Below, one piece after another: positions 1-64,000 of a stretch of 64,000 nucleotides of DNA (position 1 is the stretch's first letter; each line of letters starts with the position of its first letter). The stretch is from Methylocystis sp. H62 (GTDB taxonomy: Bacteria; Pseudomonadota; Alphaproteobacteria; Rhizobiales; Beijerinckiaceae). The translations under genes and the position numbers were made by a program. The notes below the pieces were generated by a model. That model was not told where the DNA came from. It made no database searches and saw only the letters and a program-made list of their open reading frames with translations. Where the stretch lies: positions 1 to 64,000 of the forward strand of contig NZ_JADNQZ010000046.1 of NCBI RefSeq assembly GCF_015709515.1, given 5' to 3'.

Positions 1-119
1 TGTACGCGGCGGCGCAATAATCGGCCATTGAGCGGCGCATATTGCGGCCGCGTGGCGGCGTAAAACCCGGCCAGTTTTAGGCTGACTTCCCGAACATTGA
101 TTCGGGAGGGCGGCCGGGG

Positions 120-1619
120 ATGTTTGCGATGGAGATTTACGCGGCGGTTCGACGCTTTGTTTTCATTGAGGGCAATGGCCGGCGTGAAGCGGCGCGCGTG
201 TTTGGACTGAGCCGGGACACGATCGCGAAGATGTGCCGCTATTCGGCGCCGCCGGGTTACGTGCGCACAAAGGCGCCGAAGCGGCCGAAGCTGGGGCCGC
301 TGCTCCCGGTGATTGACTCGATCCTGGAGACGGACAAGACGGCGCCGCCGAAGCAGCGGCATACGGCGAAGCGGATTTTCGAACGGCTGCGGGATGAGCA
401 CGGCTTTGCCGGCGGCTACACAGTGGTGAAGGATTATGTGCGGCTGGCGCGCACGCGCTCGCGCGAGGTCTTCGTGCCGCTCGCTCATCCGCCGGGTCAC
501 GCGCAGGTGGATTTTGGCGAATGCGTCGGCGTCATCGGCGGCGTGCGGATGAAGCTGCATGTGTTCTGCTTCGACCTGCCGCATTCGGACGCCTGCTTCA
601 TCAAGGCTTACGCGGCGGAGACGACGGAGGCCTTTCTTGATGGCCATGTCTCGGCCTTCGCGTTCTTTGGCGGCGTTCCGCTGTCGATTCTCTACGACAA
701 TCTCAAGATCGCCGTGGCGAAGATACTGGGCGGCGGCGAACGGCGGCGCACGCAAGCCTTTACCGAACTCGTCAGCCACTTTTTGTTCGACGATCGCTTT
801 GGTCGTCCGGGCAAGGGCAACGACAAGGGGAAAGTAGAAGGGCTGGTAAAATATTCGCGGGCCAATTTTCTGACGCCCGTTCCGCATGCGCCGTCCATCG
901 AAGCGCTCAACGCCAGGCTCGCGGAGCGCTGCCGCGCTCGCCAGAACGAGCGCGCCGGCCGGCATGAGCAGACGATCGGCGAGAGGCTCGTCGCCGACAT
1001 GGCCGCCTTTCGAGAACTTCCCGCCACGCCGTTCGAGGCTTGCCACAAGGTCGCGACAAAGGTCTCGTCCCTGTCGCTCGTCCGCTATCGCACGAACGAT
1101 TATTCGGTTCCCACAAAGTATGGCTTTCGCGACGTGCTGGCGAAAGGCTTCGTCGACGAGGTCGCCATTTTCTGCGACGGCGCCCTGATCGCCCGTCATG
1201 CGCGCAGCTACGCCCGCGACGATTTTATTTTTGAGCCGCGTCATTATCTGGCGCTGCTCGAACAAAAGCCCGGCGCGCTCGATCAGGCGGCGCCCTTGCA
1301 GGGCTGGACGCTGCCGGAGACGCTCGCGCATCTGCGCCGACTTCTGGAAACGCGCATGGGCAAGCGCGGCAAACGCGAGTTCATTCAGGTGCTGCGGCTG
1401 ACGGAAGTGTTTCCCGAAGCCGTCGTCATAGGCGCGGCGCTCGACGCCATAAGGCTGGGCGCCATCGGTTTCGACGCAGTCAAACAACTCGTCATCGCAA
1501 GAACTGAGAACAGGCCCGCGCGTCTCGATCTTTCCGCCTATCCCTACCTGCCGTCACTGAACGTCAAGACGACATCGCCCGCCGATTATCTCGCGCTCGT
1601 TTCCAGGGAGGCGGCATGA
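120..1619 (+). CDS. istA: IS21-family transposase IstA
   Basis: This is the DDE transposase (499 aa) of the IS21-type element. It has an N-terminal helix-turn-helix region (around EAARVFGLSRDTIAK, residues 23-37) and an rve integrase core. The catalytic acidic residues are visible in the contexts HAQVDFGE, ILYDNLK and DKGKVEG. The length is normal for IstA. The start at 120 lies about 120 bp inside the left end. The stop codon overlaps the start of istB in an ATGA arrangement, so the two are probably translationally coupled. IstA cuts and joins the element ends and works together with the IstB ATPase. Confidence 0.95.
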   Translation: MFAMEIYAAVRRFVFIEGNGRREAARVFGLSRDTIAKMCRYSAPPGYVRTKAPKRPKLGPLLPVIDSILETDKTAPPKQRHTAKRIFERLRDEHGFAGGYTVVKDYVRLARTRSREVFVPLAHPPGHAQVDFGECVGVIGGVRMKLHVFCFDLPHSDACFIKAYAAETTEAFLDGHVSAFAFFGGVPLSILYDNLKIAVAKILGGGERRRTQAFTELVSHFLFDDRFGRPGKGNDKGKVEGLVKYSRANFLTPVPHAPSIEALNARLAERCRARQNERAGRHEQTIGERLVADMAAFRELPATPFEACHKVATKVSSLSLVRYRTNDYSVPTKYGFRDVLAKGFVDEVAIFCDGALIARHARSYARDDFIFEPRHYLALLEQKPGALDQAAPLQGWTLPETLAHLRRLLETRMGKRGKREFIQVLRLTEVFPEAVVIGAALDAIRLGAIGFDAVKQLVIARTENRPARLDLSAYPYLPSLNVKTTSPADYLALVSREAA

Positions 1620-2455
1620 CCACGTCCGCCTCTGCCGATATCCCTGCGCCGCCGCGGGTTTTGCTCGGCCATCATCTGCGGCAGCTCAAATTGCCGACGA
1701 TCCTGCGGGAATACGAGAAGGTCGCCGCCGAGGCGGCGCGCGAAGGTCAGGATCACGTCCGATACCTTCTACGCCTCGTCGAACTTGAACTCATCGACCG
1801 CGAACGACGCATGGTCGAGCGGCGTATCCGCGCCGCGCGCTTCCCGGCGGTGAAAAGCTTCGACACATTCGACTTTACCGCCATCCCCTCGCTCAACAAA
1901 CCGCTCGTGCTGGATCTCGCCCGTTGCGAATATGTCGTCGCCCGCGACAACATCATCGCCCTCGGCAACAGCGGCACGGGCAAGACGCATGTCTGCCTGG
2001 CGCTCGGCCTCGCCGCTTGCCAGCGCGGGCTGTCCGTCGCCTTCACAACGGCGGCGGGGCTCGTGCATCAATTGATGGAGGCGCGCGACGAAAAGCGTCT
2101 GCTCAGGCTCCAGGCGCAACTCGCCGCCGTCAAGCTGCTCGTCGTCGACGAACTCGGCTATGTGCCACTGTCGCAAACCGGCGCCGAACTGCTCTTCGAG
2201 GTGTTCAGCCAGCGTCACGAACGTGGATCGACGATCGTCACATCCAATCTGCCATTCGACGAATGGACCGGCGTCTTCGGCAATCAGCGGCTCACCGGCG
2301 CGCTGCTCGATCGCCTGACCCACCACGTCCACATCCTAGAAATGAACGGCGAGAGCTATCGCCTCAAGCAATCGAGGGCCCGGCGTCGTAAGCAGCCGCA
2401 GCCCACCGCCGAGCAGACCATAGATCCCGATACCGGCGAAATCTCGCGGACGTAG
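1616..2455 (+). CDS. istB: IS21-family helper ATPase IstB
   Basis: IstB (279 aa) is the AAA+ ATPase that assists IstA in target selection and strand transfer. The Walker A motif GNSGTGKTH is near residue 117, followed by a Walker B region LLVVDELGY and a sensor segment STIVTSNLPFDEW. The N-terminal helical part (residues 15-80) is the expected IstA-interaction domain of the family. It starts within the istA stop codon. No frameshifts or missing motifs are visible. Confidence 0.95.
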   Translation: MTTSASADIPAPPRVLLGHHLRQLKLPTILREYEKVAAEAAREGQDHVRYLLRLVELELIDRERRMVERRIRAARFPAVKSFDTFDFTAIPSLNKPLVLDLARCEYVVARDNIIALGNSGTGKTHVCLALGLAACQRGLSVAFTTAAGLVHQLMEARDEKRLLRLQAQLAAVKLLVVDELGYVPLSQTGAELLFEVFSQRHERGSTIVTSNLPFDEWTGVFGNQRLTGALLDRLTHHVHILEMNGESYRLKQSRARRRKQPQPTAEQTIDPDTGEISRT

Positions 2456-2474
2456 CCCGAAATCTTTTTCCGCC

Positions 2475-2518
2475 GCCGACATGCAAAGGGGCCCGATCGG
2501 GCCCCTTTGCATGTCGGC
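2475..2518. terminator. Perfect 44-bp palindrome downstream of istB
   Basis: Two 22-base arms (left arm begins GCCGACATGCAAAGGGGCCC) are exact reverse complements with no spacer. The centre lies between 2496 and 2497. It sits 20 bp after the istB stop, inside the IS right end. As RNA it would form a very stable hairpin, so a transcription terminator or barrier to readthrough is the simplest reading. There is no downstream T-run, so an intrinsic terminator is not proven. Confidence 0.6.
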
Positions 2519-2822
2519 AATCGCGGCCAACTGGCCTGGTTTTACTCCGCCCCAATGGCAGGAAATCTTTCCGCCGTTGACACCCATCTGCCCCGCCCCC
2601 TGAAACCGCGCGGCCGACGAGCCCGCGAATTCCCCTTGAATTCGAGCGTCGGCCCACATCGCGCGCACGTCAACGTCTCGCGGGCTTAAGTGCTGACATA
2701 AGCCGCAAATTTTCGTCGTGTGTATCGCAAAAGACACGATCGCGTACCATGGCGCGCTCCGCTGCCCTGCGAATTTCGAGAAAACTCGTCTGCTCGGTTT
2801 CGGCACCCCGCTCAATACCCTT

Positions 2823-4032
2823 GAGACCGGAAAGAAGTTGGGGGGTCGATTAAGAAAGGATGAATATCGTTCGGGGAATTCCTGCCGGAGGGGTTCTCAA
2901 TGATATGGACGGTGAAGCTCGAGCGCATTGACGAGGCTGGCATTTTGCATTCAACAACAGTCGGCTACATCGAGCGGCCCGAGCTGACGTCTGAAGCCGA
3001 CCTTGGACTCTCCCATGATGATGGCAAGTACTTGATCCGGCGGATACAGGCGGAAATTGCCCAAGATCAGGTTCGCGCCCTCATCTCGAAAGTTCGTCCC
3101 TGTCCTTGCTGTGGGCGTCTCCGTTCCATCAAAGAACATCGGTGCCGGCGGCTCGACACGGTGTTTGGACATCTGCGCATTCATGCGCCTCGCTTCGAGG
3201 CCTGCGTTTGCGGGCGGCCTGCCGGCTCGTCTCCCATGGCCGTCGGCTTTCCGCGTCGCGCCACTCCCGAATTGAGGCATTTGCAGGTGAAGCTCGGGTG
3301 CAAGTTTTCCTACCAGCAAGCCGCCGACATCTTGAACGAATTTCTCCCCGATCTCTCTTGTTTCAACCACGCAACGACACGCAATCGCGTCCTGGCCGTG
3401 GGAAAGGCGATCGAAGCGGAAACGAGGGCCGAGATCGCTGAGAAGCCAAGCGTCGAGAAGCCCGTCGACCACATGATCGTCGGCATCGATGGGGCGTTTG
3501 TCAATGCCACGCGCTCAAAAAATCAACGCAAAAATTTCGAGATCGGGATCGGCGGCGAGCGTAGCGTGCGATGGAATGTCTGGCATTATGGCAAATCGCA
3601 TCATGCGCGATGGATGATAGCGTTGTCGCGCTTGGGCGCGCAGCTTCTTTCTCATCGCAAGGAAATTGACGCGGCTGGCGGCGACCTTTCGAAAATCGAA
3701 GCCGCTTACAAGCGCTTCGACGAACTCCAACGCTATCTCTATTCGAACATCGGCTCGCTGACGGACTATGGAAGGGCTCGGCGCCAAGGCGAACGGATCG
3801 CAACCGCCAATATCGAATCCACGGTGAACCAATTGATCAATCAATGCATGTGCAAAAAGCGTCAGATGCGATGGTCTCGGCTTGGCGCTCAGCTGATGCT
3901 CCATGTCCGGACGGCTCATCTCAATGGAATCCTGGCACGCTACTGCGGTCTGCTACAGCCAGTTGAATGGACATGGCCCAACGATACCGCGTTGAGGCAA
4001 GCCGCCTGACCCCCAACTTCTTTCTGGTCTCT
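2823..4032 (+). mobile_element. ISKra4-family insertion sequence (internally deleted)
   Basis: About 1.2 kb bounded by inverted repeats: left GAGACCGGAAAGAAGTTGGG and right CCCAACTTCTTTCTGGTCTC, with one mismatch over the 20-bp core. It contains one transposase-like frame (2900-4009). The same 3' end occurs twice more in the window as solo fragments (45431-45641 and 48027-48210). It sits directly against a formate dehydrogenase tail, so its insertion or a linked deletion probably removed the rest of that gene. Confidence 0.75.
2900..4009 (+). pseudogene. ISKra4-family transposase with internal deletion
   Basis: The N-terminal half has the family layout: MIWTVKLE start, a zinc-finger-like CPCCG, then CVCGRP and a first acidic residue in IVGIDGAFV. 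The C-terminal half ends with the family-typical MRWSRLGAQLMLHVRTAHLNG (split here as MRWSRLGAQL and MLHVRTAHLNG). Between them the sequence jumps from KNFEIGIGGERS to a segment reading WHYGKSHHARWM. The central catalytic region normally following the GIDGAF motif is absent. At 369 aa it is shorter than I expect for the family. The frame stays open across the deletion. It is probably inactive. Confidence 0.75.
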
Positions 4033-4033
4033 C

Positions 4034-4237
4034 GTCTACACCACGTTCCATCACCCGACCACTCAGGCCAACGTGGTTACGACCGATAATTCGGACTGGG
4101 CCACCAATTGTCCCGAATACAAGGTGACGGCGGTGCAGGTGTCGACCTCAAACGGCCCGAGCAAATGGCAGGAGCAATATCGCGAATTGTCGGAGCAAAG
4201 CCGACGTATCGCGACGCCCATCGACGCAGCGGAATGA
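4034..4237 (+). pseudogene. fdsA: C-terminal fragment of NAD-dependent Mo formate dehydrogenase alpha subunit
   Basis: The frame reads YTTFHHPTTQANVVTTDNSD, then WATNCPEYKVTAVQVSTSNG and ends IATPIDAAE-stop. This matches the extreme C-terminus of FdsA-type formate dehydrogenases (molybdopterin dinucleotide binding domain end). The rest of the gene is missing because the ISKra4 right end abuts it immediately upstream. The intact enzyme would oxidise formate to CO2 with NAD+, the last step of methanol or methane oxidation. Only the last ~67 codons survive. Confidence 0.75.
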
Positions 4238-5293
4238 ACGTCGAGCTGCATCGTACTCGACTCTGATTTCTACAGCCAATGATTTCAGTTGGTTAACAGG
4301 AAGTTTCGGCGATATGAGCTGTTGGAGGAAGACCATTATTTGAGCGTGATTTTTGGAGGCGGCGATTTTTCTTAGCGCGGCGAGGCCGAGCGCGAAGAGT
4401 GACCATGCGCGGTGCCCATGCTTTTTGATTGGGATGGGACGCAGCCGAGCGAGCGCGACGCCGGTCTTCACGCACAGTGTCACGGTCAACGCCAGCACGG
4501 CCAACAAGGTCGATAGCTTGCCTGGATCGGTGATGTGCGTGTCCTCCAAATTGAAGCCCTTGGTCTTCAAATTTGCGAAGAGGGTTTCGATCGTCCACCT
4601 TTGGCGGTAGCCGGCCAGAGCGCGACGCGGATTGCCACTACAGGACAACGCCAGAAGTTCATTCGTTGGCAAACGCATCACCACGATCCGCACAAGCGGC
4701 GAGCGAGATCCGGCGCCTTGCCCCAATCGACACCAGCCCTTGAGGATCATTTTATCTCCCTTGCCGAGGCATCGCGCAATGTCGGCGATCGTCCACGTAT
4801 CATAGCCCTCGCGCACGACATGCTGGTTCTCGCGAAGCCGAAGAATGAAAGGGATTTTTCTGTCCCGCAAATAGGCCATCCAGGCGTCGCCGATGAACTC
4901 GCGATCGCCTGTCGACGAAGCGATTTTTAGATCGGGAAACGCCGCATGCAAACGATCGAGGGGGTCGGTCCGCGCTTACGTGTTGGAGTTCCCCGCCGAT
5001 GGCAGCAGCGTCCAAATCAACGGAACGCCAACGCCGTTCCAGATCACGGCGATCATCAAGATGTTGATGGTGGACTTGCCTAACTCCCAGTTAGTGCGAT
5101 CCATCGCCAAAACCCATGGTTTCCCGTGTATCCCCAGCAGGTCGACGACAACGCGCGCCGTCATGGCGCCGTCTAATGGCACGTGTTGGAAGAAGCGATA
5201 AAACCGCCGCCGAACCGAATCCGTCGTTGCCGACGTGACGACATGGGCGGCGAGCCGCCACAAACAAATCGTGCCTTGCTGCATGATCAGCAA
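4148..5293 (-). pseudogene. IS4-family transposase, frameshifted
   Basis: Two minus-strand frames together make one IS4-type transposase. The N-terminal part (4976-5293) starts MLIMQQGTICLWRLAAHV and has the first acidic residue in LAMDRTNWELG. The C-terminal part (4148-4951) has the second acidic region STGDREFIGDAW and the YREK-like motif YRQRWTIETLFANLKTKGFN. The frames shift between the peptides PSAGNSNT and TDPLDRLHAAF, near 4955-4980. The C-terminus past about 4260 reads into the antisense of the fdsA remnant, so the true IS end is probably near 4260. No clear terminal inverted repeats were found. Confidence 0.8.
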
Positions 5294-5599
5294 CGCCAGC
5301 CACCATTCGCCATCTTATGACACAGTAAAACTAGAGGCACATTGAGTATGTGCGCTGCACAAAAAAATCAAGAAACATATTGCCTTGCAGCATGGCCGAG
5401 CCGAGCGCCGTCTCGTTCGACGTGCCCAAAAACGCGTCTTTTGGCCGAGCGGTCGCGACTGAATTTTCCTCGACACAGATCAAGCAGGCGGCGATATTGC
5501 TTAAGCGCTGCAATATTAATGGCCGTGGGCTCGGCTTTCGGGCGTCCAGCCAGGTAGGTAGCTTCCCGACAGCCGTCGACGTAAACTCTGTCGCGCGGT

Positions 5600-5765
5600 C
5601 GCCCCTCCTCTGAGTTGCTTCACGAACAGCGCCGCCAGCGGCCTCGCCGCGACGCTGAGCGGGACGCCACGCAGCGTTAGCAAGCCCAACGTCATGGGAG
5701 GCGGCAAGGGTTGGACCAGGAATGTATGCAACCCAACGCAGTACAGCGGGTCCTCGAACATGACG
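5600..5765 (-). pseudogene. Possible LysR-type regulator C-terminal fragment
   Basis: The minus strand encodes a peptide containing GLHTFLVQPLPPPMTLGLLT and LRGVPLSVAARPLAALF. Its spacing resembles the last secondary-structure elements of a LysR substrate-binding domain. There is no start and no DNA-binding domain, and it merges into unrelated sequence on both sides. The assignment rests on a short motif and is weak. Confidence 0.3.
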
Positions 5766-5772
5766 CGCGGGC

Positions 5773-5957
5773 CGAACCTTCGCGCGCGGCGATGAGATCA
5801 AGCAGGTCGCCGTCGTATTCTCCGGTCGCGCCATCCGCCCATTTCCCGCGCGCGCCTTGCCGGAGAGCGGGCCTTTGAGCCGCACGTAAAGGCTGCGGCC
5901 GGCGTGATTGTTCACATCGCCGACGATCCAGTAATTGCCGGACCTGCTGCCGTTGGA
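5773..5957 (-). pseudogene. Fragment of a plasmid-type primase/toprim protein (DUF7146-like)
   Basis: The minus strand reads YWIVGDVNNHAGRSLYVRL in one frame, then GARGKWADGATGEY and LLDLIAAREG in another. Together they match the segment that follows the zinc-binding N-terminus in toprim-domain proteins common on alphaproteobacterial plasmids and integrative elements. The frame change lies at SGK, where a one-base loss (GGC to GC) would explain it. Only about 60 codons remain. It suggests that a conjugative or plasmid-like element once lay here. Confidence 0.6.
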
Positions 5958-6180
5958 GAGGTGGCTTGGGCTGACCGCCGGCACCATCCTCACGCTGATT
6001 GGTCTCACTGGTAGCTTCAACATGTTCTATCGTGTGTTCGACGCTGCTTTGAACCCGGCTCTCTACGCGCCAACGGGTCTGCAGCGCAGAGTCACTGACG
6101 TCGATGCGATGCAGGCTGTCAAATCGCGCCACCTGGACCGGCGCAATGGGCGCCGGTCCTAGTCAACCCGGCGCTCAACG
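5955..6180 (+). pseudogene. N-terminal fragment of a PepSY-associated TM protein
   Basis: The plus strand encodes RWLGLTAGTILTLIGLTGSF followed by NMFYRVFDAALNPALYAPTG. This is the first transmembrane helix and start of the PepSY region in iron-uptake-associated PepSY proteins. After VDAMQAV the frame shifts: a second frame continues with WAPVLVNPALNA. It has no clear start and is cut off. A matching C-terminal PepSY piece lies at 14231-14965 on the same strand; see findings. Confidence 0.6.
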
Positions 6181-6201
6181 CCGTGTGTGTCGCTCTCAGA
6201 T

Positions 6202-6762
6202 TCAAACGTGACGCGGAACGAGCGCAACCGCTTCTTCATTGCGGCGCCCTGCGGACCCCAACGCGTACAGCGCCCCGAGGCCGGCAAAAACGCAGGCGTT
6301 TATGAGGAAGATTCGCGGGAGCGTCGCAAGTAGCGAGTCGAAATGGCCAACGCTCGAGCCCATCGCCACGCCAAAGCCGAAGATCAAGCCCTTATAGACG
6401 ACGAAGGCGGCCACGAAGGCCGCGGCCACGCTCACAAGCCCCTTCATGCGGCGCGCGGTTAGCCCGGCGGCTTCGCAAGAAAGCAAAGCGATGACGCCCG
6501 TCGCGACGCTCCAAGCCAGGGCGACGTCGGTCATGTGGTGATGCAGGGACGCGAAGGCGATGGTCTGGCTCGCCAGCCAAACGCTGCCACTCAGAAGGAG
6601 GGCGTCACGCCGACCGAGGGTCAAAGCGGCAACGGCCGCGAACGCCGCCAACGGAAAGCCGCAATGGAACGCAGGACTCAAGAGGACGCTGGCGACGATC
6701 AGCGAGCCAATCCATAGCGAACGAGGCCAGGGCGATGAAGCGAAGAAAGATGCGGTTGTCAT
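6202..6762 (-). CDS. Small integral membrane protein of the B12-riboswitch operon
   Basis: 186 aa with about five hydrophobic helices, e.g. SLWIGSLIVASVLLSP, AAFAAVAALTLG, VAAAFVAAFVVYKGLIFGFG and IFLINACVFAGLGALYALG. A GAGGAGA ribosome-binding site precedes the ATG. It is the last gene of the minus-strand cluster with the TonB receptor, PepSY and DUF7676 proteins. I do not recognise a named family. The size and repeated small-residue helices suggest a transport component or a small permease partner, which is inference from context. Confidence 0.7.
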   Translation of the reverse strand: MTTASFFASSPWPRSLWIGSLIVASVLLSPAFHCGFPLAAFAAVAALTLGRRDALLLSGSVWLASQTIAFASLHHHMTDVALAWSVATGVIALLSCEAAGLTARRMKGLVSVAAAFVAAFVVYKGLIFGFGVAMGSSVGHFDSLLATLPRIFLINACVFAGLGALYALGSAGRRNEEAVALVPRHV

Positions 6763-6893
6763 GACAAGTCTCCTCTATGTGAAGCCAGCGAGAAGCGGCG
6801 CTTGCCTGCTGGTTTTTTCGCCTTCGTGTTGCGCACGAAGACGAAAGGGGATTGGCGATCGTCTCCGCGACCGCCGGGTTGAACGTGCGGCGG

Positions 6894-7481
6894 TCAGGAC
6901 GGACGGCCCCAGTCCGCTGAGCGATCGACGGGATCGGGGTCGTGGAGATCGAGCCATCGCGCTCGCAATTTGTCCCACAACGCGAGACGCGACCAGTCCG
7001 GCTCCTTGACGCGCCTGTCGCTTTCGGGATGGAGGAAGGGATTGGGCAGCAGCACGGTGATCTGCTGATCGCCCGCGCCATTGAACAAGCGCAGCCCCCA
7101 GGACATCGGAACGCATGTGCGGCCGAAGCGGCGGTAAAGTTCGGCCCGCGCGGTGCGCCGATGGCGGACGAGTTCCAGCGGCGTCGGCGCGCGCGGCGGA
7201 CCCTTGTGCTCGCCGATGCAGATATGAAAATGCGGAACGCCGAAAGCGATCGTCAGATAACCGTCGAACATGGAAATACGCGTCGGCGGCCCGTCGGCCT
7301 TGAATTCGAAGGCGGCCCCCTGGATGAGAGGGCCGAAAGTAATTTCCCGCCAGTGATTTTCGAACAGATGGCGGAAAAGCTCCTCAAGGCTCCTCTCGTC
7401 CACCGGCAAGGGAAATGTGTCGAGCGGCGCTCCGTCTGCGTCCAGGATTCGTCGTGGCCGCGTTTCAGTGATGACTGACAT
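6894..7481 (-). CDS. DUF7676-type cytoplasmic protein
   Basis: 195 aa, soluble, without signal peptide. Recognisable conserved stretches are HLFENHWREITFGPLIQGA, FHICIGEHKG and FGRTCVPMSWGLRLFNG. I recall this as a DUF7676-type family found next to TonB receptors; its biochemical role is unknown to me. I chose the ATG at 7481 because GGAG lies just upstream. Longer in-frame starts exist at 7502 and 7514. It lies 46 bp after the PepSY gene and is probably cotranscribed under the B12 riboswitch, so a role in cobalamin or cobalt handling is inferred. Confidence 0.65.
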   Translation of the reverse strand: MSVITETRPRRILDADGAPLDTFPLPVDERSLEELFRHLFENHWREITFGPLIQGAAFEFKADGPPTRISMFDGYLTIAFGVPHFHICIGEHKGPPRAPTPLELVRHRRTARAELYRRFGRTCVPMSWGLRLFNGAGDQQITVLLPNPFLHPESDRRVKEPDWSRLALWDKLRARWLDLHDPDPVDRSADWGRPS

Positions 7482-7526
7482 ATTTTTCTCCATTGCAGGC
7501 CTCGCGTCTTTCACCTTGTGACCTTC

Positions 7527-8828
7527 TTACGCCGAGCGCGGTCGGCGCGTCGTTGTGCAGTTCGGCGAAGAACGTTCGTCACGAAAAAGGAGCGAAGAGC
7601 TGCTGGTTGTGACGGCCGCGCCGATCCGATTTTCTTCAATCGTCGCCCGCGATGACGTAGCGCGGCACCGCGTCGCGTGTTTCTTCCACCAGATATAGAC
7701 GCCAGTGATTGACAGCATCACGATGACGAGGCCGAGCGCGCAAACGAAAATGCGATAGGGCAGGCCGAACACATTGGCCATGCGCAGTTCCACGAGCCAG
7801 GTCGTGATCGTATTGCCGGCGTGCCGGCCAGTTGGCAGACGAACCGCGCGCAATTCGCCGGAATAGGCGTCGAATGCGATCGACGTGCGGTCAGAATTGT
7901 CGCCGATGTCGCGGCTCGAGCGTACGCCGTAGAAATAGAGATCGCTTTTTCGCTGGATGCTAAGCCTCATCGGTCGCTCGACCGAAAAGCCATGTGCGAG
8001 CGCTTGCTCCCCCATGAGTCTTTCGCCAATGGCCTGCGCTTCCTCCCAACCAACCGGCGCTCGACCCCCGGCTGGGTTGCCGCCCTTTGTGGTCCCAGAG
8101 TGAGGCGGCTCATAATCGAAGACGAGCTGCATCGTGCGCGTGTAGAAGCCGTTCAAATTAAAATGGACGCTGGACCAGGCGAAGAGCAGCAATATTGCAA
8201 AGAGCCAAAGTCCGAAGGCGCGATGCAGATCGAAGTTGACGCGATAGAATGAGCTCCAAAACTTGATCAGCCAAGCGGGTCGCCATCGCGAAAAATAGCC
8301 GCGCCTATTCGGCGGACTGGGAAGAGGCAGCGTGAGATAGAAGCCAACGAAGCAATCGATCGTCCATACGAGCGCGACGATTCCAAGAATCCACGCGCCT
8401 ACTTCGCCCATGGCGAGGGAATAATGCAGGCGGTCGATAAAGGGCATAACATTCGCCAGCGTCGTCGGCAGCCCGTCTCGATCAAAGCGCCCCAATTCCT
8501 GGCCGGTGACGGGGTCGAGCAGGAGTCGATTGAAATCGAACGCGGGCGCGCCGGGTCGCGCCTCCATGCGGATTATCGCCGTGCCGTCAACGCTCAGATC
8601 GACAGAGGTGGCGAGGGCATCTGGAACCAGAGCCTCGGCGCTCCGCAGGAGTGCCGCAGGGGCGATTTGTATCCCTGCATGTGGACCCGGGTAGAGATTT
8701 GGCGTCAGCCAATGATTCAACTCGTGACCAAAAGCGAGCAGGCTACCGGTTAGTCCGACGAGGATCAGAAACCCCGCCATGCTCAGACCAGCCCACCGAT
8801 GCAGCGACACCCAGAAGCTTCGGGTCAT
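7527..8828 (-). CDS. PepSY-associated TM helix protein
   Basis: 433 aa, with an N-terminal helix (WAGLSMAGFLILVGLTGSLL), a periplasmic PepSY-type domain, a helix pair near 140-165 (GEVGAWILGIVALVWTIDC), a further helix (LFAILLLFAWSSV) and a C-terminal helix (VCALGLVIVMLSITGVYIWW). Such proteins usually accompany TonB-dependent siderophore or metal-complex receptors. Some act as inner-membrane reductases or permease partners. A GGAGAG site precedes the ATG. The gene lies between the receptor and the DUF7676 gene. The last ~40 residues are low-complexity and may not be conserved. Confidence 0.85.
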   Translation of the reverse strand: MTRSFWVSLHRWAGLSMAGFLILVGLTGSLLAFGHELNHWLTPNLYPGPHAGIQIAPAALLRSAEALVPDALATSVDLSVDGTAIIRMEARPGAPAFDFNRLLLDPVTGQELGRFDRDGLPTTLANVMPFIDRLHYSLAMGEVGAWILGIVALVWTIDCFVGFYLTLPLPSPPNRRGYFSRWRPAWLIKFWSSFYRVNFDLHRAFGLWLFAILLLFAWSSVHFNLNGFYTRTMQLVFDYEPPHSGTTKGGNPAGGRAPVGWEEAQAIGERLMGEQALAHGFSVERPMRLSIQRKSDLYFYGVRSSRDIGDNSDRTSIAFDAYSGELRAVRLPTGRHAGNTITTWLVELRMANVFGLPYRIFVCALGLVIVMLSITGVYIWWKKHATRCRATSSRATIEENRIGAAVTTSSSSLLFRDERSSPNCTTTRRPRSA

Positions 8829-8913
8829 CGTGTTCTCTCCATACTCTTCAGCATCGAAGAAGGACCTTCCGGGGATTTCCCGTTATGGAGGCCGCGTCGG
8901 GCATCTACTGCGC

Positions 8914-11292
8914 TCAATAGTCGTACCGCAGCTCGGCGAAGAAGGTCCGCTGCGGATAAGGGGAAAAGAGCCATTGTTTGTAACGGCCGATGTTGTTGAT
9001 GCCGACGACTCCGGTCCAATTCGGCGCGAATTTGTAGGTGACTCGGGCGTCGAGGATGAGATATCGGCTCGCACCGCCCCAGGTTTCATGATTGACGTCG
9101 AAATTATCGAGCTGAAAATAGGATGACGATCGGTACCTCAGCCCTGCCGATAAGGTCAGCGTGTCGGTCGGATGATAGGTTCCGACGATCTTGGCCCGCC
9201 ATCTCGGCATCAGCGGAACATCTTTGTTTACAGACAAAGGGAACTTGGAATTCGCCACGATCTGCGTATCGATGTATGTCGCGTTTGCGTCGATGTCGAA
9301 GCCATCGAACAGCACGTCCTTCAAACCGATAGCGCCTTCGACGCCATTGAAGCGCATTTTCTGTACGTTCTGAGAGCTGGAGACATTGGGCACAACTGTG
9401 ACATCGGTCTGGAAAGTGATCGCGTCCCACCTGTCCTCGTGGAACAAGGCGAGATGCGCAGCGTGCTTGCCAAAGTTGTATTCGGCCGAGAGTTCGTAGG
9501 AATCGACTTGCTCGAGCTTTAGGTCTGGATTGTTGATGAGAATGCCAGTCGGGCTGGTGATCCGCTGAAACAGTTCGGTCACGCCCGGAAAACGATGGGC
9601 CTTGCCGTAGGAGGCGCGCAAAAGTAATTCGCGCGTTGCCTGATAGGCCAGTGAGGCCTTGGGTGAAAAGGCGGAAGCCACCCGTTCGTCATAATTCTTG
9701 GTTGTGCCGAGCTTGTTTTCGTTGGCGCCCTCGAAGGCGCGCCAAAACTCCTGGCGCCCCCCGACGGTGAGTTTCCAATCTGGAAACAATGACCAGACAT
9801 CCTGAACATAGAGGCCCTCGGTTTGTGTCTTGCCGACTGATCTTGAGGCCTGCTCGTATGACCATGACGACCACCACACGGGAGTATTTTGCTGATATTG
9901 CTTTAAAGCATACTGATCGAAGTGCCCCCCGAACGAGATTTCATGGAGACCAAGGACATTCTGTTCCGGACGCCAAATCGCCCGCATATCCATTGTTTTC
10001 CAGCCGGTCCCACTGATCTCCCGCGTCTGGCCTGACGTGTTGACCCCGAACCTCTGCGCGGTGACGCCCACGTCTCTGAGAATGTCATAAGAGCTTCCGA
10101 CAATATCGAAGTCGAAAACGCCGCCGGTCTCGGTCTTCAGCTCGGCTCCTTGCATCAGGTGCAAATACTCAACGCTGCCTGGATTGAGGCCTGAAAGAGG
10201 GTAGTTGATCCCATGAAAATTGATCACGCCATTGCGCGAATTGAAGACGGGCACTCCCGCAACGTTGTTGATATAGCTCTGCGCGGTAAAATCGTCCGCA
10301 AGATGCAGCAGGCCGAGGGTGTACGATGCGCGGGCGCGCGGCCCGAAATCATAAGCGAGTTTCAGTTTGCCGGTGTTTTGCTCGGTGACCTGAATTGGCC
10401 CAGCGCCGAACACCCCGCGCAGTAAGCCTTGGCGGTCGCGGTCGAAGAACCCGCCGAAAACCGGCGTTCCCGCTGTGGCGCGCGGCGTGACGGCGCTCGA
10501 AAAGAAAATCGGCTGAGCGTGCGTAAGCAGACGATCGTAACCGGCGCGCCAGGAAAAATCGTTGATTCGATCGCCGATCGAAATGCTACCCGTATAGCCC
10601 GGATTGGTTTGATGAGTGTCGTACTGATCGTAGGGCGAAAGAAGCCCTTGCAGCTTGGCGTGGAGTTCAAATTTTTCGGGCGTCTTGGTGGTGAAGGTCA
10701 CGACGCCGCCGATCGCATTGCCGGGATAGAGCGCGGAGTAAGGACCGTAGATGACGTCGACTCGGCTAATCTCTTCCGGCATGACCATCTGAAATCGCGG
10801 CGTAAACGAACTGATGCCGAGCAAAGCCGACAGCAGGATTCCGTCCGCGTAAACCAGATTGTGCATGGGCTGGAAGGGCCCGGTCGTGCGGCCTTGGATG
10901 TCCTGAAAACGATCGCCGGGGAATTTTTCGACGATTTCGATGCTGGGAAGATATCGAAGCGTTTCCACGGCGTTGGAGGCGTTGACCTGCTCGGTGATTT
11001 GCTTCGCGGTGATGGTCTGGACGACGGCTGGAATATTGTCGGGAATGGCCTTCGCGAACGGCTTCTCGGGCGGGCGCGCCTGCTGGACGAGCGCCGGCGC
11101 GGCCGCGACGGGCGAAAGGGCTGGCGCGGGATTCACGGGGCGAGGCGCGGAGGCGCGAACTGCGTCGCGCCTGGCGCCCGCGCCAACATCGATCGTAGGC
11201 AAGGCCTGTTGCGCCAGAGCAGATGTGGAGGAGACAAAAAGAGTGAACGCGCCGGCGGACACGCCGCGTTTAAAAGCGGAAGGACGGGACAT
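8914..11292 (-). CDS. TonB-dependent outer membrane receptor (riboswitch-controlled)
   Basis: 792 aa. It has a signal peptide ending ALAQQ, a proline/alanine-rich linker, then a plug domain (AIPDNIPAVVQTITAKQI, LRYLPSIEIVEKFPGDRF, RVDVIYGPYSALYPGNAIGG). A 22-strand-type barrel follows and ends ...FFAELRYDY with the usual terminal aromatic. A cobalamin riboswitch lies directly upstream, which points to uptake of B12, a corrinoid or cobalt complex (BtuB-like role). Sequence alone does not show the ligand. It is the first gene of a four-gene minus-strand operon. Confidence 0.88.
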   Translation of the reverse strand: MSRPSAFKRGVSAGAFTLFVSSTSALAQQALPTIDVGAGARRDAVRASAPRPVNPAPALSPVAAAPALVQQARPPEKPFAKAIPDNIPAVVQTITAKQITEQVNASNAVETLRYLPSIEIVEKFPGDRFQDIQGRTTGPFQPMHNLVYADGILLSALLGISSFTPRFQMVMPEEISRVDVIYGPYSALYPGNAIGGVVTFTTKTPEKFELHAKLQGLLSPYDQYDTHQTNPGYTGSISIGDRINDFSWRAGYDRLLTHAQPIFFSSAVTPRATAGTPVFGGFFDRDRQGLLRGVFGAGPIQVTEQNTGKLKLAYDFGPRARASYTLGLLHLADDFTAQSYINNVAGVPVFNSRNGVINFHGINYPLSGLNPGSVEYLHLMQGAELKTETGGVFDFDIVGSSYDILRDVGVTAQRFGVNTSGQTREISGTGWKTMDMRAIWRPEQNVLGLHEISFGGHFDQYALKQYQQNTPVWWSSWSYEQASRSVGKTQTEGLYVQDVWSLFPDWKLTVGGRQEFWRAFEGANENKLGTTKNYDERVASAFSPKASLAYQATRELLLRASYGKAHRFPGVTELFQRITSPTGILINNPDLKLEQVDSYELSAEYNFGKHAAHLALFHEDRWDAITFQTDVTVVPNVSSSQNVQKMRFNGVEGAIGLKDVLFDGFDIDANATYIDTQIVANSKFPLSVNKDVPLMPRWRAKIVGTYHPTDTLTLSAGLRYRSSSYFQLDNFDVNHETWGGASRYLILDARVTYKFAPNWTGVVGINNIGRYKQWLFSPYPQRTFFAELRYDY

Positions 11293-11429
11293 ATTTGCGT
11301 GGACTCGCAGCGAACGTGGGCCGTCACTGCGAAGGGTCTCCGCCTGTCACACGGCGCACAATGCGCCAGACGACAGGTTTCGTCCACATCAGCGCACCCC
11401 GGCCGACGTTCTCGCGGGTGACCACGAAT

Positions 11430-11612
11430 GACGGCAGGTCTCCTGGCTCGCGGGTCATCGCCTTGGACCGCCTTCCCAGGGAGCACTTGTTCCCCAGTGG
11501 CTTTTTGGTCCTAAGGCTCTCCGCTTACAGTTGCGGGGGCAGCTGCGGAATCGTACGCCTGCGCGCACTCACCGCATTCCCTTTTGATCCCTAAGGGGAA
11601 CCATCATCTTTT
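11430..11612 (-). promoter_or_regulatory. Cobalamin (AdoCbl) riboswitch
   Basis: Read on the minus strand, the region holds the conserved cobalamin riboswitch landmarks in order: GGGAATGCGGTGAG, then GCTGCCCCCGCAACTGTAA with GCGGAGAGCC, then GCCACTGGGG (B12-box type), then GGGAAGGCGG, and finally GAGCCAGGAGACCTGCC. It ends about 138 bp upstream of the TonB receptor ATG. The expected effect is repression of the receptor operon when cobalamin is plentiful. The 5' boundary is approximate. Confidence 0.95.
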
Positions 11613-12001
11613 ATTGATACGGAGATTGGGTAATGAGTCAAGCCAATGCGTGAGTCGCCTCAATTTTGGGCTCGCTCCCGACATCGACATGAACGCCGCC
11701 GAGGGACGGCGGCATTCGAAAGTTCCCGAAGCGGCCTCTCAGCACCCAGCCAAGATGGCTCCCGACAACGGGATCCTACACGCTTACAAACAATTTCGGG
11801 ATGAATCTCTACATGTAATCATGATGGGAGCGGCGTCGATCGGCACGGACATTCGCAACGCGCGCAGCGGCTTGCAGCTTCTGCCCGGCCCCAACGCCAT
11901 CGCCTATGGCGTCGATCCTACCATCGGTCCGCCGCGCGCAGCTTACGTTCCGGCCGGTGGCCGCGTCGCCGGCACGCTCGTTCGTACGAAGACAACGGCC
12001 T
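11613..12001. other. Gap between the riboswitch and the 12.0-12.6 kb gene
   Basis: The stretch presumably holds the promoter of the riboswitch operon on its left side. A plus-strand open frame crosses it (11584-12027), containing GRRHSKVPEAASQHPAKMAP and GLQLLPGPNAIAYGVDP, but it starts inside the riboswitch and I recognise no family. I consider it unlikely to be a gene. Confidence 0.4.
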
Positions 12002-12562
12002 TTACCTCGCCGGCTGGACGACCATGAATGGATCAGCGTCGGGCGACCTGATGCGCCACTGAAACGCGCCGACGATGCCAGGCGCCGCTGGCTTACTCTG
12101 GGCGTTATGCTTGAGAACGTTGACGCCATTGTCCAGCGTCACAATTAGAGTGCCGTCGATGTTGGCGTCCGTCCCGATCAGTTGACAAGGGGCGGTCGCG
12201 TCCGGTCGGGAACCGCCGATTACGATGGTGCCGTCGGGTTGCGGCCTAATGCTGAACACCTTCATCTCGCGAGACGGGAAATACGATGGCTGCCCTCTCG
12301 CGCTGGAGCGTTCCAGGACTACCGCGTAGCGCCCCCTGCCGAGATACTCGGCGCTTCGAAAGCCTTCTTGACGCAACTGCGAGGCAGCCTCCTTGAGCTG
12401 CGCGTCCACGTGCGCGTCCAAGCGGCCTGCGCGGGAAGTCTGTATCAGGGCGGGCACGAATATGAGAACGCCGTCGTACGAATAAGTGTAGCTCCCGTCG
12501 GCGCGGATCGTGACCTTCGCGTCGAATTGCTCTGGAGCGAGCGTTCGAAAGAAGTTGTGCAT
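12002..12562 (-). CDS. Hypothetical protein
   Basis: 186 aa without an obvious signal peptide or membrane helix. It begins MHNFFRTLAPEQFDAKVTI and contains a beta-rich pattern (ADGSYTYSYDGVLIFVPAL; EYLGRGRYAVVLERSS). It ends with FQWRIRSPDADPFMVVQPAR. I do not recognise the family. It lies between the riboswitch region and the superoxide dismutase, transcribed in the same direction. Codon use resembles the neighbouring genes, supporting a real CDS. Confidence 0.55.
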   Translation of the reverse strand: MHNFFRTLAPEQFDAKVTIRADGSYTYSYDGVLIFVPALIQTSRAGRLDAHVDAQLKEAASQLRQEGFRSAEYLGRGRYAVVLERSSARGQPSYFPSREMKVFSIRPQPDGTIVIGGSRPDATAPCQLIGTDANIDGTLIVTLDNGVNVLKHNAQSKPAAPGIVGAFQWRIRSPDADPFMVVQPAR

Positions 12563-12765
12563 TTCCAGCCTCGTACGAAGGCAACCTTATTAGGGAGGTA
12601 TTCAGTAAATGGGCGCGCCGCCACGCGGACGAATTCACCGATCTGACCAACCTCAGACAAAGGCGAACGCGCCCGTCAGATGACAGTTACCCCGGCCCTT
12701 GCAGGCGGCGGGCGGCTTCTTATGTTCGGCGGGTGACGCTGCTCGGTTCTTCCCACATACGTCTG

Positions 12766-13536
12766 CTATCCCCTGCTATATTTCTCGTAGAGACCGTCGG
12801 CATTTGTCCAGTTGATCGCAGCCATCACCGTCTTGACGTAGTCGGCGGCCTTCGCGCCGAAATCCATCTGATAGGCATGTTCGAACATGTCGAGGACGAG
12901 TAATGGATCACCGCCCGCGATGGATTGTGTGTGATCATTCGCCCACGAATTGACCAGTCGCTTGCCGTGCTTGTCGAAAGCCAGAATGACCCAGCCGGAG
13001 CCTCCGCCGAGCGCTTTGCCCATGCCGACGAATTCCGAGCGCCAACGATCGAAGGAGCCAAAGTCGCGCTCGATCGCTTCGTTGAGCGCCGCGTTCGGTT
13101 TATTGCCCTCGCCCAGGCCCGCGAAATAGACTTCGTGCAGGATCATCGAATTGGTGGCGATGAGTTCCTCGCGCTTAAGGCCGTTAACTTGGAATCCCGG
13201 CGCTTTTTCAAAATCGAGACCCGCCAATTGCTCGGCGATTGAGTTCAAACGTTTGACCGCCCCGACGTAATTGTTCTCATAATGCGAGACGAGAATTTTC
13301 TCTGACAGGCCTCTGATGCTCTTGGGATCGAACGGCAAGGGCTTGGCGGTATGGACGACGCTTTTTCGGGTCGTGGCGGGCTTGTCCTCGGCTTTCGCTG
13401 CGTTCGCGCCGAACGCCGCGCTCGCTGTGGCAGCGGCCGCGATGAAATGTCTGCGAGGTCCCGGCGCGGGTTGTGTTGGGTTCGTTGACGCATCTCCGGT
13501 CGTGCCAAGAATTAGCGCCGAACTTCCCCCTTTCAA
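12766..13536 (-). CDS. sodB: Fe/Mn superoxide dismutase with twin-arginine signal
   Basis: The mature part has the Fe/Mn-SOD fold landmarks: first metal His in KILVSHYENNY, second His in SMILHEVYF, then the Asp/His ligand motif VLDMFEHAYQMDFG. The Gly-rich region is ALGGGSGWVILAFD. The N-terminus carries a Tat-like signal (GPRRHFIAAAATASAAFGANA), so export to the periplasm is likely. At 256 aa it is longer than cytoplasmic SODs because of this leader. The start is uncertain: the frame begins at a TTG with no clear ribosome-binding site. Metal preference is not decided by the visible residues. Confidence 0.88.
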   Translation of the reverse strand: MKGGSSALILGTTGDASTNPTQPAPGPRRHFIAAAATASAAFGANAAKAEDKPATTRKSVVHTAKPLPFDPKSIRGLSEKILVSHYENNYVGAVKRLNSIAEQLAGLDFEKAPGFQVNGLKREELIATNSMILHEVYFAGLGEGNKPNAALNEAIERDFGSFDRWRSEFVGMGKALGGGSGWVILAFDKHGKRLVNSWANDHTQSIAGGDPLLVLDMFEHAYQMDFGAKAADYVKTVMAAINWTNADGLYEKYSRG

Positions 13537-13620
13537 GCTCGCTGGACTATGACAGCCCCTGTGTCGAATTCGTTTCGACTTGCGGTTTCGTCTTTCTTCG
13601 AGTCCATTTTCCTGACTCGC

Positions 13621-14160
13621 CTATTGGTGATGGTGATCTTGGTCGTTCTCTGAGGATTTTCTGATCTCTCTCTCCATCGCTTTGAATTGTTCAGCGGAGA
13701 GTCGAGGCAATCGCCGAACGAAGGCGACAATATTCCATATTTGCTCGTCCTGATGCGTGAGCCCAAATGCAGGCATTGCGGTCATTTTGACGCCATTCTT
13801 GATGATCCAAAACAGCTCCGCGCTGCTCCATCGCTCGGAAGTTTCGGCGAGATTCGGAGGCTCCGGTCGCAGGCCCTTGCTAACGTAACTGCGCTCTTTC
13901 CCCGGTGCGCTGTGACAAATGATGCACATGTCGTCATAATCCTTAAATCCCTTTTCCACCTGATCCTCGCTCCATGTTTCCCGCAACTCCGTCCCCGCAC
14001 GGGCCCGCACCGAATTACGCATGGTCCAATTCAAAATGACGCGCGCCAACGCCGTGTGAGGCGTGGTTGCGGCGACGTTGTAGACGCCGCTAACGATGAC
14101 AAGAAAAACGCCGAGCGCGATGACGATGAACGCTGTCACGAAACCGGCAAGAAACTTCAT
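13621..14160 (-). CDS. Membrane-anchored monoheme c-type cytochrome
   Basis: 179 aa with an N-terminal helix (AGFVTAFIVIALGVFLVIVSG), one heme motif CIICH, and a distal Met candidate in GVKMTAMPAFG. A GGGGAGG ribosome-binding site precedes the ATG. It is clearly related to the first domain of the triheme cytochrome at 34470-35630: a shared helix, NxAA segment, a Pro-rich loop before the next helix and the LFWIxKxGxKxTxMPA motif. It probably passes electrons in the periplasm. The C-terminus ends in a His-rich tail (NDQDHHHQ). Confidence 0.85.
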   Translation of the reverse strand: MKFLAGFVTAFIVIALGVFLVIVSGVYNVAATTPHTALARVILNWTMRNSVRARAGTELRETWSEDQVEKGFKDYDDMCIICHSAPGKERSYVSKGLRPEPPNLAETSERWSSAELFWIIKNGVKMTAMPAFGLTHQDEQIWNIVAFVRRLPRLSAEQFKAMEREIRKSSENDQDHHHQ

Positions 14161-14230
14161 GGCGCGCCTCCCCGACAGTCATTTTTGAAAGGCATATCCT
14201 ACAAATCTAGTGCACTGACGCCGATATAGG

Positions 14231-14965
14231 ATTCACAAGAGCTGCTGTCGGCTCGGGCTTCTCGGTTCGGCCCTGTCGGTCTTGTATTTGTGGTGGCCGC
14301 GGCCAGGGCGCCTCTGGCGCTCGATGTCGCTCCGCAAGGGCGTTTCGCCCCAGCGCTTCATAATCGACCTTCACAATATGGCCGGCTCTTGGGCGTTGCT
14401 CGCACTCATCGTGATCGCAGCAACGGGGGTCGGGATCGTATTTCCGAACGCGGTGCGTCCCATCGTGAGCCTTTTCTCTGTGGCGACGCCCTACCCTTCT
14501 CCCACCGTCGCGGCGCCGCCCGTTAAGGGAGCGCCGACGCTCACGGCCGACCAAATCCTCCGGTTGGCGCGAGTAGCTAAGCCGGGCCTAGATATCGCGC
14601 TGCTCAACCCTCCGGTCGAAGCGCGCAATACGTGGCGCGTGCTGTTCCGCCCTCGGGGGGCCGATCCCGCCCTGCGCTCGCGCGGAGCGATCTGGCTCGA
14701 CCGGTGGACGGGCGCGCTCATGCATGACCGCACGTCCAACGTGATGTCGATGGGCGATCTCTACGTCACCGAACAGCTCTGGTTACACAACGGTGCGACA
14801 CTCGGCTTCGCCGGCCGTCTGCTCGTATTCGCATCCGGCTCGGCGCCGCTCGCTCTGTTCGTCACCGGATTTGTGATGTGGCGAAACAAAAGGCTGGCGC
14901 GGGGAATCATGCAGCCGATACCGGCAATTCCCGAGAGCCGCAGGAGCACCCGTCGGTGGGCCTGA
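14231..14965 (+). pseudogene. C-terminal part of a PepSY-associated TM protein
   Basis: The frame is open from about 14228 and reads LGLLGSALSVLYLWWPRPG, then FIIDLHNMAGSWALLALIVI and a second PepSY-type domain (WRVLFRPRGADP; GAIWLDRWTGALMHDRTSNV). It ends with a helix SAPLALFVTGFVMWRNKR. The family normally has an N-terminal helix plus a first PepSY repeat, both missing here. An N-terminal fragment of the same family lies on the same strand at 5955-6180. Confidence 0.65.
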
Positions 14966-15066
14966 GCTCGCCGAGGCGAAGTAGGCCGACGGAAACACGC
15001 AATCTCGCGCTCATGCGGGAGCAAGCTTTCTCCGCCAGCATAAAGGTTGGCCAGGCTGATTACCAG

Positions 15067-15423
15067 CTAAACCCGAGGCGGAGCCTCGAGAAGCTCGGCG
15101 AGCGGAATAGCGGTCGATTCGAATGGTGGAAATACATGACGCGTGGATCCGGGAGGAAACAGCGCTCCTGACATTGCGCGAGCAATCAGCTCCTCCGCTT
15201 CGACCTCCATCCCCGCCCGGCGACTTCCGACTCGAACCTCGTCATAGGTGAAGCCGACCACTGGAACGGCGGCAAGCCCTAGATGAATTGTGGCAAGCCG
15301 GCGATGGTGGCCATCCATGATGCAGAGGCTTTTCTCCTCTACGCGACCCCTTTCGGTGTGCTCATGAGCCTTTAGATCGAATGGGGAGAGAAGGCGAATA
15401 CAGCGAATACGTCGCTTGTTCAT
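15067..15423 (-). CDS. ParB/SerK-like domain protein, probably shortened
   Basis: 118 aa containing CIMDGHHRRLATIHLGLAAV and IARAMSGALFPPGSTRHVFP. These resemble the ParB-related domain of SbnI/SerK-type serine kinases, where the DGHHR motif and the FPPKTTRH-like motif are landmarks. The segment that normally separates the N-terminal strand from DGHHR is very short here, so a deletion may have occurred. Role unknown in this context. Confidence 0.5.
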   Translation of the reverse strand: MNKRRIRCIRLLSPFDLKAHEHTERGRVEEKSLCIMDGHHRRLATIHLGLAAVPVVGFTYDEVRVGSRRAGMEVEAEELIARAMSGALFPPGSTRHVFPPFESTAIPLAELLEAPPRV

Positions 15424-15811
15424 GTATTGATCCTTTCGTTTTCCCCCGTAAGAAACCGGATCCTATGCTGCCGGATTGGCAGGAATATCCTTTCCGGACG
15501 CGCATTGCTCAGGAAGTCATGATGCGAAATGTCCCAGCCATAAGCGCCTGCCAGAAGGAAGCAAACGAGGTCTCCGATCCTCAGACTCGAGAAGGGCTCT
15601 GAACTGAATTCAGCAGCACGTCTTTCGGTGGTCTTCCCAAAGCTTCCGCATCGCCATCCTCACTGCGGTGGCTGTTCCCGCTGTCGAAGTCATGTGTGAC
15701 GGCGCCGCTTGTATCGGGACAGCTAGCGCAGCAACACGTGAAGCCAAGCGCGTCGCTTCGAAGACCCCAGTTGCATCTACGGTCGGGGCGTTTGCAAAAC
15801 CCAATTAGATA
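15424..15811. other. Intergenic stretch without a recognised gene
   Basis: Short open frames occur on both strands (for example a minus-strand peptide with VDATGVFEATRLASRVAALA near 15650-15780), but none has a convincing start or family. No RNA gene or repeat was seen. Confidence 0.4.
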
Positions 15812-16087
15812 TTAAGCAAGAACTCCAGCTTGCTCTGCGGCGACGTCTGGTTTGACAGGAAGCTTGGTACGGATCTGGTCGACGATTTTTTGCATAGCAG
15901 CATCGGCGTCGTCCGCTCGCTGTTCGGCACCCTTCGCGGGGCCAGACTGACTGGCTGTCCACGTAATTGGCAGCAGGCCAAAATAGCGAACGCTGGCCAA
16001 GGTCACCTTTCTGTCCGCTAACTTGATTTCGCACACATAGCTTGCACGTCGGCCTCCGACACGGGTGTCGACCAAGCGCAAGACCAT
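15812..16087 (-). CDS. Hypothetical protein (weak)
   Basis: A 91-aa frame with an alternating hydrophobic segment (SYVCEIKLADRKVTLASVRY) and an amphipathic C-terminus (DDADAAMQKIVDQIRTKLPV). It overlaps the 3' end of the upstream small secreted protein in a different frame. It could be a real small gene or a displaced 3' fragment. No family recognised. Confidence 0.3.
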   Translation of the reverse strand: MVLRLVDTRVGGRRASYVCEIKLADRKVTLASVRYFGLLPITWTASQSGPAKGAEQRADDADAAMQKIVDQIRTKLPVKPDVAAEQAGVLA

Positions 16088-16311
16088 TTATTATTTGAAG
16101 CATCGTGCCAAATCATCTGGAGCACAGCGCTAGTTCCCGCTCGAACAACGCAAGTGCGGGAGATCACAGTCGTTCCGGTAGGGCAACTTGCATCCCATAC
16201 TGTGCTGTTCGTGTTGGCCCGGGGGCCGGTCGCTTTCGGCCCGAGCGCAAAATGATCAGCGAGCGCCGGGCTTATGATCCCAACCACAATTAGTGCTGTC
16301 AATATCTTCAT
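16018..16311 (-). CDS. Small secreted protein
   Basis: 97 aa with a clear Sec signal peptide (MKILTALIVVGIISPALA, cleavage after ALA). The mature part is cysteine-containing: WDASCPTGTTVISRTC, WSCAWSTP, VQAMCAKSS. The four cysteines could form two disulfides. GAGG lies upstream of the ATG. No family recognised. Confidence 0.55.
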   Translation of the reverse strand: MKILTALIVVGIISPALADHFALGPKATGPRANTNSTVWDASCPTGTTVISRTCVVRAGTSAVLQMIWHDASNNKWSCAWSTPVSEADVQAMCAKSS

Positions 16312-16675
16312 CACAGCCTCCTCGGCTTGCTCATGAACTAAGACCGCTGCTCACCTCTATGAAGGCGCCAAACAATCAAATAGAGCTGGACCGCTTGATT
16401 TGAACAGTGTGACAAGTGGGTTTTCTGGCGGCGAGCATGGCGAACGCCCACTGCACTTACTTGGCCCTGCCTTGGCCGGCCCCGCGGAGCGATGTCAGGC
16501 TCTATGTTAAAATCCGGCCGTGTGCCAGTTGAAGGCCAGCTTGCCACAGGTATGAGCCGTGACTCGGGCCGCGCGCCTGACCGTGGACCAGACCTGTTCC
16601 CATTGCTTGGCGGGCTTATTTATAGAGGCGGAACATCGCTATCGACTTCCAAGCCGAGGCTGAACTATCAAGCTC
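16312..16675. other. Intergenic stretch upstream of the partner-switching genes
   Basis: No supported gene. The right-hand part should hold the promoter of the STAS/RsbW/GDH/phosphatase cluster. I could not define a sigma-factor motif with confidence. Confidence 0.4.
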
Positions 16676-16995
16676 ATGACTGATATGCAGAACGGCAGAA
16701 CCGTTGTCAGCGTCAGGGAAGAGCGTCTCGAAGCACACAACTCCAACGAGTTGAAGGACCTAATTCATAAGATTCTCGAAGACGGCGCTCATAATCTCAT
16801 CGTCGATCTCGGTCAGGTCCAGTTCATCGACAGCTCGGGTTTAGGAGCGCTGTTGTCCGGTTATAAGAACGCCAACCTGCGTGCGCATTTGCGCTGGCGG
16901 GTCTGCAGCCTCGCGTTAAGTCGATGTTCGAACTCACCAGGCTGCACCGCGTATTCGATATCTACCCTGGCCTGCAGGACGCGCTGGGCAGTTAA
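16676..16995 (+). pseudogene. STAS-domain anti-anti-sigma factor (RsbV-like), frameshifted
   Basis: The first 70 residues are a normal STAS domain: GRTVVSVREERLEAHNSNEL, LIVDLGQVQFID and the phospho-acceptor serine in FIDSSGLGALLSG. After GYKNAN the frame changes: the correct continuation FALAGLQPRVKSMFELTRLH, ending YPGLQDALGS-stop at 16995, is in another frame. The break is near 16880-16890, where a short deletion seems to have removed the loop. As read, the protein ends in an unrelated tail at 17017. If real, the shift disables the C-terminal helix of the anti-sigma antagonist. Confidence 0.7.
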
Positions 16996-17018
16996 GGCGG
17001 AGGGGCCGGCTGGCTGAT

Positions 17019-17441
17019 ATGTCCGAGACAATCCTGAACTTGGATATCGTTGTCCCCAACCAAACGCGCTACCTGCGAGTGGTTGGAAACATCGCCGAAC
17101 AGATCGCCAAGGAGCTGGACACACGAAATTGCGACCAGGACACTTTGGCGTACCACCTTAATCTCGTTCTCACCGAAGCGGTGGCCAACGCCATTCAATA
17201 TAGCGGCGGCGGCGCAAAGGAGACCGTCAGAATATGCCTATCGATCGAAAACAACGATCTTTGGGTTCGAGTCTATGACCACGGACAAGGTTTCGATCTC
17301 GCGGCCGTCCCGACGCCCGACTTCGATGACGTGAGCGAACGTGGGCGCGGGATCTTCTTTATTCGCTCCCTAATGGATTCTGTTGAGTACCACAGGACGG
17401 ACTCCGGCAACGTTCTCGAGATGCGCAAGAAGCTGACATAA
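17019..17441 (+). CDS. RsbW-like anti-sigma factor serine kinase
   Basis: 140 aa, a stand-alone HATPase_c domain. The N box is visible as LNLVLTEAVANAIQYSG and the G1 box as VRVYDHGQGFD, with a second glycine-rich segment ERGRGIFFIRSLMD. Proteins of this type bind a sigma factor or phosphorylate their STAS partner. It begins a few bases after the STAS gene. With the SpoIIE phosphatase downstream it would form a partner-switching circuit. The sigma factor or other target is not in the window. Confidence 0.88.
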   Translation: MSETILNLDIVVPNQTRYLRVVGNIAEQIAKELDTRNCDQDTLAYHLNLVLTEAVANAIQYSGGGAKETVRICLSIENNDLWVRVYDHGQGFDLAAVPTPDFDDVSERGRGIFFIRSLMDSVEYHRTDSGNVLEMRKKLT

Positions 17442-17518
17442 CCAGAACCGGTTACGGCTTAGGGCCTTGCTCGACGCCGACAACGGATGGAAGGCGACGC
17501 CGCAACCGCAATTCGACC

Positions 17519-20500
17519 ATGGACTGGGAAACGAATCTTTCAAATTTCCTCAAGCGCGCGGCCCGGAGATTGCAGCGGGAGCCGCCACCCTATTCGATCG
17601 AGCGCGCATTCCCCGCGAACTATCGTCCTTTCAACTCTGCGCAACGCGCCGGTCGCGACTTGCTGTTGCTGAGCGCAGCGGCGAATCGTAGGCGCGACGC
17701 CGTCGATGTGCGTCGGCTGACCGACGGCGCCGTCGCACGCCACGAGATCCGAATTTTCAGCATGAGGGAGCGCCCTCTCGACGAGCTGTTGCCGATCTTG
17801 CAAAATTTGGGACTTCGTGTCGTCGATCAGGTCCAATTCAAAATAGCGCTCGACGCCGAACGAGGATTCATTCGCAGCTTCCTCGTCGAGCCAGGGATTG
17901 AAGGCGTCGGCGTCCTCCAAGCCTCCGCCAAACAACTCCTGCGCGCGCTGGACGTCCTGCTCGCCGGCCAGGCGGAGGACGACGCTCTGAACAGGCTGAC
18001 CTTGCTGGCGGGATTCGATTGGCGGGAGATTGAGCTGTTTCGGACCTATTGCAATTATTACCTCCAGCTCGGGGGTCGGCTTGGACGAGGCCGCGTTTAC
18101 CAGGCGCTCCTGGACAATGTCGAGGTCGCGCGACTGCTGCATCGCTATTTCGAGGCCCGCTTCGAACCAGCCGGCGCCGCGCAGAACTCCTATCAGCTTG
18201 AATTGGACCAGCTGACATCGATCCGACTGCAACTCATCGCCGGCTTCGATAAAGTCGCGGACGTAAACGACGATCACATCTTGCGCGATCTTTTCAATCT
18301 TATCGACGCCACCTTGCGCACGAATTTTTATTTCCGTGGCGATCGCGCCGATCGGGGCATCGCCATAAAGATCGATAGCCTTGGCGTGATCAACATGCCG
18401 AATCCAAGACCGATGTCGGAAATCTACGTCCACTCGCGCTTGATGGAAGGCGTGCATTTACGCGGCGCGAAGGTGGCGCGCGGGGGCATCCGCTGGTCGG
18501 ATCGCCCGGACGATCTGCGCGCAGAGATTCTCGATCTGATGCAAACGCAGATGGTCAAGAACGCCTTGATCGTTCCTCAGGGCGCCAAAGGCGGGTTTGT
18601 CCTCAAGCGCCCTTGCGCCGACCCCAAACAGCGCGAGAGCCGGGCCAAGGCCGCCTACGCCGATTTCATTCGAGGATTGCTGGATCTGACCGACAATTTG
18701 GAGAATTCACGGACGACGCATTCGCCCGAACTCGTTTGCTATGACGACGCCGATCCCTATCTTGTCGTCGCCGCCGACAAGGGGACCGCGACATGGTCAG
18801 ATCACGCCAACGAAATCGCGCAGTCGTATGGCTTCTGGCTTGGAGACGCCTTCGCGACCGGCGGATCGAATGGTTTTCACCATAAGAGACTCGGCATCAC
18901 CGCCCGCGGCGCCTGGGTCTGCGTGAAACGGCATTTCCGCGAATTGGCGCGCGACATCGACGAGCAAGCGTTCACCGTCGTCGGCGTCGGCTCGATGGAT
19001 GGCGATGTTTTCGGCAACGGAATGTTGCAAACGAACAATATTCGCCTGCTCGCGGCATTCAGTTCGCGGCATATATTTATCGATCCCAGTCCCGACCCGC
19101 TGCCTTCCTTAGCGGAGCGCCGCCGCTTGTTTGACACGCCGAATTCCACCTGGCTGGATTACAATCCGGAGCTCATTTCCAGGGGCGGAGGGGTGTTTCG
19201 GCGAGACGACAAGGACATTCCACTGAGCGCCGAGGTGCGAGCGTGGCTTGGCGTGCGACATCCCTCGATCGACGGGGAAGGCCTCATCCGCCTCCTGTTA
19301 ACCGCGCCCGTGGACCTGTTATGGATGGGCGGCGTCGGCTCCTATGTCAAGGCGAGCTCCGAAACCAACGAAAGCGTCGGCGACCGCGCCAACGACGGCG
19401 CGCGCGTTGACGCGATCCAGCTTCGCGCCAAGGTCGTTGGGGAGGGCGCGAACCTTGCCTTCACTCAACGCGCGCGCGTTGAATATGCCCTGAACGGCGG
19501 CCGCATCAACACCGACGCGGTGGACAATTCCGCCGGGGTCGACCTCTCGGATCACGAGGTCAATCTCAAGATTCTCTTGCGCTCGCCTCTTGTCGGCCGA
19601 CCCGATGGCCTTGGCGACAAGGATCGAAATCAACTCCTCAATGCGCTCGCCGACGATGTCTGCGCGTCCGTGCTGAACGACAATTATCGGCAGAGTCTGT
19701 GCCTGTCCCTGGACAGCGAGCGTTGCCTCGAAGAGGTCGGGCCGTTCATGGATCTTGCCGATCAACTCGAGAACGCGGGGTTACTGGATAAAGCCGTCCA
19801 CGCTTTCCCGTCGCGCAAGGATGTCTTGGCGCGCGCCGGAAAGCGACTGACCAGGCCGGAGCTCGCCGTGCTGATGGCTTATTCCAAATTGGCGCTGAAG
19901 CGAGCGCTGCTCGAGGCCGCGAGCTTCCTGCAAGGGGAATGGGCCAATGATCTTCTCGCCGGCTATTTTCCCGAAGGCGTACGCGCGCGCTACGCGGATC
20001 GCTCGAGGGATCATTCGCTCGCGCGAGAGATCGCCGCAACGATGATCTGCAACAAGGTGATCGATCAGGCCGGCGGCTGTTTCCCCCTCTTCGGCGAAGG
20101 ACTGGTTCCAGACCTGCCCATTGACGCGGTTGGGCTTTATTTGGCCTTCGACCAGATTTTAGAGGGCGATCGATGGCGCGACGCCGTGCGCGCTCTAGAT
20201 GGAAAAATGACGACCAGCCGTCAATATGAATACCTTCTGCAGCTCGAAAACGCCCTGGCTTACCTGTGCCGCTGGGCGTTACAGCGTGGCCGACGCCTCC
20301 AACCGCGTGCGGAAGAAACCGCCGAATGGCGCGCATATCTGCGAGACTATCTCGATCACTTCAGCGAAAGCGCGGAGTTCGCCATTCTGGGTTCGGCGGC
20401 TCCTGAGGTCTCGCGGCAATTGTTCTTGAACAGGCTGCGCGACTTTCCGATTCTGGTGGAGCTGTCTCAGTCCGCGGGGCAGGACATCCGGGTTGCGGCC

Positions 20501-20854
20501 GAGCTTTACGACGACGCGGTCGTTCTGTTTGGACTGCGTCAGATCGCAACGCTTCTGGCCGAAGTTAAGGCGCGGGACGCCTGGGAGCGACGATTGCAGA
20601 CCGCGCTCGACGACCGGTTTCGCGCGGCGCCGGCGCGCGTAGCGTCGTTCGAGTTGCGAATGGGCTTGCGAGAACCGACGGCGTTCTTCCGACGTCTTGG
20701 GTTCGAGCCTCATTTGGCCAAGCTTCAGCGATCGCGCGCCGAATTGGTCGAGGCGGCCATGCCGACGCTCGCGGCCTTCGCGGCCTTCGGCGCCGAACTC
20801 GACACGCTGATCGATGCGAGCAGCGCGGCGTGCGACGCCCGCGCGGCAGCCTAG
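17519..20854 (+). CDS. gdhB: NAD-specific glutamate dehydrogenase, large type, short N-terminus
   Basis: 1111 aa matching the catalytic and C-terminal parts of the ~1500-1650-residue bacterial NAD-GDH class. Landmarks: substrate region KVARGGIRWSDRPDDLRAEI, QTQMVKNALIVPQGAKGGFV, nucleotide-binding part TVVGVGSMDGDVFGNGMLQ and the helical C-terminus (LTRPELAVLMAYSKLALK). The ~450-500 N-terminal residues with the ACT-like regulatory domains are missing, although the junction is in frame and an ATG is available at 17519. It would convert glutamate to 2-oxoglutarate and ammonium. It sits between two partner-switching genes and may be cotranscribed with them. Confidence 0.85.
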   Translation: MDWETNLSNFLKRAARRLQREPPPYSIERAFPANYRPFNSAQRAGRDLLLLSAAANRRRDAVDVRRLTDGAVARHEIRIFSMRERPLDELLPILQNLGLRVVDQVQFKIALDAERGFIRSFLVEPGIEGVGVLQASAKQLLRALDVLLAGQAEDDALNRLTLLAGFDWREIELFRTYCNYYLQLGGRLGRGRVYQALLDNVEVARLLHRYFEARFEPAGAAQNSYQLELDQLTSIRLQLIAGFDKVADVNDDHILRDLFNLIDATLRTNFYFRGDRADRGIAIKIDSLGVINMPNPRPMSEIYVHSRLMEGVHLRGAKVARGGIRWSDRPDDLRAEILDLMQTQMVKNALIVPQGAKGGFVLKRPCADPKQRESRAKAAYADFIRGLLDLTDNLENSRTTHSPELVCYDDADPYLVVAADKGTATWSDHANEIAQSYGFWLGDAFATGGSNGFHHKRLGITARGAWVCVKRHFRELARDIDEQAFTVVGVGSMDGDVFGNGMLQTNNIRLLAAFSSRHIFIDPSPDPLPSLAERRRLFDTPNSTWLDYNPELISRGGGVFRRDDKDIPLSAEVRAWLGVRHPSIDGEGLIRLLLTAPVDLLWMGGVGSYVKASSETNESVGDRANDGARVDAIQLRAKVVGEGANLAFTQRARVEYALNGGRINTDAVDNSAGVDLSDHEVNLKILLRSPLVGRPDGLGDKDRNQLLNALADDVCASVLNDNYRQSLCLSLDSERCLEEVGPFMDLADQLENAGLLDKAVHAFPSRKDVLARAGKRLTRPELAVLMAYSKLALKRALLEAASFLQGEWANDLLAGYFPEGVRARYADRSRDHSLAREIAATMICNKVIDQAGGCFPLFGEGLVPDLPIDAVGLYLAFDQILEGDRWRDAVRALDGKMTTSRQYEYLLQLENALAYLCRWALQRGRRLQPRAEETAEWRAYLRDYLDHFSESAEFAILGSAAPEVSRQLFLNRLRDFPILVELSQSAGQDIRVAAELYDDAVVLFGLRQIATLLAEVKARDAWERRLQTALDDRFRAAPARVASFELRMGLREPTAFFRRLGFEPHLAKLQRSRAELVEAAMPTLAAFAAFGAELDTLIDASSAACDARAAA

Positions 20855-20913
20855 GCGATGGAGACAGAGCCGACAACGCGCTCAGCGTTGCGCGATGCAG
20901 AGGAGTTGGCGCC

Positions 20914-23529
20914 GTGATCAAAAACCCGCCTGCGCGCTTGATCCTCGACGCCTTTGACGAAGGCCTTTGCTTGCTGGACGAGGCCGGTGAGTTGTGCGCG
21001 ATGAATGGCGCGGTTGAGCGGCTGACCGGCTACTTAGAAGAAGAACTGATCAGCCATCCGCTCCTCACAAAGCTGGAAATCTCGAGCCGCAACGGCGGCG
21101 CCGACCCGGCCGCGTGGTCGCACGATCCGCCAACGCCACCATCGGGGTGGTTGGACGTTCGACTTCGTCGAAAGGATGGAAGCAAGATTGACGCCGTGTG
21201 TGCGATTTGCCCGGTTGGAAGCAGCGCCGCGTGGACTTTGTTGAAGCTTCGTCCCCGTGAACCTGCACTGATCGAAGGCGTCGCACTGCGCGGTACCAAG
21301 GTCATACTCGAGACCATCTTCGGCGGGATGGCCGATGGCCTTGTCGTCATCGACGAAGGCGGCAAAATTCAATGGTTCAGCGCGGGAGCCGAGACGCTCT
21401 TCGGCTATCGCACGGAGGAGGCGCTCGGCGCCAACGTCAAGTTGCTGATGCCTGCGCCATATCGCGACGTTCACGACGGCTACCTTTCAACGTATCGCGA
21501 AACCGGCGTCAAGAAGATCATCGGCATAGGCCGGGAGGTCTCCGGACGGCGCAAGGACGGCTCGACCTTCCCAATGTATTTATCCATTGGCGAGATCTGG
21601 TTAGAGGGACAGCGATACTTCGTGGGCGTCACTCACGATCTGACCAGGCTAAAGCGCGCCGAGGAGCGGCTCATAACGCTGTCGGCGGCGATGGATCAGA
21701 GCCCGGTTGCTGTAATGATTTCGAACAAGGACGGGCGCATTGAATATGTGAACAACCGTTTCGTCCATTTGACGGGGTACGAAGCCGACAAACTGATCGG
21801 CCAGAATCCACGTCTGCTGCAATCCAATCATACGGCGAGAGAGCTATATCGCCGCCTCTGGGAAACTATTTCCAGCGGCAGCGAATGGCGCGGAGAAATC
21901 CAGGATCGGAAGAAGAGCGGCGAACTCTATTGGGCGCAGGAAACGATTACGCCCTTGCGCGACGCTCGGGGCGAAATCACCCACTTCTTGGCGATTCAGG
22001 AGGACGTCACGCAACAAAAGCGGGATAAGGAGGCGCTCGCCGAAAGCGAACAACGTTTCCGAAATGTCGCGGAGATGGCCGGCGAATGGCTTTGGGAACA
22101 GGACCCGTGGGGCCGTTACATCTATAGCAGCGTCGCGGTGCGAGACATTCTCGGGTTGGCGCCGGAGGACATACTGGGAAAAAGCTATCTTGACTTGTTC
22201 GCGGGGGAGCCCCCCGCACATTGGATGGCGGAGCTTCCTTCCTCTTCGTCCGAAAATTGCCGTCCGTTTCACCGGCTCGTCAATCATTACCGGCACAAGG
22301 ACGGACATGACGTCTACACCGAGTCGACCGGCGCGCCGATATTTGACCCCAGTGGCTGGTTGATCAAATGGCGTGGCGTGGACCATGACATTACAGCGCG
22401 AAAGCAGTACGAAGACGCTCTGCGCGTTCGTAATCGCGCGATCGAATCCGTGCGCATCGGCATTGTGATCTGTGATGCGCGAATTCCTGGAAACCCCAAT
22501 ATTTACGTCAATCCGGCGCTTTCTCGCATCACCGGCTATACGCGCGAGGAGCTGCTCGGACGCGGCATGGATTTGTTGCAAGGCCCCGAAACCGATCCAG
22601 CGGCGCTCGATGAAATTCGTCGCTCCATCTCCAAAGGACAAAGCTGTGAAGTCACGCTGAAGAACTACCGAAAGGACGGCTCCCCCTTTTGGAACGAGTT
22701 GCTGATCTCGCCGGTCGCGGACGACGCCGGGGCAATCACGCATTATATCGGCGTCCAGACGGACGTCACCGAACGACGCAAGGCGGAGGAGAGTCGCCAT
22801 GAATTGGAGATCGCGAAGCATATTCAGCTTTCGCTGCTGCCGGACGCGCCGCTTCGCCTGCCCCGCGTCGAACTGGCCGGCGTCTGCCTACCAGCAACCC
22901 ACGTCGGCGGAGACTATTTCGACTATTTTGACAATTCCAGCGGCGTCGATGTCGTGATCGCCGACGTGTCCGGTCACAGCGTCGGGGCAGCGCTCATCAT
23001 GACCGAAGTGCGCAGCACGTTACGAGCCGAAACCCGCAGATCAATTGGCGCGCCAACTGGCCCGGCGCAGGTTTTGTGCGATTTGAATGAGCTTCTTCAT
23101 CACGACCTCACTCGGGCCGAATTGTTCATCACGATGTTCTATTTCCGTTTTCTGTCCGAGACCCGAACCTTGAAATACGCCAACGCCGGCCACAATTCTC
23201 CGTTGTTGCTGCGGTCGTCCCAAAGCGGCTGCGCCTTATTGGATGCGGATGGCTTGGTGCTTGGCGTGAAGCGCGCCGTCGATTTCGAGGAGCGTAGCAT
23301 CGAACTTTCCGCCGGCGACAAGCTCCTATTCTACACCGACGGAGTCACGGAGGCCCAAAATCGCCGTGGCGATTTCTTTGGCGTCGATCGCCTATGCGAG
23401 GCGTTCAGGGCGCACCGTGATCTTGCGCCAGAAACGCTGATCACCGAAGTGCTGGCCGATATGCGCGAGTTTTGCGGCGACGCGCCTCGAAGCGACGATA
23501 TCGCGATGGTGATCATGGAGATTTCGTGA
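20914..23529 (+). CDS. Five-PAS sensor SpoIIE-type (RsbU-like) PP2C phosphatase
   Basis: 871 aa from a GTG start with GGAG upstream. PAS1 ~5-120; PAS2 ~130-255 resembles the FixL heme PAS (IIGIGREV, RRKDGSTFPMYLSIGE) but has Lys where FixL has its heme His; PAS3 ~260-375 (LTGYEADKLIGQNPRLLQSN); PAS4 ~380-500; PAS5 ~510-625 is LOV-like (NYRKDGSPFWNELLISPV) but has GRGMDLLQ where photoactive LOVs have GRNCRFLQ. The C-terminal SpoIIE domain (~630-871) has metal-site motifs THVGGDYFDYF, IADVSGHSVGAAL, YTDGVTEAQN and SDDIAMVIM. It should dephosphorylate the STAS protein in response to a sensed signal. Confidence 0.9.
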   Translation: MIKNPPARLILDAFDEGLCLLDEAGELCAMNGAVERLTGYLEEELISHPLLTKLEISSRNGGADPAAWSHDPPTPPSGWLDVRLRRKDGSKIDAVCAICPVGSSAAWTLLKLRPREPALIEGVALRGTKVILETIFGGMADGLVVIDEGGKIQWFSAGAETLFGYRTEEALGANVKLLMPAPYRDVHDGYLSTYRETGVKKIIGIGREVSGRRKDGSTFPMYLSIGEIWLEGQRYFVGVTHDLTRLKRAEERLITLSAAMDQSPVAVMISNKDGRIEYVNNRFVHLTGYEADKLIGQNPRLLQSNHTARELYRRLWETISSGSEWRGEIQDRKKSGELYWAQETITPLRDARGEITHFLAIQEDVTQQKRDKEALAESEQRFRNVAEMAGEWLWEQDPWGRYIYSSVAVRDILGLAPEDILGKSYLDLFAGEPPAHWMAELPSSSSENCRPFHRLVNHYRHKDGHDVYTESTGAPIFDPSGWLIKWRGVDHDITARKQYEDALRVRNRAIESVRIGIVICDARIPGNPNIYVNPALSRITGYTREELLGRGMDLLQGPETDPAALDEIRRSISKGQSCEVTLKNYRKDGSPFWNELLISPVADDAGAITHYIGVQTDVTERRKAEESRHELEIAKHIQLSLLPDAPLRLPRVELAGVCLPATHVGGDYFDYFDNSSGVDVVIADVSGHSVGAALIMTEVRSTLRAETRRSIGAPTGPAQVLCDLNELLHHDLTRAELFITMFYFRFLSETRTLKYANAGHNSPLLLRSSQSGCALLDADGLVLGVKRAVDFEERSIELSAGDKLLFYTDGVTEAQNRRGDFFGVDRLCEAFRAHRDLAPETLITEVLADMREFCGDAPRSDDIAMVIMEIS

Positions 23530-23634
23530 ACAATAGATTCCGCCAAATTCGCCCCTATATTGAACGGATTCTGGGCTCCGGCAAACGCGGTACGAGGAGA
23601 CGCCTGGGGTTCCGCGTTCCAGGGGGACGGTTCC

Positions 23635-24606
23635 GTGGCGGTCGCTGATTCCATAAACCCGTCCCAACGCCGCAAGGTCGGACTTGCCTTAAGCAGCGGC
23701 GTAGCGAGAGGCTGGGCGCATATTGGGGCGATACGCGCCTTGTCGCGCCTTGGAATCGGATTCGACATCATGGCGGGCTGTTCGGCGGGCGCGCTTGTCG
23801 GCGCATGCTATCTTACGCGACAACTCGACGAATTGGAAAGCTGGGCGCTGTCGCTCAACAAGCGGAAAATCTTGAGCTACCTCGATTTGCACTTAGGCCG
23901 CGGCGGACTGCTCAGCGGAAACAGAATCGTCACCGAAATACGACGATTTCTCGGCTCGCGCCGCATTGAAGATTTGCGGATTCCCTTTGTCGCTGTCGCA
24001 ACCGATTTGGTGACCGGACATGAAATATGGTTGCGGCAGGGCGACCTCGCCGACGCGGTGCACGCGTCCTTAGCCTTGCCCGGATTGTTGCCGCCCACGG
24101 AAATCGAGAGCCGCTTGCTCGCAGACGGCGCACTGGTCGATCCCTTGCCTGTTGCGGCTTGTCGCGCGTTGGGCGCGGATATGGTCATTGCAATCAATCT
24201 CAACACCGACATCATCGGCAAATCGCGCCGCGCCGCGACGACTGTTCGGACCGCATTTGGGTTCGATCCGCTAACGCTTACGCAAGGCATCACCAATATC
24301 TCGAACGCCGCGCTTCCGACCGGGCTGACGCGTGGGATTTTTCAGCAGGAGGGAGACCGACCGAGCTTGTTCGGCGTAATGTCGACGTCTCTAAGCATCA
24401 TGCAGGATCGCCTGACGCGTTCACGCTTGGCGGGAGACCCGCCCGATGTCCATATCACCCCGCGCGTCGGCCATATCGGACTGCTGGAGTTCGATCGCGC
24501 GAAGGAGGCGATCCGGGAAGGTGAGGATGCAGTCGAACGCAAACGGATCGAATTGGCCGACGCATTGCAGGCCATGAGCATGGGAGCCGGAAAAAGCTGG
24601 GAGTAG
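23635..24606 (+). CDS. Patatin-like phospholipase (RssA family)
   Basis: 323 aa from a GTG start preceded by AGGGGGA; a longer frame opens at 23560. Patatin motifs are all present: the oxyanion-type region KVGLALSSGVARGWAHIGAI, the nucleophile elbow GCSAGALVGA and the catalytic Asp in LLADGALVDP. The predicted activity is acyl hydrolysis of membrane lipids. It follows the PAS phosphatase closely and is probably the last gene of that transcription unit. No signal peptide is visible. Confidence 0.88.
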   Translation: MAVADSINPSQRRKVGLALSSGVARGWAHIGAIRALSRLGIGFDIMAGCSAGALVGACYLTRQLDELESWALSLNKRKILSYLDLHLGRGGLLSGNRIVTEIRRFLGSRRIEDLRIPFVAVATDLVTGHEIWLRQGDLADAVHASLALPGLLPPTEIESRLLADGALVDPLPVAACRALGADMVIAINLNTDIIGKSRRAATTVRTAFGFDPLTLTQGITNISNAALPTGLTRGIFQQEGDRPSLFGVMSTSLSIMQDRLTRSRLAGDPPDVHITPRVGHIGLLEFDRAKEAIREGEDAVERKRIELADALQAMSMGAGKSWE

Positions 24607-24735
24607 CAAATTTTGCGCGTTCGCCGCACAGAATGCTAATCTACGACGATCGTCCATTCGATCGACAATGACGATGGTAAGGCGCGCAAATTAGCATTCA
24701 GGCGCCAAGCAATCACGCCCATACGGTTATCCAAA

Positions 24736-25075
24736 GGCCTGCGCAATATCGGCGATGAGATCGCTGCGGCCGCCGGCGTATTTCGTCAGCGAATAAAGCG
24801 ATAGATCGGCCCCATGCCGGAGCGGCGACTGGAAAACCGGCCCAAGGAGCGTGTTGTCGCAACAAACGTCGGTCTGAAGCCCTGTTTGCGCCCAATGTCC
24901 TCGGATATGCGCCTCACAAGCACGATATCGACTAGGCTGCTCATGGGGTTGGACTGCGTTTCGATGAAGATCAAGGCGATACGCCCGCTGGTCATGGCGC
25001 GCTCGACCGCGGCGCGAATGTTTGCCTCGTCCAATCCATCCGTAAAGCCGACGCCCTTTGTCCAGCGCCACCCAT
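24736..25075 (-). pseudogene. Fragment of a PLP-dependent Cys/Met metabolism enzyme
   Basis: Minus-strand frames give [20 protein letters not shown] with [16 protein letters not shown], then [20 protein letters not shown] and [18 protein letters not shown]. These match the mid-region and the PLP-lysine motif (SLTKYAGG) of methionine gamma-lyase or cystathionine lyase-type enzymes. The two parts are in different frames and no N- or C-terminus remains, so it is a dead remnant. Confidence 0.65.
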
Positions 25076-25099
25076 CAAATGGTCGTTCGCTTTTTGCCG

Positions 25100-25345
25100 C
25101 CTCTCATCATTGCGCGCGAGGATCTCGATTGGGCTTTGGATCGTTTCGAGGAGATCATGGCCGAATTTACCGAGATGCGGCGTCAGCCAAGCGCCGCCCA
25201 AGGCGACTTTCTCGTCGAGACGTGAACGCCAAAAGCGTTCTGGATGATCACGCGATATCAGACACGGCTCGACGATCAACGTACTCGCGCCCCCCAACGC
25301 AACGCCAAAGCCGGACAAGAGAACCAAAGTCATCATTGCGTTGTG
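25100..25345 (-). repeat. Diverged second copy of the 39.5-39.7 kb sequence
   Basis: The minus strand encodes MMTLVLLSGFGVALGGASTL and IVEPCLISRD, nearly the same as the C-terminus of the small membrane protein at 39206-39595 (LMMALALLSGFGVALGGASA). The similarity continues past that stop: GAACGCTTTTGGCG followed by a matching TTCACGTCTCGACGA/CTCACGTTTCGACGA stretch, then TCGGCTGACG-like sequence. It is a truncated duplicate, not a separate gene. Confidence 0.65.
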
Positions 25346-25498
25346 CCGAAGGTAGGTCGATTCCGCTCCACAATCGTCGAGCGCGCGCCGGCTATGCAGA
25401 AACTGGTTTGGCGCGTGGAGCTTACGGCATGGAGCTGAGGAGACGATCAAATCCGGCGCAACCGCAAGACAGCATAGAATAGCCATGTGTCGCGGTCC

Positions 25499-25540
25499 GC
25501 GATCATCGGATCGTCAGATATCGTGTTCGACGTCGATCGA
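25499..25540 (+). pseudogene. Remnant of a nuoD 3' end, antisense to acnA
   Basis: On the plus strand, opposite the acnA stop region, the frame reads AIIGSSDIVFDVDR. The intact NuoD in this window ends [15 protein letters not shown]. The similarity is short and contains small differences, but a better-preserved copy occurs at the equivalent place beside the second acnA tail (53866-53916). Confidence 0.45.
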
Positions 25541-27514
25541 CGATCTCGGCGTCAGCGCGTCGTACCCTGTTCCCTTGCGCCTGTCGTTTCGACGGCGATT
25601 GACGACGCCGCCCGCCAGGATGATCTCGATTTGATCGGACGTCATACCATGGTGCGTTTCGATCGTGGCGCTCGCGGATTCCAACACGATTTTCCCGCCG
25701 CCATCCAGTTTGTGGGACAAATCCCGCACCCGGAGCGTATCGTTCTCTTTCAGCCTGTCATAGTCCTGCGGCTCGACGAAAAGGAGCGGAAGGATTCCGT
25801 AGTTGAGTAGGTTTTGCCTATGTATCCGCGCGAAGCTCTTCGCAATCACGATCCTGAGGCCAAGATAGCGCGGCGCCGCGGCGGCATGCTCGCGGGAGGA
25901 GCCCTGACCGTAGTTCTCGCCGGCGATGACGGCATGTCCCGCCTCCCGACCGATCGCCCTCGCGCGATCGACATAGGTCGGGTCGACGCGTTCGAACGAA
26001 AAATCTGCTATCTTCTGGAGATTGGAACGGTAAGGCAGCGCCTTTGCACCCGCGGGCATAATTTCGTCGGTCGAGACATCGTCTCCCATCTTGAGAAGCA
26101 CAGGCAGCTCCAATTCGTCGGGAAGCGGGTCAAATTCGGGTAGCGACATGATGTTCGATCCCTTCACCAACATAACTTCTCGCGCCTGCTCGATCGGAAG
26201 CGGCGGCTCGAGCAGTGAGGAAGGCAAATGCGGGATCGCTGGTTGCGAGAGTTTCGGATAGGCAATGCCCAGCGTCCTCGGATCGATGATCTTGCCGACG
26301 AGAGCGGATGCAGCCGCCGTTTCGGGAGAACACAGGAACACCGAATCTTCTTCGGTTCCCGAACGTCCCGGGAAATTGCGCGGCGTCGTGCGAAGCGAAT
26401 TCCGTCCGATCGCCGGAGCTTGCCCCATGCCGATGCAGCCATTGCATCCGGTCTGGTGAATTCGGGCGCCGGCGGCGACAAGCGCGCCAAGCCGCCCATC
26501 ATTGATCAGCATCTGCAGCACTTGCCGCGACGTCGGATTCACATCGAAGGAGATGCCGGGCGGGACCGTTTTACCCCGGACGATTTCCGCGGCGATGGCA
26601 AAGTCCCGCCATCCCGGATTGGCGGAAGAGCCGACGTAGGATTGAGCGATCTCTTCGCCCTGGACTTCTCGCACGGCCACGACCTTGCCAGGACTCGACG
26701 GCTTGGCGATGAGCGGTTCGAGTTTCGAGAGATCGATATGATCATGCTGGTCATAGCCGCAGCCGGGGTCCGCGGAGATTTCACGCCAGTCCTGCTCCCT
26801 TCCTTGCGACGCCAGAAACGCCAGCGTCATTTCGTCGGAAGGAAAGACAGAGGTGGTGGCGCCGAGCTCCGCGCCCATATTGGCGATCACATGCCTGTCC
26901 ATCGCCGTAAGATTTCGCAACCCAGAGCCATGGTATTCGATGATCTTCCCGACGCCGCCGGCAACGCCGTGACGTCGCAGCATTTCGAGGATGACATCCT
27001 TGGCGCTGACCCAATCCGGCAGCGAGCCAGTCAACTCCACCCCGAATATCGCCGGCATTGTCGTCGAATAGGATTCGCCCGCCATTGCGAGCGCAACGTC
27101 GAGTCCGCCGGCGCCGATCGCCAGCATGCAGAGCGAACCCGCGGCCGGCGTATGACTGTCGGAGCCGAGCAGCGACTTACCGGGACGCCCGAAACGCTCC
27201 ATGTGAACGACATGGCTGATGCCATTGCCGGGCCTCGAATACCATATCCCGTACCTCCGGCATGCACTTTCGAGGAAGAGGTGATCCTCTGCGTTCAGAT
27301 TGTCGAGCTGCAAGAGGTTGTGATCAACATATTGAACGCTCACTTCCGTCTTCACACGATCCAGCTTCATCGCTTCGAGCGATAGCATCGCGAGCGTGCC
27401 GGTCGCATCCTGTGTGAGAGTCTGATCGATTCGCAGCGCAAGCGGCGCGCCAGCTGGCCCGCCCCCGTTCACACGGTGGGATTCGATCAGCTTCTGAGCT
27501 ACGCTCAAGGCCAT
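25514..27514 (-). CDS. acnA: Aconitate hydratase
   Basis: 666 aa from the ATG at 27514 (MALSVAQKLIESHRVNGG); the frame is open 52 codons further upstream, without homology. It has the aconitase core: NLLQLDNLNAEDHLFLESAC, SDSHTPAAGSLCMLAIGAGG, the [4Fe-4S] cysteine motif TGCNGCIGMGQAPA and the swivel domain NYGQGSSREHAAAAPRYLGL. It interconverts citrate and isocitrate. The last ~25 residues (after AGGVVNRRRN) form an unusual tail that overlaps, antisense, a remnant of a nuoD 3' end. A second copy of the last ~175 codons lies at 53366-53898. Confidence 0.9.
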   Translation of the reverse strand: MALSVAQKLIESHRVNGGGPAGAPLALRIDQTLTQDATGTLAMLSLEAMKLDRVKTEVSVQYVDHNLLQLDNLNAEDHLFLESACRRYGIWYSRPGNGISHVVHMERFGRPGKSLLGSDSHTPAAGSLCMLAIGAGGLDVALAMAGESYSTTMPAIFGVELTGSLPDWVSAKDVILEMLRRHGVAGGVGKIIEYHGSGLRNLTAMDRHVIANMGAELGATTSVFPSDEMTLAFLASQGREQDWREISADPGCGYDQHDHIDLSKLEPLIAKPSSPGKVVAVREVQGEEIAQSYVGSSANPGWRDFAIAAEIVRGKTVPPGISFDVNPTSRQVLQMLINDGRLGALVAAGARIHQTGCNGCIGMGQAPAIGRNSLRTTPRNFPGRSGTEEDSVFLCSPETAAASALVGKIIDPRTLGIAYPKLSQPAIPHLPSSLLEPPLPIEQAREVMLVKGSNIMSLPEFDPLPDELELPVLLKMGDDVSTDEIMPAGAKALPYRSNLQKIADFSFERVDPTYVDRARAIGREAGHAVIAGENYGQGSSREHAAAAPRYLGLRIVIAKSFARIHRQNLLNYGILPLLFVEPQDYDRLKENDTLRVRDLSHKLDGGGKIVLESASATIETHHGMTSDQIEIILAGGVVNRRRNDRRKGTGYDALTPRSSIDVEHDI

Positions 27515-27926
27515 TGCGGACGCCGACACGGCTAATTGGGGGCTTCGTCCTCTTTTCGCAAAAAATAGAGCTGCAACGTTCGATTGGCATAGGCGATTTC
27601 CAAAATTGTAACACACGCACAAGCCGCCCGCGCAGTGCGACTTTAGTAAGACACTCATGCTTTTGCGCAAACGGCGGCGATCGCGCTATGCGCTGCACCG
27701 ATCGTTTGCAGTGCGCATTCGCGACACCTCGACCGTTGCCGGGTAGATTGGTTCTAGCGGGCGCTATTGCGTCAAATCCGCGATCTCTCCGTGGTCCCGC
27801 CCGGGCAACGCACTAATTCTGGCTATCGAGGAACGCCTTAAGATGTCGAGGCCGCGATTGATCGTCGATGGAACGAGGCGATGCGGCGTTCCCTTGCCGC
27901 TATCAACGGTTACACGGAAAGAGCAC

Positions 27927-28427
27927 ATGGCGACCGCAGAGACACGACTAACGGATTGGCTTCGTGACGCCCAGGCAATGGGGAAGCAAGCCACGACAAT
28001 GCTCGACGCACTCGCTAAGGGGATCGAAAACTACCCAGATGTCAAAGCGCAATTAGAACGCCATCTCCAAGAAGCACGGGATCAGGCAGCAGCACTGCAG
28101 GGGTATGGAGAGCGGCGCGGCGAAGGCGGGCCAAGTTGGAAAGAATCGGCTGGACAATGTGTCGCGATGGGGCAGGGTCTCAGCGGCGCGTTCGTGGGCG
28201 ATAAGCTCGTCAAACGCGCCATCACGGAGATTTCATGCTATAATATTCTAATTGCTTCAGCCGCAGCTATAGGAGACAAGGAGACGCGTGGAGTTTGTGA
28301 GGATATTCTGCTTCGAGAAAAGGCGATGCTGAATTGGCTCATGAATTACCTTGCATCCGCAACCTTCGAGCATCTCGGTCGTGAAGAGACGCCCGACGGA
28401 GAAACCTCGACGCTTTCCAAGCCGTAA
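27927..28427 (+). CDS. DUF892 ferritin-like protein (YciE/YciF type)
   Basis: 166 aa, all-helical, starting MATAETRLTDWLRDAQAMGK. The family pattern of acidic/His-containing helices is visible: QLERHLQEARDQAAALQGY and AITEISCYNILIASAAAIGD, then LREKAMLNWLMNYL. Such proteins are ferritin-like and often stress-induced; the function is poorly defined. The open frame extends upstream to 27843, but the ATG at 27927 fits the family start. Confidence 0.8.
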   Translation: MATAETRLTDWLRDAQAMGKQATTMLDALAKGIENYPDVKAQLERHLQEARDQAAALQGYGERRGEGGPSWKESAGQCVAMGQGLSGAFVGDKLVKRAITEISCYNILIASAAAIGDKETRGVCEDILLREKAMLNWLMNYLASATFEHLGREETPDGETSTLSKP

Positions 28428-28605
28428 AGACGACGGGATCGGCCCAGCCTCTCTTCGATCGCGAAGGCTGCGGCGGGCGCATCCGGTTCAACTACTGTCG
28501 CCATGGCGACCGGGGTAGAAACCGCTTAGGCGCCGCTGCCGAAGCCTTACTTTTTCCATCACGAATCTCAGGCGCCACCGGCTCTCCCGGGGCACTGGTC
28601 ACGCC

Positions 28606-28947
28606 CTAAATTCCGGGCTTGCGCAACGAGGCCGGCAATGCCCGGTCACCGAAATCAATCACTGATCGTTGGAGAATTTTACCCGTCGAGTCGATGACCA
28701 ACTGAAAGCGCCGACCCTTATGGAAAAATGTCAGCCGATATCGCCCCGCATCCTCATTCTCACCCTTCTCGCAACGGCTCGTCACTTCCCCGCTGCGCAT
28801 TAGCGATTGAACCGTCGGGGTTTCAAGATCGAGCCCATGTGCGATAATTGCGGCGGGAATCTGAATCGTATCGTCCTCGAACGCGATCATCATAGCGGAG
28901 GTAGCCCCCAGGAGCGTCGACGATGGATCTGGTGCATCCGCGCTCAT
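28606..28947 (-). CDS. DUF6522 family protein
   Basis: 113 aa; conserved pattern MIAFEDDTIQIPAAIIAHGL, GEVTSRCEKGENEDAGRYRL and ending IDFGDRALPASLRKPG. Family function unknown to me. Family members usually start at the MIAFED-equivalent methionine, so the start could be 28890-28893 rather than 28947. Confidence 0.7.
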   Translation of the reverse strand: MSADAPDPSSTLLGATSAMMIAFEDDTIQIPAAIIAHGLDLETPTVQSLMRSGEVTSRCEKGENEDAGRYRLTFFHKGRRFQLVIDSTGKILQRSVIDFGDRALPASLRKPGI

Positions 28948-29190
28948 TTGTCGTTGTTCCAGACCAAGTCAAATCTGCCCGCTTTTCAACTCATGTCGTC
29001 TTGCCTTCGCTTGGCTAGACCCAAACGCGCCGCAACACGATATGCGTTCCGCGAGTGGGAGCGCTGAAAAAAGGTCGGGAGGTGGGACGGCGCCGATAGA
29101 TTGCCCCCGCTCGGCGCAACTGCGTCAGCGACGCCCCTCAACTTCCACCGTCGCGTCGCTCGAATTACATCCCAAGCGCGCCGACATGAT

Positions 29191-29568
29191 CTATAGCGCT
29201 GCGCTTTCCTCCCAGTAAGGGCGCGCGCTGTAGTGCTGATGCACACGCATCTCCCAATCCCGATCGCTCCAGCTGTCGTCGCTGAATTCAGGGGCGGCCT
29301 CGAGCTGCTGCTGGGTGACGTTCGTGATGTAGCCTTCTCGCGATTTTTCGTAGTTTAGTGAGCTCCATGGCAACGGGTGGTGGCCTGGGCGCAGGCACAT
29401 GAAACCGCAGAAGTTTACTACGGCATAGCGCGCTTGCCCCGAGATCTCATCGATCATCAGGTGGTCGATTTCGCCAATCTCCTTTCCGCTCGAATCATAA
29501 ACCTTAGCACCCACGACGTGTTCGCTCGAGATCAGATTGAACTTGGGATGGGCAGTGGCGGTAGCCAT
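29191..29568 (-). CDS. PRC-barrel domain protein
   Basis: 125 aa from ATG at 29568 (MATATAHPKFNLISSEHVVG). The PRC-barrel pattern is GAKVYDSSGKEIGEIDHLMI, then ARYAVVNFCGF and PLPWSSLNYEKSREGYITNV. The C-terminus is acidic/aromatic (FSDDSWSDRDWEMRVHQHY). PRC-barrel proteins bind RNA, protein or tetrapyrrole-related partners in different contexts; no specific role can be assigned. Confidence 0.85.
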   Translation of the reverse strand: MATATAHPKFNLISSEHVVGAKVYDSSGKEIGEIDHLMIDEISGQARYAVVNFCGFMCLRPGHHPLPWSSLNYEKSREGYITNVTQQQLEAAPEFSDDSWSDRDWEMRVHQHYSARPYWEESAAL

Positions 29569-29913
29569 TTTCCAACTCCTATGAAGGTAAGTGGGGTCGA
29601 GCGCCACCTTCGACGTCGCAAAAGAACTGTCGATCCGAGCGCCTTGTTGGGACGACTTCGAACGCGAATTGCGATCGCCAACTTTTGCGCCTCGTCTCGA
29701 CGGGTTTCAGGATGGACGCGAAGGCCGGCATCATGCTGCACAAGATAACGCACACATCGGGAAAACAAAGTTGCTGGCGGGTCAACGGTCGCCGTCATCA
29801 GATATTCGAGCAATCATAAGCGGCGCAGCGTTGTTCGAGTTGTTGAGCCCTGAGATTCGAGGGAACATGCCCGTTTTCAGGGCGTTGTCTCAACGGATCG
29901 GTCGGGCGTCATC
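29569..29913. other. Gap between the PRC-barrel gene and nuoD
   Basis: Divergent intergenic region that should contain promoters for both neighbours. A plus-strand open frame (29591-29917) overlaps the nuoD start and ends [17 protein letters not shown] see no family in it and regard it as doubtful. Confidence 0.4.
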
Positions 29914-31104
29914 ATGAGTCTCACATCGGAACGCGATTTCACGATAAATTTCGGACCAGTGCACCCAGCGGCTCACGGCGTGCTCCGACTTGTGCTTGAA
30001 CTGGACGGCGAGGTGGTCGTGCGCGTCGATCCGCATATCGGATTCTTGCATCGGGGAACCGAGAAGCTGATCGAGAACAAAACCTATCTACAAGCGCTGC
30101 CCTATTTCGACCGCCTGGATTATGTCGCGCCGATGAATCAAGAACACGCTTTCTGTCTGGCGGCGGAAAAACTGTTCGCGCTCGAGCTTCCGAAACGAGC
30201 ACAACTCATCCGCGTGCTGTTTTGTGAGATCGGTCGGCTTCTTTCTCATCTCCTCAATGTAACCACGCAGGCGTCGGACATCGGCGCCCTCACTCCGAAT
30301 TTGTGGGGTTTCGAAGAGCGCGAAAAGCTGATGGTGTTCTATGAGCGCGCCTCCGGTGCGCGCATGCACGCCAATTATTTTCGTATCGGGGGCGTGCATC
30401 AGGATCTGCCCGAAAAGCTTATCGACGACATTTATGCCTTCTGCGATCCTTTCTTGAAGGTCTGCAACGATCTCGAAGGCCTGCTTACGGATAATCGCAT
30501 CTTCAAGCAGCGCAACGTCGACATCGGCATCGTGACGCTCGAAGACGCATGGGCCTTGGGTTTTTCTGGCGTGTTTGTCAGGAGCTGCGGCGCCGCGTGG
30601 GATTTGCGCAAGGCGCAACCTTATGAATGTTACGAGGAATTCGACTTCGGCATTCCGGTCGCCAAGCATGGCGATTGCTACGACCGTTACTGCGTTCGCA
30701 TGGAGGAAATGCGGCAGTCGACACACATCATGACGCAATGCCTGGACAGACTGGCGTCGAGTGGAGGCAGGGGACCGATTTCGGTGGATGATCATAAAAT
30801 AACGCCGCCGAAACGCGCCGAAATGAAGCGCTCAATGGAGGCGATGATCGAGCAGTTCAAGCTCTACACCGAAGGGTTTCATGTGCCGGCTGGCGAAGTC
30901 TATGCGGCAGTCGAAGCGCCGAAAGGAGAGTTTGGCGTCTATCTCGTCTCCGATGGCTCCAACAGACCCTACAGGTGCAAGATCAGAGCGCCGTCATTTG
31001 CGCATCTGGCCGCAGCGGATTATCTCATGCGCGGTCATATGCTGGCCGACGTGTCGGCGATCGTCGGCTCGCTCGACATCGTCTTCGGCGAAATCGATCG
31101 ATGA
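29914..31104 (+). CDS. nuoD: NADH-quinone oxidoreductase subunit D
   Basis: 396 aa, normal length for stand-alone NuoD. Hallmarks: [20 protein letters not shown] near the N-terminus, [35 protein letters not shown], and C-terminal [20 protein letters not shown] ending [11 protein letters not shown]. It forms part of the quinone-binding peripheral arm of complex I. No other nuo genes are adjacent, so it is an isolated, possibly extra copy. Its stop overlaps the start of a pterin-dehydratase remnant. Confidence 0.95.
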
Positions 31105-31286
31105 TAACGGCTCTGGCAAATAAGGCTCGCACGCCCTGCTGCGGCGGCGTTCCGCCGCTTAAGCGTGAAGAAGCCGAGGCGCTTCGAGCAAATGCCAAAG
31201 ATTGGGAATTGCTCGACGATGCGCATCGCATCGAGTGCAAATTTCGCTTCGTCTTGAACGTCACGGCCGCAGGACGAAGGCGCTAA
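31101..31286 (+). pseudogene. Truncated pterin-4a-carbinolamine dehydratase
   Basis: Starts with an ATG overlapping the nuoD stop. The first ~45 residues (RTPCCGGVPPLKREEAEALR, WELLDDAHRIECKFRF) match the N-terminus of 4a-hydroxytetrahydrobiopterin dehydratase. The conserved His-His catalytic core that should follow is missing: the frame runs into unrelated sequence and stops. Truncated. Confidence 0.7.
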
Positions 31287-31390
31287 ACGGAGGCGCACCC
31301 TCGCCCTGCGCAGACGCTTGCCGGAAAGGGTTGGCTTTAGACAACAGCAGTGGGAAACGATTTCCATGCCTCATCCTCTTCGTATCGAAG

Positions 31391-32109
31391 GTTACGCAAA
31401 TTCGGGCGGCGGGCCTTCCGCTGAAATTCGTCACCAACACGACGCGTCGTCCGCTCCAGCGCATCGTCAATGACCTTGCTCGGCTCGGATTGCGAGTCGA
31501 ACCGGGAGACGTCTATACACCCGCAGCGATAGCGCGCGATTATTGCATCGGCCGTCGCCTCGCGCCGTTTCTGGTCGTCCACCCCGATCTCTACGAGGAT
31601 TTCGCCGGGCTTCCGCAGGATGGCGAAGGCGCTGTCATCGTCGGCGATGCGGGCGAATTTTTCACTTACGATCTGTTGAACCGCGCCTATCGAAAAATTC
31701 TCTGCGGCGCGGCGTTTCTGGCGTTGGCGAAGAATCGCAATTTTCTCGATCGCGACGGCGAATTGAGCCTCGACGCAGGTCCATTTATCGCGGGATTGGA
31801 ATACGCCTGCGGCCGAGAGGCGACTGTGCTCGGGAAGCCGTCGTCCGCCTTCTTCGAACTCGCCGACAAAGGCCTAGGCATCAACGCCGAGGACGTTGCG
31901 ATGATCGGCGACGACGCCGAAGCCGACGTCGGCGGAGCCATGGCCGCCGGTCTGATGGGCGTCCTCGTCCAGACGGGAAAATAGCGTCCCGGCCAAGAGG
32001 CGCGCCTGACCAAGCCGCCGACGCTGATCGCCCAAAACTTAAAAGTCGCGGTCGATCTATTCCTGGGCTCCGGCGTCAGCGCTCTTGAGTCAAAACGGTC
32101 AAGTTGAGG
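31391..32109 (+). pseudogene. HAD-IIA (NagD/LHPP-like) phosphatase lacking its N-terminus, with an amber stop
   Basis: From TQIRAAGLPLKFVTNTTRRP the frame matches HAD-IIA phosphatases: capping domain (GEGAVIVGDAGEFFTYDLLN), substrate loop VLGKPSSAFFELAD and motif IV MIGDDAEADVGGAMAAGL. The N-terminal DxD motif is missing. After VLVQTGK a TAG at 31982-31984 interrupts; the same frame continues RPGQEARLTKPPTLIAQNLK to a stop at 32109. TAT to TAG would explain it, since family members have Tyr-Arg-Pro-Gly here. A piece with the missing N-terminus lies at 63056-63198. Confidence 0.75.
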
Positions 32110-32818
32110 AAGGAGGATTTCTGGCTCATCGTAACCACTGGAAGTGGAGATGCGCCAAAAATCCGAATGTCCGACGCCGTTATTTGAGCGGAGCGTGAAG
32201 GACATTGGCCGAGCTCCGTGTCGGGGCTGCTCTTCGGACCGCCATGTCATTTCATATGTTGAGGACTCACCTCGCGCGGCGCCTTGCAGCCACGGAGAGG
32301 CGGCTGGATGCGCGCCACCATGATTATAGCTTCGGCTGTCCGTCGTGTTTCCGAATGCCTTCAGCTTGGCGAGAAACAACGCAAGCGCCTCGCTTAGGGC
32401 AGATTGTGAAGACCTTTTTACAATGCGCACTCCGCAGCTTCCGGATTGTTGGAGTCATCCTCGGTCGCTTTCGGTGACGATGAGGCCTGATGTCTCTTGT
32501 CTTCCGCCCCTTGTCGGCCGCATTGAAAGGAGCGGCGCTGTCGCTAATTTGCGACGGCATCGAACTCAATGGATGGCTGCACGAAAAGAACATGATGTCG
32601 CTCATGAAACTAGTTGTCGCGACGAACGCGGTCACTTACTGCCAGCGATCAGCGGACAACATCAGGGCCCGCGGGGCGTCAACACCCGCATCGACAGGCC
32701 GAAGACATGACCACACCCACGATCATCGCGCTGCACCAAAATAACCCTTGATCAGCAGGCGCCATCCAGACATGTCAACGCCAGGTGGAGCGTTCAGGCC
32801 GCCATGAACTTGCACGAA
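32110..32818. other. Long stretch without a supported gene
   Basis: Several short frames exist on both strands. The best is 32490-32744 (+), MSLVFRPLSAALKGAALSLI then CDGIELNGWLHEKNM, which has no recognised family. No repeats or RNA genes seen. It probably consists of decayed sequence. Confidence 0.4.
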
Positions 32819-33187
32819 TCATTGCGCCACTGTCATCAACTCGAGCAAATGGCCGTCGACGTTCTCGAAATACACTCCACGGCCGCCGTTCCAATCGTTG
32901 AGCTTGCTATCCCCTTGGCTCCAAGGTGCGCTTCCGAACGCCAGCCCCCTCTCCTTGACGCGGTGTAGGATAGCGTCAAATTCGGTCTCGCTTACGTGGA
33001 AAGCGTAGTGGTGCCGCTCAAAGGAGGCCTCATCGGCGAACGAGAACGTAAGAGTCTCGTTTAAGCGCACAGGCGCGAAATGGCCTGCCGCGTCCTCAAA
33101 GCTTAGGCCGAACACCTGTGCAAACCAGGCCGCCGCCTCCTTCTTATTTCGCGAAGGCACAATCGTGTGATTGAGGATTATTGACAT
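32819..33187 (-). CDS. VOC family protein (glyoxalase-fold)
   Basis: 122 aa, single VOC module pair: LNHTIVPSRNKKEAAAWFAQ, then HHYAFHVSETEFDAILHRV, and the C-terminal metal Glu region VYFENVDGHLLELMTVAQ. The candidate metal ligands His (NHTIV), His (YAFHV) and Glu (LLELM) are in place. Substrate not predictable. Complete, with family-typical length. Confidence 0.85.
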   Translation of the reverse strand: MSIILNHTIVPSRNKKEAAAWFAQVFGLSFEDAAGHFAPVRLNETLTFSFADEASFERHHYAFHVSETEFDAILHRVKERGLAFGSAPWSQGDSKLNDWNGGRGVYFENVDGHLLELMTVAQ

Positions 33188-33682
33188 GGCTCCCGCTCCT
33201 AGCTCGAAGCCGTTTACTAAATGGGCCCCCTTTGGGCGCAGTCACGAGGGTAAATCGGCGTCCCTACCGTTCGTAAGCACCCCAAACGGTCTGCGGTTTC
33301 TCGATCCGTCCCTCGCCGCTGACGAGAGGGCGGCAACCCTCTCCCAGCGGTTTCTTTTTGCTTCGACGGCGTAAAAAGTCATAAGACAAGCGAGTTCGTC
33401 GTTTTCCGATTCTGCAAGGGATTCCGAAATCGGCTGAACAGCGATTACTTCATGGCGACAGCGATAGAGGCGGATCATGGCGCGGGCCTACGCGCTCTTG
33501 AATTTGCGCGCGCCGATCAAATCGGGAGCGGCGGTGCGGTGGACCGCTCTTTTTTCCGTAACGGTTCGAGTCGCGCGACAGCGTCGAGCCTCGGGGAACC
33601 AGAATGTCGCCAAAGAGTTATGTAAGATGTAAAGCGCGCTCCCGTCATTCCTCCGCTTCCCCATACGGGCCGAGGCAACTGG
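33188..33682. other. Intergenic stretch upstream of the caa3 oxidase cluster
   Basis: No supported gene. It should contain the promoter for the caa3 operon on its right side. Small frames on the minus strand (for example 33242-33478) show no recognisable family. Confidence 0.4.
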
Positions 33683-34462
33683 TTGGAGAAAAGTGTGATA
33701 GGAGCCGGGCCATCGGGCATCGAGGTTACGACGCCGCGATCCAGTCGGAGCGCCGGCGGAGTGACGCCGAGTACGCGAGTTCGAAGGCCGCTATCGTTGG
33801 TGGCGGGCGTTCTCGCGAGCATCGCGCTCGGACAAATCGCGCTTTCGGCTTTGCCGCTCGGTCCGCGCGCGACGCATATGGCCTCGCACATTCTTCTGAT
33901 GAACGCGGCGGCCCCCGCGCTGGCTCTCGTGACGATTGCGGTTTATGGTGCGCAGGTGCCCGTTTTCTTGTCGGCAAAGCTCCTGGCGGCCGCCACTTTC
34001 CTGCAACTTGCGCTGCTTTGGACATGGCACGCGCCCATCGTATTGGCGTTGGCCGCAAGGCAGCCCATCGCGCATGCCTTCATGCAGGCGTCGCTACTCG
34101 CGGCGTCGCTGGGTTTCTGGCTTGCCGTTCTTTCCGAAGAAGGCGTGTTTCGATGGCGCGGCGTCATCGCGATTTTGCTGACCGGCAAACTGTCCTGCCT
34201 GCTCGGCATGCTGCTCCTCCTCGCTCCGCGCCTCCTGTATGCGGACGTCGCCTCGGATCACGGCCACGGCGCGGCGGACTTCGATGGGTTGCTTTCGGAT
34301 CAGCGTCTCGCCGGCCTGCTGATGTTGGCGGCCTGCCCGCTGTGCTATGTCCTGACAGGCGTTGCGATCGCCTCGAAATCGCTGCGAGATTTGGAGAGGA
34401 TTGGCGCCGAACAGCGCCCGACGTTCTCGATTTCCTCCGACGTTTCCATGGCGCCGAGGTGA
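33683..34462 (+). CDS. ctaG: Cytochrome c oxidase assembly protein, caa3-CtaG family
   Basis: 259 aa from a TTG; the start is uncertain and GTG at 33695 is another choice. Multiple helices with conserved histidines: ATHMASHILLMNAAAPALAL, LWTWHAPIVLALAARQP and DVASDHGHGAADFD, with DQRLAGLLMLAACPLCYV. The family is required for assembly, probably CuB insertion, of caa3 oxidases. It heads the oxidase cluster and nearly abuts the cytochrome c gene. Confidence 0.85.
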   Translation: MEKSVIGAGPSGIEVTTPRSSRSAGGVTPSTRVRRPLSLVAGVLASIALGQIALSALPLGPRATHMASHILLMNAAAPALALVTIAVYGAQVPVFLSAKLLAAATFLQLALLWTWHAPIVLALAARQPIAHAFMQASLLAASLGFWLAVLSEEGVFRWRGVIAILLTGKLSCLLGMLLLLAPRLLYADVASDHGHGAADFDGLLSDQRLAGLLMLAACPLCYVLTGVAIASKSLRDLERIGAEQRPTFSISSDVSMAPR

Positions 34463-34469
34463 TGGCGGG

Positions 34470-35630
34470 ATGGCGCTTGCCACAACGCGAACGATTGCGA
34501 TCCTCGGTTCGGTCGTTATCGCGCTCGGGGTCGGGGCGTTTCTGTTCGCCTGGTCGGGAATTTACAACATCGCCGCTAGCGAACCGCATTTCGCCATTAC
34601 CTACTGGCTGCTCGACTTCGGGAAGCGCCGCGCGGTGGAGACCCACAGTCTGCTGGCGCCCACGGCGGTCCTCGATGATCCGAACTTGGTGGCGTTGGGA
34701 GCGGGACATTTCCATGGCGGATGCGCGCCGTGTCATGGCGCGCCAGGAGAACCAAGCAATCCGATCATTCAGCGGATGTTGCCCCGGCCGCCGGATCTTG
34801 CGCGTGTCGCGCCGACGTGGACGCCCAAGCAGTTATTCTGGATCGCCAAGCATGGTCTCAAGTTCACGGGCATGCCGGCTTGGGTCGCGCCGGAACGAGA
34901 GGATGAGTTGTGGGCGATCGTCGCGTTCTTGCGCGCTTTACCCAAGATGGACGCGGCGGAATACCGGCGTCTCGCCAAGGGAGACGCCGGACGGCCTAGT
35001 CGCGGCATACGCGAATTGGCGACACTAGGGAGCGTGGCGGATGCTCTATCCAGGTGCCATCGTTGTCACGAGACCCAGGCGGCGCCCTCGCCGAACCGCC
35101 TAATTCCGAAACTCGCTGGCCAATCCCAGGCTTATCTCGAGATGTCGTTGCGCAATTACGCTAACGGCCTGCGGCCGAGCGGAATCATGCAACCGATGGC
35201 CGCCGGGCTCGACGAGCGGACCCTTATCGAACTTGCAAAGCACTACGCCGAGCACCCGGTCATCTGGGCTGAGGCGGGCATTGTCCAGTCCGCCGCATCC
35301 AATCAGATCGAACGAGGAAAACGGATCGCATCGACCGGCGTTCCAGAGAAGGGCGTTCCGCCGTGTCTGGCCTGCCACGCGGGCAAGAGCGCCGCAACCT
35401 TCCCCAAGCTCGACGGTCAGCATGCCCCCTATATCGCAGGTCAGCTCCGGCTGTGGCGCCGGGGACTGCGCAGCCGCACCGTGCACGGCGCGATCATGGC
35501 GGCCATCGCCCCGCGCTTGAGCGAAGAGCAAGTCGAGGATGTCGCCGCCTATTTCGAGAGTGTCGCGTCGACCGCGGCAGCGCCTGAACCGCCGCCTGCG
35601 CCGCCGCTTCCGCCGCGCCGCCGAAGATGA
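34470..35630 (+). CDS. Membrane-anchored triheme cytochrome c
   Basis: 386 aa: an N-terminal anchor (AILGSVVIALGVGAFLFAW) and three heme-binding motifs CAPCH, CHRCH and CLACH. The first domain resembles the cytochrome at 13621-14160. The second and third form a diheme unit like the cytochrome c4/c-553 type (LAGQSQAYLEMSLRNYANGL; LDGQHAPYIAGQLRLWRRG). The C-terminus is a proline/arginine tail (PPPAPPLPPRRRR). It likely delivers electrons to the adjacent oxidase. The start at 34470 lies 8 bp after the ctaG stop. Confidence 0.9.
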   Translation: MALATTRTIAILGSVVIALGVGAFLFAWSGIYNIAASEPHFAITYWLLDFGKRRAVETHSLLAPTAVLDDPNLVALGAGHFHGGCAPCHGAPGEPSNPIIQRMLPRPPDLARVAPTWTPKQLFWIAKHGLKFTGMPAWVAPEREDELWAIVAFLRALPKMDAAEYRRLAKGDAGRPSRGIRELATLGSVADALSRCHRCHETQAAPSPNRLIPKLAGQSQAYLEMSLRNYANGLRPSGIMQPMAAGLDERTLIELAKHYAEHPVIWAEAGIVQSAASNQIERGKRIASTGVPEKGVPPCLACHAGKSAATFPKLDGQHAPYIAGQLRLWRRGLRSRTVHGAIMAAIAPRLSEEQVEDVAAYFESVASTAAAPEPPPAPPLPPRRRR

Positions 35631-35640
35631 GCGTTCCGCC

Positions 35641-36645
35641 ATGGCAAGATGGTACGCATTGGCAAATCGGATTTGGGGAGCCTCAGCGGCTCTGCCGTTG
35701 GCGGCGTGTGGCGGCGGCGCCCAATCCGCGCTTGCGCCAAACGGCGTCCAAGCCGAGCGCGTCGCTCTGTTGTTTTGGGTGATGACGATCGGAAGCGGCA
35801 TCATCCTCCTGGCGGTGACGCTCGTCACGGCGTTGGCAATATGCGGGCCGGCGCGTTGGCGGCGATGGCTCGGCCGCGACGGAATCGTGATCGGCGGTGG
35901 AATCGTGTTCCCGGTCATCACGCTCACAGCGCTGCTCGGATATGGGTTCGTCTTGACGAGCATCAACGATCCACCATCAGCCAGCGGCGAGCCGGTCAAA
36001 ATCGCTGTCGTCGGGGAGCGCTGGTGGTGGCGCGTCATTTACCGGGACGTCGCCGGGCGGCGAATCGAGAGCGCCAACGAATTGCGTATGCCCGTCGGCC
36101 GCCCGATAGAAATCGAATTGACGAGCGCCGACGTGATCCACAGCTTCTGGGCGCCGAAGCTCGCGGGCAAGCTCGACATGATTCCGGGCCGCAAGAACGT
36201 CCTGACGCTGACGGCCAAGGAAACCGGCTTGAGCCGCGGACAGTGCGCGGAATACTGCGGCGGGGCGCATGCGCTCATGTCCTTCTATGTGCTGGTCATG
36301 ACGCAGCCGGAGTTCGAGCAATGGCTTGCTCGCGAAGCGGGGTCGGCGAAGGCGCCGACCGAACCCGAAGCACAACAGGGGATGACTCTGTTCGCGGCGA
36401 GCGGCTGCGGCGCCTGCCACACGATTCGCGGCACTTCAGCCAATGGCGTGATCGGCCCCGATCTCACCCATGTCGGCGGCCGCCTTTCGCTCGGTGCCGC
36501 CTCGCTGCCCAATGACGAAGCGGCGTACGCGCGCTGGATCAAGGACAACCAGCGGATAAAGCCAGGAAATCTGATGCCGCCGTACGGCATTTTCAGCGAA
36601 AGCGAACTCGCGGCCTTGTCGCGCTATTTGGCTAATCTGAGGTGA
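35641..36645 (+). CDS. coxB: caa3-type cytochrome c oxidase subunit II with fused cytochrome c domain
   Basis: 334 aa. Lipoprotein-like N-terminus (LPLAACGGG), two TM helices, then the CuA domain (HSFWAPKLAGKLDMIPG; GQCAEYCGGAHALM with the Cys-x3-Cys-x3-His-x2-Met pattern). A C-terminal heme c domain follows (SGCGACHTIRGT, with a distal Met in PGNLMPPYG). This fusion defines the caa3/cao3 class. It follows the triheme cytochrome by 10 bp. Confidence 0.95.
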   Translation: MARWYALANRIWGASAALPLAACGGGAQSALAPNGVQAERVALLFWVMTIGSGIILLAVTLVTALAICGPARWRRWLGRDGIVIGGGIVFPVITLTALLGYGFVLTSINDPPSASGEPVKIAVVGERWWWRVIYRDVAGRRIESANELRMPVGRPIEIELTSADVIHSFWAPKLAGKLDMIPGRKNVLTLTAKETGLSRGQCAEYCGGAHALMSFYVLVMTQPEFEQWLAREAGSAKAPTEPEAQQGMTLFAASGCGACHTIRGTSANGVIGPDLTHVGGRLSLGAASLPNDEAAYARWIKDNQRIKPGNLMPPYGIFSESELAALSRYLANLR

Positions 36646-36654
36646 CTACTCGCG

Positions 36655-39201
36655 ATGCCTGACGTCGACGACGCCCCGAATAGCCTTCCCAGCGAAGCGC
36701 CCCGCCCGGCCGGCGAGCTCGAGGAACTCAAACGCATCTGGGCGAAGCCCGAGGGCTGGCGGATATTTACGGCGGTCAACAATACCGACATTGGCCTCTT
36801 TTACATGGGGGCCGCCTTTCTCTTTTTCCTGCTCGCCGGCGTGCTGGCGCTGCTCATGCGCGTGCAGCTCGCGACGAGCGACAACGACTTCATCGGCCAG
36901 GACCTCTACAACCAGATATTCACCGTCCACGGCACCACCATGATGTTTCTGTTCGCGGTGCCAGCGGTCGAAGCTTTGGGGGTGGTCCTTTTGCCGCAGA
37001 TGCTGGCGGCGCGCGATCTGCCATTTCCACGACTCAGCGCCTTCGCCATCTGGGCCTATGTGATCGGCGGCCTGGTTTTCTTCTCCACGGTCTTTTACGA
37101 CCTTGCGCCGTATGGCGGTTGGTTCATGTATCCGCCGCTGACGCTGACCGAATATTCGCCCGGCGACAATGCGGATTTCTGGCTGCTCGGCATCGGCTTC
37201 ATCGAAATTTCCGCCATCGCCGGGGCGATTGAAATCATCGTCGGAACCTTGCGCACACGTCCGCCCGGCATGTCGCTCGACAAAATGCCGCTTTTCGCCT
37301 GGGCGATGCTGATTTTCGCGGCGATGATCGTTTTCGCTTTTCCCGCAGTGATCTTGGCGACCATGCTGCTCGAGATCGAGCGCTCCTTTGGCTGGCCGTT
37401 CTTCACCGCCGCCAAGGGCGGCGACTCACTGCTCTGGCAGCACTTGTTCTGGTTCTTCGGGCACCCGGAGGTCTATATCATTTTCCTGCCCGCAGCCGCC
37501 CTTGTCTCGATGATTGTGCCGACGATGGCTCGCACGCCCTTGGTCGGATATCGGCTTAATGTTGTGGCGCTCATCGCGACTGGATTTTTCAGCTTCGGCC
37601 TATGGGTCCATCACATGTTCAGTACGGGGATTCCGGCGTTGAGCCTGAGTTTCTTCTCCGCCGTCAGCATGACGATCGCAATTCCGTCGGGGATTCAGGT
37701 GTTTTCCTGGATCGCGACCATCGCCGCGGGACGCGACCGCTTCCAGATCACGACCCCCTCACTGTTCGTCCTCGGCTTTCTCTTCATTTTCACCATCGGG
37801 GGCCTCACAGGAGTGATGGTCGCTGTGGCGCCGTTCGATTTCCAGGTGCACGACACCTATTTCGTCGTCGCGCATTTCCATTATGTGCTTGTCGGCGGGA
37901 TGGTGTTCCCGCTTTTCGCGACCTACTACTATTGGACGCCGATGGTCAGCCGCAACATGCTGTCGGAAAAGCGCGGACGGTGGGTGTTCTGGCTCATGTT
38001 TGCCGGCTTCAACATCGCCTTCTTCCCCATGCACGCCACTGGCCTCTTGGGCATGCCGCGCAGGGTGTGGACTTATTCGAACGCCATGGGCTGGGACACG
38101 CTCAACATGGTTTCGACCGTCGGGGCGTTCATCATCGCCGCTGGCGTGCTGGTATTCGTGATCGATTTATTTCTGCGCTTTAGACCTGGCGAGCAAGGTC
38201 CGGAAAATCCTTGGCGCGCCGGCACGCTCGAATGGCTTCCAACCGATGTCTATTCGACTCGCAGCATTCCGCATGTCACCAGCCGCGAACCGCTGTGGGA
38301 CCAACCGAACCTCGCCGCCGACGTCGAGGCCGGCGCTTACTATCTGCCAAACGCCCCAACAGGGGGCCGCGAGACGATCGTCACCTCGCCAATCGAGGGC
38401 GAGCCGCAATATGTGATCCGGATGGTCGGCCCGAGTTGGTCGCATTTCTTTGCGGCCGTGTTCACCGCCGCTTTCTTCCTCCTCCTCACCATCAAGGTCG
38501 TGATTCCGGCCCTTGTCTGCGCCGCGCTTGCGCTCCTCTCGTGCTTTGTCTGGGTTTGGGAGCTTGACCGCGGTCCGGGCAAGGAGCCCGTCGACATCGG
38601 CGGCGGATTCAAGCTGCCGACTTACGTATCGGGGCCGATATCGCATTCCTGGTGGGCCATGGTCGTGCTGATGCTAGTCGCCGCCTCACTGTATCTCACT
38701 TATGTTTTTTCCTACCTTTACCTCTGGACAGTCAGCCCGCAAGTTTGGCCGCCGACCGGCTCTCCCGCTCCGCCGCCCCTCGAATGGGCGGCGGCCTCCG
38801 CCGCGCTCCTGATCGTGAGCGTTGCCGCATTCGCCGCCGCCGACCGCTTGCTGCCGGCGCCGCGGTCGATAAATATCTGGACGCCCATTTTCATGCTGCT
38901 CGGCGCCGGCTGTTTGGTCGCTGGCGTCGCCGTCGAGATCTCTGGACATTGGCTGACGGGTCTGAACGCCACTAAGACGTCCTACGCGGCGATGGTCTAC
39001 ATGGAGAGCGTGTTAACAGGCCAGCTCGCCTTCGCCGTCGCCATCATGACCTTCTATGCGCTGGCGCGTTATTTCACCGGCAAGCTAGACTCCGAGCGCC
39101 GCCTCACTTTCGAGAACGTCGCGTTGCTGACTTATTACACCGCCGGTCAAGGCTTATTTGGCCTGTTGCTCGTGCATGGATTTCCGCGGGTCTCTGGGTG
39201 A
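36655..39201 (+). CDS. coxA: caa3-type cytochrome c oxidase, fused subunits I and III
   Basis: 848 aa. Subunit I landmarks: heme a His in IFTVHGTTMMFLFAVPA, CuB His and cross-linked Tyr in WFFGHPEVYIIFLPA, the two CuB His in GLWVHHMFSTGI, and heme a3/a His in VVAHFHYVLVGG. From ~residue 590 a seven-helix subunit III-like domain follows (HFFAAVFTAAFFLLLTIKVV; SHSWWAMVVLMLVAASLYL; ESVLTGQLAFAVAIMTFYA). It is the catalytic proton-pumping core. No stop or frameshift separates the two parts, so the fusion is real. Confidence 0.95.
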   Translation: MPDVDDAPNSLPSEAPRPAGELEELKRIWAKPEGWRIFTAVNNTDIGLFYMGAAFLFFLLAGVLALLMRVQLATSDNDFIGQDLYNQIFTVHGTTMMFLFAVPAVEALGVVLLPQMLAARDLPFPRLSAFAIWAYVIGGLVFFSTVFYDLAPYGGWFMYPPLTLTEYSPGDNADFWLLGIGFIEISAIAGAIEIIVGTLRTRPPGMSLDKMPLFAWAMLIFAAMIVFAFPAVILATMLLEIERSFGWPFFTAAKGGDSLLWQHLFWFFGHPEVYIIFLPAAALVSMIVPTMARTPLVGYRLNVVALIATGFFSFGLWVHHMFSTGIPALSLSFFSAVSMTIAIPSGIQVFSWIATIAAGRDRFQITTPSLFVLGFLFIFTIGGLTGVMVAVAPFDFQVHDTYFVVAHFHYVLVGGMVFPLFATYYYWTPMVSRNMLSEKRGRWVFWLMFAGFNIAFFPMHATGLLGMPRRVWTYSNAMGWDTLNMVSTVGAFIIAAGVLVFVIDLFLRFRPGEQGPENPWRAGTLEWLPTDVYSTRSIPHVTSREPLWDQPNLAADVEAGAYYLPNAPTGGRETIVTSPIEGEPQYVIRMVGPSWSHFFAAVFTAAFFLLLTIKVVIPALVCAALALLSCFVWVWELDRGPGKEPVDIGGGFKLPTYVSGPISHSWWAMVVLMLVAASLYLTYVFSYLYLWTVSPQVWPPTGSPAPPPLEWAAASAALLIVSVAAFAAADRLLPAPRSINIWTPIFMLLGAGCLVAGVAVEISGHWLTGLNATKTSYAAMVYMESVLTGQLAFAVAIMTFYALARYFTGKLDSERRLTFENVALLTYYTAGQGLFGLLLVHGFPRVSG

Positions 39202-39205
39202 CGCC

Positions 39206-39595
39206 ATGGGCGACGCGGAGGAACGAAGCGGAGTGCGCGAGCCATTGGGGGGCGCGCTGCTTTACGTCCTATTTGGTCCGGTCCTATGGGCGATTCATCT
39301 GACACTCATTTACGGCGGCCATACATTGCTTTGCGCCCTGGGCGTCTCGTCAGATGCGCTGAGCCCCAGCATCATTTCGTTCAGCGTCGCCATTGTGACT
39401 ATCGTTACGCTCGTCGTGCTGCTTGCCGCGGTCGTTGCCACAATTTTCAAAGGGGGCGCCCGCGGTGATCGGGGATCGGCGGCGACGTTTTTCCTGGACA
39501 AGCTAATGATGGCTTTGGCTCTCCTGTCCGGCTTTGGCGTTGCGTTGGGGGGCGCGAGCGCGCTGATCGTCGAACCATGTCTGATGTTGCGTTGA
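39206..39595 (+). CDS. Small membrane protein at the end of the caa3 cluster
   Basis: 129 aa with three to four helices (GGALLYVLFGPVLWAIHLTL; VAIVTIVTLVVLLAAVVATI; MMALALLSGFGVALGGASAL). It starts 5 bp after coxA, so it is cotranscribed. It probably corresponds to the small accessory (subunit IV-like) proteins of caa3 clusters, though I recognise no name. A diverged copy of its 3' end lies at 25100-25345. Confidence 0.7.
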   Translation: MGDAEERSGVREPLGGALLYVLFGPVLWAIHLTLIYGGHTLLCALGVSSDALSPSIISFSVAIVTIVTLVVLLAAVVATIFKGGARGDRGSAATFFLDKLMMALALLSGFGVALGGASALIVEPCLMLR

Positions 39596-39720
39596 TTGTC
39601 CGGAACGCTTTTGGCGCTCACGTTTCGACGAACAGGTCGCCCTTCTGCGGGGTTCGGCTGACGTCGCATCCCGGTGAATTCGGCGATCGGATTCCACCGC
39701 GAACGGCTTTTCCGGCCGCG
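39500..39720 (+). repeat. Plus-strand partner of the 25.1-25.3 kb duplicate
   Basis: This block covers the last ~30 codons of the small membrane protein and about 120 bp downstream. It is similar to the minus strand of 25100-25345, including noncoding sequence such as GAACGCTTTTGGCG. The shared noncoding part shows that a DNA segment was copied, not just a gene family shared. Confidence 0.6.
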
Positions 39721-39864
39721 CACAGGGGACGCCCGCCGCCGCTCCTCTATCTGACATTGTGACGGCGGCGCAGGCGAATAAGAGTTTCGCTATCGGGCGC
39801 AATCGCCTCGAGCAGCGACTTGGGTTCTCACACGACGCCTGCTTCCATCGCAATCGCGAGGCTC

Positions 39865-40842
39865 ATGATGAATGATAATCAAACGCGAAACGGACTGGTG
39901 ACTGTGTTTGGCGGATCCGGCTTTATCGGACGACATGTCGTCCGAGCGCTGATCCACAACGATTGGCGCGTCAAGATCGCGTGCCGGCGGCCCGAACTCG
40001 CCGTCCATCTGCAGTCGGACGGGAAGCCGGGCCAGATCGAGCTAATTCAGGCTAATTTGCGTGATGCGCAAACAATCGCCGCCGCGCTCGAGGGCGCCGA
40101 CGCCGCAGTCAATCTCGTCGGAATCCTGACCGAAAGTGACGATCAGACATTCGCCGATATTCAGTCGCGGGGGGCGCGCGATGTCGCCAAAGCAGTCAAA
40201 GAAGCAGGCATAACGCGCTTCGTTCACATATCGGCTATCGGCGCACTTAAGAACTCTCCTTCCGGTTACGCGCGCAGCAAGGCCGAGGGTGAGGCGGCGG
40301 TGCATGAACTCGTGCCGCAAGCCATTATCTTTCGTCCATCGATCGTATTCGGCCCGGAGGACGATTTCTTCAACCGTTTCGCGGCCATGGCGCGCCTTAT
40401 GCCAATCCTGCCTTTGGTCGGCGCAAGCACGCGATTCCAACCTGTTTTCGTAGACGACATCGCGCAGGCGATAGCTCTCGCCTTGGATGGGAAGGCGACG
40501 CCTGGAGCAACCTACGAACTGGGTGGACCCGAGGTGAAGACGTTTCGCGAACTGGTTCAGTATGTCTGTGATGTTACAAGGCGCCGCCGATATATCGTCT
40601 CGCTCGGCTTCGAGACCGGGAAGCTCATGGCGAGCGTCACGCAAATCGCGGGCAAGCTGTCCCTCGGACTGTTCCCGAAATTGCTCTCCATGACGACCGA
40701 TCAGGTTGAATTGCTCCGTCATGACAACGTCGTTTCGGAGGAAGCGAAAGCGGCGGGAATGACGCTGGAAGGACTTGGAGTCGCGCCGCAGCCAATCGCA
40801 GCGATCGTTCCCGCCTATCTCGTCGATGGTTCCAGGGGTTGA
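39865..40842 (+). CDS. NDUFA9-like NAD(P)-binding complex I accessory/epimerase-type protein
   Basis: 325 aa from ATG at 39865 or 39868. Rossmann motif TVFGGSGFIGRHVVRALI, then AVNLVGILTES and the FRPSIVFGPEDDFFNRFA region typical of the complex I NDUFA9 subfamily of extended SDRs. The active-site Tyr/Lys region is SPSGYARSKAEGE. Known homologues sit with complex I or act in quinone-related metabolism. A fragmentary copy of its 3' end is at 53124-53365. Confidence 0.85.
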   Translation: MMNDNQTRNGLVTVFGGSGFIGRHVVRALIHNDWRVKIACRRPELAVHLQSDGKPGQIELIQANLRDAQTIAAALEGADAAVNLVGILTESDDQTFADIQSRGARDVAKAVKEAGITRFVHISAIGALKNSPSGYARSKAEGEAAVHELVPQAIIFRPSIVFGPEDDFFNRFAAMARLMPILPLVGASTRFQPVFVDDIAQAIALALDGKATPGATYELGGPEVKTFRELVQYVCDVTRRRRYIVSLGFETGKLMASVTQIAGKLSLGLFPKLLSMTTDQVELLRHDNVVSEEAKAAGMTLEGLGVAPQPIAAIVPAYLVDGSRG

Positions 40843-41028
40843 AATTGACTCCGCGAAACGAACATCTTGAGGGCTTGTCGGCGGCGCGCAAAATGGTCGC
40901 CGCAGACACTTGCGCTTCGCTTGATCTTGGCGTGTCGCCAGTGAGCGCAGGGACAGCCCGCGAACACTTCATCTCAAGGTCAGCCCCCCGACGCATGTCC
41001 GCCCCGACCAGGCAAGTAGCCGACGGCT

Positions 41029-42705
41029 ATGTTTAAGTCGCTGCAGGAGCGCTCGCGATTAGCCATGCGCCTGCGGCAGATCATAGCGGTGTTTGCACGG
41101 CATGGCTTTTACGGCGTCGTGAAACGCCTTTCTCTCCATGGCCAGCTTTCTCCTTTGGATCGGTATCGCTATGCCCGGCTCCATTTGGAAGAAGACAAGC
41201 GCACGGCGGTCCGCCTGCGGCAAGCCTTCGAAGAGCTGGGCCCTACCTTTATCAAATTCGGCCAGCTATTGAGCGCTCGGCATGACTTGATTCCCGACAT
41301 ATTCGCCAGAGAGCTGCGTCAGCTCTTTTGGCGCACCCGGCCAGTGCCCTGGGAGGAGATCAAGGAGTCGCTGCCGGACTATTACATGACACCCGATTCG
41401 CCTTTCAGCATGATCCATCCGGAGCCCCTGGCGTCCGCCAGCGTCGCTCAGATCCACCGAGCGACGCTTAAGTCGGGCGACGAGGTCGTAATCAAGGTCC
41501 AGCGTCAAGGGATCACTAAGGTGATTGCCTCGGACGTTGCTGTGTTGCGCATGCTCGCATCGCTGATCGAAAAATACCTCCCCGAAAGCCGACCCCTGAA
41601 TCCTGTGCAAATGGTGGAGGAGTTCGCCAACGCCATCGACCAGGAGCTCGATTTCATCACGGAGGCGACCAACATGGCCCGCTTCTCGCAACTCTTTGCG
41701 AATGATCCTTATCTCTTCGTGCCAAAGGTCTACTGGGACCTCACTCATTCGCACATCCTGGTCATGGAATACATCGACGGCATCCCCCTCGATGAAATGG
41801 ATCGCCTGCTCGCGGCGAATGTGGACTTGAAGGGAACCGCCGAGCGGCTTCTTGGCGCCTTTCTCAAACAAATCTTTGAATTCGGCTTCTATCAAGCCGA
41901 TCCCCACGCAGGCAATTTCCTTTTGCTGCCTGACAACCGCGTTGCCTTCATCGATCTTGGCCTCGTAGGCTACCTTACCGAGGCGGAACGCAACGCATTG
42001 GCCGAGCTATTTCAAGCGACGATGGCGGAAGACTTCGAGCGTGTGGGCGCCATTTGGCTGAAGCTCGCTCGCGCGGGCCCTGAGGCCAACCGGAACGCGT
42101 TTGTCAGAGGACTGAAACCGATCTTGCTAAAGCAGATCAATCAACCGCATGAACGCGTTCAGGTTGGAGAAATGTTCATCGGGATGATTTACAACAGCGC
42201 TAAACATGACCTCAAGTTGCCGAGCGAACTCTTCCTCGTGTTCCGTACTATTGCCGAAATAGAAGGCTTGTTGCGGTGGCTTTGTGTCGAGTTCGATGTC
42301 ATTGACCAGTGCAAGGCGTTCGCCGAGGAACAAGTGGCTGCGGCGCGGCAGCCACGTCGTATTGCGCAGGCGGCCGGTCACGAGGTTCGGCAATGGGCCG
42401 GCGTCGCCCAGCGCTTGCCTCGCGAAGTGGAGGAACTTGTCAACGCAATGACTACAGGTCGATTCTCCATCGACTTGGGACGCCAGGGATTTGATTTTGT
42501 CCTTGGCGAGCTGAATCGCTCTAGCAATCGGATTGCGGTTGGTCTGGTGATCGCAGCGCTGATTATCGGCTCCAGTTTCTTGCTCCTTGCAGACAAGGGG
42601 CCAGTGATGTGGGGAATGACCGTCATCGGGCTCGGCGTCTTTGCGGTCGGTTGCAGCCTCGGGTTGATACTGATTTGGCTCGTGATCAAGTCCGGGAAAT
42701 ACTGA
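41029..42705 (+). CDS. ubiB: UbiB/ABC1 family atypical kinase
   Basis: 558 aa. The UbiB hallmarks are the KxGQ motif (TFIKFGQLLSARHDLIP), the Ala-rich loop LASASVAQIHRA, VVIKVQRQGI, the DFITEATN segment, GFYQADPHAGNFLLLPDNR and AFIDLGLVGYL. Two C-terminal TM helices (AVGLVIAALIIGSSFLLLAD; VIGLGVFAVGCSLGLILIWL) anchor it in the membrane. It has an ATPase role in ubiquinone biosynthesis. It begins about 190 bp after the NDUFA9-like gene. Confidence 0.93.
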   Translation: MFKSLQERSRLAMRLRQIIAVFARHGFYGVVKRLSLHGQLSPLDRYRYARLHLEEDKRTAVRLRQAFEELGPTFIKFGQLLSARHDLIPDIFARELRQLFWRTRPVPWEEIKESLPDYYMTPDSPFSMIHPEPLASASVAQIHRATLKSGDEVVIKVQRQGITKVIASDVAVLRMLASLIEKYLPESRPLNPVQMVEEFANAIDQELDFITEATNMARFSQLFANDPYLFVPKVYWDLTHSHILVMEYIDGIPLDEMDRLLAANVDLKGTAERLLGAFLKQIFEFGFYQADPHAGNFLLLPDNRVAFIDLGLVGYLTEAERNALAELFQATMAEDFERVGAIWLKLARAGPEANRNAFVRGLKPILLKQINQPHERVQVGEMFIGMIYNSAKHDLKLPSELFLVFRTIAEIEGLLRWLCVEFDVIDQCKAFAEEQVAAARQPRRIAQAAGHEVRQWAGVAQRLPREVEELVNAMTTGRFSIDLGRQGFDFVLGELNRSSNRIAVGLVIAALIIGSSFLLLADKGPVMWGMTVIGLGVFAVGCSLGLILIWLVIKSGKY

Positions 42706-42927
42706 GCTTAGACCGAGTTTCAGCGGATGTTGAAAGGGCGGCGCTTCAAGGGCGTCTTCGATCAAACAGCTGATCAATCTTAACGGCCATGATACAGTCG
42801 CTTTCGTGAAGCCCTTAATCTTCTTGGTTTGCAAGGCACCCCATTTTCGCGTTGAAGGTTGGGCCTGACTCACTGTTGATGCAGTTGCGGCGCCGATTTC
42901 GGTGATTTCGCTGAGGGAATCACCGCC

Positions 42928-43280
42928 ATGGCCTCATTTCGCGCATCCTCTCTCGTGCCGCCCGGGTTCGTTGTTCAAGACATAGTTTGCGATCAGACGA
43001 GCATCCTCATCCACCACGAGCGCTCTTTCAGCAATTGCCCATCCTGCGGAACGCCGTCGCAACGCGTTCATAGCCGATACCGACGATCGGCGATGGACTT
43101 GCCTTTGTACGGCCGCCGGGCTCGGCTGACGGTTATGGCGCGACGCTTTCGGTACACCGCGCCGCTGTGCGCCAGGCGGATGTTCGCGGAGTGCTTTCCC
43201 GACGAGGCCCTGGCCCCATGGGCGCGGCGTACGGCGCGGCTCGAAGCGCTGGTTCATCATCTCGGGCTGACGCTTGGCGC
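42928..43280 (+). pseudogene. N-terminal fragment of an ISL3-family transposase
   Basis: Starts MASFRASSLVPPGFVVQDIV and includes the zinc-finger-like CPSCGTPSQRVHSRYRR and DLPLYGRRARLTVMARRFRY. These are the ISL3 N-terminal DNA-binding region. The DDE domain is absent: the frame runs into the antisense of an acyl-carrier gene after ~115 codons. It differs from the other ISL3 element at 58.5-60.2 kb. Confidence 0.75.
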
Positions 43281-43284
43281 GCTT

Positions 43285-43561
43285 CGAGGAGATCTGCGAC
43301 CGTCTCAACTTGACCAACAAGGCCAATCGGCAGGCGCAAACGGAAAGCGTGCTCGACCCGCAAAATCAATTCCGTTCGCGCGAGACTGTCGATCCCAAGA
43401 TCTTGTTCGAGCCGACTCGATAAAGCAATAGCGTAGCTCTTCGTCCGTTGGGGATGAAGTTCGCGCACCAATTTTCCGACGATTGCAATGAGGTCGCGCT
43501 CACGCGAACCGCGATCGGATAACGGATCGTTCGAGCCGTGCTTGTCAAGGTATGGTTGCAT
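43285..43561 (-). pseudogene. Acyl carrier protein domain, truncated by ISL3 sequence
   Basis: From MQPYLDKHGSNDPLSD the minus strand encodes an ACP fold: LIAIVGKLVRELHPQ, the phosphopantetheine site LGIDSLARTELILRVEHAF and LVGQVETVADLLEA. This resembles ACP domains at the N-terminus of larger acyl-activating or acyltransferase proteins. The frame then enters ISL3-derived sequence, so anything downstream has been lost. Confidence 0.65.
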
Positions 43562-43793
43562 GAAGGCGCTCGAGTGAGGCGATGCCGAACCTGAGATCAT
43601 GCGGCGCTTCCAGACCAAGATAGCGCAAGCCTTCCATTCGGCTTCGCTTCGACCCTCGCGCCAAAGCTTTTACCTCCTCATTGAAAGTTTTTTGCAGCCA
43701 CTCCACTCGGCGCTGCCTGGCCGGTTCTGTTGAAAATGTCGAATTATCTTCTTCCGACATTTGCACCAGAACCATCAGGAGAAGTAGGCGCAA
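43545..43793 (-). CDS. Hypothetical protein (weak)
   Basis: 82 aa; likely start MSEEDNSTFSTEPARQRRVE at about 43760. Content is charged and helical (WLQKTFNEEVKALARGSKRS). It overlaps the ACP start by a few bases. No family recognised. Confidence 0.3.
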   Translation of the reverse strand: MRLLLLMVLVQMSEEDNSTFSTEPARQRRVEWLQKTFNEEVKALARGSKRSRMEGLRYLGLEAPHDLRFGIASLERLHATIP

Positions 43794-43883
43794 CAGGTCT
43801 TCGTCATACTCTCATCCGATGTCGGAACCGGCGCTGAATGGAAGCGCCGGCTCCTGCCAATGATCCAATTTCGTTATGTGAGC

Positions 43884-45086
43884 TCAGTATTTCTTGAATC
43901 GGGCCGCTTCTTCCGAACCGCCGGTCGCGTCGCCCGCGCTGTAAGAGTGGGCGCCTGCGCCAGCGAGTTTGCCTGCGTTGACGATGAGATATTCATCGCG
44001 GATCGCACGATTGTCGAACCAGCATTCGAGAATCTCCCTCACTCCGGCTGCATAGCGCGTCTGCGCCGTCAGGCTGGTGCCAGAAATATGCGGCGTCATG
44101 CCATGATGAGGCATCGTTCTCCATGGGTGATCGACTGGCGCAGGTTGAGGAAACCAGACATCGCCCGCGTAGCCGGCCAATTGTCCGCTTTCGAGCGCAC
44201 GCACGATGGCGTCGCGATCGCAGATCTTGCCTCGCGCCGTATTGACGATATAAGAGCCGCGCTTCATCTTCGCTATCAGTGCGTCATTGAACAGATGTTC
44301 GGTTTCCGGGTGCAGCGGGCAATTTATGGTGACGACGTCACAAACCGCGACCATGCTTTCCACGCTCGGGTGGTACGTCAGATTCAGTTCTCGTTCAACC
44401 GATTCCGGAAGACGATGACGATCGAAATAGTGAAGTCCGACGTCGAAAGGCTTCAACCGCCGGAGTACGGCCGATCCGATGCGACCGGCGGCGACGGTGC
44501 CGACCTGCATGGCTTCCAGATCGTAGGACCGCGCAACGCAATCCGCGATGTTCCAGCCGCCTTTCACGACCCATTGGTATGAAGGGATGTAATTACGCAC
44601 CAGCGCGAGGATCATCATCACCACATGTTCGGATACGCTGATGCTATTGCAGTAGGTGACCTCGGCAACGGTAATGTTGCGATCGATCGCCGCTTGCAGA
44701 TCAGTGTGGTCTGATCCAATGCCGGCGGTGATAATGAGTCTAAGCTTTGGCGCCTTCGCAATTCGCTCGCGCGTCATATAAGCCGGCCAAAATGGCTGCG
44801 AAATGACGATGTCGGCGTCATGAAGCTCTCGATCGAGCACGCTGTCCGCGCCGTCCTTGCTGGATGTCACGACCAGTTGATGACCGTTCGATTCGAGGAA
44901 TTTGCGCAGCCCTAGCTCCCCAGAGACGCTGCCGAGCAACGTGCCCGGCTTAAAGTCCGTCGCTTTGGGGGAGGGCAGCGTTTGTCCGTCAGGATAGCGT
45001 TTGGGCTGAGCCACGTCGTCGCGCGCATAGGTGTTCGGATCACCTTCGACCGGATCGTCGTACAGCACGCACAAGATTTTGGCCAT
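43884..45086 (-). CDS. fdh: NAD-dependent formate dehydrogenase (D-2-hydroxyacid dehydrogenase superfamily)
   Basis: 400 aa from MAKILCVLYDDPVEG; the frame extends 9 codons upstream. It matches the metal-free formate dehydrogenases of methylotrophs: ADIVISQPFWPAYMTRERI, LRLIITAGIGSDHTDL, YCNSISVSEHVVMMILALVR, the Rossmann region GTVAAGRIGSAVLRRLKPF, the substrate Arg in VNTARGKICDRDAI and the catalytic His in TPHISGTSLTAQTRY. It oxidises formate to CO2 and makes NADH. A partial duplicate of the central region occurs at 51387-51546. Confidence 0.95.
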   Translation of the reverse strand: MAKILCVLYDDPVEGDPNTYARDDVAQPKRYPDGQTLPSPKATDFKPGTLLGSVSGELGLRKFLESNGHQLVVTSSKDGADSVLDRELHDADIVISQPFWPAYMTRERIAKAPKLRLIITAGIGSDHTDLQAAIDRNITVAEVTYCNSISVSEHVVMMILALVRNYIPSYQWVVKGGWNIADCVARSYDLEAMQVGTVAAGRIGSAVLRRLKPFDVGLHYFDRHRLPESVERELNLTYHPSVESMVAVCDVVTINCPLHPETEHLFNDALIAKMKRGSYIVNTARGKICDRDAIVRALESGQLAGYAGDVWFPQPAPVDHPWRTMPHHGMTPHISGTSLTAQTRYAAGVREILECWFDNRAIRDEYLIVNAGKLAGAGAHSYSAGDATGGSEEAARFKKY

Positions 45087-45430
45087 GTCGTTCCTTTCCT
45101 TTCGAAGCGCCACCTTTATTGGCGGAAGGCGCCTTGTGATTTGTTCGCGGCGACCATCGGCAGCGCGACATCCGAAAGTTGCCGCCGCTGCCGCCGCTCG
45201 GCCGTACGCACATCGTTATCGACGTAGATAGCGCGCTTCATTTCAGCGGCGACGGCAAGTCTGCAATTCAAGGCCAAACGGCGTTGGCGGCTATTATGGG
45301 AGGTAGCGCAGAATGATGGTTGGAAGTTCGGCGCAGATCGAGGACGAGTGCCCGCCTTTTTCCGGTGACCTCATGGCCTTCAACTCGAACGAGGCGATCG
45401 CTAGAACGGATGTCACGCTGCTGTTAATTG
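45087..45430. other. Region upstream of fdh
   Basis: It contains a minus-strand peptide MKRAIYVDNDVRTAERRQRR that could be the 3' end of a lost gene. On the plus strand is a short frame beginning MMVGSSAQIEDECPPFSGDL with GGAGG upstream, cut off by the ISKra4 remnant. Neither is recognised. Confidence 0.4.
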
Positions 45431-45641
45431 GAGACCAGCAAAAAGCTGGGGGTCAGGCGGCTTGCCAAAACTCGTTATCGTTGGGCCATGTCCGTTCAAC
45501 TGGCTGTGGCAGACCGCAGTAGCGTTCGAGGATGCCATTGAGATGAGCAATCCGGACATGGAGCATCAGCTGAGCGCCTAGCAGAGACCATCGCATCTGG
45601 CGCTTCTTGCACATGCGTTCATTCATCAATTGGTTGTAACG
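45431..45641 (-). mobile_element. Solo 3' end of an ISKra4-type element
   Basis: The minus strand encodes RMCKKRQMRWSLLGAQL with MLHVRIAHLNGILERYCGLP, the C-terminus of the ISKra4-type transposase, then the terminal repeat GAGACCAGCAAAAAGCTGGG. The rest of the element is missing. It abuts a truncated resolvase. Close relative of the copies ending at 4032 and 48210. Confidence 0.75.
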
Positions 45642-45660
45642 AGTGATGACACCGCTATCT

Positions 45661-46146
45661 CTACTGGGAACTCGCTTCCATCCTTCCTGCGCCCTCGCAG
45701 ATCGCGCCCTGCACCCATTGGTCGGGTCTCCGGCGACCCGCCATGGTCCGTTCACGTATGAGATCGCGCTCAAATTCCGCTAGAGTGGCGAAGATCCCGA
45801 AGATCATGCGGCCGGAGGAAGTGGTCGTATCGATTTGCGTCCCTTTTCCGGTGAGCACTCTCAGACCGACGTCCCGATCGGACAGATCCCGAACGGTGTT
45901 GACCAGATGGGTCAGCGTCCGCCCGAGCCGGTCAAGCTTCCAAACGACAAGCACATCGCCCGCCCGCAACGCGCGCAGGCAAGCCTCGAGGCCGGGCCGA
46001 TCATCGCGGCTCCCCGAAGCGCGATCCTCGTAAATCTGGTCTTGAAGAACGCCGGCGACACGCAGGGCGTCGTGCTGCAGGTCGAGCGACTGCGAGCCGT
46101 CGGCTTTCGAGACGCGGGCATACTCACAGCTTTTGGGAGCTGACAC
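45661..46146 (-). pseudogene. Truncated serine recombinase (resolvase/invertase)
   Basis: The catalytic domain is present: CEYARVSKADGSQSLDLQ with the nucleophile serine in YARVS, VVWKLDRLGRTLTHLVNTV and [20 protein letters not shown]. The C-terminal helix-turn-helix is lost: after ERTMAG the frame diverges ([16 protein letters not shown]). The 5' end touches the TSUP duplicate at 46141, suggesting that a recombination event joined them. An extra residue or two before SLDLQ is also unusual. Confidence 0.75.
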
Positions 46147-46631
46147 GCCTCGCCTCGAAGACGCTCTATCGCGTAATAGCTGCGCTGCTCGTCCTCATCG
46201 CGGGCGTGCTCCTCTTTGGTCACGACGCGGCGGCGGCCGAGCCCCTGCTGAAAGGCGCCGCCCAAGCCGTCGCTGGCGTCGTCTGCGGCTTCACCATTGG
46301 CGTCGTGGCGTCGCTTCTGGGCGTCGCGGGAGGGGAATTGCTGATCCCGACGCTGACGCTCTTGTTCGGCGCGGACATAAAGCTCGCCGGCAGCCTGTCA
46401 TTGGCGGTGAGTCTGCCCACAATGCTCGCGGGCTTTGCCCGTTACAGCCGTGACCGCAGCTTCTTGACCCTTGGGCGGAACCGAACCTTCGCGCTCGTGA
46501 TGGCGGCCGGGTCGATCGTCGGGACTTTTGTTGGCGGCCAGTTGCTCGCCATCATCCCGAGCGCCCTTTTGCTTCCCGCCCTCGCCGCGATCCTGCTCGT
46601 CTCCGCCGTGAAGGTCTGGCATCATGCATAG
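46141..46631 (+). pseudogene. 3' half of a TSUP transporter gene (exact duplicate)
   Basis: Bases 46142-46620 appear identical to 56637-57115. The encoded part starts in WATRLASKTLYRV-equivalent sequence and covers FTIGVVASLLGVAGGELLIP and GSIVGTFVGGQLLAIIPSAL. It lacks the N-terminal half, and the last residues are altered (KVWHHA instead of KVWRQA). The lack of divergence implies recent copying. Confidence 0.85.
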
Positions 46632-46710
46632 TCTTGCACGACAAGACACCAGACAGAGACACCAGTATTTTCTTACAATGTAAGCGTCTATCCCGTGCTC
46701 ATTTGCCCGT

Positions 46711-47259
46711 TCAGCGTTTCTCAAGCAGGTTGTAACGTAGGAGATAACGCATTCCGCGCACCCATGATTCGTCGGTGTTGCCCCGGATATCGACACTCTG
46801 GCTGAAATATGCGGTCCCGCTCCTCGCATCGTCCATATAGGCGTTTTCGTTCAGGATGAGATTGCTGACTTTCTGCACCGTGCCCCAGGCCGCCAGATCG
46901 GCCCCTGCCTCGCGCGCCCATTCGATTTGGCAGCCGTTGCATCCCGTGATCCTGGCGCTTCGATCGATCTTTTGTCTTAGCGAATCCGAAAGCGGCACAA
47001 CTTCATAACGGCCAGAGTCGACCAACATTTTCGTCAACGTGTCGCCGATCATGACAAGTCGCTGTTTTTCAATGTCGCTCGTCGGCTCAGGCGACGTGTT
47101 GATTATCTCGAAGCCGAAAAAGGCGACTTTCAGCTTTTTGCCCGCGTCCGCCTGCGCGCACGCGATCCCCGTTCCGATGACCATGAACGCCACGGCCTGA
47201 GTGGCGCGGCGAGCAATCTTTCTCGCGCATTTCGAGACCGCGATCCGAGGATGCTTCAT
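46711..47259 (-). CDS. DUF3280 (DUF2380)-type secreted protein
   Basis: 182 aa from MKHPRIAVSKCARKIARRAT. It has a long signal peptide (TQAVAFMVIGTGIACAQADA), then KLKVAFFGFEIINTSPEPTS, TGCNGCQIEWAREAGADLAA and WGTVQKVSNLILNENAYMDD. The last two resemble the DUF3280 proteins that often accompany periplasmic quinoprotein alcohol dehydrogenases in methylotrophs (recollection; no such enzyme is in the window). The CNGC motif could bind metal or form a disulfide. The open frame extends upstream to 47421. Confidence 0.75.
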   Translation of the reverse strand: MKHPRIAVSKCARKIARRATQAVAFMVIGTGIACAQADAGKKLKVAFFGFEIINTSPEPTSDIEKQRLVMIGDTLTKMLVDSGRYEVVPLSDSLRQKIDRSARITGCNGCQIEWAREAGADLAAWGTVQKVSNLILNENAYMDDARSGTAYFSQSVDIRGNTDESWVRGMRYLLRYNLLEKR

Positions 47260-47556
47260 GGTTTCACCTGTAGTTTCAGCGTCATGTATGTTGGTTGACG
47301 CCGCGCGGTATTGGAGCCGTTTTGTTGGGCGTCGCCGGTTGGTCGACAAGCAAGGCCGTCTTGAGGCCGCAAGGCTCGCCCGCGTCACAAGCGTTCGGCC
47401 AAATGGCTTAGCCGCCGGCAAATTAGCTCCACTTCGCCAGCCTTTGCAAAGGAAACAGCGCCCCCGGCTCTCCCGTCACGAAGCCGCTCGGCGTCGCCCC
47501 CTCAATGGCCGTGCAGGTAGATCACATAAGAGGCCAGGAAATAGACCGTCGAGAGC
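47260..47556 (-). pseudogene. Mostly noncoding stretch ending in a cation antiporter tail
   Basis: Positions 47505-47556, read on the minus strand, encode the last residues of a CaCA antiporter (STVYFLASYVIYLHGH equivalent). They match the end of the gene at 57157-58167 with a few base differences (GCAGGTAGATCACATAAGAG here, GCAGATAGATCACATAGGAG there). The copy is cut at 47556 by the mini-transposon. The remaining bases to the left contain the promoter side of the DUF3280 gene and nothing else recognised. Confidence 0.7.
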
Positions 47557-47913
47557 TGTCGATTTCGGTTTCAATATGACATTGGTACCCTATGATTTTT
47601 CAAAACGTTACGATCAATCAGTCTCAACTCAATTTCTGTTTCATTTGAAACTGGAGCCAAAATTTTTCGGTTTCAACTGAGATTGATCGACCGGTCGATC
47701 GACCGCACGATGTCGGCATGCTGATGGTTTCAATCACGACCACAACGATCCGCTTACAGCACGGGAAATCCGGGATTCAACGAAAATTCCTCTCCGCCTG
47801 GTATCGTCAAAAATGCTGTTTCATTTGAGACTGGAATCGAAAGCGGAGTTTCAGATGAAACGGAAAAAGCGACACCAAATACCCCCGGTCTCACATTGAA
47901 ACCGAAATCGACA
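47557..47913. mobile_element. 357-bp mini-element with TGT...ACA ends and repeated internal motifs
   Basis: The ends are inverted repeats: TGTCGATTTCGGTTTCAAT at the left and, in reverse complement, the same 19 bases at the right. Inside lie further copies of the core: TTCGGTTTCAACTGAGATTG, GTTTCATTTGAAACTGG, GTCTCAACTC and, inverted, CGTTTCATCTGAAACTC with CAGTCTCAAATGAAACAG. A palindrome-like GATCGACCGGTCGATCGACC follows the left set. Multiple ordered terminal repeats and TGT ends are typical of TnsB/TniA/Mu-type transposons. There is no gene inside. The flanking 5-mers (AGAGC and GCCTT) do not match. A related end is at 63729. Confidence 0.7.
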
Positions 47914-48026
47914 GCCTTGGTAATTAAAAACTCTTAGCAATCAGAGTTAGATGCTAGCGATGCGGCGGAAGCCCAGAAGAGTGACGCTCTTCTCAGATAC
48001 AAGAATCAAGCGCTTACGATCTCTGG

Positions 48027-48210
48027 ATGTGCAAGAAGCGGCAGATGCGATGGACTCGGTTAGGCGCTCAGTTGATGCTCCATGTGCGGGCGGCTCATCT
48101 CAATGGCATCCTCGAACGTTACTGCAGTCTGCCGCAGCCGGTTCGATGGAAACGGCCCAACGAAAACGAATTTCGGCAAGCCGCCTGACCCCCAGCTTTT
48201 TGCTGGTCTC
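48027..48210 (+). mobile_element. Solo 3' end of an ISKra4-type element
   Basis: In the proper frame it reads MCKKRQMRWTRLGAQL and MLHVRAAHLNGILERYCSLP, ending NENEFRQAA-stop, followed by the terminal repeat CCCAGCTTTTTGCTGGTCTC. Only the last ~180 bp of the element are present. It lies between the mini-transposon and katG. Confidence 0.75.
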
Positions 48211-48262
48211 TATTGAAACCACCAAAGCCATGTCGGGTCTGCGACCTTCCTATCGCTCTGGA

Positions 48263-51149
<2,887 letters not shown>

Positions 51150-51386
51150 GTGCTGACTTGTCTTCGTGGAGCCCATGTTATTGATCTCGTCCACGAGACC
51201 GACAGCGTGGGCGATGTTTGGTTCGAAGATGGCCACATCGTCGCGCAGCCAGAGGGTCCCAGGCTCGACGCCGAATATGATGTGTCCGGCCAAATCGTAA
51301 TGGCAGGCGCGATCGACATCCATTCGCATATTGCCGGTGGCGGCGTGAACGCGGCACGCCTATTAATGCCGGAGGCGCATCGCGCT
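51150..51386 (+). pseudogene. fhcA: N-terminal fragment of formylmethanofuran dehydrogenase subunit A
   Basis: From a GTG the frame reads MLTCLRGAHVIDLVHETDSV, GDVWFEDGHIVAQPEG and VMAGAIDIHSHIAGGGVN with ARLLMPEAHRAH. This matches the amidohydrolase-like N-terminus of FhcA, including the metal-binding DIHSHIAGG motif. FhcA is part of the formyltransferase/hydrolase complex of the H4MPT C1 pathway. Only ~80 of over 500 codons remain; the sequence then passes into a formate dehydrogenase fragment. Confidence 0.8.
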
Positions 51387-51546
51387 CATCATCCGCCGAG
51401 CACGTCGTGATGATGATCCTCGGCCTCGTGCGCAACTACATTCCCTCCTATAACTGGGTCATCAACGGCGGTTGGAACATCGCCGACTGCGTCTCGCGCT
51501 CTTACGATGTGGAGGGCATGCATATCGGCACCGTAGCCGCCGGTCA
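51387..51546 (+). pseudogene. Internal fragment of NAD-dependent formate dehydrogenase
   Basis: Reads SSAEHVVMMILGLVRNYIPS, then YNWVINGGWNIADCVSRSYD and VEGMHIGTVAAG. The intact enzyme at 43884-45086 has SVSEHVVMMILALVRNYIPS and GTVAAGRIG at the same place. The match stops exactly at the start of the dinucleotide-binding glycine motif. It is joined to the fhcA fragment with no spacer. Confidence 0.85.
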
Positions 51547-51604
51547 CCATTTTCGCCTGCTCGCACTTTCATGCGCAGACCTTCGATTTCGAACCCATCC
51601 TTCT

Positions 51605-52934
51605 TCACTGCTGTCCGGTTAGGTATCGAACAAATTCAACTGGTTATATGGTGATCCCTCGTCATTGTCGTCGTCAGCGTCTTGAAAGGCGCGGAAAAGC
51701 TGGATTTTTTCGAAAGAGTGGACGGATAAGATCTGTAGAAAAGTGTAGAGCGACACATCGAGCGCCAGTTCCTTCTTGATGATCGCCGCCAGCACATAGA
51801 CGCAAACCGCCGTCCAGATTTGCGTCTTCACCGCATTCTCGGATGTGCCGAAAAAATGACGAATGCGCAAATGCTGCTTGATCCATTTGAAAAACAGCTC
51901 GACTTGCCAGCGCTGTTTATAGAGCGCGGCGATGATCAGCGCGGGCAGCGTGAAATTGTTTGTCAGGAAGACCAGTCTCTTGCCCGTGTCCGGATCGCAA
52001 AAATGCACACGGCGCAAATGTTCCGGGTAGCTGCGGCACGTGTAGAAACCATCGAGCGCGATGCTTTGATCCGAGCCAAGGCCGGTCGATTTGTCGACAG
52101 GTCGCGAATAGACGCGATGATAATTCATGTTGATTTTCGCACGGGTGACGAAGAATGCGCAGGCCTGATACAGCGCATGAAGCCTCGCGAAATCGACATA
52201 GCCGCGATCCATCAGTAAATGGCTCCAGCTTCCGGCGTGATCAAATCCAGTGCGAGCGCATCGCCCATTTTGCCATCGGAAACATGGATGAAGCTTGGGA
52301 TGGAGCCGCGCAAGTCGAGCAGCGTGTGCATCTTGACGGCGGCTTTCGTCGAACGAAAATCGGCCCATGGAAACAGCGACAGGCACAGATCGATGGTCGT
52401 GCTGTCGAGCGCGTAAACGGTGCTCGCAAGATCAAGGCCGGTGTCGTCATCGACGTAAAGTTTGCGTGCGCGGCGGACCAAGACGGCGGCGATGTCCGAC
52501 CATATGCGCCAGTCTCGCCGTTCGTTCGCGTCGGCCAAGGTCGACTTTGCGACGGGCTGGCGCAGCCCCATGCCATAAAGCTTCGAGGGTTGCGCTCCGA
52601 GACACGCCTCGATATCGCGCAAACTCTCGCGATACGTCATCGGCGCGAACGCCATGATGCGAAATTGTTCGCCGCAACGAAGGCTGCGGACGCGAACATC
52701 ACCGCGATGACGTGTGACGATTCGCTCGAAACTCGTCCACGGAACGAAGTCCATGACTTGCGAAAACAGCGTCCGGCCAAAGTTCACGGCAGGGCTCCCC
52801 GATCAGGAAAATCGGGAAAACTAGCGCAAAATCACCGAGGCGAGTTCAAATCGACACCAAACCAAATCAGGCCTAACGTATTAGCCATGAAGGCTTATTC
52901 CAGCTGCGTCGTTCGCTTAACCGGACAGTAGTGA
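51605..52934 (-). mobile_element. IS4-family insertion sequence with 7-bp target duplication
   Basis: The ends are inverted repeats: left TCACTGCTGTCCGGTTAG, right (reverse complement) TCACTACTGTCCGGTTAA. The element is flanked by the same 7 bases, TCCTTCT, at 51598-51604 and 52935-52941. This is direct evidence of an insertion whose flanks have not since recombined. The boundary is uncertain by one base. A partial copy of the right end is at 60227-60514. Confidence 0.85.
51619..52787 (-). pseudogene. IS4-family transposase with a one-base deletion
   Basis: The N-terminal frame (52212-52787) begins MNFGRTLFSQVMDFVPWTSF and contains the first acidic residue in YALDSTTIDLCLSLFPW. The second frame (51619-52386) carries MDRGYVDFARLHALYQACAF, then the YREK-type YKQRWQVELFFKWIKQHLRI. 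The switch is at TPEAGAIY / LMDRGYVDF near 52212, explained by loss of one base. The element is probably immobile unless the shift is suppressed. Confidence 0.88.
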
Positions 52935-53123
52935 TCCTTCTTACGAAGAAATTGAACAATAGGTGTGCAAATTCGCACTGCAGGAGGCGACCTTGGTCGG
53001 CATCTATCGGCGGTGACAAGGGAACATGTTCAAACCCGCGGCAAATTGTTTCGATTCCTGTCGTGGAATCAGTTTAGGCGCCGAGCAACATCGTCAGGCA
53101 CGACCTCGGTGGAGACTTCAAGA

Positions 53124-53365
53124 TCAATCGACGCGCCGCGATTGATATTGGCTGACCTTGCGGTCGCGGTCGAGATAGGCGGGGACGACCGCTGCAATTG
53201 GCTGCGGCACGATTCCCAGTCCTTCCAGCGTCACTCCGCTCGCTTTCGCTTCATCCGAAACGACGTTGTCACGGCGGAGCAATTTAACCTGATCGGTCGT
53301 CATGGACAGCAATTTCGGGAAAAGTCCGAAGGACAGCTTGCTAGCAATTTGCGTGATGCTTGCGA
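53124..53365 (-). pseudogene. 3' fragment of an NDUFA9-like gene
   Basis: Minus strand: ASITQIASKLSFGLFPKLLS, MTTDQVKLLRRDNVVSDEAK and TLEGLGIVPQPIAAVVPAYL. It is a diverged copy of the C-terminus of the protein at 39865-40842 (MTTDQVELLRHDNVVSEEAK). It ends at 53365, where the acnA fragment on the other strand begins directly. Confidence 0.85.
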
Positions 53366-53898
53366 AGGCCCTGCCTTACCGGTCCAACCTCCAGAAAATC
53401 GCTGACTTTTCGTTTGAGCGCATCGATCCGACCTATGTCGCTCGCGCTCACGCGCTCGGTCCGAATTCAATGCATGCCGTGGTCGCCGGCAAGAACTACG
53501 GCCAGGGATCCTCCCGAGAGCACGCCGCCGCGGCTTCCCGATATCTCGGCCTCAGAGTCGTCGTCGCGAAGAGCTTCGCCCGAATCCACCGGCAAAACCT
53601 CATCAACTACGGAATTCTTCCACTCCTGTTCGTCGAGTCGACGGACTATGATCGGCTGGAAAAGAACGACACGCTTCGGATCCGTGACTTCCGCCACAAG
53701 CTCGCAGGCGGCGGGAAAATCGTCTTGGAATCAGCGAACGTGACAATAGAGACGCAACATGGTCTGACGTCCGACCAGATCGAGATCGTCCTCGCTGGCG
53801 GCGTCGTAAATCACCGTCGAAACAACAGGCGCATGGGAAGCGGGCGCGACGCGCTTACGCCGAGATCACCGGTCGATCTCGCCGAACACGATATCTAA
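53366..53898 (+). pseudogene. 3' fragment of an aconitase gene
   Basis: Encodes ALPYRSNLQKIADFSFERID, NYGQGSSREHAAAASRYLGL and GGVVNHRRNNRRMGSGRDAL to a stop at 53898. It is about 85% similar in protein to the C-terminal domain of the acnA at 25514-27514. The N-terminal two thirds with the Fe-S cysteines are missing. The sequence downstream of the stop is also shared between the two copies. Confidence 0.88.
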
Positions 53899-53916
53899 CG
53901 AACGAATAATTTCGGA
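53866..53916 (-). pseudogene. nuoD 3'-end remnant antisense to the aconitase fragment
   Basis: Minus strand reads [16 protein letters not shown]-stop. The intact NuoD ends [16 protein letters not shown]. Over the last ten codons every base difference from the intact gene is synonymous, which argues for a true coding ancestor. It overlaps the 3' end of the aconitase fragment in the opposite direction. Confidence 0.6.
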
Positions 53917-54201
53917 GGACGACAAACGGCGGTTCTTTGCTGTCTTGCGCTCGCGCCGGATTCGATCGCCGCAGGACGCGGTATGAGCGCCAATCATAGC
54001 GGAGCGAAGAGACACAAAATGACTGAGACAGAGAAATTGCAGAGCGCCTGCCAACGGCGATCGATCGCCGGGCCGTTCGTCCGGCCGGGCCCGTAGTCAA
54101 TTGCTGACGCGACACCGCGACCACCGGCACCGTCGCGATCATCAAGAGCGAAACTCTCTCCTTTTCCCGCACAACGACCGCGTCGTGCCGCGGCCCGGGC
54201 T
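53917..54201. other. Intergenic stretch
   Basis: Partly similar to the sequence downstream of the intact acnA (shared AATCCGGCGC and GCAAGACAGCA). A GC-rich imperfect palindrome (GGGCCGTTCGTCCGGCCGGGCCC) lies near 54069. No gene supported. Confidence 0.4.
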
Positions 54202-54684
54202 CTATTTGTGTGCCGATGCCGAAAAAACGGACACATCCCCCGGCTTGCGTAGCATCTTGTTGACCTCGCCCTGGTGCAGTTCCTCGGTGTAGATCATGTT
54301 GCGCGCGTATTCCTCCAGCATCACGGACTTGCCCTCTACTTCCTTGAACAGCTCGCGGTAAAGCTCCAACGCCGCCGCTTCATGCTCCAGCGACTCGCGC
54401 AGGATATCGCCGATATCGTGTTTGTGGGTTTCCAGCAGCGGACCGATGCCAAGTGATGGATGACCGCCGAGATGAGTGATCATTTCACCCGCCTTGTGCG
54501 CATGGGCGAGCGATTCGTCCGCCTGCCCGCTCAGCCAGGAAATGATGGGGAGGCGATTGTAGCCGAAAACCATTAGGGAATAGTGCGTATAGCGCACCAC
54601 CCCGGCCAATTCATATTCCATGATGCGGTTGAGCAGAGCTATAATTCTCTCGTTGCCCCCGACTGCCTTTTCTTCCTTGGACAT
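54202..54684 (-). CDS. bfr: Bacterioferritin-type ferritin
   Basis: 160 aa four-helix ferritin. Ferroxidase-type residues are visible: NRIMEYELAGVVRYTHYSLM, AHAHKAGEMITHLGGHPSLG and LRESLEHEAAALELYRELF, then YTEELHQGEVNKMLRKPGD. The tyrosine/glutamate/histidine spacing fits bacterioferritin or a close ferritin-like group. It stores iron and limits Fenton chemistry. Complete, with normal length. Confidence 0.88.
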   Translation of the reverse strand: MSKEEKAVGGNERIIALLNRIMEYELAGVVRYTHYSLMVFGYNRLPIISWLSGQADESLAHAHKAGEMITHLGGHPSLGIGPLLETHKHDIGDILRESLEHEAAALELYRELFKEVEGKSVMLEEYARNMIYTEELHQGEVNKMLRKPGDVSVFSASAHK

Positions 54685-54821
54685 GTCCGTCTCCTGGTTA
54701 AAACATCGAAGTTTTCAGCTTAACAGGCGCTCGAATACGTGCGGCGACGCTGAAAGCGACAGAACAAGCATTGCCGGCAGAAGGCTGCGTAGCCTTCCAT
54801 CGTTCATGCGTCCTACGGCTC

Positions 54822-55661
54822 TCACCGCACATGCGGCGCATCACGCGCGCCATTGCGCTGTGGGTCGGACAGCGCCGCGTTGATCGCGTCAATAAACGGC
54901 CCGAGCTTCGGTGGATGTGCTTCGATATCGACCCTCACGGCGAGCTTGCGGAGCGCGTTGCTGCACACCGGTCCGATCGAAGCGACGAGCGTTCGGACAA
55001 GGCTCTGTTTGAGCGACGTCTCTTTGCCGTGGTATTGCGCGACAGCGAAAAGGTTGCTCGCCTGCGATGCGCTGGTGAACGCCACAAGATCGATCTCATC
55101 GCGGCCAAGCGCGTCGATCAGCCTTTGCAACGGCGCCGTGTCCTCTGGCAAGGCCCAGCGATAGGTCACAATTTCGATTACTTCCGCGCCTTCGCTTTCG
55201 AGCGCGGCCTGTAATTCACGATTGGTCTCGCCGTAACGCTGTACCACGATGCGTTTGCCGCGTAACGGGGTCTCATGCATTTCGGCAAGCACCTCGTGCG
55301 TCGTGAAGGGGTCGCTGGCGGCGCGATCGATGCGCACCTTGCGCGAGCGCAGTACCGTGGCCGGCTTGGGGCCGCGTACAATCACCTGCGCTGCGTCCAG
55401 CAGCCTCAGCAGAGCGCCAGTTAGCCCCAGCGAATCGGTCGCGGCGAACAATTCGCGAGTCCCGACGCCCGTCTGGAAAATGAATATCTCGGGCGGCGTG
55501 GAATTCCAGCCATGGATCAACTCGTGAATATGTGCAGGATCGACATCCGGGATTTCGCTCAGTGCGGGCGCCAAAAACGGCGTGCCTCCATACTTGCGGA
55601 CCAAACTGGCAATGTGATCCCCCTTGCGGCTTTCAAGAATGGCGACGGTTTTGTCTTTCAT
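54822..55661 (-). CDS. hemD: Uroporphyrinogen-III synthase family protein
   Basis: 279 aa from MKDKTVAILESRKGDHIASL. HemD-type two-domain pattern: GTPFLAPALSEIPDVDP, FIFQTGVGTRELFAATDSLG, IVVQRYGETNRELQAALESE and LVAFTSASQASNLFAVAQYH with SIGPVCSNALRKLAVRVDIE. It closes hydroxymethylbilane to uroporphyrinogen III, the precursor of heme and of B12. No other tetrapyrrole gene is adjacent. The open frame extends 24 codons upstream. Confidence 0.88.
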   Translation of the reverse strand: MKDKTVAILESRKGDHIASLVRKYGGTPFLAPALSEIPDVDPAHIHELIHGWNSTPPEIFIFQTGVGTRELFAATDSLGLTGALLRLLDAAQVIVRGPKPATVLRSRKVRIDRAASDPFTTHEVLAEMHETPLRGKRIVVQRYGETNRELQAALESEGAEVIEIVTYRWALPEDTAPLQRLIDALGRDEIDLVAFTSASQASNLFAVAQYHGKETSLKQSLVRTLVASIGPVCSNALRKLAVRVDIEAHPPKLGPFIDAINAALSDPQRNGARDAPHVR

Positions 55662-56029
55662 CGACGCACGACGCAAGAGTTTCCTGCCTAGCCAGTCATT
55701 ATGCGAGCGGGTCCCGCAGGTGTCACTTTCCACCGAACACCTGTCGAGGGACCGATAAATTAACTGGGTTTCATGCGGCTTTTAGCAATGGCGGTGTCGG
55801 CTCGAAGATCCAGGCCAAGCGATATCGATCGCGTCGGCTTTGGTGGTTGCCAAGTCAAGGCGGCGGCGATGCGGATGTGGTCGTCCTCTTCGCGATTTAT
55901 GGCGACAATGATCCTGTGTATGAATTGCTTGACGATAATCAGAACATCGTCGGCGCGCTGTGTTTCGAGGATTTCATCGCGCTACGTGGATAAATGAGAC
56001 GCGAAAGCGGAGGAAAGAATGTCCAACTA
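55662..56029. other. Gap with an uncharacterised plus-strand frame
   Basis: The plus-strand frame (55532-55993) ends DADVVVLFAIYGDNDPVYEL, LDDNQNIVGALCFEDFIALR-stop. The tail looks coding, but its upstream part is antisense to hemD and it has no recognised family. It may be a gene remnant. Confidence 0.35.
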
Positions 56030-56140
56030 TTAATTGCGTGGCGTGAAGTTGCCCAGGATGTTGCCGGGGATGTGATTGATGAAAATCGTCGCCAGCGCGA
56101 TCCCGCGCCAGAAGTCGATCGCGTCGATTCGTTCGCGCAT
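56030..56140 (-). pseudogene. N-terminal fragment of an OpgC-domain protein
   Basis: Minus strand: MRERIDAIDFWRGIALATIF, INHIPGNILGNFTPRN-stop. This is the first TM helix and the following TPRN motif of OpgC-type membrane acyltransferase-like proteins, which have some 370 residues. An in-frame stop follows immediately after TPRN. Confidence 0.7.
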
Positions 56141-56213
56141 CTCGGCCGTTGAGTTCGAAGAGTGTTCGCATCAGTCGGACGGCGCGTGAAATCTCGCTCG
56201 ACCGGCCCAACAG

Positions 56214-57125
56214 TTGCTTCGCCGCGAAGCGAAACCCTACCATTCCGCCCATGTCGCGATCAACGGCTCTGTCGGCTATCCCGCCGCTGCATTAGGCAGG
56301 AAATGCGCTCTCACGACGCTCGAATTGACTCGGATCAAGAACCTAAGCCGGAGCAATGGCGGCGCTTTCGTTGGAGGGGCCGTCATTGGCGCGCTCGGCG
56401 GGCTGATCGGCCTCGGCGGGGCGGAGTTTCGCCTGCCTCTGCTGATCGGGGCGTTCCGATTCGCGGCCCTCGAAGCCGTCATTCTCAATAAGGCCATGAG
56501 CCTCGTCGTCGTGGCCTCGGCATTGCCGTTCCGGGCGCGGACCGTGCTGTTCGACATCATCGCCGCCAATTGGAGCGTTATCGCCAATCTGTTGGCCGGG
56601 AGTCTTGTCGGCGCCTGGCTCGGCGCGGGCTGGGCGACACGCCTCGCCTCGAAGACGCTCTATCGCGTAATAGCTGCGCTGCTCGTCCTCATCGCGGGCG
56701 TGCTCCTCTTTGGTCACGACGCGGCGGCGGCCGAGCCCCTGCTGAAAGGCGCCGCCCAAGCCGTCGCTGGCGTCGTCTGCGGCTTCACCATTGGCGTCGT
56801 GGCGTCGCTTCTGGGCGTCGCGGGAGGGGAATTGCTGATCCCGACGCTGACGCTCTTGTTCGGCGCGGACATAAAGCTCGCCGGCAGCCTGTCATTGGCG
56901 GTGAGTCTGCCCACAATGCTCGCGGGCTTTGCCCGTTACAGCCGTGACCGCAGCTTCTTGACCCTTGGGCGGAACCGAACCTTCGCGCTCGTGATGGCGG
57001 CCGGGTCGATCGTCGGGACTTTTGTTGGCGGCCAGTTGCTCGCCATCATCCCGAGCGCCCTTTTGCTTCCCGCCCTCGCCGCGATCCTGCTCGTCTCCGC
57101 CGTGAAGGTCTGGCGGCAGGCCTGA
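56214..57125 (+). CDS. TSUP (TauE/SafE) family transporter
   Basis: 303 aa from 56214; an ATG further in may be the true start, since the first ~45 residues look unlike a TSUP protein. Two repeated halves begin GGAVIGALGGLIGLGGAEFR and GFTIGVVASLLGVAGGELLI, typical of the family. About eight TM helices. TSUP proteins export or import sulfite, sulfoacetate or other small anions; the substrate here is unknown. The 3' half has an exact duplicate at 46.1-46.6 kb. Convergent with the antiporter gene. Confidence 0.85.
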   Translation: MLRREAKPYHSAHVAINGSVGYPAAALGRKCALTTLELTRIKNLSRSNGGAFVGGAVIGALGGLIGLGGAEFRLPLLIGAFRFAALEAVILNKAMSLVVVASALPFRARTVLFDIIAANWSVIANLLAGSLVGAWLGAGWATRLASKTLYRVIAALLVLIAGVLLFGHDAAAAEPLLKGAAQAVAGVVCGFTIGVVASLLGVAGGELLIPTLTLLFGADIKLAGSLSLAVSLPTMLAGFARYSRDRSFLTLGRNRTFALVMAAGSIVGTFVGGQLLAIIPSALLLPALAAILLVSAVKVWRQA

Positions 57126-57156
57126 CCTCCGCGCCGCGCAAGACGGCGACGCCACG

Positions 57157-58167
57157 TCAATGGCCGTGCAGATAGATCACATAGGAGGCCAGGAAGTAGA
57201 CCGTCGACAGCGACAGGCTGGTCCAGCCGACGACACCGAAGAAGCGCGTCGAGGGCCGGTAGAGCAGCGCGACGATCACGATTCCCGACATAATGACGGC
57301 CGCGATGGCCGTCACCGCGTGCGCCGGCGACGCCGCCGCGAACAACGATCCTGGCTGATAGGCGATGTCGTCGATCGCAAGCACGAGCATGTTGAAAAGA
57401 TTGCTGCCCAGCAGGTTTGCGATCCCCATATCCAGGGCACCGAGCCGCACGGCGGCCAGGGTGACAATCAGTTCGGGCGCCGATGTCGCGGCGGCCACGA
57501 ACAAGGTGCCGACGAAGGTCGCTCGCCAACCCATGGCGTGGGAGATGTCCAGGCCGACGAAGGGAAGCCAGACGCCTGCTCCAGCTACGACCGCCGCCGC
57601 CATGAGGTATCCCACGATCGCCCTGCCAAGCCCGATTTCGGGTTCGATGCCGGACACCGCGCCCGCGATGGCGAGGCGGGCCTCGTAATCGAATGCGGCG
57701 CGCATGGCGACGAGATACAAAACGATTAGGATTGGCGTGAAGACGCCGATATGAAAGAACTTCGGGGCGAATTGACTGGCGCCGAGCAACAAAGACGCGG
57801 CGGCAAAGCCTATTAGGATGACCCCGAAACCGGCCGTCAGAATATGGCCCTGGCCCATGCGGGTGAAGACGGACCCGTCCCGGTTCAGAGCGTCGAGCAC
57901 GACCAAGATCGCCAGATTGAAGACGCAGCTACCAAGGGCGTCGCCGACAGCGATGTTTGGCGCGTTCGCGGCGGTGACGGCGCTGACGCCCGTGAACAGT
58001 TCGGGCAGCGAGGTCGCCGTGGCGAGCAGCAACAATCCAATCCAACTGCGTGAAAGCCGCGTCCGCTGTGCGATAATGTCGCCATAGCGCGCCAGCACTG
58101 GCCCTGCGACGGCGATCAAGGCGACGCAGATCGCGAATTTTCCCCAAGCCTCGGTCATCGCCGTCAT
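57157..58167 (-). CDS. Ca2+/Na+ (or H+) antiporter, CaCA superfamily
   Basis: 336 aa from MTAMTEAWGKFAICVALIAV. The two alpha repeats are clear: LLLLATATSLPELFTGVSAV with VGDALGSCVFNLAILVVLD, and TLFVAAATSAPELIVTLAAV with IANLLGSNLFNMLVLAIDD. About ten TM helices. The open frame extends 22 codons upstream. The last ~17 codons are duplicated near 47505-47556. Confidence 0.9.
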   Translation of the reverse strand: MTAMTEAWGKFAICVALIAVAGPVLARYGDIIAQRTRLSRSWIGLLLLATATSLPELFTGVSAVTAANAPNIAVGDALGSCVFNLAILVVLDALNRDGSVFTRMGQGHILTAGFGVILIGFAAASLLLGASQFAPKFFHIGVFTPILIVLYLVAMRAAFDYEARLAIAGAVSGIEPEIGLGRAIVGYLMAAAVVAGAGVWLPFVGLDISHAMGWRATFVGTLFVAAATSAPELIVTLAAVRLGALDMGIANLLGSNLFNMLVLAIDDIAYQPGSLFAAASPAHAVTAIAAVIMSGIVIVALLYRPSTRFFGVVGWTSLSLSTVYFLASYVIYLHGH

Positions 58168-58333
58168 CAAACCTCCTCCGTTGTCACGACGCGGAGCGCA
58201 ACGAGCATGCGCTTTGCGCTGTCGTCGTGACATAGCTTACCGCGTGGAGCGACAGAAGCATTCCACCTCTGGCAAGCGAGCGCGGCGATGTCCTATCCGG
58301 GCGGCCCGGAATTCGGGGCGGCGCACGGTCTTC

Positions 58334-58485
58334 TATTCGGCCGCCGGGTTAGACAACACCACGGGCGCGCCCGACAAGAGATCCGTCGCCACCACGTGCA
58401 TGGGAAGGACTGCGTCTTCGAGATTGCGATAAGGAAGATAGGTGTCGACGAGCCATCGCACGCCGTCAGCCGGTGTCGATTTGCA
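58334..58485 (-). pseudogene. Internal fragment of a patatin-like phospholipase
   Basis: Minus strand reads GVRWLVDTYLPYRNLEDAVL, PMHVVATDLLSGAPVVLSN, ending PAAE-stop. This matches the middle of patatin-like proteins (the equivalent of FVAVATDLVTGHEIWL in the intact gene at 23635). It is cut on one side by the ISL3 element and has no active-site serine. Confidence 0.6.
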
Positions 58486-58492
58486 TTTCAAG

Positions 58493-60187
58493 GGGGTCTG
58501 CGTCACTTTACGTGCACATGGCGGATTCGAATGGAAGCATTCGAGCTCGCAGCAGCTCAACGCCTGCGCGGCCGTACATGGCGCGCTTAAGTGTCTTGAG
58601 ACGATTGATCTGCCCCTCGGCTTGGCCGCTGCTCCAATGTTCGACGATGGCGTTCCTGACGGCCTCGAGATCTCGGCTCAACGTTCGCGCAAACTGTTGC
58701 ATTGAACGCACACCGGAATGCTTTGCGTCATGAAGCCAATTGTTGAGCTTGTCCGGATCATCCCCGCGCAGAATGCTGCGAAAGCGCATCGCGAGTTGGC
58801 GCATGACGACGAAGCTGGGGGAGGCCTGCTTCAAAACGACGACCTTAGCGTTCTCGGCGGGCGTGAGTCGCCGCGTCGGCTTCATGCAGAGAGAAGCGGC
58901 AATGACCCGGAGAGATTTGCCAGCCGGTCGCTGGATCGACTGCCGGGATCTCAATGAACTTTCTATACTGCTGTTCTGACTGCTTCTTTTCCCTGCTGCC
59001 GGCGCGCCATGTCGACAAAAGGCGCTCCAGATTTGAGAAGCTTCCCGTGTAGCCCCGATGTCGAAGGTCATGAAACAAACGCCGGCCTACCCGATCGCCC
59101 TCGGCCCATCGGCGGGAAAGGAACTCTTGGAAATACAGCGGGGAAGTCGGCTTCAACGCCAAGCGCCGACGGTGTAGCGGGAAACCTGTCTTGATCCATT
59201 TCGCGACGGTCCTGTGGTCGACGCCGATCTGCGCAGCGATGTCGACAAAAGTCTTGCCCGAGGCACGCAGCGAACTGACCCGGTCAAATAAAGCTTGACG
59301 CGCGTGGCCGCATTCGCCGCGCCGCGCCGCGTGACGATCTCCGGTGGTCGGCGGGAGTTGGGGACGCCCGGCAAAACGACTGATGCGGGTCATGTGTCGC
59401 TCAATGCTTTCGCGCAAGTTCTGCAACAAATGAAAGCGATCAGCGACTTGTCGAGCTTGCGGCGCTCCCTGCCGAACGCCCTGTGCGTAAAGACCGCAGC
59501 GGTCGCGGCTGACGACTTCGATTTCAGGATGGCGCTTGACCCAATCCGCAGTCTCTTTGGCGGAGCGGGTTTCCAGCACATCTGCAACGATCCGACGTTC
59601 AAGATCGACAATGATCGTTCCGTAGTTAAAACCTTTGCGCCAACTCCAATCATCAATCGCGATGGCGCGCAGAGGAGCGCCATCGCGACGTTCGGATGCA
59701 TGACGTTTGAGCTGCCGCAGAATCGCATTGTCGCTGATTGGCATCGCCAAGCGCGCCAGCAATTTTTCGCTTGTCCTGCCGCCAGCGGCGTGGCCGAACA
59801 ATCTCACGAGGTCGGTAACACGCTGCGTTTTTCGCGCAAAGGGAAAAGCCGTCGTCAGTCTTTCGACGAAAGTCTTTCGCGCGCACCCGTCGTCCAAACA
59901 CCGCCAACGTCCCAGGCGCAACTCGAGAACGACAGGGACGCCCTGGATTGGAAGATCCTGCAAGCGCCGGAGGTGCCAACTATGACGCGATGCTGACGCT
60001 CCTCCGCACTCGGGGCATGACCGCGCCCCGGCTCCGTCCGCCGATTCGATCCACCGGTTCTCTCGAAATACAACGCCGCGCACGACAACTCCGGGCCCAA
60101 AGGCTAAATTCGCTTTCTTCGTCATGCGCTATTGAGGCGCCAAGTTCCGCTTTGGCAACGCAAAGCACTTAAAGTGACGCAGACCCC
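58493..60187 (-). mobile_element. ISL3-family insertion sequence
   Basis: The ends are inverted repeats: left GGGGTCTGCGTCACTTTA and right, in reverse complement, the same 18 bases. It contains one transposase gene with a frameshift. The flanking bases do not show an 8-bp duplication, so at least one flank has been rearranged. It splits a patatin remnant (left) from an IS4 remnant (right). Confidence 0.85.
58508..60125 (-). pseudogene. ISL3-family transposase, frameshifted
   Basis: The N-terminal zinc-finger region is CPECGGASASRHSWHLRR with WRCLDDGCARKTFVERL. The DDE domain contains IAIDDWSWRKGFNYGTIIVD, SRDRCGLYAQGVRQGAPQAR and a C-terminal helix with WSSGQAEGQINRLKTLKRAM. The first frame runs 60125 to 58845. 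From about 58912 the C-terminal part is in another frame (VIAASLCMKPTRRLTPAENA), consistent with one extra G in a GGG run. Confidence 0.88.
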
Positions 60188-60226
60188 TCTAATGCGAGAA
60201 AGGCGGCGGCGAATAGCTCTCTGCGC

Positions 60227-60514
60227 GAACGCCATGATGCGAAATTGTTCGCCGCGACGAAGGCTGCGGACGCGAACATCACCGCGATGACGTGTGACGA
60301 TTCGCTCGAAACTCGTCCACGGCACGAAGTCCATGACTTGCGAAAACAGCGTCCGGCCATAGTTCACGGCAGGGCTCCCCGATCAGGAAAATAGGGAAAA
60401 CTAGCGCAAAATCACCGAGGCCAGTTCAAATCGACACCAAACCAAATCAGGCCTAACGTATTAGCCATGAAGGCTTATTCCAGCTGCGTCGTTCGCTTAA
60501 CCGGACAGTAGTGA
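60227..60514 (-). mobile_element. Right-end remnant of the IS4-type element
   Basis: Nearly identical to 52648-52934, including the transposase start (MNYGRTLFSQVMDFVPWTSF) and the terminal repeat CCGGACAGTAGTGA. Only the last ~290 bp remain; the other side abuts the ISL3 element. Confidence 0.85.
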
Positions 60515-60628
60515 AGAAAATAGGCGTCCGACCCAACTTCAGCGAAGCAGCTTGTCGAGCGCCCAATTCGAACGCTCTGCCGCCGAGAGCGACTGGTAGC
60601 TAGCGAATGCAAATCTGGAAGAGAGGCA

Positions 60629-61498
60629 ATGATGAGCATCCTTGAAGTCTGCCGCGTTTGTGAAGCTTCTTCGATTTCTGACACCGGCATTGAAACGGCT
60701 CTGGCGCCGGCGAATGTTAGGTCGTTGGGAAACGCCCAGTTTCGGGTGTGGCGCTGTCCGTCGTGCCGCTCAATCCACGCTGGCGATCAAGTAGACCTTG
60801 AGAGTGCATATCGAGCCTATCCCTTTCACAAAATGAAGCTCGATTGGGTGCTAAGTCTGGCCTATCGCCGACTGACCCAGCGGCTCTCCCAAGCGGGTCT
60901 GAAGCAAGGGCAAACTGTGCTCGATTTTGGCTGCGGCGGGGGCTCGCTCACACAATATCTTCGAGAGAAGGGTTACCGCGCGGTCGGCTATGACGCATAC
61001 TCGCCGCGCTTTAGCGATCCAGCGCCGCTCGAGGAACGCTACGATTTAGTAATCTCTCAGGACGTGATTGAACACGTCGAAGATCCCATTACCACGATTG
61101 CGCGCTTGGAGGCTCTGTGTCGTCCCGGCGGTCTGGTCGCTATCGGCACGCCAAACGCCGCCGCGATCGATCTCGATGAAGCGGAAAAATATGTTCATTC
61201 CCTGCATCAACCGTATCATCGCCATATACTCGCTCTGCCGGCGCTTCAGGAAGCAGGTCGAAACATCGGCCTGAAGATCGAGCGCACCTATCTGACCGGA
61301 TACATGAATATGCCTATGCTTTCTTTGAAATTTTTGCATTACTACATGGGATGTTTCGATGGGACGCTCGATGTGCTTTTTGAGCGGCCGCTGAATAGCG
61401 CGCGATTGTGGTTGAACCCACTCACAGGATTTTATTTGTTTTTCGGGTATTGGCTTGGCGACGAGACGGAGGTCTTCGTTATTTTCCGTAAGCCGTAG
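60629..61498 (+). CDS. Class I SAM-dependent methyltransferase with N-terminal cysteine motif
   Basis: 289 aa. The N-terminus holds two CxxC pairs (EVCRVCEASS and RCPSCRSIHAG) that may bind Zn. The methyltransferase core has motif I TVLDFGCGGGSLTQYLREKG, DLVISQDVIEHVEDPITTI and LCRPGGLVAIGTPN. This layout is common in methyltransferases that modify sugars or polyketide/peptide precursors. It lies upstream of the NHLP-leader-like protein. Confidence 0.85.
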   Translation: MMSILEVCRVCEASSISDTGIETALAPANVRSLGNAQFRVWRCPSCRSIHAGDQVDLESAYRAYPFHKMKLDWVLSLAYRRLTQRLSQAGLKQGQTVLDFGCGGGSLTQYLREKGYRAVGYDAYSPRFSDPAPLEERYDLVISQDVIEHVEDPITTIARLEALCRPGGLVAIGTPNAAAIDLDEAEKYVHSLHQPYHRHILALPALQEAGRNIGLKIERTYLTGYMNMPMLSLKFLHYYMGCFDGTLDVLFERPLNSARLWLNPLTGFYLFFGYWLGDETEVFVIFRKP

Positions 61499-61626
61499 AG
61501 GCGGGCGCGCTGCGAAATCTCTAAAGAGCAATGCGATTGTGCGAGTTGGAACGAAGCTTGCGCCAAACTCGTTGAACCGAAATCTGGACCAGCAAACTTT
61601 GGGATTGGCGATAAGGGGAGCTGAAA

Positions 61627-62019
61627 ATGGCAGACGCACCCGTCGATAGAGCAGAGCAAAATGAGCTTTTTGCGGAGATTGCGGGACGCGCGTTATGCGA
61701 GCCGGAATTCGGGGAAGCATTGCTCAAGGATCCGGATGCCATACTGGGACAAGCCGGCTTCCACGCGAATTGGCGCAAGCGGCTGATCGAGGGGCTTTCC
61801 TCGCCGAACGCTGAGTCGTTGACGGTGGCCGATCTTTTTGGCGCGGACTCAAAAATTGCGCCACGCGTCCGTCGGTTTCGATCGCTGCATTGTTGGCAGG
61901 CGAGGGCCGATCGTACGCGCGGGCGCTTCGTACGCCAGCAACCATGGCGCCTAGCCGTCGATCCGCGGCGCCAAGGCAAATTAGGCGGGAGCGAACACAA
62001 AGACCACGACGAATGCTAG
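61627..62019 (+). CDS. Small NHLP/Os1348-leader-like protein
   Basis: 130 aa. The first ~75 residues (ELFAEIAGRALCEPEFGEAL, LKDPDAILGQAGF, then LTVADLFGADSKIAPRVRR) resemble the nitrile-hydratase-like leader (NHLP/Os1348) clan, whose members often precede RiPP core peptides. GGGGAG lies just upstream of the ATG. The C-terminal part is basic and has two cysteines (RSLHCWQARADRT; SEHKDHDEC). It could be the core, a frameshifted tail, or unrelated sequence. It overlaps the convergent methyltransferase by four bases. Assignment tentative. Confidence 0.5.
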   Translation: MADAPVDRAEQNELFAEIAGRALCEPEFGEALLKDPDAILGQAGFHANWRKRLIEGLSSPNAESLTVADLFGADSKIAPRVRRFRSLHCWQARADRTRGRFVRQQPWRLAVDPRRQGKLGGSEHKDHDEC

Positions 62020-62972
62020 TTCGCTCGGCGGGCCACCAGCAGCAGTCCAGTGCCTTCGTCCTCGCGCGACGGAAGACCCAGCGCTAGCCGGGCGGCCAGG
62101 CCGCCGAGCAGGCCGACTGCGGCCGAGGCATGCCAAGACCACGCTTCGCGATAGTACGGGCCGTCGCATTTGATCGGACTGCACCGGCTGATCCAGTAAA
62201 GCAGCGCGTCGTCTTCGCCCCAAGGAACCCTTTCGATGCTTTCGACAATCGCGCCGGCGCGTTTCGTCATTTCCTCCAGCGCGCCAATTGTCCACCAGCT
62301 GAGGTGATGTGGCGGGGCGTTCATCAGAAAATTCGGTATCCGAGTTAAGGCCGACGGAACATGCGGCACGCCGATGAAGACCAGACCGCCTGGTTTGGCG
62401 GCGCGCAGCATTTCGCCGAATAGCGACGCAGGCGCGCTGATATGTTCGAGAACCTGAAATGCGCAGACGGCGTCATAGGTTGCGGCGTTGACGACGAGAT
62501 GTTCGCCGAGAGTCTCATTGTGGATCGAAGGGTCGTCGCCGTCCTCGGCGAAATGCGGATCCAGCCCAGTGTAGTCGGCGTGAGTCACACAATGGCGGAA
62601 ATTGCCTAAGCCGCATCCGACATCGAGCACTCGCGCGCCGCGCGGCACATGGCGCGCAGCGAGATTGAACTCGGGCCGAACGAAATGGTTGGAGTAGAGG
62701 CCGAGTTTTTTGAGCCTCGAATAGAACCCTTCATAAAAGACGTGATCGCCTTCGACAGGCGGGTCAAAGAACAGCAATCCCGTCGGCGATTCCCACAGCC
62801 CGAACTGGCTCACCTCGCCGAAGCTCGGCCGAACTTCCGCGCCGAACTCTATTTTCCATAGGCGACGGAGGAGGCGCGCTGGCACCATTTGGACGAGACG
62901 AACCGCGGAAACGCCAGTGACCGGGCAGCAAGGCACTACAGGAGGCTCCTTGGCGGAATTTCGAAGCATTCC
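62016..62972 (-). CDS. Class I SAM-dependent methyltransferase
   Basis: 318 aa from MLRNSAKEPPVVPCCPVTGV; the frame extends 51 codons upstream without homology. The N-terminus contains VPCCPVTG. Core: GARVLDVGCGLGNFRHCVTH, AVCAFQVLEHISAPASLFGE and AKPGGLVFIGVPH. Its C-terminal part has a hydrophobic stretch (AVGLLGGLAARLALGL). Together with 60629-61498 it brackets the NHLP-like gene. Confidence 0.82.
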   Translation of the reverse strand, partial: GMLRNSAKEPPVVPCCPVTGVSAVRLVQMVPARLLRRLWKIEFGAEVRPSFGEVSQFGLWESPTGLLFFDPPVEGDHVFYEGFYSRLKKLGLYSNHFVRPEFNLAARHVPRGARVLDVGCGLGNFRHCVTHADYTGLDPHFAEDGDDPSIHNETLGEHLVVNAATYDAVCAFQVLEHISAPASLFGEMLRAAKPGGLVFIGVPHVPSALTRIPNFLMNAPPHHLSWWTIGALEEMTKRAGAIVESIERVPWGEDDALLYWISRCSPIKCDGPYYREAWSWHASAAVGLLGGLAARLALGLPSREDEGTGLLLVARRAN

Positions 62973-63055
62973 ATTCGATCCAACTGACTGGCGACCATGC
63001 TTGTAGCCGCACGCAATCTCGCGGCAATGGTCGTCACCTTCGCCAACAGTGGCCC

Positions 63056-63198
63056 CCGGCCACCCGAATTTTCGGGACCGCCTCCAGAGAGCTCGGCAAG
63101 ACCGTCTCGCCCACATATACCACACTGTCTAGATCGAGCAGTTTGCCCTTGACGGCGCGGCCGCAGCCTCGCGCCGCCCACATCTTCTTCTGCGGCAT
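63056..63198 (-). pseudogene. N-terminal fragment of a HAD-IIA phosphatase
   Basis: The minus strand reads MPQKKMWAARGCGRAVKGKL, then LLDLDSVVYVGETVLP and SSLEAVPKIRVAG before leaving the family. The DxD nucleophile motif (LDLDSVVY) and the VGETxLP loop are HAD-IIA hallmarks. The fragment ends exactly where the C-terminal piece at 31391 begins (IRAAGLPLKF). It has no downstream catalytic parts. Confidence 0.65.
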
Positions 63199-63388
63199 CG
63201 ACCCTCCGACGAATTTCTTAACAACGACTGGATGGGGTAAGGAGTATCAGGAGACCGCGACAAACGGGCGTCGCCTCGCGAGAATTCTGTCGTCGGTTAT
63301 TCCCAATGCTCCCCGGCGTCGCTCTCCGCAAAATCTTCGCGAAAGGAATGGCGTCGGGACCGGCACCCGGTTGCCTCCTCTCCAAGAG

Positions 63389-63728
63389 TCATTCGTCTTC
63401 GAGCTGCTTGATGTCGGGGAGATCGCGCAGCGTCGCGAGGCCGAAGACCTCGAGAACCTTCTTGGTCGTCACATAGGCGAATGGTGCGCCTGACTCCGGC
63501 GCGCGCAAGGTGTCATCGATCAGGCCATGGCGCTTGAGCGCGCCAATGACGTCGCGGCTGATCTCTTTCCCGGCGAGCCGCGAAAGTTCGGCGCGGGTAC
63601 CGGGTTGCAGATAGGCTATCGCGGTCACCGCCAAAATCTCGGTCGGGGTCAATTCGGGCGCGTCGGCATGGCGCTGATCGCCGCCGCCCGCCGCGCAGAT
63701 CGCCGGCGCAAAGCGCGGCTTATAATAG
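63389..63728 (-). pseudogene. scpB: C-terminal part of ScpB, cut by a transposon end
   Basis: Reads ELTPTEILAVTAIAYLQPGT, RAELSRLAGKEISRDVIGAL and FAYVTTKKVLEVFGLATLRD, ending IKQLEDE. This is the second winged helix of the condensin subunit ScpB as found in Rhizobiales-type bacteria. The frame is open to 63728, where TGTCGATTTCGG of the transposon end begins. The N-terminal half is absent, so chromosome-segregation function must come from another copy. Confidence 0.75.
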
Positions 63729-64000
63729 TGTCGATTTCGGTTTCAAGATGAGACTCACGATCTTTTGAAAAACAGGGGCTTAAAAAAACCAGTCTCAGTC
63801 CGATTTCGGTTTCAATTGAGACTATATCGGCACATTTTCGGTTTCAATTGAGATTGATCGACCGGTCGATCAACCTTACTATAACGACATGGCTGGTCTG
63901 GTCGACGATTCAAACGATCCGCGTTGGCAAGAGACTGAACGCCGAGACCAATTTCATCACGAACTGTTAAAGGCAACTGGATGGAAAGCGACGCGAGACG
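63729..64000 (+). mobile_element. Left end of a TGT-ended, multi-repeat transposon (continues beyond the window)
   Basis: Starts TGTCGATTTCGGTTTCAAG. Within 130 bp there are three ordered copies of the core: TTTCGGTTTCAAGATGAGAC, TTTCGGTTTCAATTGAGACT and TTTCGGTTTCAATTGAGATT, followed by GATCGACCGGTCGATCAACC. The arrangement matches the left half of the 357-bp mini-element at 47557. A gene begins directly after the last repeat. It interrupts scpB. Confidence 0.75.
63889..64000 (+). CDS. Start of a transposon-borne gene, cut by the window edge
   Basis: An ATG follows the terminal repeats of the transposon end by about 10 bp. It starts MAGLVDDSNDPRWQETERRD and continues QFHHELLKATGWKATRD to the window end. 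The position right inside the transposon end suggests a transposition or regulatory gene; the acidic, aromatic N-terminus with KATGWKATRD could lead into a helix-turn-helix. No identification is possible from 37 residues. Confidence 0.5.
   Translation, partial: MAGLVDDSNDPRWQETERRDQFHHELLKATGWKATRD

Follow-up and report, generated by a model that had tools for sequence, protein, structure and literature searches.

Transposon end and neighbouring genes in the window

The window analyzed here comprises the first 64,000 nucleotides of contig C46 (NZ_JADNQZ010000046.1) of Methylocystis sp. H62. Near its right edge, at 63729–63754 on the plus strand, lies the left terminus of a TniA-TniB element, consisting of the 18-bp end TGTCGATTTCGGTTTCAA (exact at 63729–63746) and a first repeat. 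This terminus was delimited by alignment to an intact element in another genome of the genus (G023), with which the first 289 bp share 92.7% DNA identity. Scanning with the repeat core located a second and a third subterminal repeat at 63804–63822 and 63836–63854, both on the plus strand and both putative TniA binding sites. Just upstream of tniA, a 16-bp palindrome, GATCGACCGGTCGATC, occupies 63856–63871 and may act as an operator or an additional protein site; the palindrome of the G023 element differs from it by one base. Shuffled versions of the window contained on average 0.04 matches for the subterminal repeats and 0.00 for the palindrome. The original prediction of an end at 63729 with three spaced repeats and a palindrome is therefore borne out (63729–63871), as shuffling yields almost none of these features, and a gene expected to start just inside the end indeed has an open reading frame (ORF) beginning at 63889.

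The same 18-bp sequence recurs at 47557 (plus strand) and 47896 (minus strand), where it forms the ends of a 357-bp mini-element (47557–47913). With its matching inverted ends, repeats and identical palindrome, the mini-element is a non-autonomous relative of the TniA-TniB element. A scan of the window for the end motif, allowing up to 3 mismatches, returned 5 matches against 0.08 expected, and exact 18-bp ends number 3 in the window and 7 genome-wide. Elsewhere in the window, a 141-aa ORF (46206–46631) represents a truncated second copy, covering most of the C-terminal half of a 303-aa ORF at 56214–57125.

On the outer side of the transposon end, the 3′ part of an scpB paralogue lies on the minus strand at 63395–63721 (tblastn match 63395–63721; PF04079 match C46:63410–63661). 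It is a pseudogene whose 5′ part is missing, its frame corresponding to the C-terminal part of the ScpB protein. C46 also carries an intact paralogue, at a distance of 48 kb (C46:111607–111990), with which the pseudogene shares 85% identity. The scpB frame had been thought to break precisely at the transposon end; this proved incorrect, as homology to the paralogues stops at 63721, so that 7 bp (ATAATAG, 63722–63728) intervene before the first base of the element. PF04079 matched 13 times in the genome, a count in which split pieces and the two copies of a duplicated stretch figure separately. The scpB gene on C51 is open and presumably chromosomal, and the window copy is a 5′-truncated paralogue; an interrupted chromosomal scpB was rejected because of the open copy on C51. 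The ScpB matches outside C51 resemble the ScpB type of named Methylocystis plasmids, with an adjoining DUF1403 gene, and in this genome DUF1403 was seen at 4 of 9 non-chromosomal ScpB loci (C29, C43, C47 and C48), several of the others being cut by contig ends. Judged by its likeness to the plasmid ScpB copies, the window scpB is probably a plasmid-type paralogue. The 54 kb of C46 from 58494 to the contig end (112485) recur in inverted orientation within contig C40 (99.963% identity), including the junction, which reflects either a second replicon copy or an assembly effect; given this near-identical copy, the window locus is counted once.

A chimeric reading frame and the search for a right end

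The ORF that starts inside the transposon end is a chimera of 301 aa (63889–64794 of C46, plus strand; window part 63889–64000), in which ~42 tniA codons are followed in frame by the C-terminal part of a Tn3-family tnpA. Residues 1–49 are 78% identical to TniA, and residues 38–276 match the Tn3 transposase DDE domain (E 4e-95); the Tn3 part corresponds to positions 713–954 of 954 in NF033527, with a score below the cut-off. At the DNA level, similarity to the intact element extends as far as 64015 and similarity to Tn3 copies in the same genome spans 64005–64823, an overlap of 11 bp. Neither a full-length tnpA nor Tn3-type ends were found at the boundary, the C-terminal portion of tnpA being joined to tniA at 64005–64015, and an intact Tn3 element was rejected on account of this partial tnpA.

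An inverted copy of the end was expected downstream of position 64000, and no credible one was found on the rest of the contig. The remaining 48.7 kb contained no right end in searches allowing up to 1 and up to 2 mismatches across the whole genome and up to 5 across 60001–100000. An inverted match with 3 mismatches at C46:65067 was rejected as a right end, because an ISL3-type transposase ORF starts there and the repeat found next to true right ends is missing. No tniB match was obtained on C46 at E ≤ 1e-60. As these scans revealed no right end on the remaining contig, the window copy is a relic, and its sequence suggests that it would no longer be able to move by itself. The left end had also been provisionally assigned to a full-length relative of the mini-element: such a relative does exist, intact, in G023, but the window copy is not full-length, as it passes from ~42 tniA codons into a Tn3 fragment.

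The region past the chimera is a mosaic of mobile-element remnants. Approximately 90 bp at C46:64915–65004 (L008:4915–5004) are common to the stretch preceding tniA in the genome's other tni elements, and this block is followed by an ISL3-type transposase gene. A mosaic like that of the window locus is present in another genome (L209, G025:C116), where a tniA fragment starting near residue 57 directly adjoins a split ScpB gene.

Intact two-gene relatives

In G023, an intact element of 2768 bp with the same ends as the window copy occurs twice, with near-identical flanks. The ends are identical at 18 of 18 bp, with 2 mismatches within 20 bp, and the repeat core occurs in four copies, two near each end, besides the two termini. 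The element carries tniA and tniB only, with no tniQ, resolvase or cargo. TniA (538 aa) contains rve (PF00665), HTH_Tnp_Mu_2 and Mu-transpos_C (PF09299) domains, and TniB (293 aa) matches PF05621 at 3.6e-55 (TniB/AAA_22), with no IstB family listed. The best solved-structure matches of the two proteins are the TnsB and TnsC chains of Tn6677, and what we take to be the D..D(35)E, Walker A and Walker B motifs are visible by eye. In terms of the Tn5053 family, the G023 element thus has the DDE transposase TniA and the ATPase TniB, of which the window retains ~42 tniA codons. A TnsA endonuclease is absent, there being two genes only between the ends; the tniR resolvase and res are likewise absent, the 2768 bp being filled by tniA and tniB; and the ~110 bp that separate tniB from the right end are too short for tniQ. 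TnsB/TnsC/TniQ-like genes had been considered; the intact relative has a DDE transposase of the TnsB/TniA kind and an AAA+ ATPase of the TnsC/TniB kind, but TniQ is found in none of the intact relatives.

We use A-type for the TniQ-less TniA-TniB lineages and B-type for a group of their tniABQ relatives. TniA proteins 63–69% identical to that of G023 were found in G035, G500, G625, Methylovirgula, two Martelella species and Methylocystis rosea (degraded); in all 8 A-type lineages including G023, one of them degraded, TniQ was found neither by annotation nor by similarity. Six bounded A-type copies measure 2768, 2768, 2784, 2767, 2767 and 2766 bp, the last being that of G625, whose first bases are TGA. 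One Martelella copy is also without an annotated tniB, and plasmids labelled Dysgonomonadaceae zrk40 carry an apparent Martelella copy. For TniA relatives below 50% identity, the annotation of 8 alphaproteobacterial plasmid records was inspected and all 8 list a tniQ, and the ORF after tniB in the elements termed MJCb-type is TniQ according to Pfam. Outside the clade, G032:C172, in which tniB has a stop, showed no TniQ in the 6 kb fetched. No firm boundaries were obtained for the Martelella elements, MJC1b or two MJCa copies, and the ends assigned to G032c depend on a match with 7 mismatches in 18. A family-level TniA search of 298 genomes (E ≤ 1e-170) identified 5 genomes; no A-type TniA was obtained from 397 genomes of the order (E ≤ 1e-160) or 385 of the class (E ≤ 1e-170), empty answers that show nothing on their own.

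Placement of the TniQ-less clade

The A-type elements resemble the Tn5053/Tn402 family (tniABQ-res-tniR) in their TniA/TniB homologues, TGTC..GACA ends, subterminal repeats and lack of TnsA, and TniA is 40.8% identical to that of an annotated tniABQR element. They differ from it in lacking TniQ, tniR/res and cargo, in the absence of 5-bp duplications from the 11 copies inspected, and in their ends of 18 bp, as opposed to the 25 bp given for the family in the accessible part of PMC7765201. The two stretches of R751 that were fetched for Tn402 contained no annotated tni genes. The nearest TniA proteins (~45–50%) belong to alphaproteobacterial tniABQ elements of Agrobacterium, Sinorhizobium, Sulfitobacter and Methylocystis, which share the tniA-tniB order and similar ends; these elements, however, have tniQ and measure ~3.6–3.9 kb where bounded, whereas the A-type measures 2.77 kb without it. 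An element of a Staphylococcus plasmid, which we take to be Tn552, also has a Mu-type DDE transposase and no annotated TniQ, but its identity is ~25% and its record has recombinase and resistance genes annotated nearby.

In a tree that included Tn552, the A-type clade (support 91/96) fell outside all TniQ-bearing elements, a position in which the absence of TniQ could be ancestral; Tn552 is a distant outgroup, and the tree programme warns of long branches. Without Tn552, the A-type clade (100/100) is sister (99/98) to the tniABQ elements, which suggests that TniQ was lost. With the root depending on the outgroup, we lean towards a single loss of TniQ. On these comparisons, the A-type elements form a TniQ-lacking clade close to the alphaproteobacterial tniABQ elements. 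As their intact members lack TniQ, they are not strict members of the Tn7 or Tn5053 family; an undescribed Tn7- or Tn5053-like group had been suggested in case such genes were present, and no description of this clade was found in the accessible parts of the literature searched. TniQ-lacking Tn7-like transposons in general are on record in the accessible part of PMC8649781, where tnsD/tniQ is reported in 73–97% of Tn7-like transposons per clade, so an element without TniQ is not unheard of.

Target duplications

Exact junction repeats were tested in 28 bounded elements (9 A-type, 10 B-type, 6 MJCa-type and 3 MJCb-type). No target duplication was detected in the 9 A-type elements by this test, nor by eye in G500 and G625 (11 bounded copies), and the 10 B-type elements likewise showed none. 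Repeats of 5–6 bp flank all 3 bounded MJCb-type elements (5 were fetched), and one of the 6 MJCa-type elements has an exact direct repeat of 31 bp (L182:4828–8594, NZ_CP107560.1), compared with the usual 5 bp. Because B-type copies also lack duplications, the pattern is not tied to the loss of TniQ and says nothing about TniQ. Copy-in products sorted by homologous recombination would explain bounded copies without target duplications, and the decay of old copies could also be a source of the missing repeats. In their accessible parts, PMC8649781 and PMC9527255 discuss resolvase-less copy-in for such elements, and PMC7765201 suggests repeat loss after insertion for Tn5053 relatives. When a reciprocal cointegrate flank pair was sought in G008, short flanks were suggestive with no clean 5-bp match, and no pair is claimed.

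The tyrosine recombinase–DUF1403–ScpB module

A module recurs in the genus: a gene for a tyrosine recombinase (PF00589) and a DUF1403 gene point away from each other, and scpB follows the latter. The module loci are L133 (C43:1–6000), L182, L198–L204, L207, L214–L216, L237, L238 and L239–L268. In a sample of 30 of the 61 listed recombinase loci, 17 have a DUF1403 match 121–802 bp across the intergenic stretch with no tniA match, 9 hold a tniABQ-type tniA in the intergenic region, and 4 are of other kinds or too short. In all 14 MJCa-/MJCb-type elements fetched, it is the tniA side that faces the recombinase; in one case a further element is interposed (two in tandem on one plasmid). The DUF1403 side was seen in 9. 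The distance from the element to the recombinase match is ~12 to ~410 bp where the end is known. The TniA proteins of MJCa and MJCb are ~45% identical, while their recombinases reach 69–82% identity to that of MJC1, so the recombinase appears to be one component of the target. Alternatively, the MJCa/MJCb elements may have been inherited with their plasmids and not repeatedly inserted. According to the accessible part of PMC8649781, some Tn5053-clade transposons carry their own tyrosine resolvase; unlike in that case, the module recombinase lies outside the MJCa/MJCb element ends. At the 10 B-type loci, some of which are on short contigs, no recombinase was found.

DUF1403 or ScpB is present in the outer flank of 3 of 24 A-type loci (flanks of up to 1.2 kb, some much shorter). 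The G023 element lies 63 bp before residue 55 of DUF1403, and hence possibly in the same intergenic stretch as its TniQ-bearing cousins; a mini-element in G013 lies ~150 bp from ScpB, at the DUF1403–ScpB border; and the third locus is the window copy in scpB. Another end, located in G002, is accompanied by an ScpB fragment on its inner side. At 3 of 24 loci and without a formal null, this proximity is suggestive only, both as a preference for the module and as a parallel to the plasmid res-site insertion of the Tn5053 family. The accessible parts of the literature searched contained no description of a recombinase–DUF1403–ScpB target and no mention of DUF1403.

Interpretation and alternatives

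We consider it probable that the feature at 63729 is the decapitated left end of a two-gene, TniQ-independent copy-in TniA-TniB transposon, truncated by fusion to a Tn3-family tail. In such an element, the DDE transposase TniA would bind the terminal repeats, and TniB would assemble on target DNA and activate TniA without a TniQ adaptor, much like IstB or MuB. The lack of TnsA and of a resolvase would imply copy-in insertion with unresolved products, leaving cointegrates, deletions and inversions that could be sorted by homologous recombination only. A TniA-TniB element would have come to lie in the plasmid-type scpB paralogue, after which recombination or deletion through the 11 bp of shared sequence may have put the Tn3-family tail in place of the remainder of tniA, of tniB and of the right end.

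Among the alternatives, the use of TniQ supplied in trans by tniABQ elements in the same cell fares best, although we regard it as unlikely. G000 and G023 each contain tniABQ copies alongside A-type copies or ends. A borrowed selector would also agree with the position of 3 of the 24 A-type loci at the module that the TniQ-bearing cousins use, the G023 copy possibly in the very same intergenic stretch. However, the window copy (in ScpB) and the G013 mini-element (at the DUF1403–ScpB border) lie away from the cousins' site, and the co-resident TniB proteins in G000 and G023 are only 45–47% identical.

That the tniA–tnpA chimera is a functional fusion gene under selection, as its in-frame join and 301 open codons might suggest, is highly improbable: the product has no TniA catalytic core and lacks roughly the first three quarters of the Tn3 transposase, the junction occurs in this genome only at the near-identical C46/C40 pair, and chance alone gives an in-frame join in one of three cases. 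An IS21-type origin is a shade less credible still. IS21 (istA-istB) has two genes, a DDE transposase and an AAA+ ATPase, a plan that the A-type elements share, and its TGT..ACA ends with multiple terminal repeats, as commonly understood, are similar in architecture; TniA also gives a weak match to NF033546 (IS21), at E 3e-8 and far below the cut-off. The ATPase, however, belongs to the TniB family by its PF05621 match, no IstB family being listed for it, and TniA has a Mu-transpos_C domain and TnsB chains as its best solved structures. Least credible of all is an intact Tn7- or Tn5053-like transposon that starts at this left end and carries TnsB/TnsC/TniQ and cargo past 64000: the end motif and the tniA-like start of the ORF fit, but tniA stops after ~42 codons, and the searches of C46 gave neither a tniB match at E ≤ 1e-60 nor, within the mismatch limits used, a credible right end.

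Beyond the decapitated TniA-TniB element itself, we tentatively entertain a broader history, for which we would put the chances at somewhat below even. A TniQ-bearing Tn5053-like lineage may have lost its selector once and survived as a 2.77-kb TniA-TniB core with mini-element satellites; its cousins would hunt the tyrosine-recombinase site of a plasmid module, a counterpart of res-site hunting, and the scpB insertion in the window would be a stray of the same attraction.

For the window locus itself the outcome is modest, a relic; of greater interest are the intact relatives without TniQ and the module occupied by their cousins. In Tn7, Tn5053 and CRISPR-associated transposons (CAST), TniQ couples the TnsC/TnsB machinery to the target. 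If the broader history is true, the A-type elements would be a naturally occurring relative of the CAST and Tn7 machinery that does without a selector, and the recurrence of the cousins beside a tyrosine recombinase, if it reflects targeting, would extend res-site hunting to a second recombinase class. A TniQ-less clade beside relatives that keep TniQ lets one ask what TniQ does and how targets are chosen without it.
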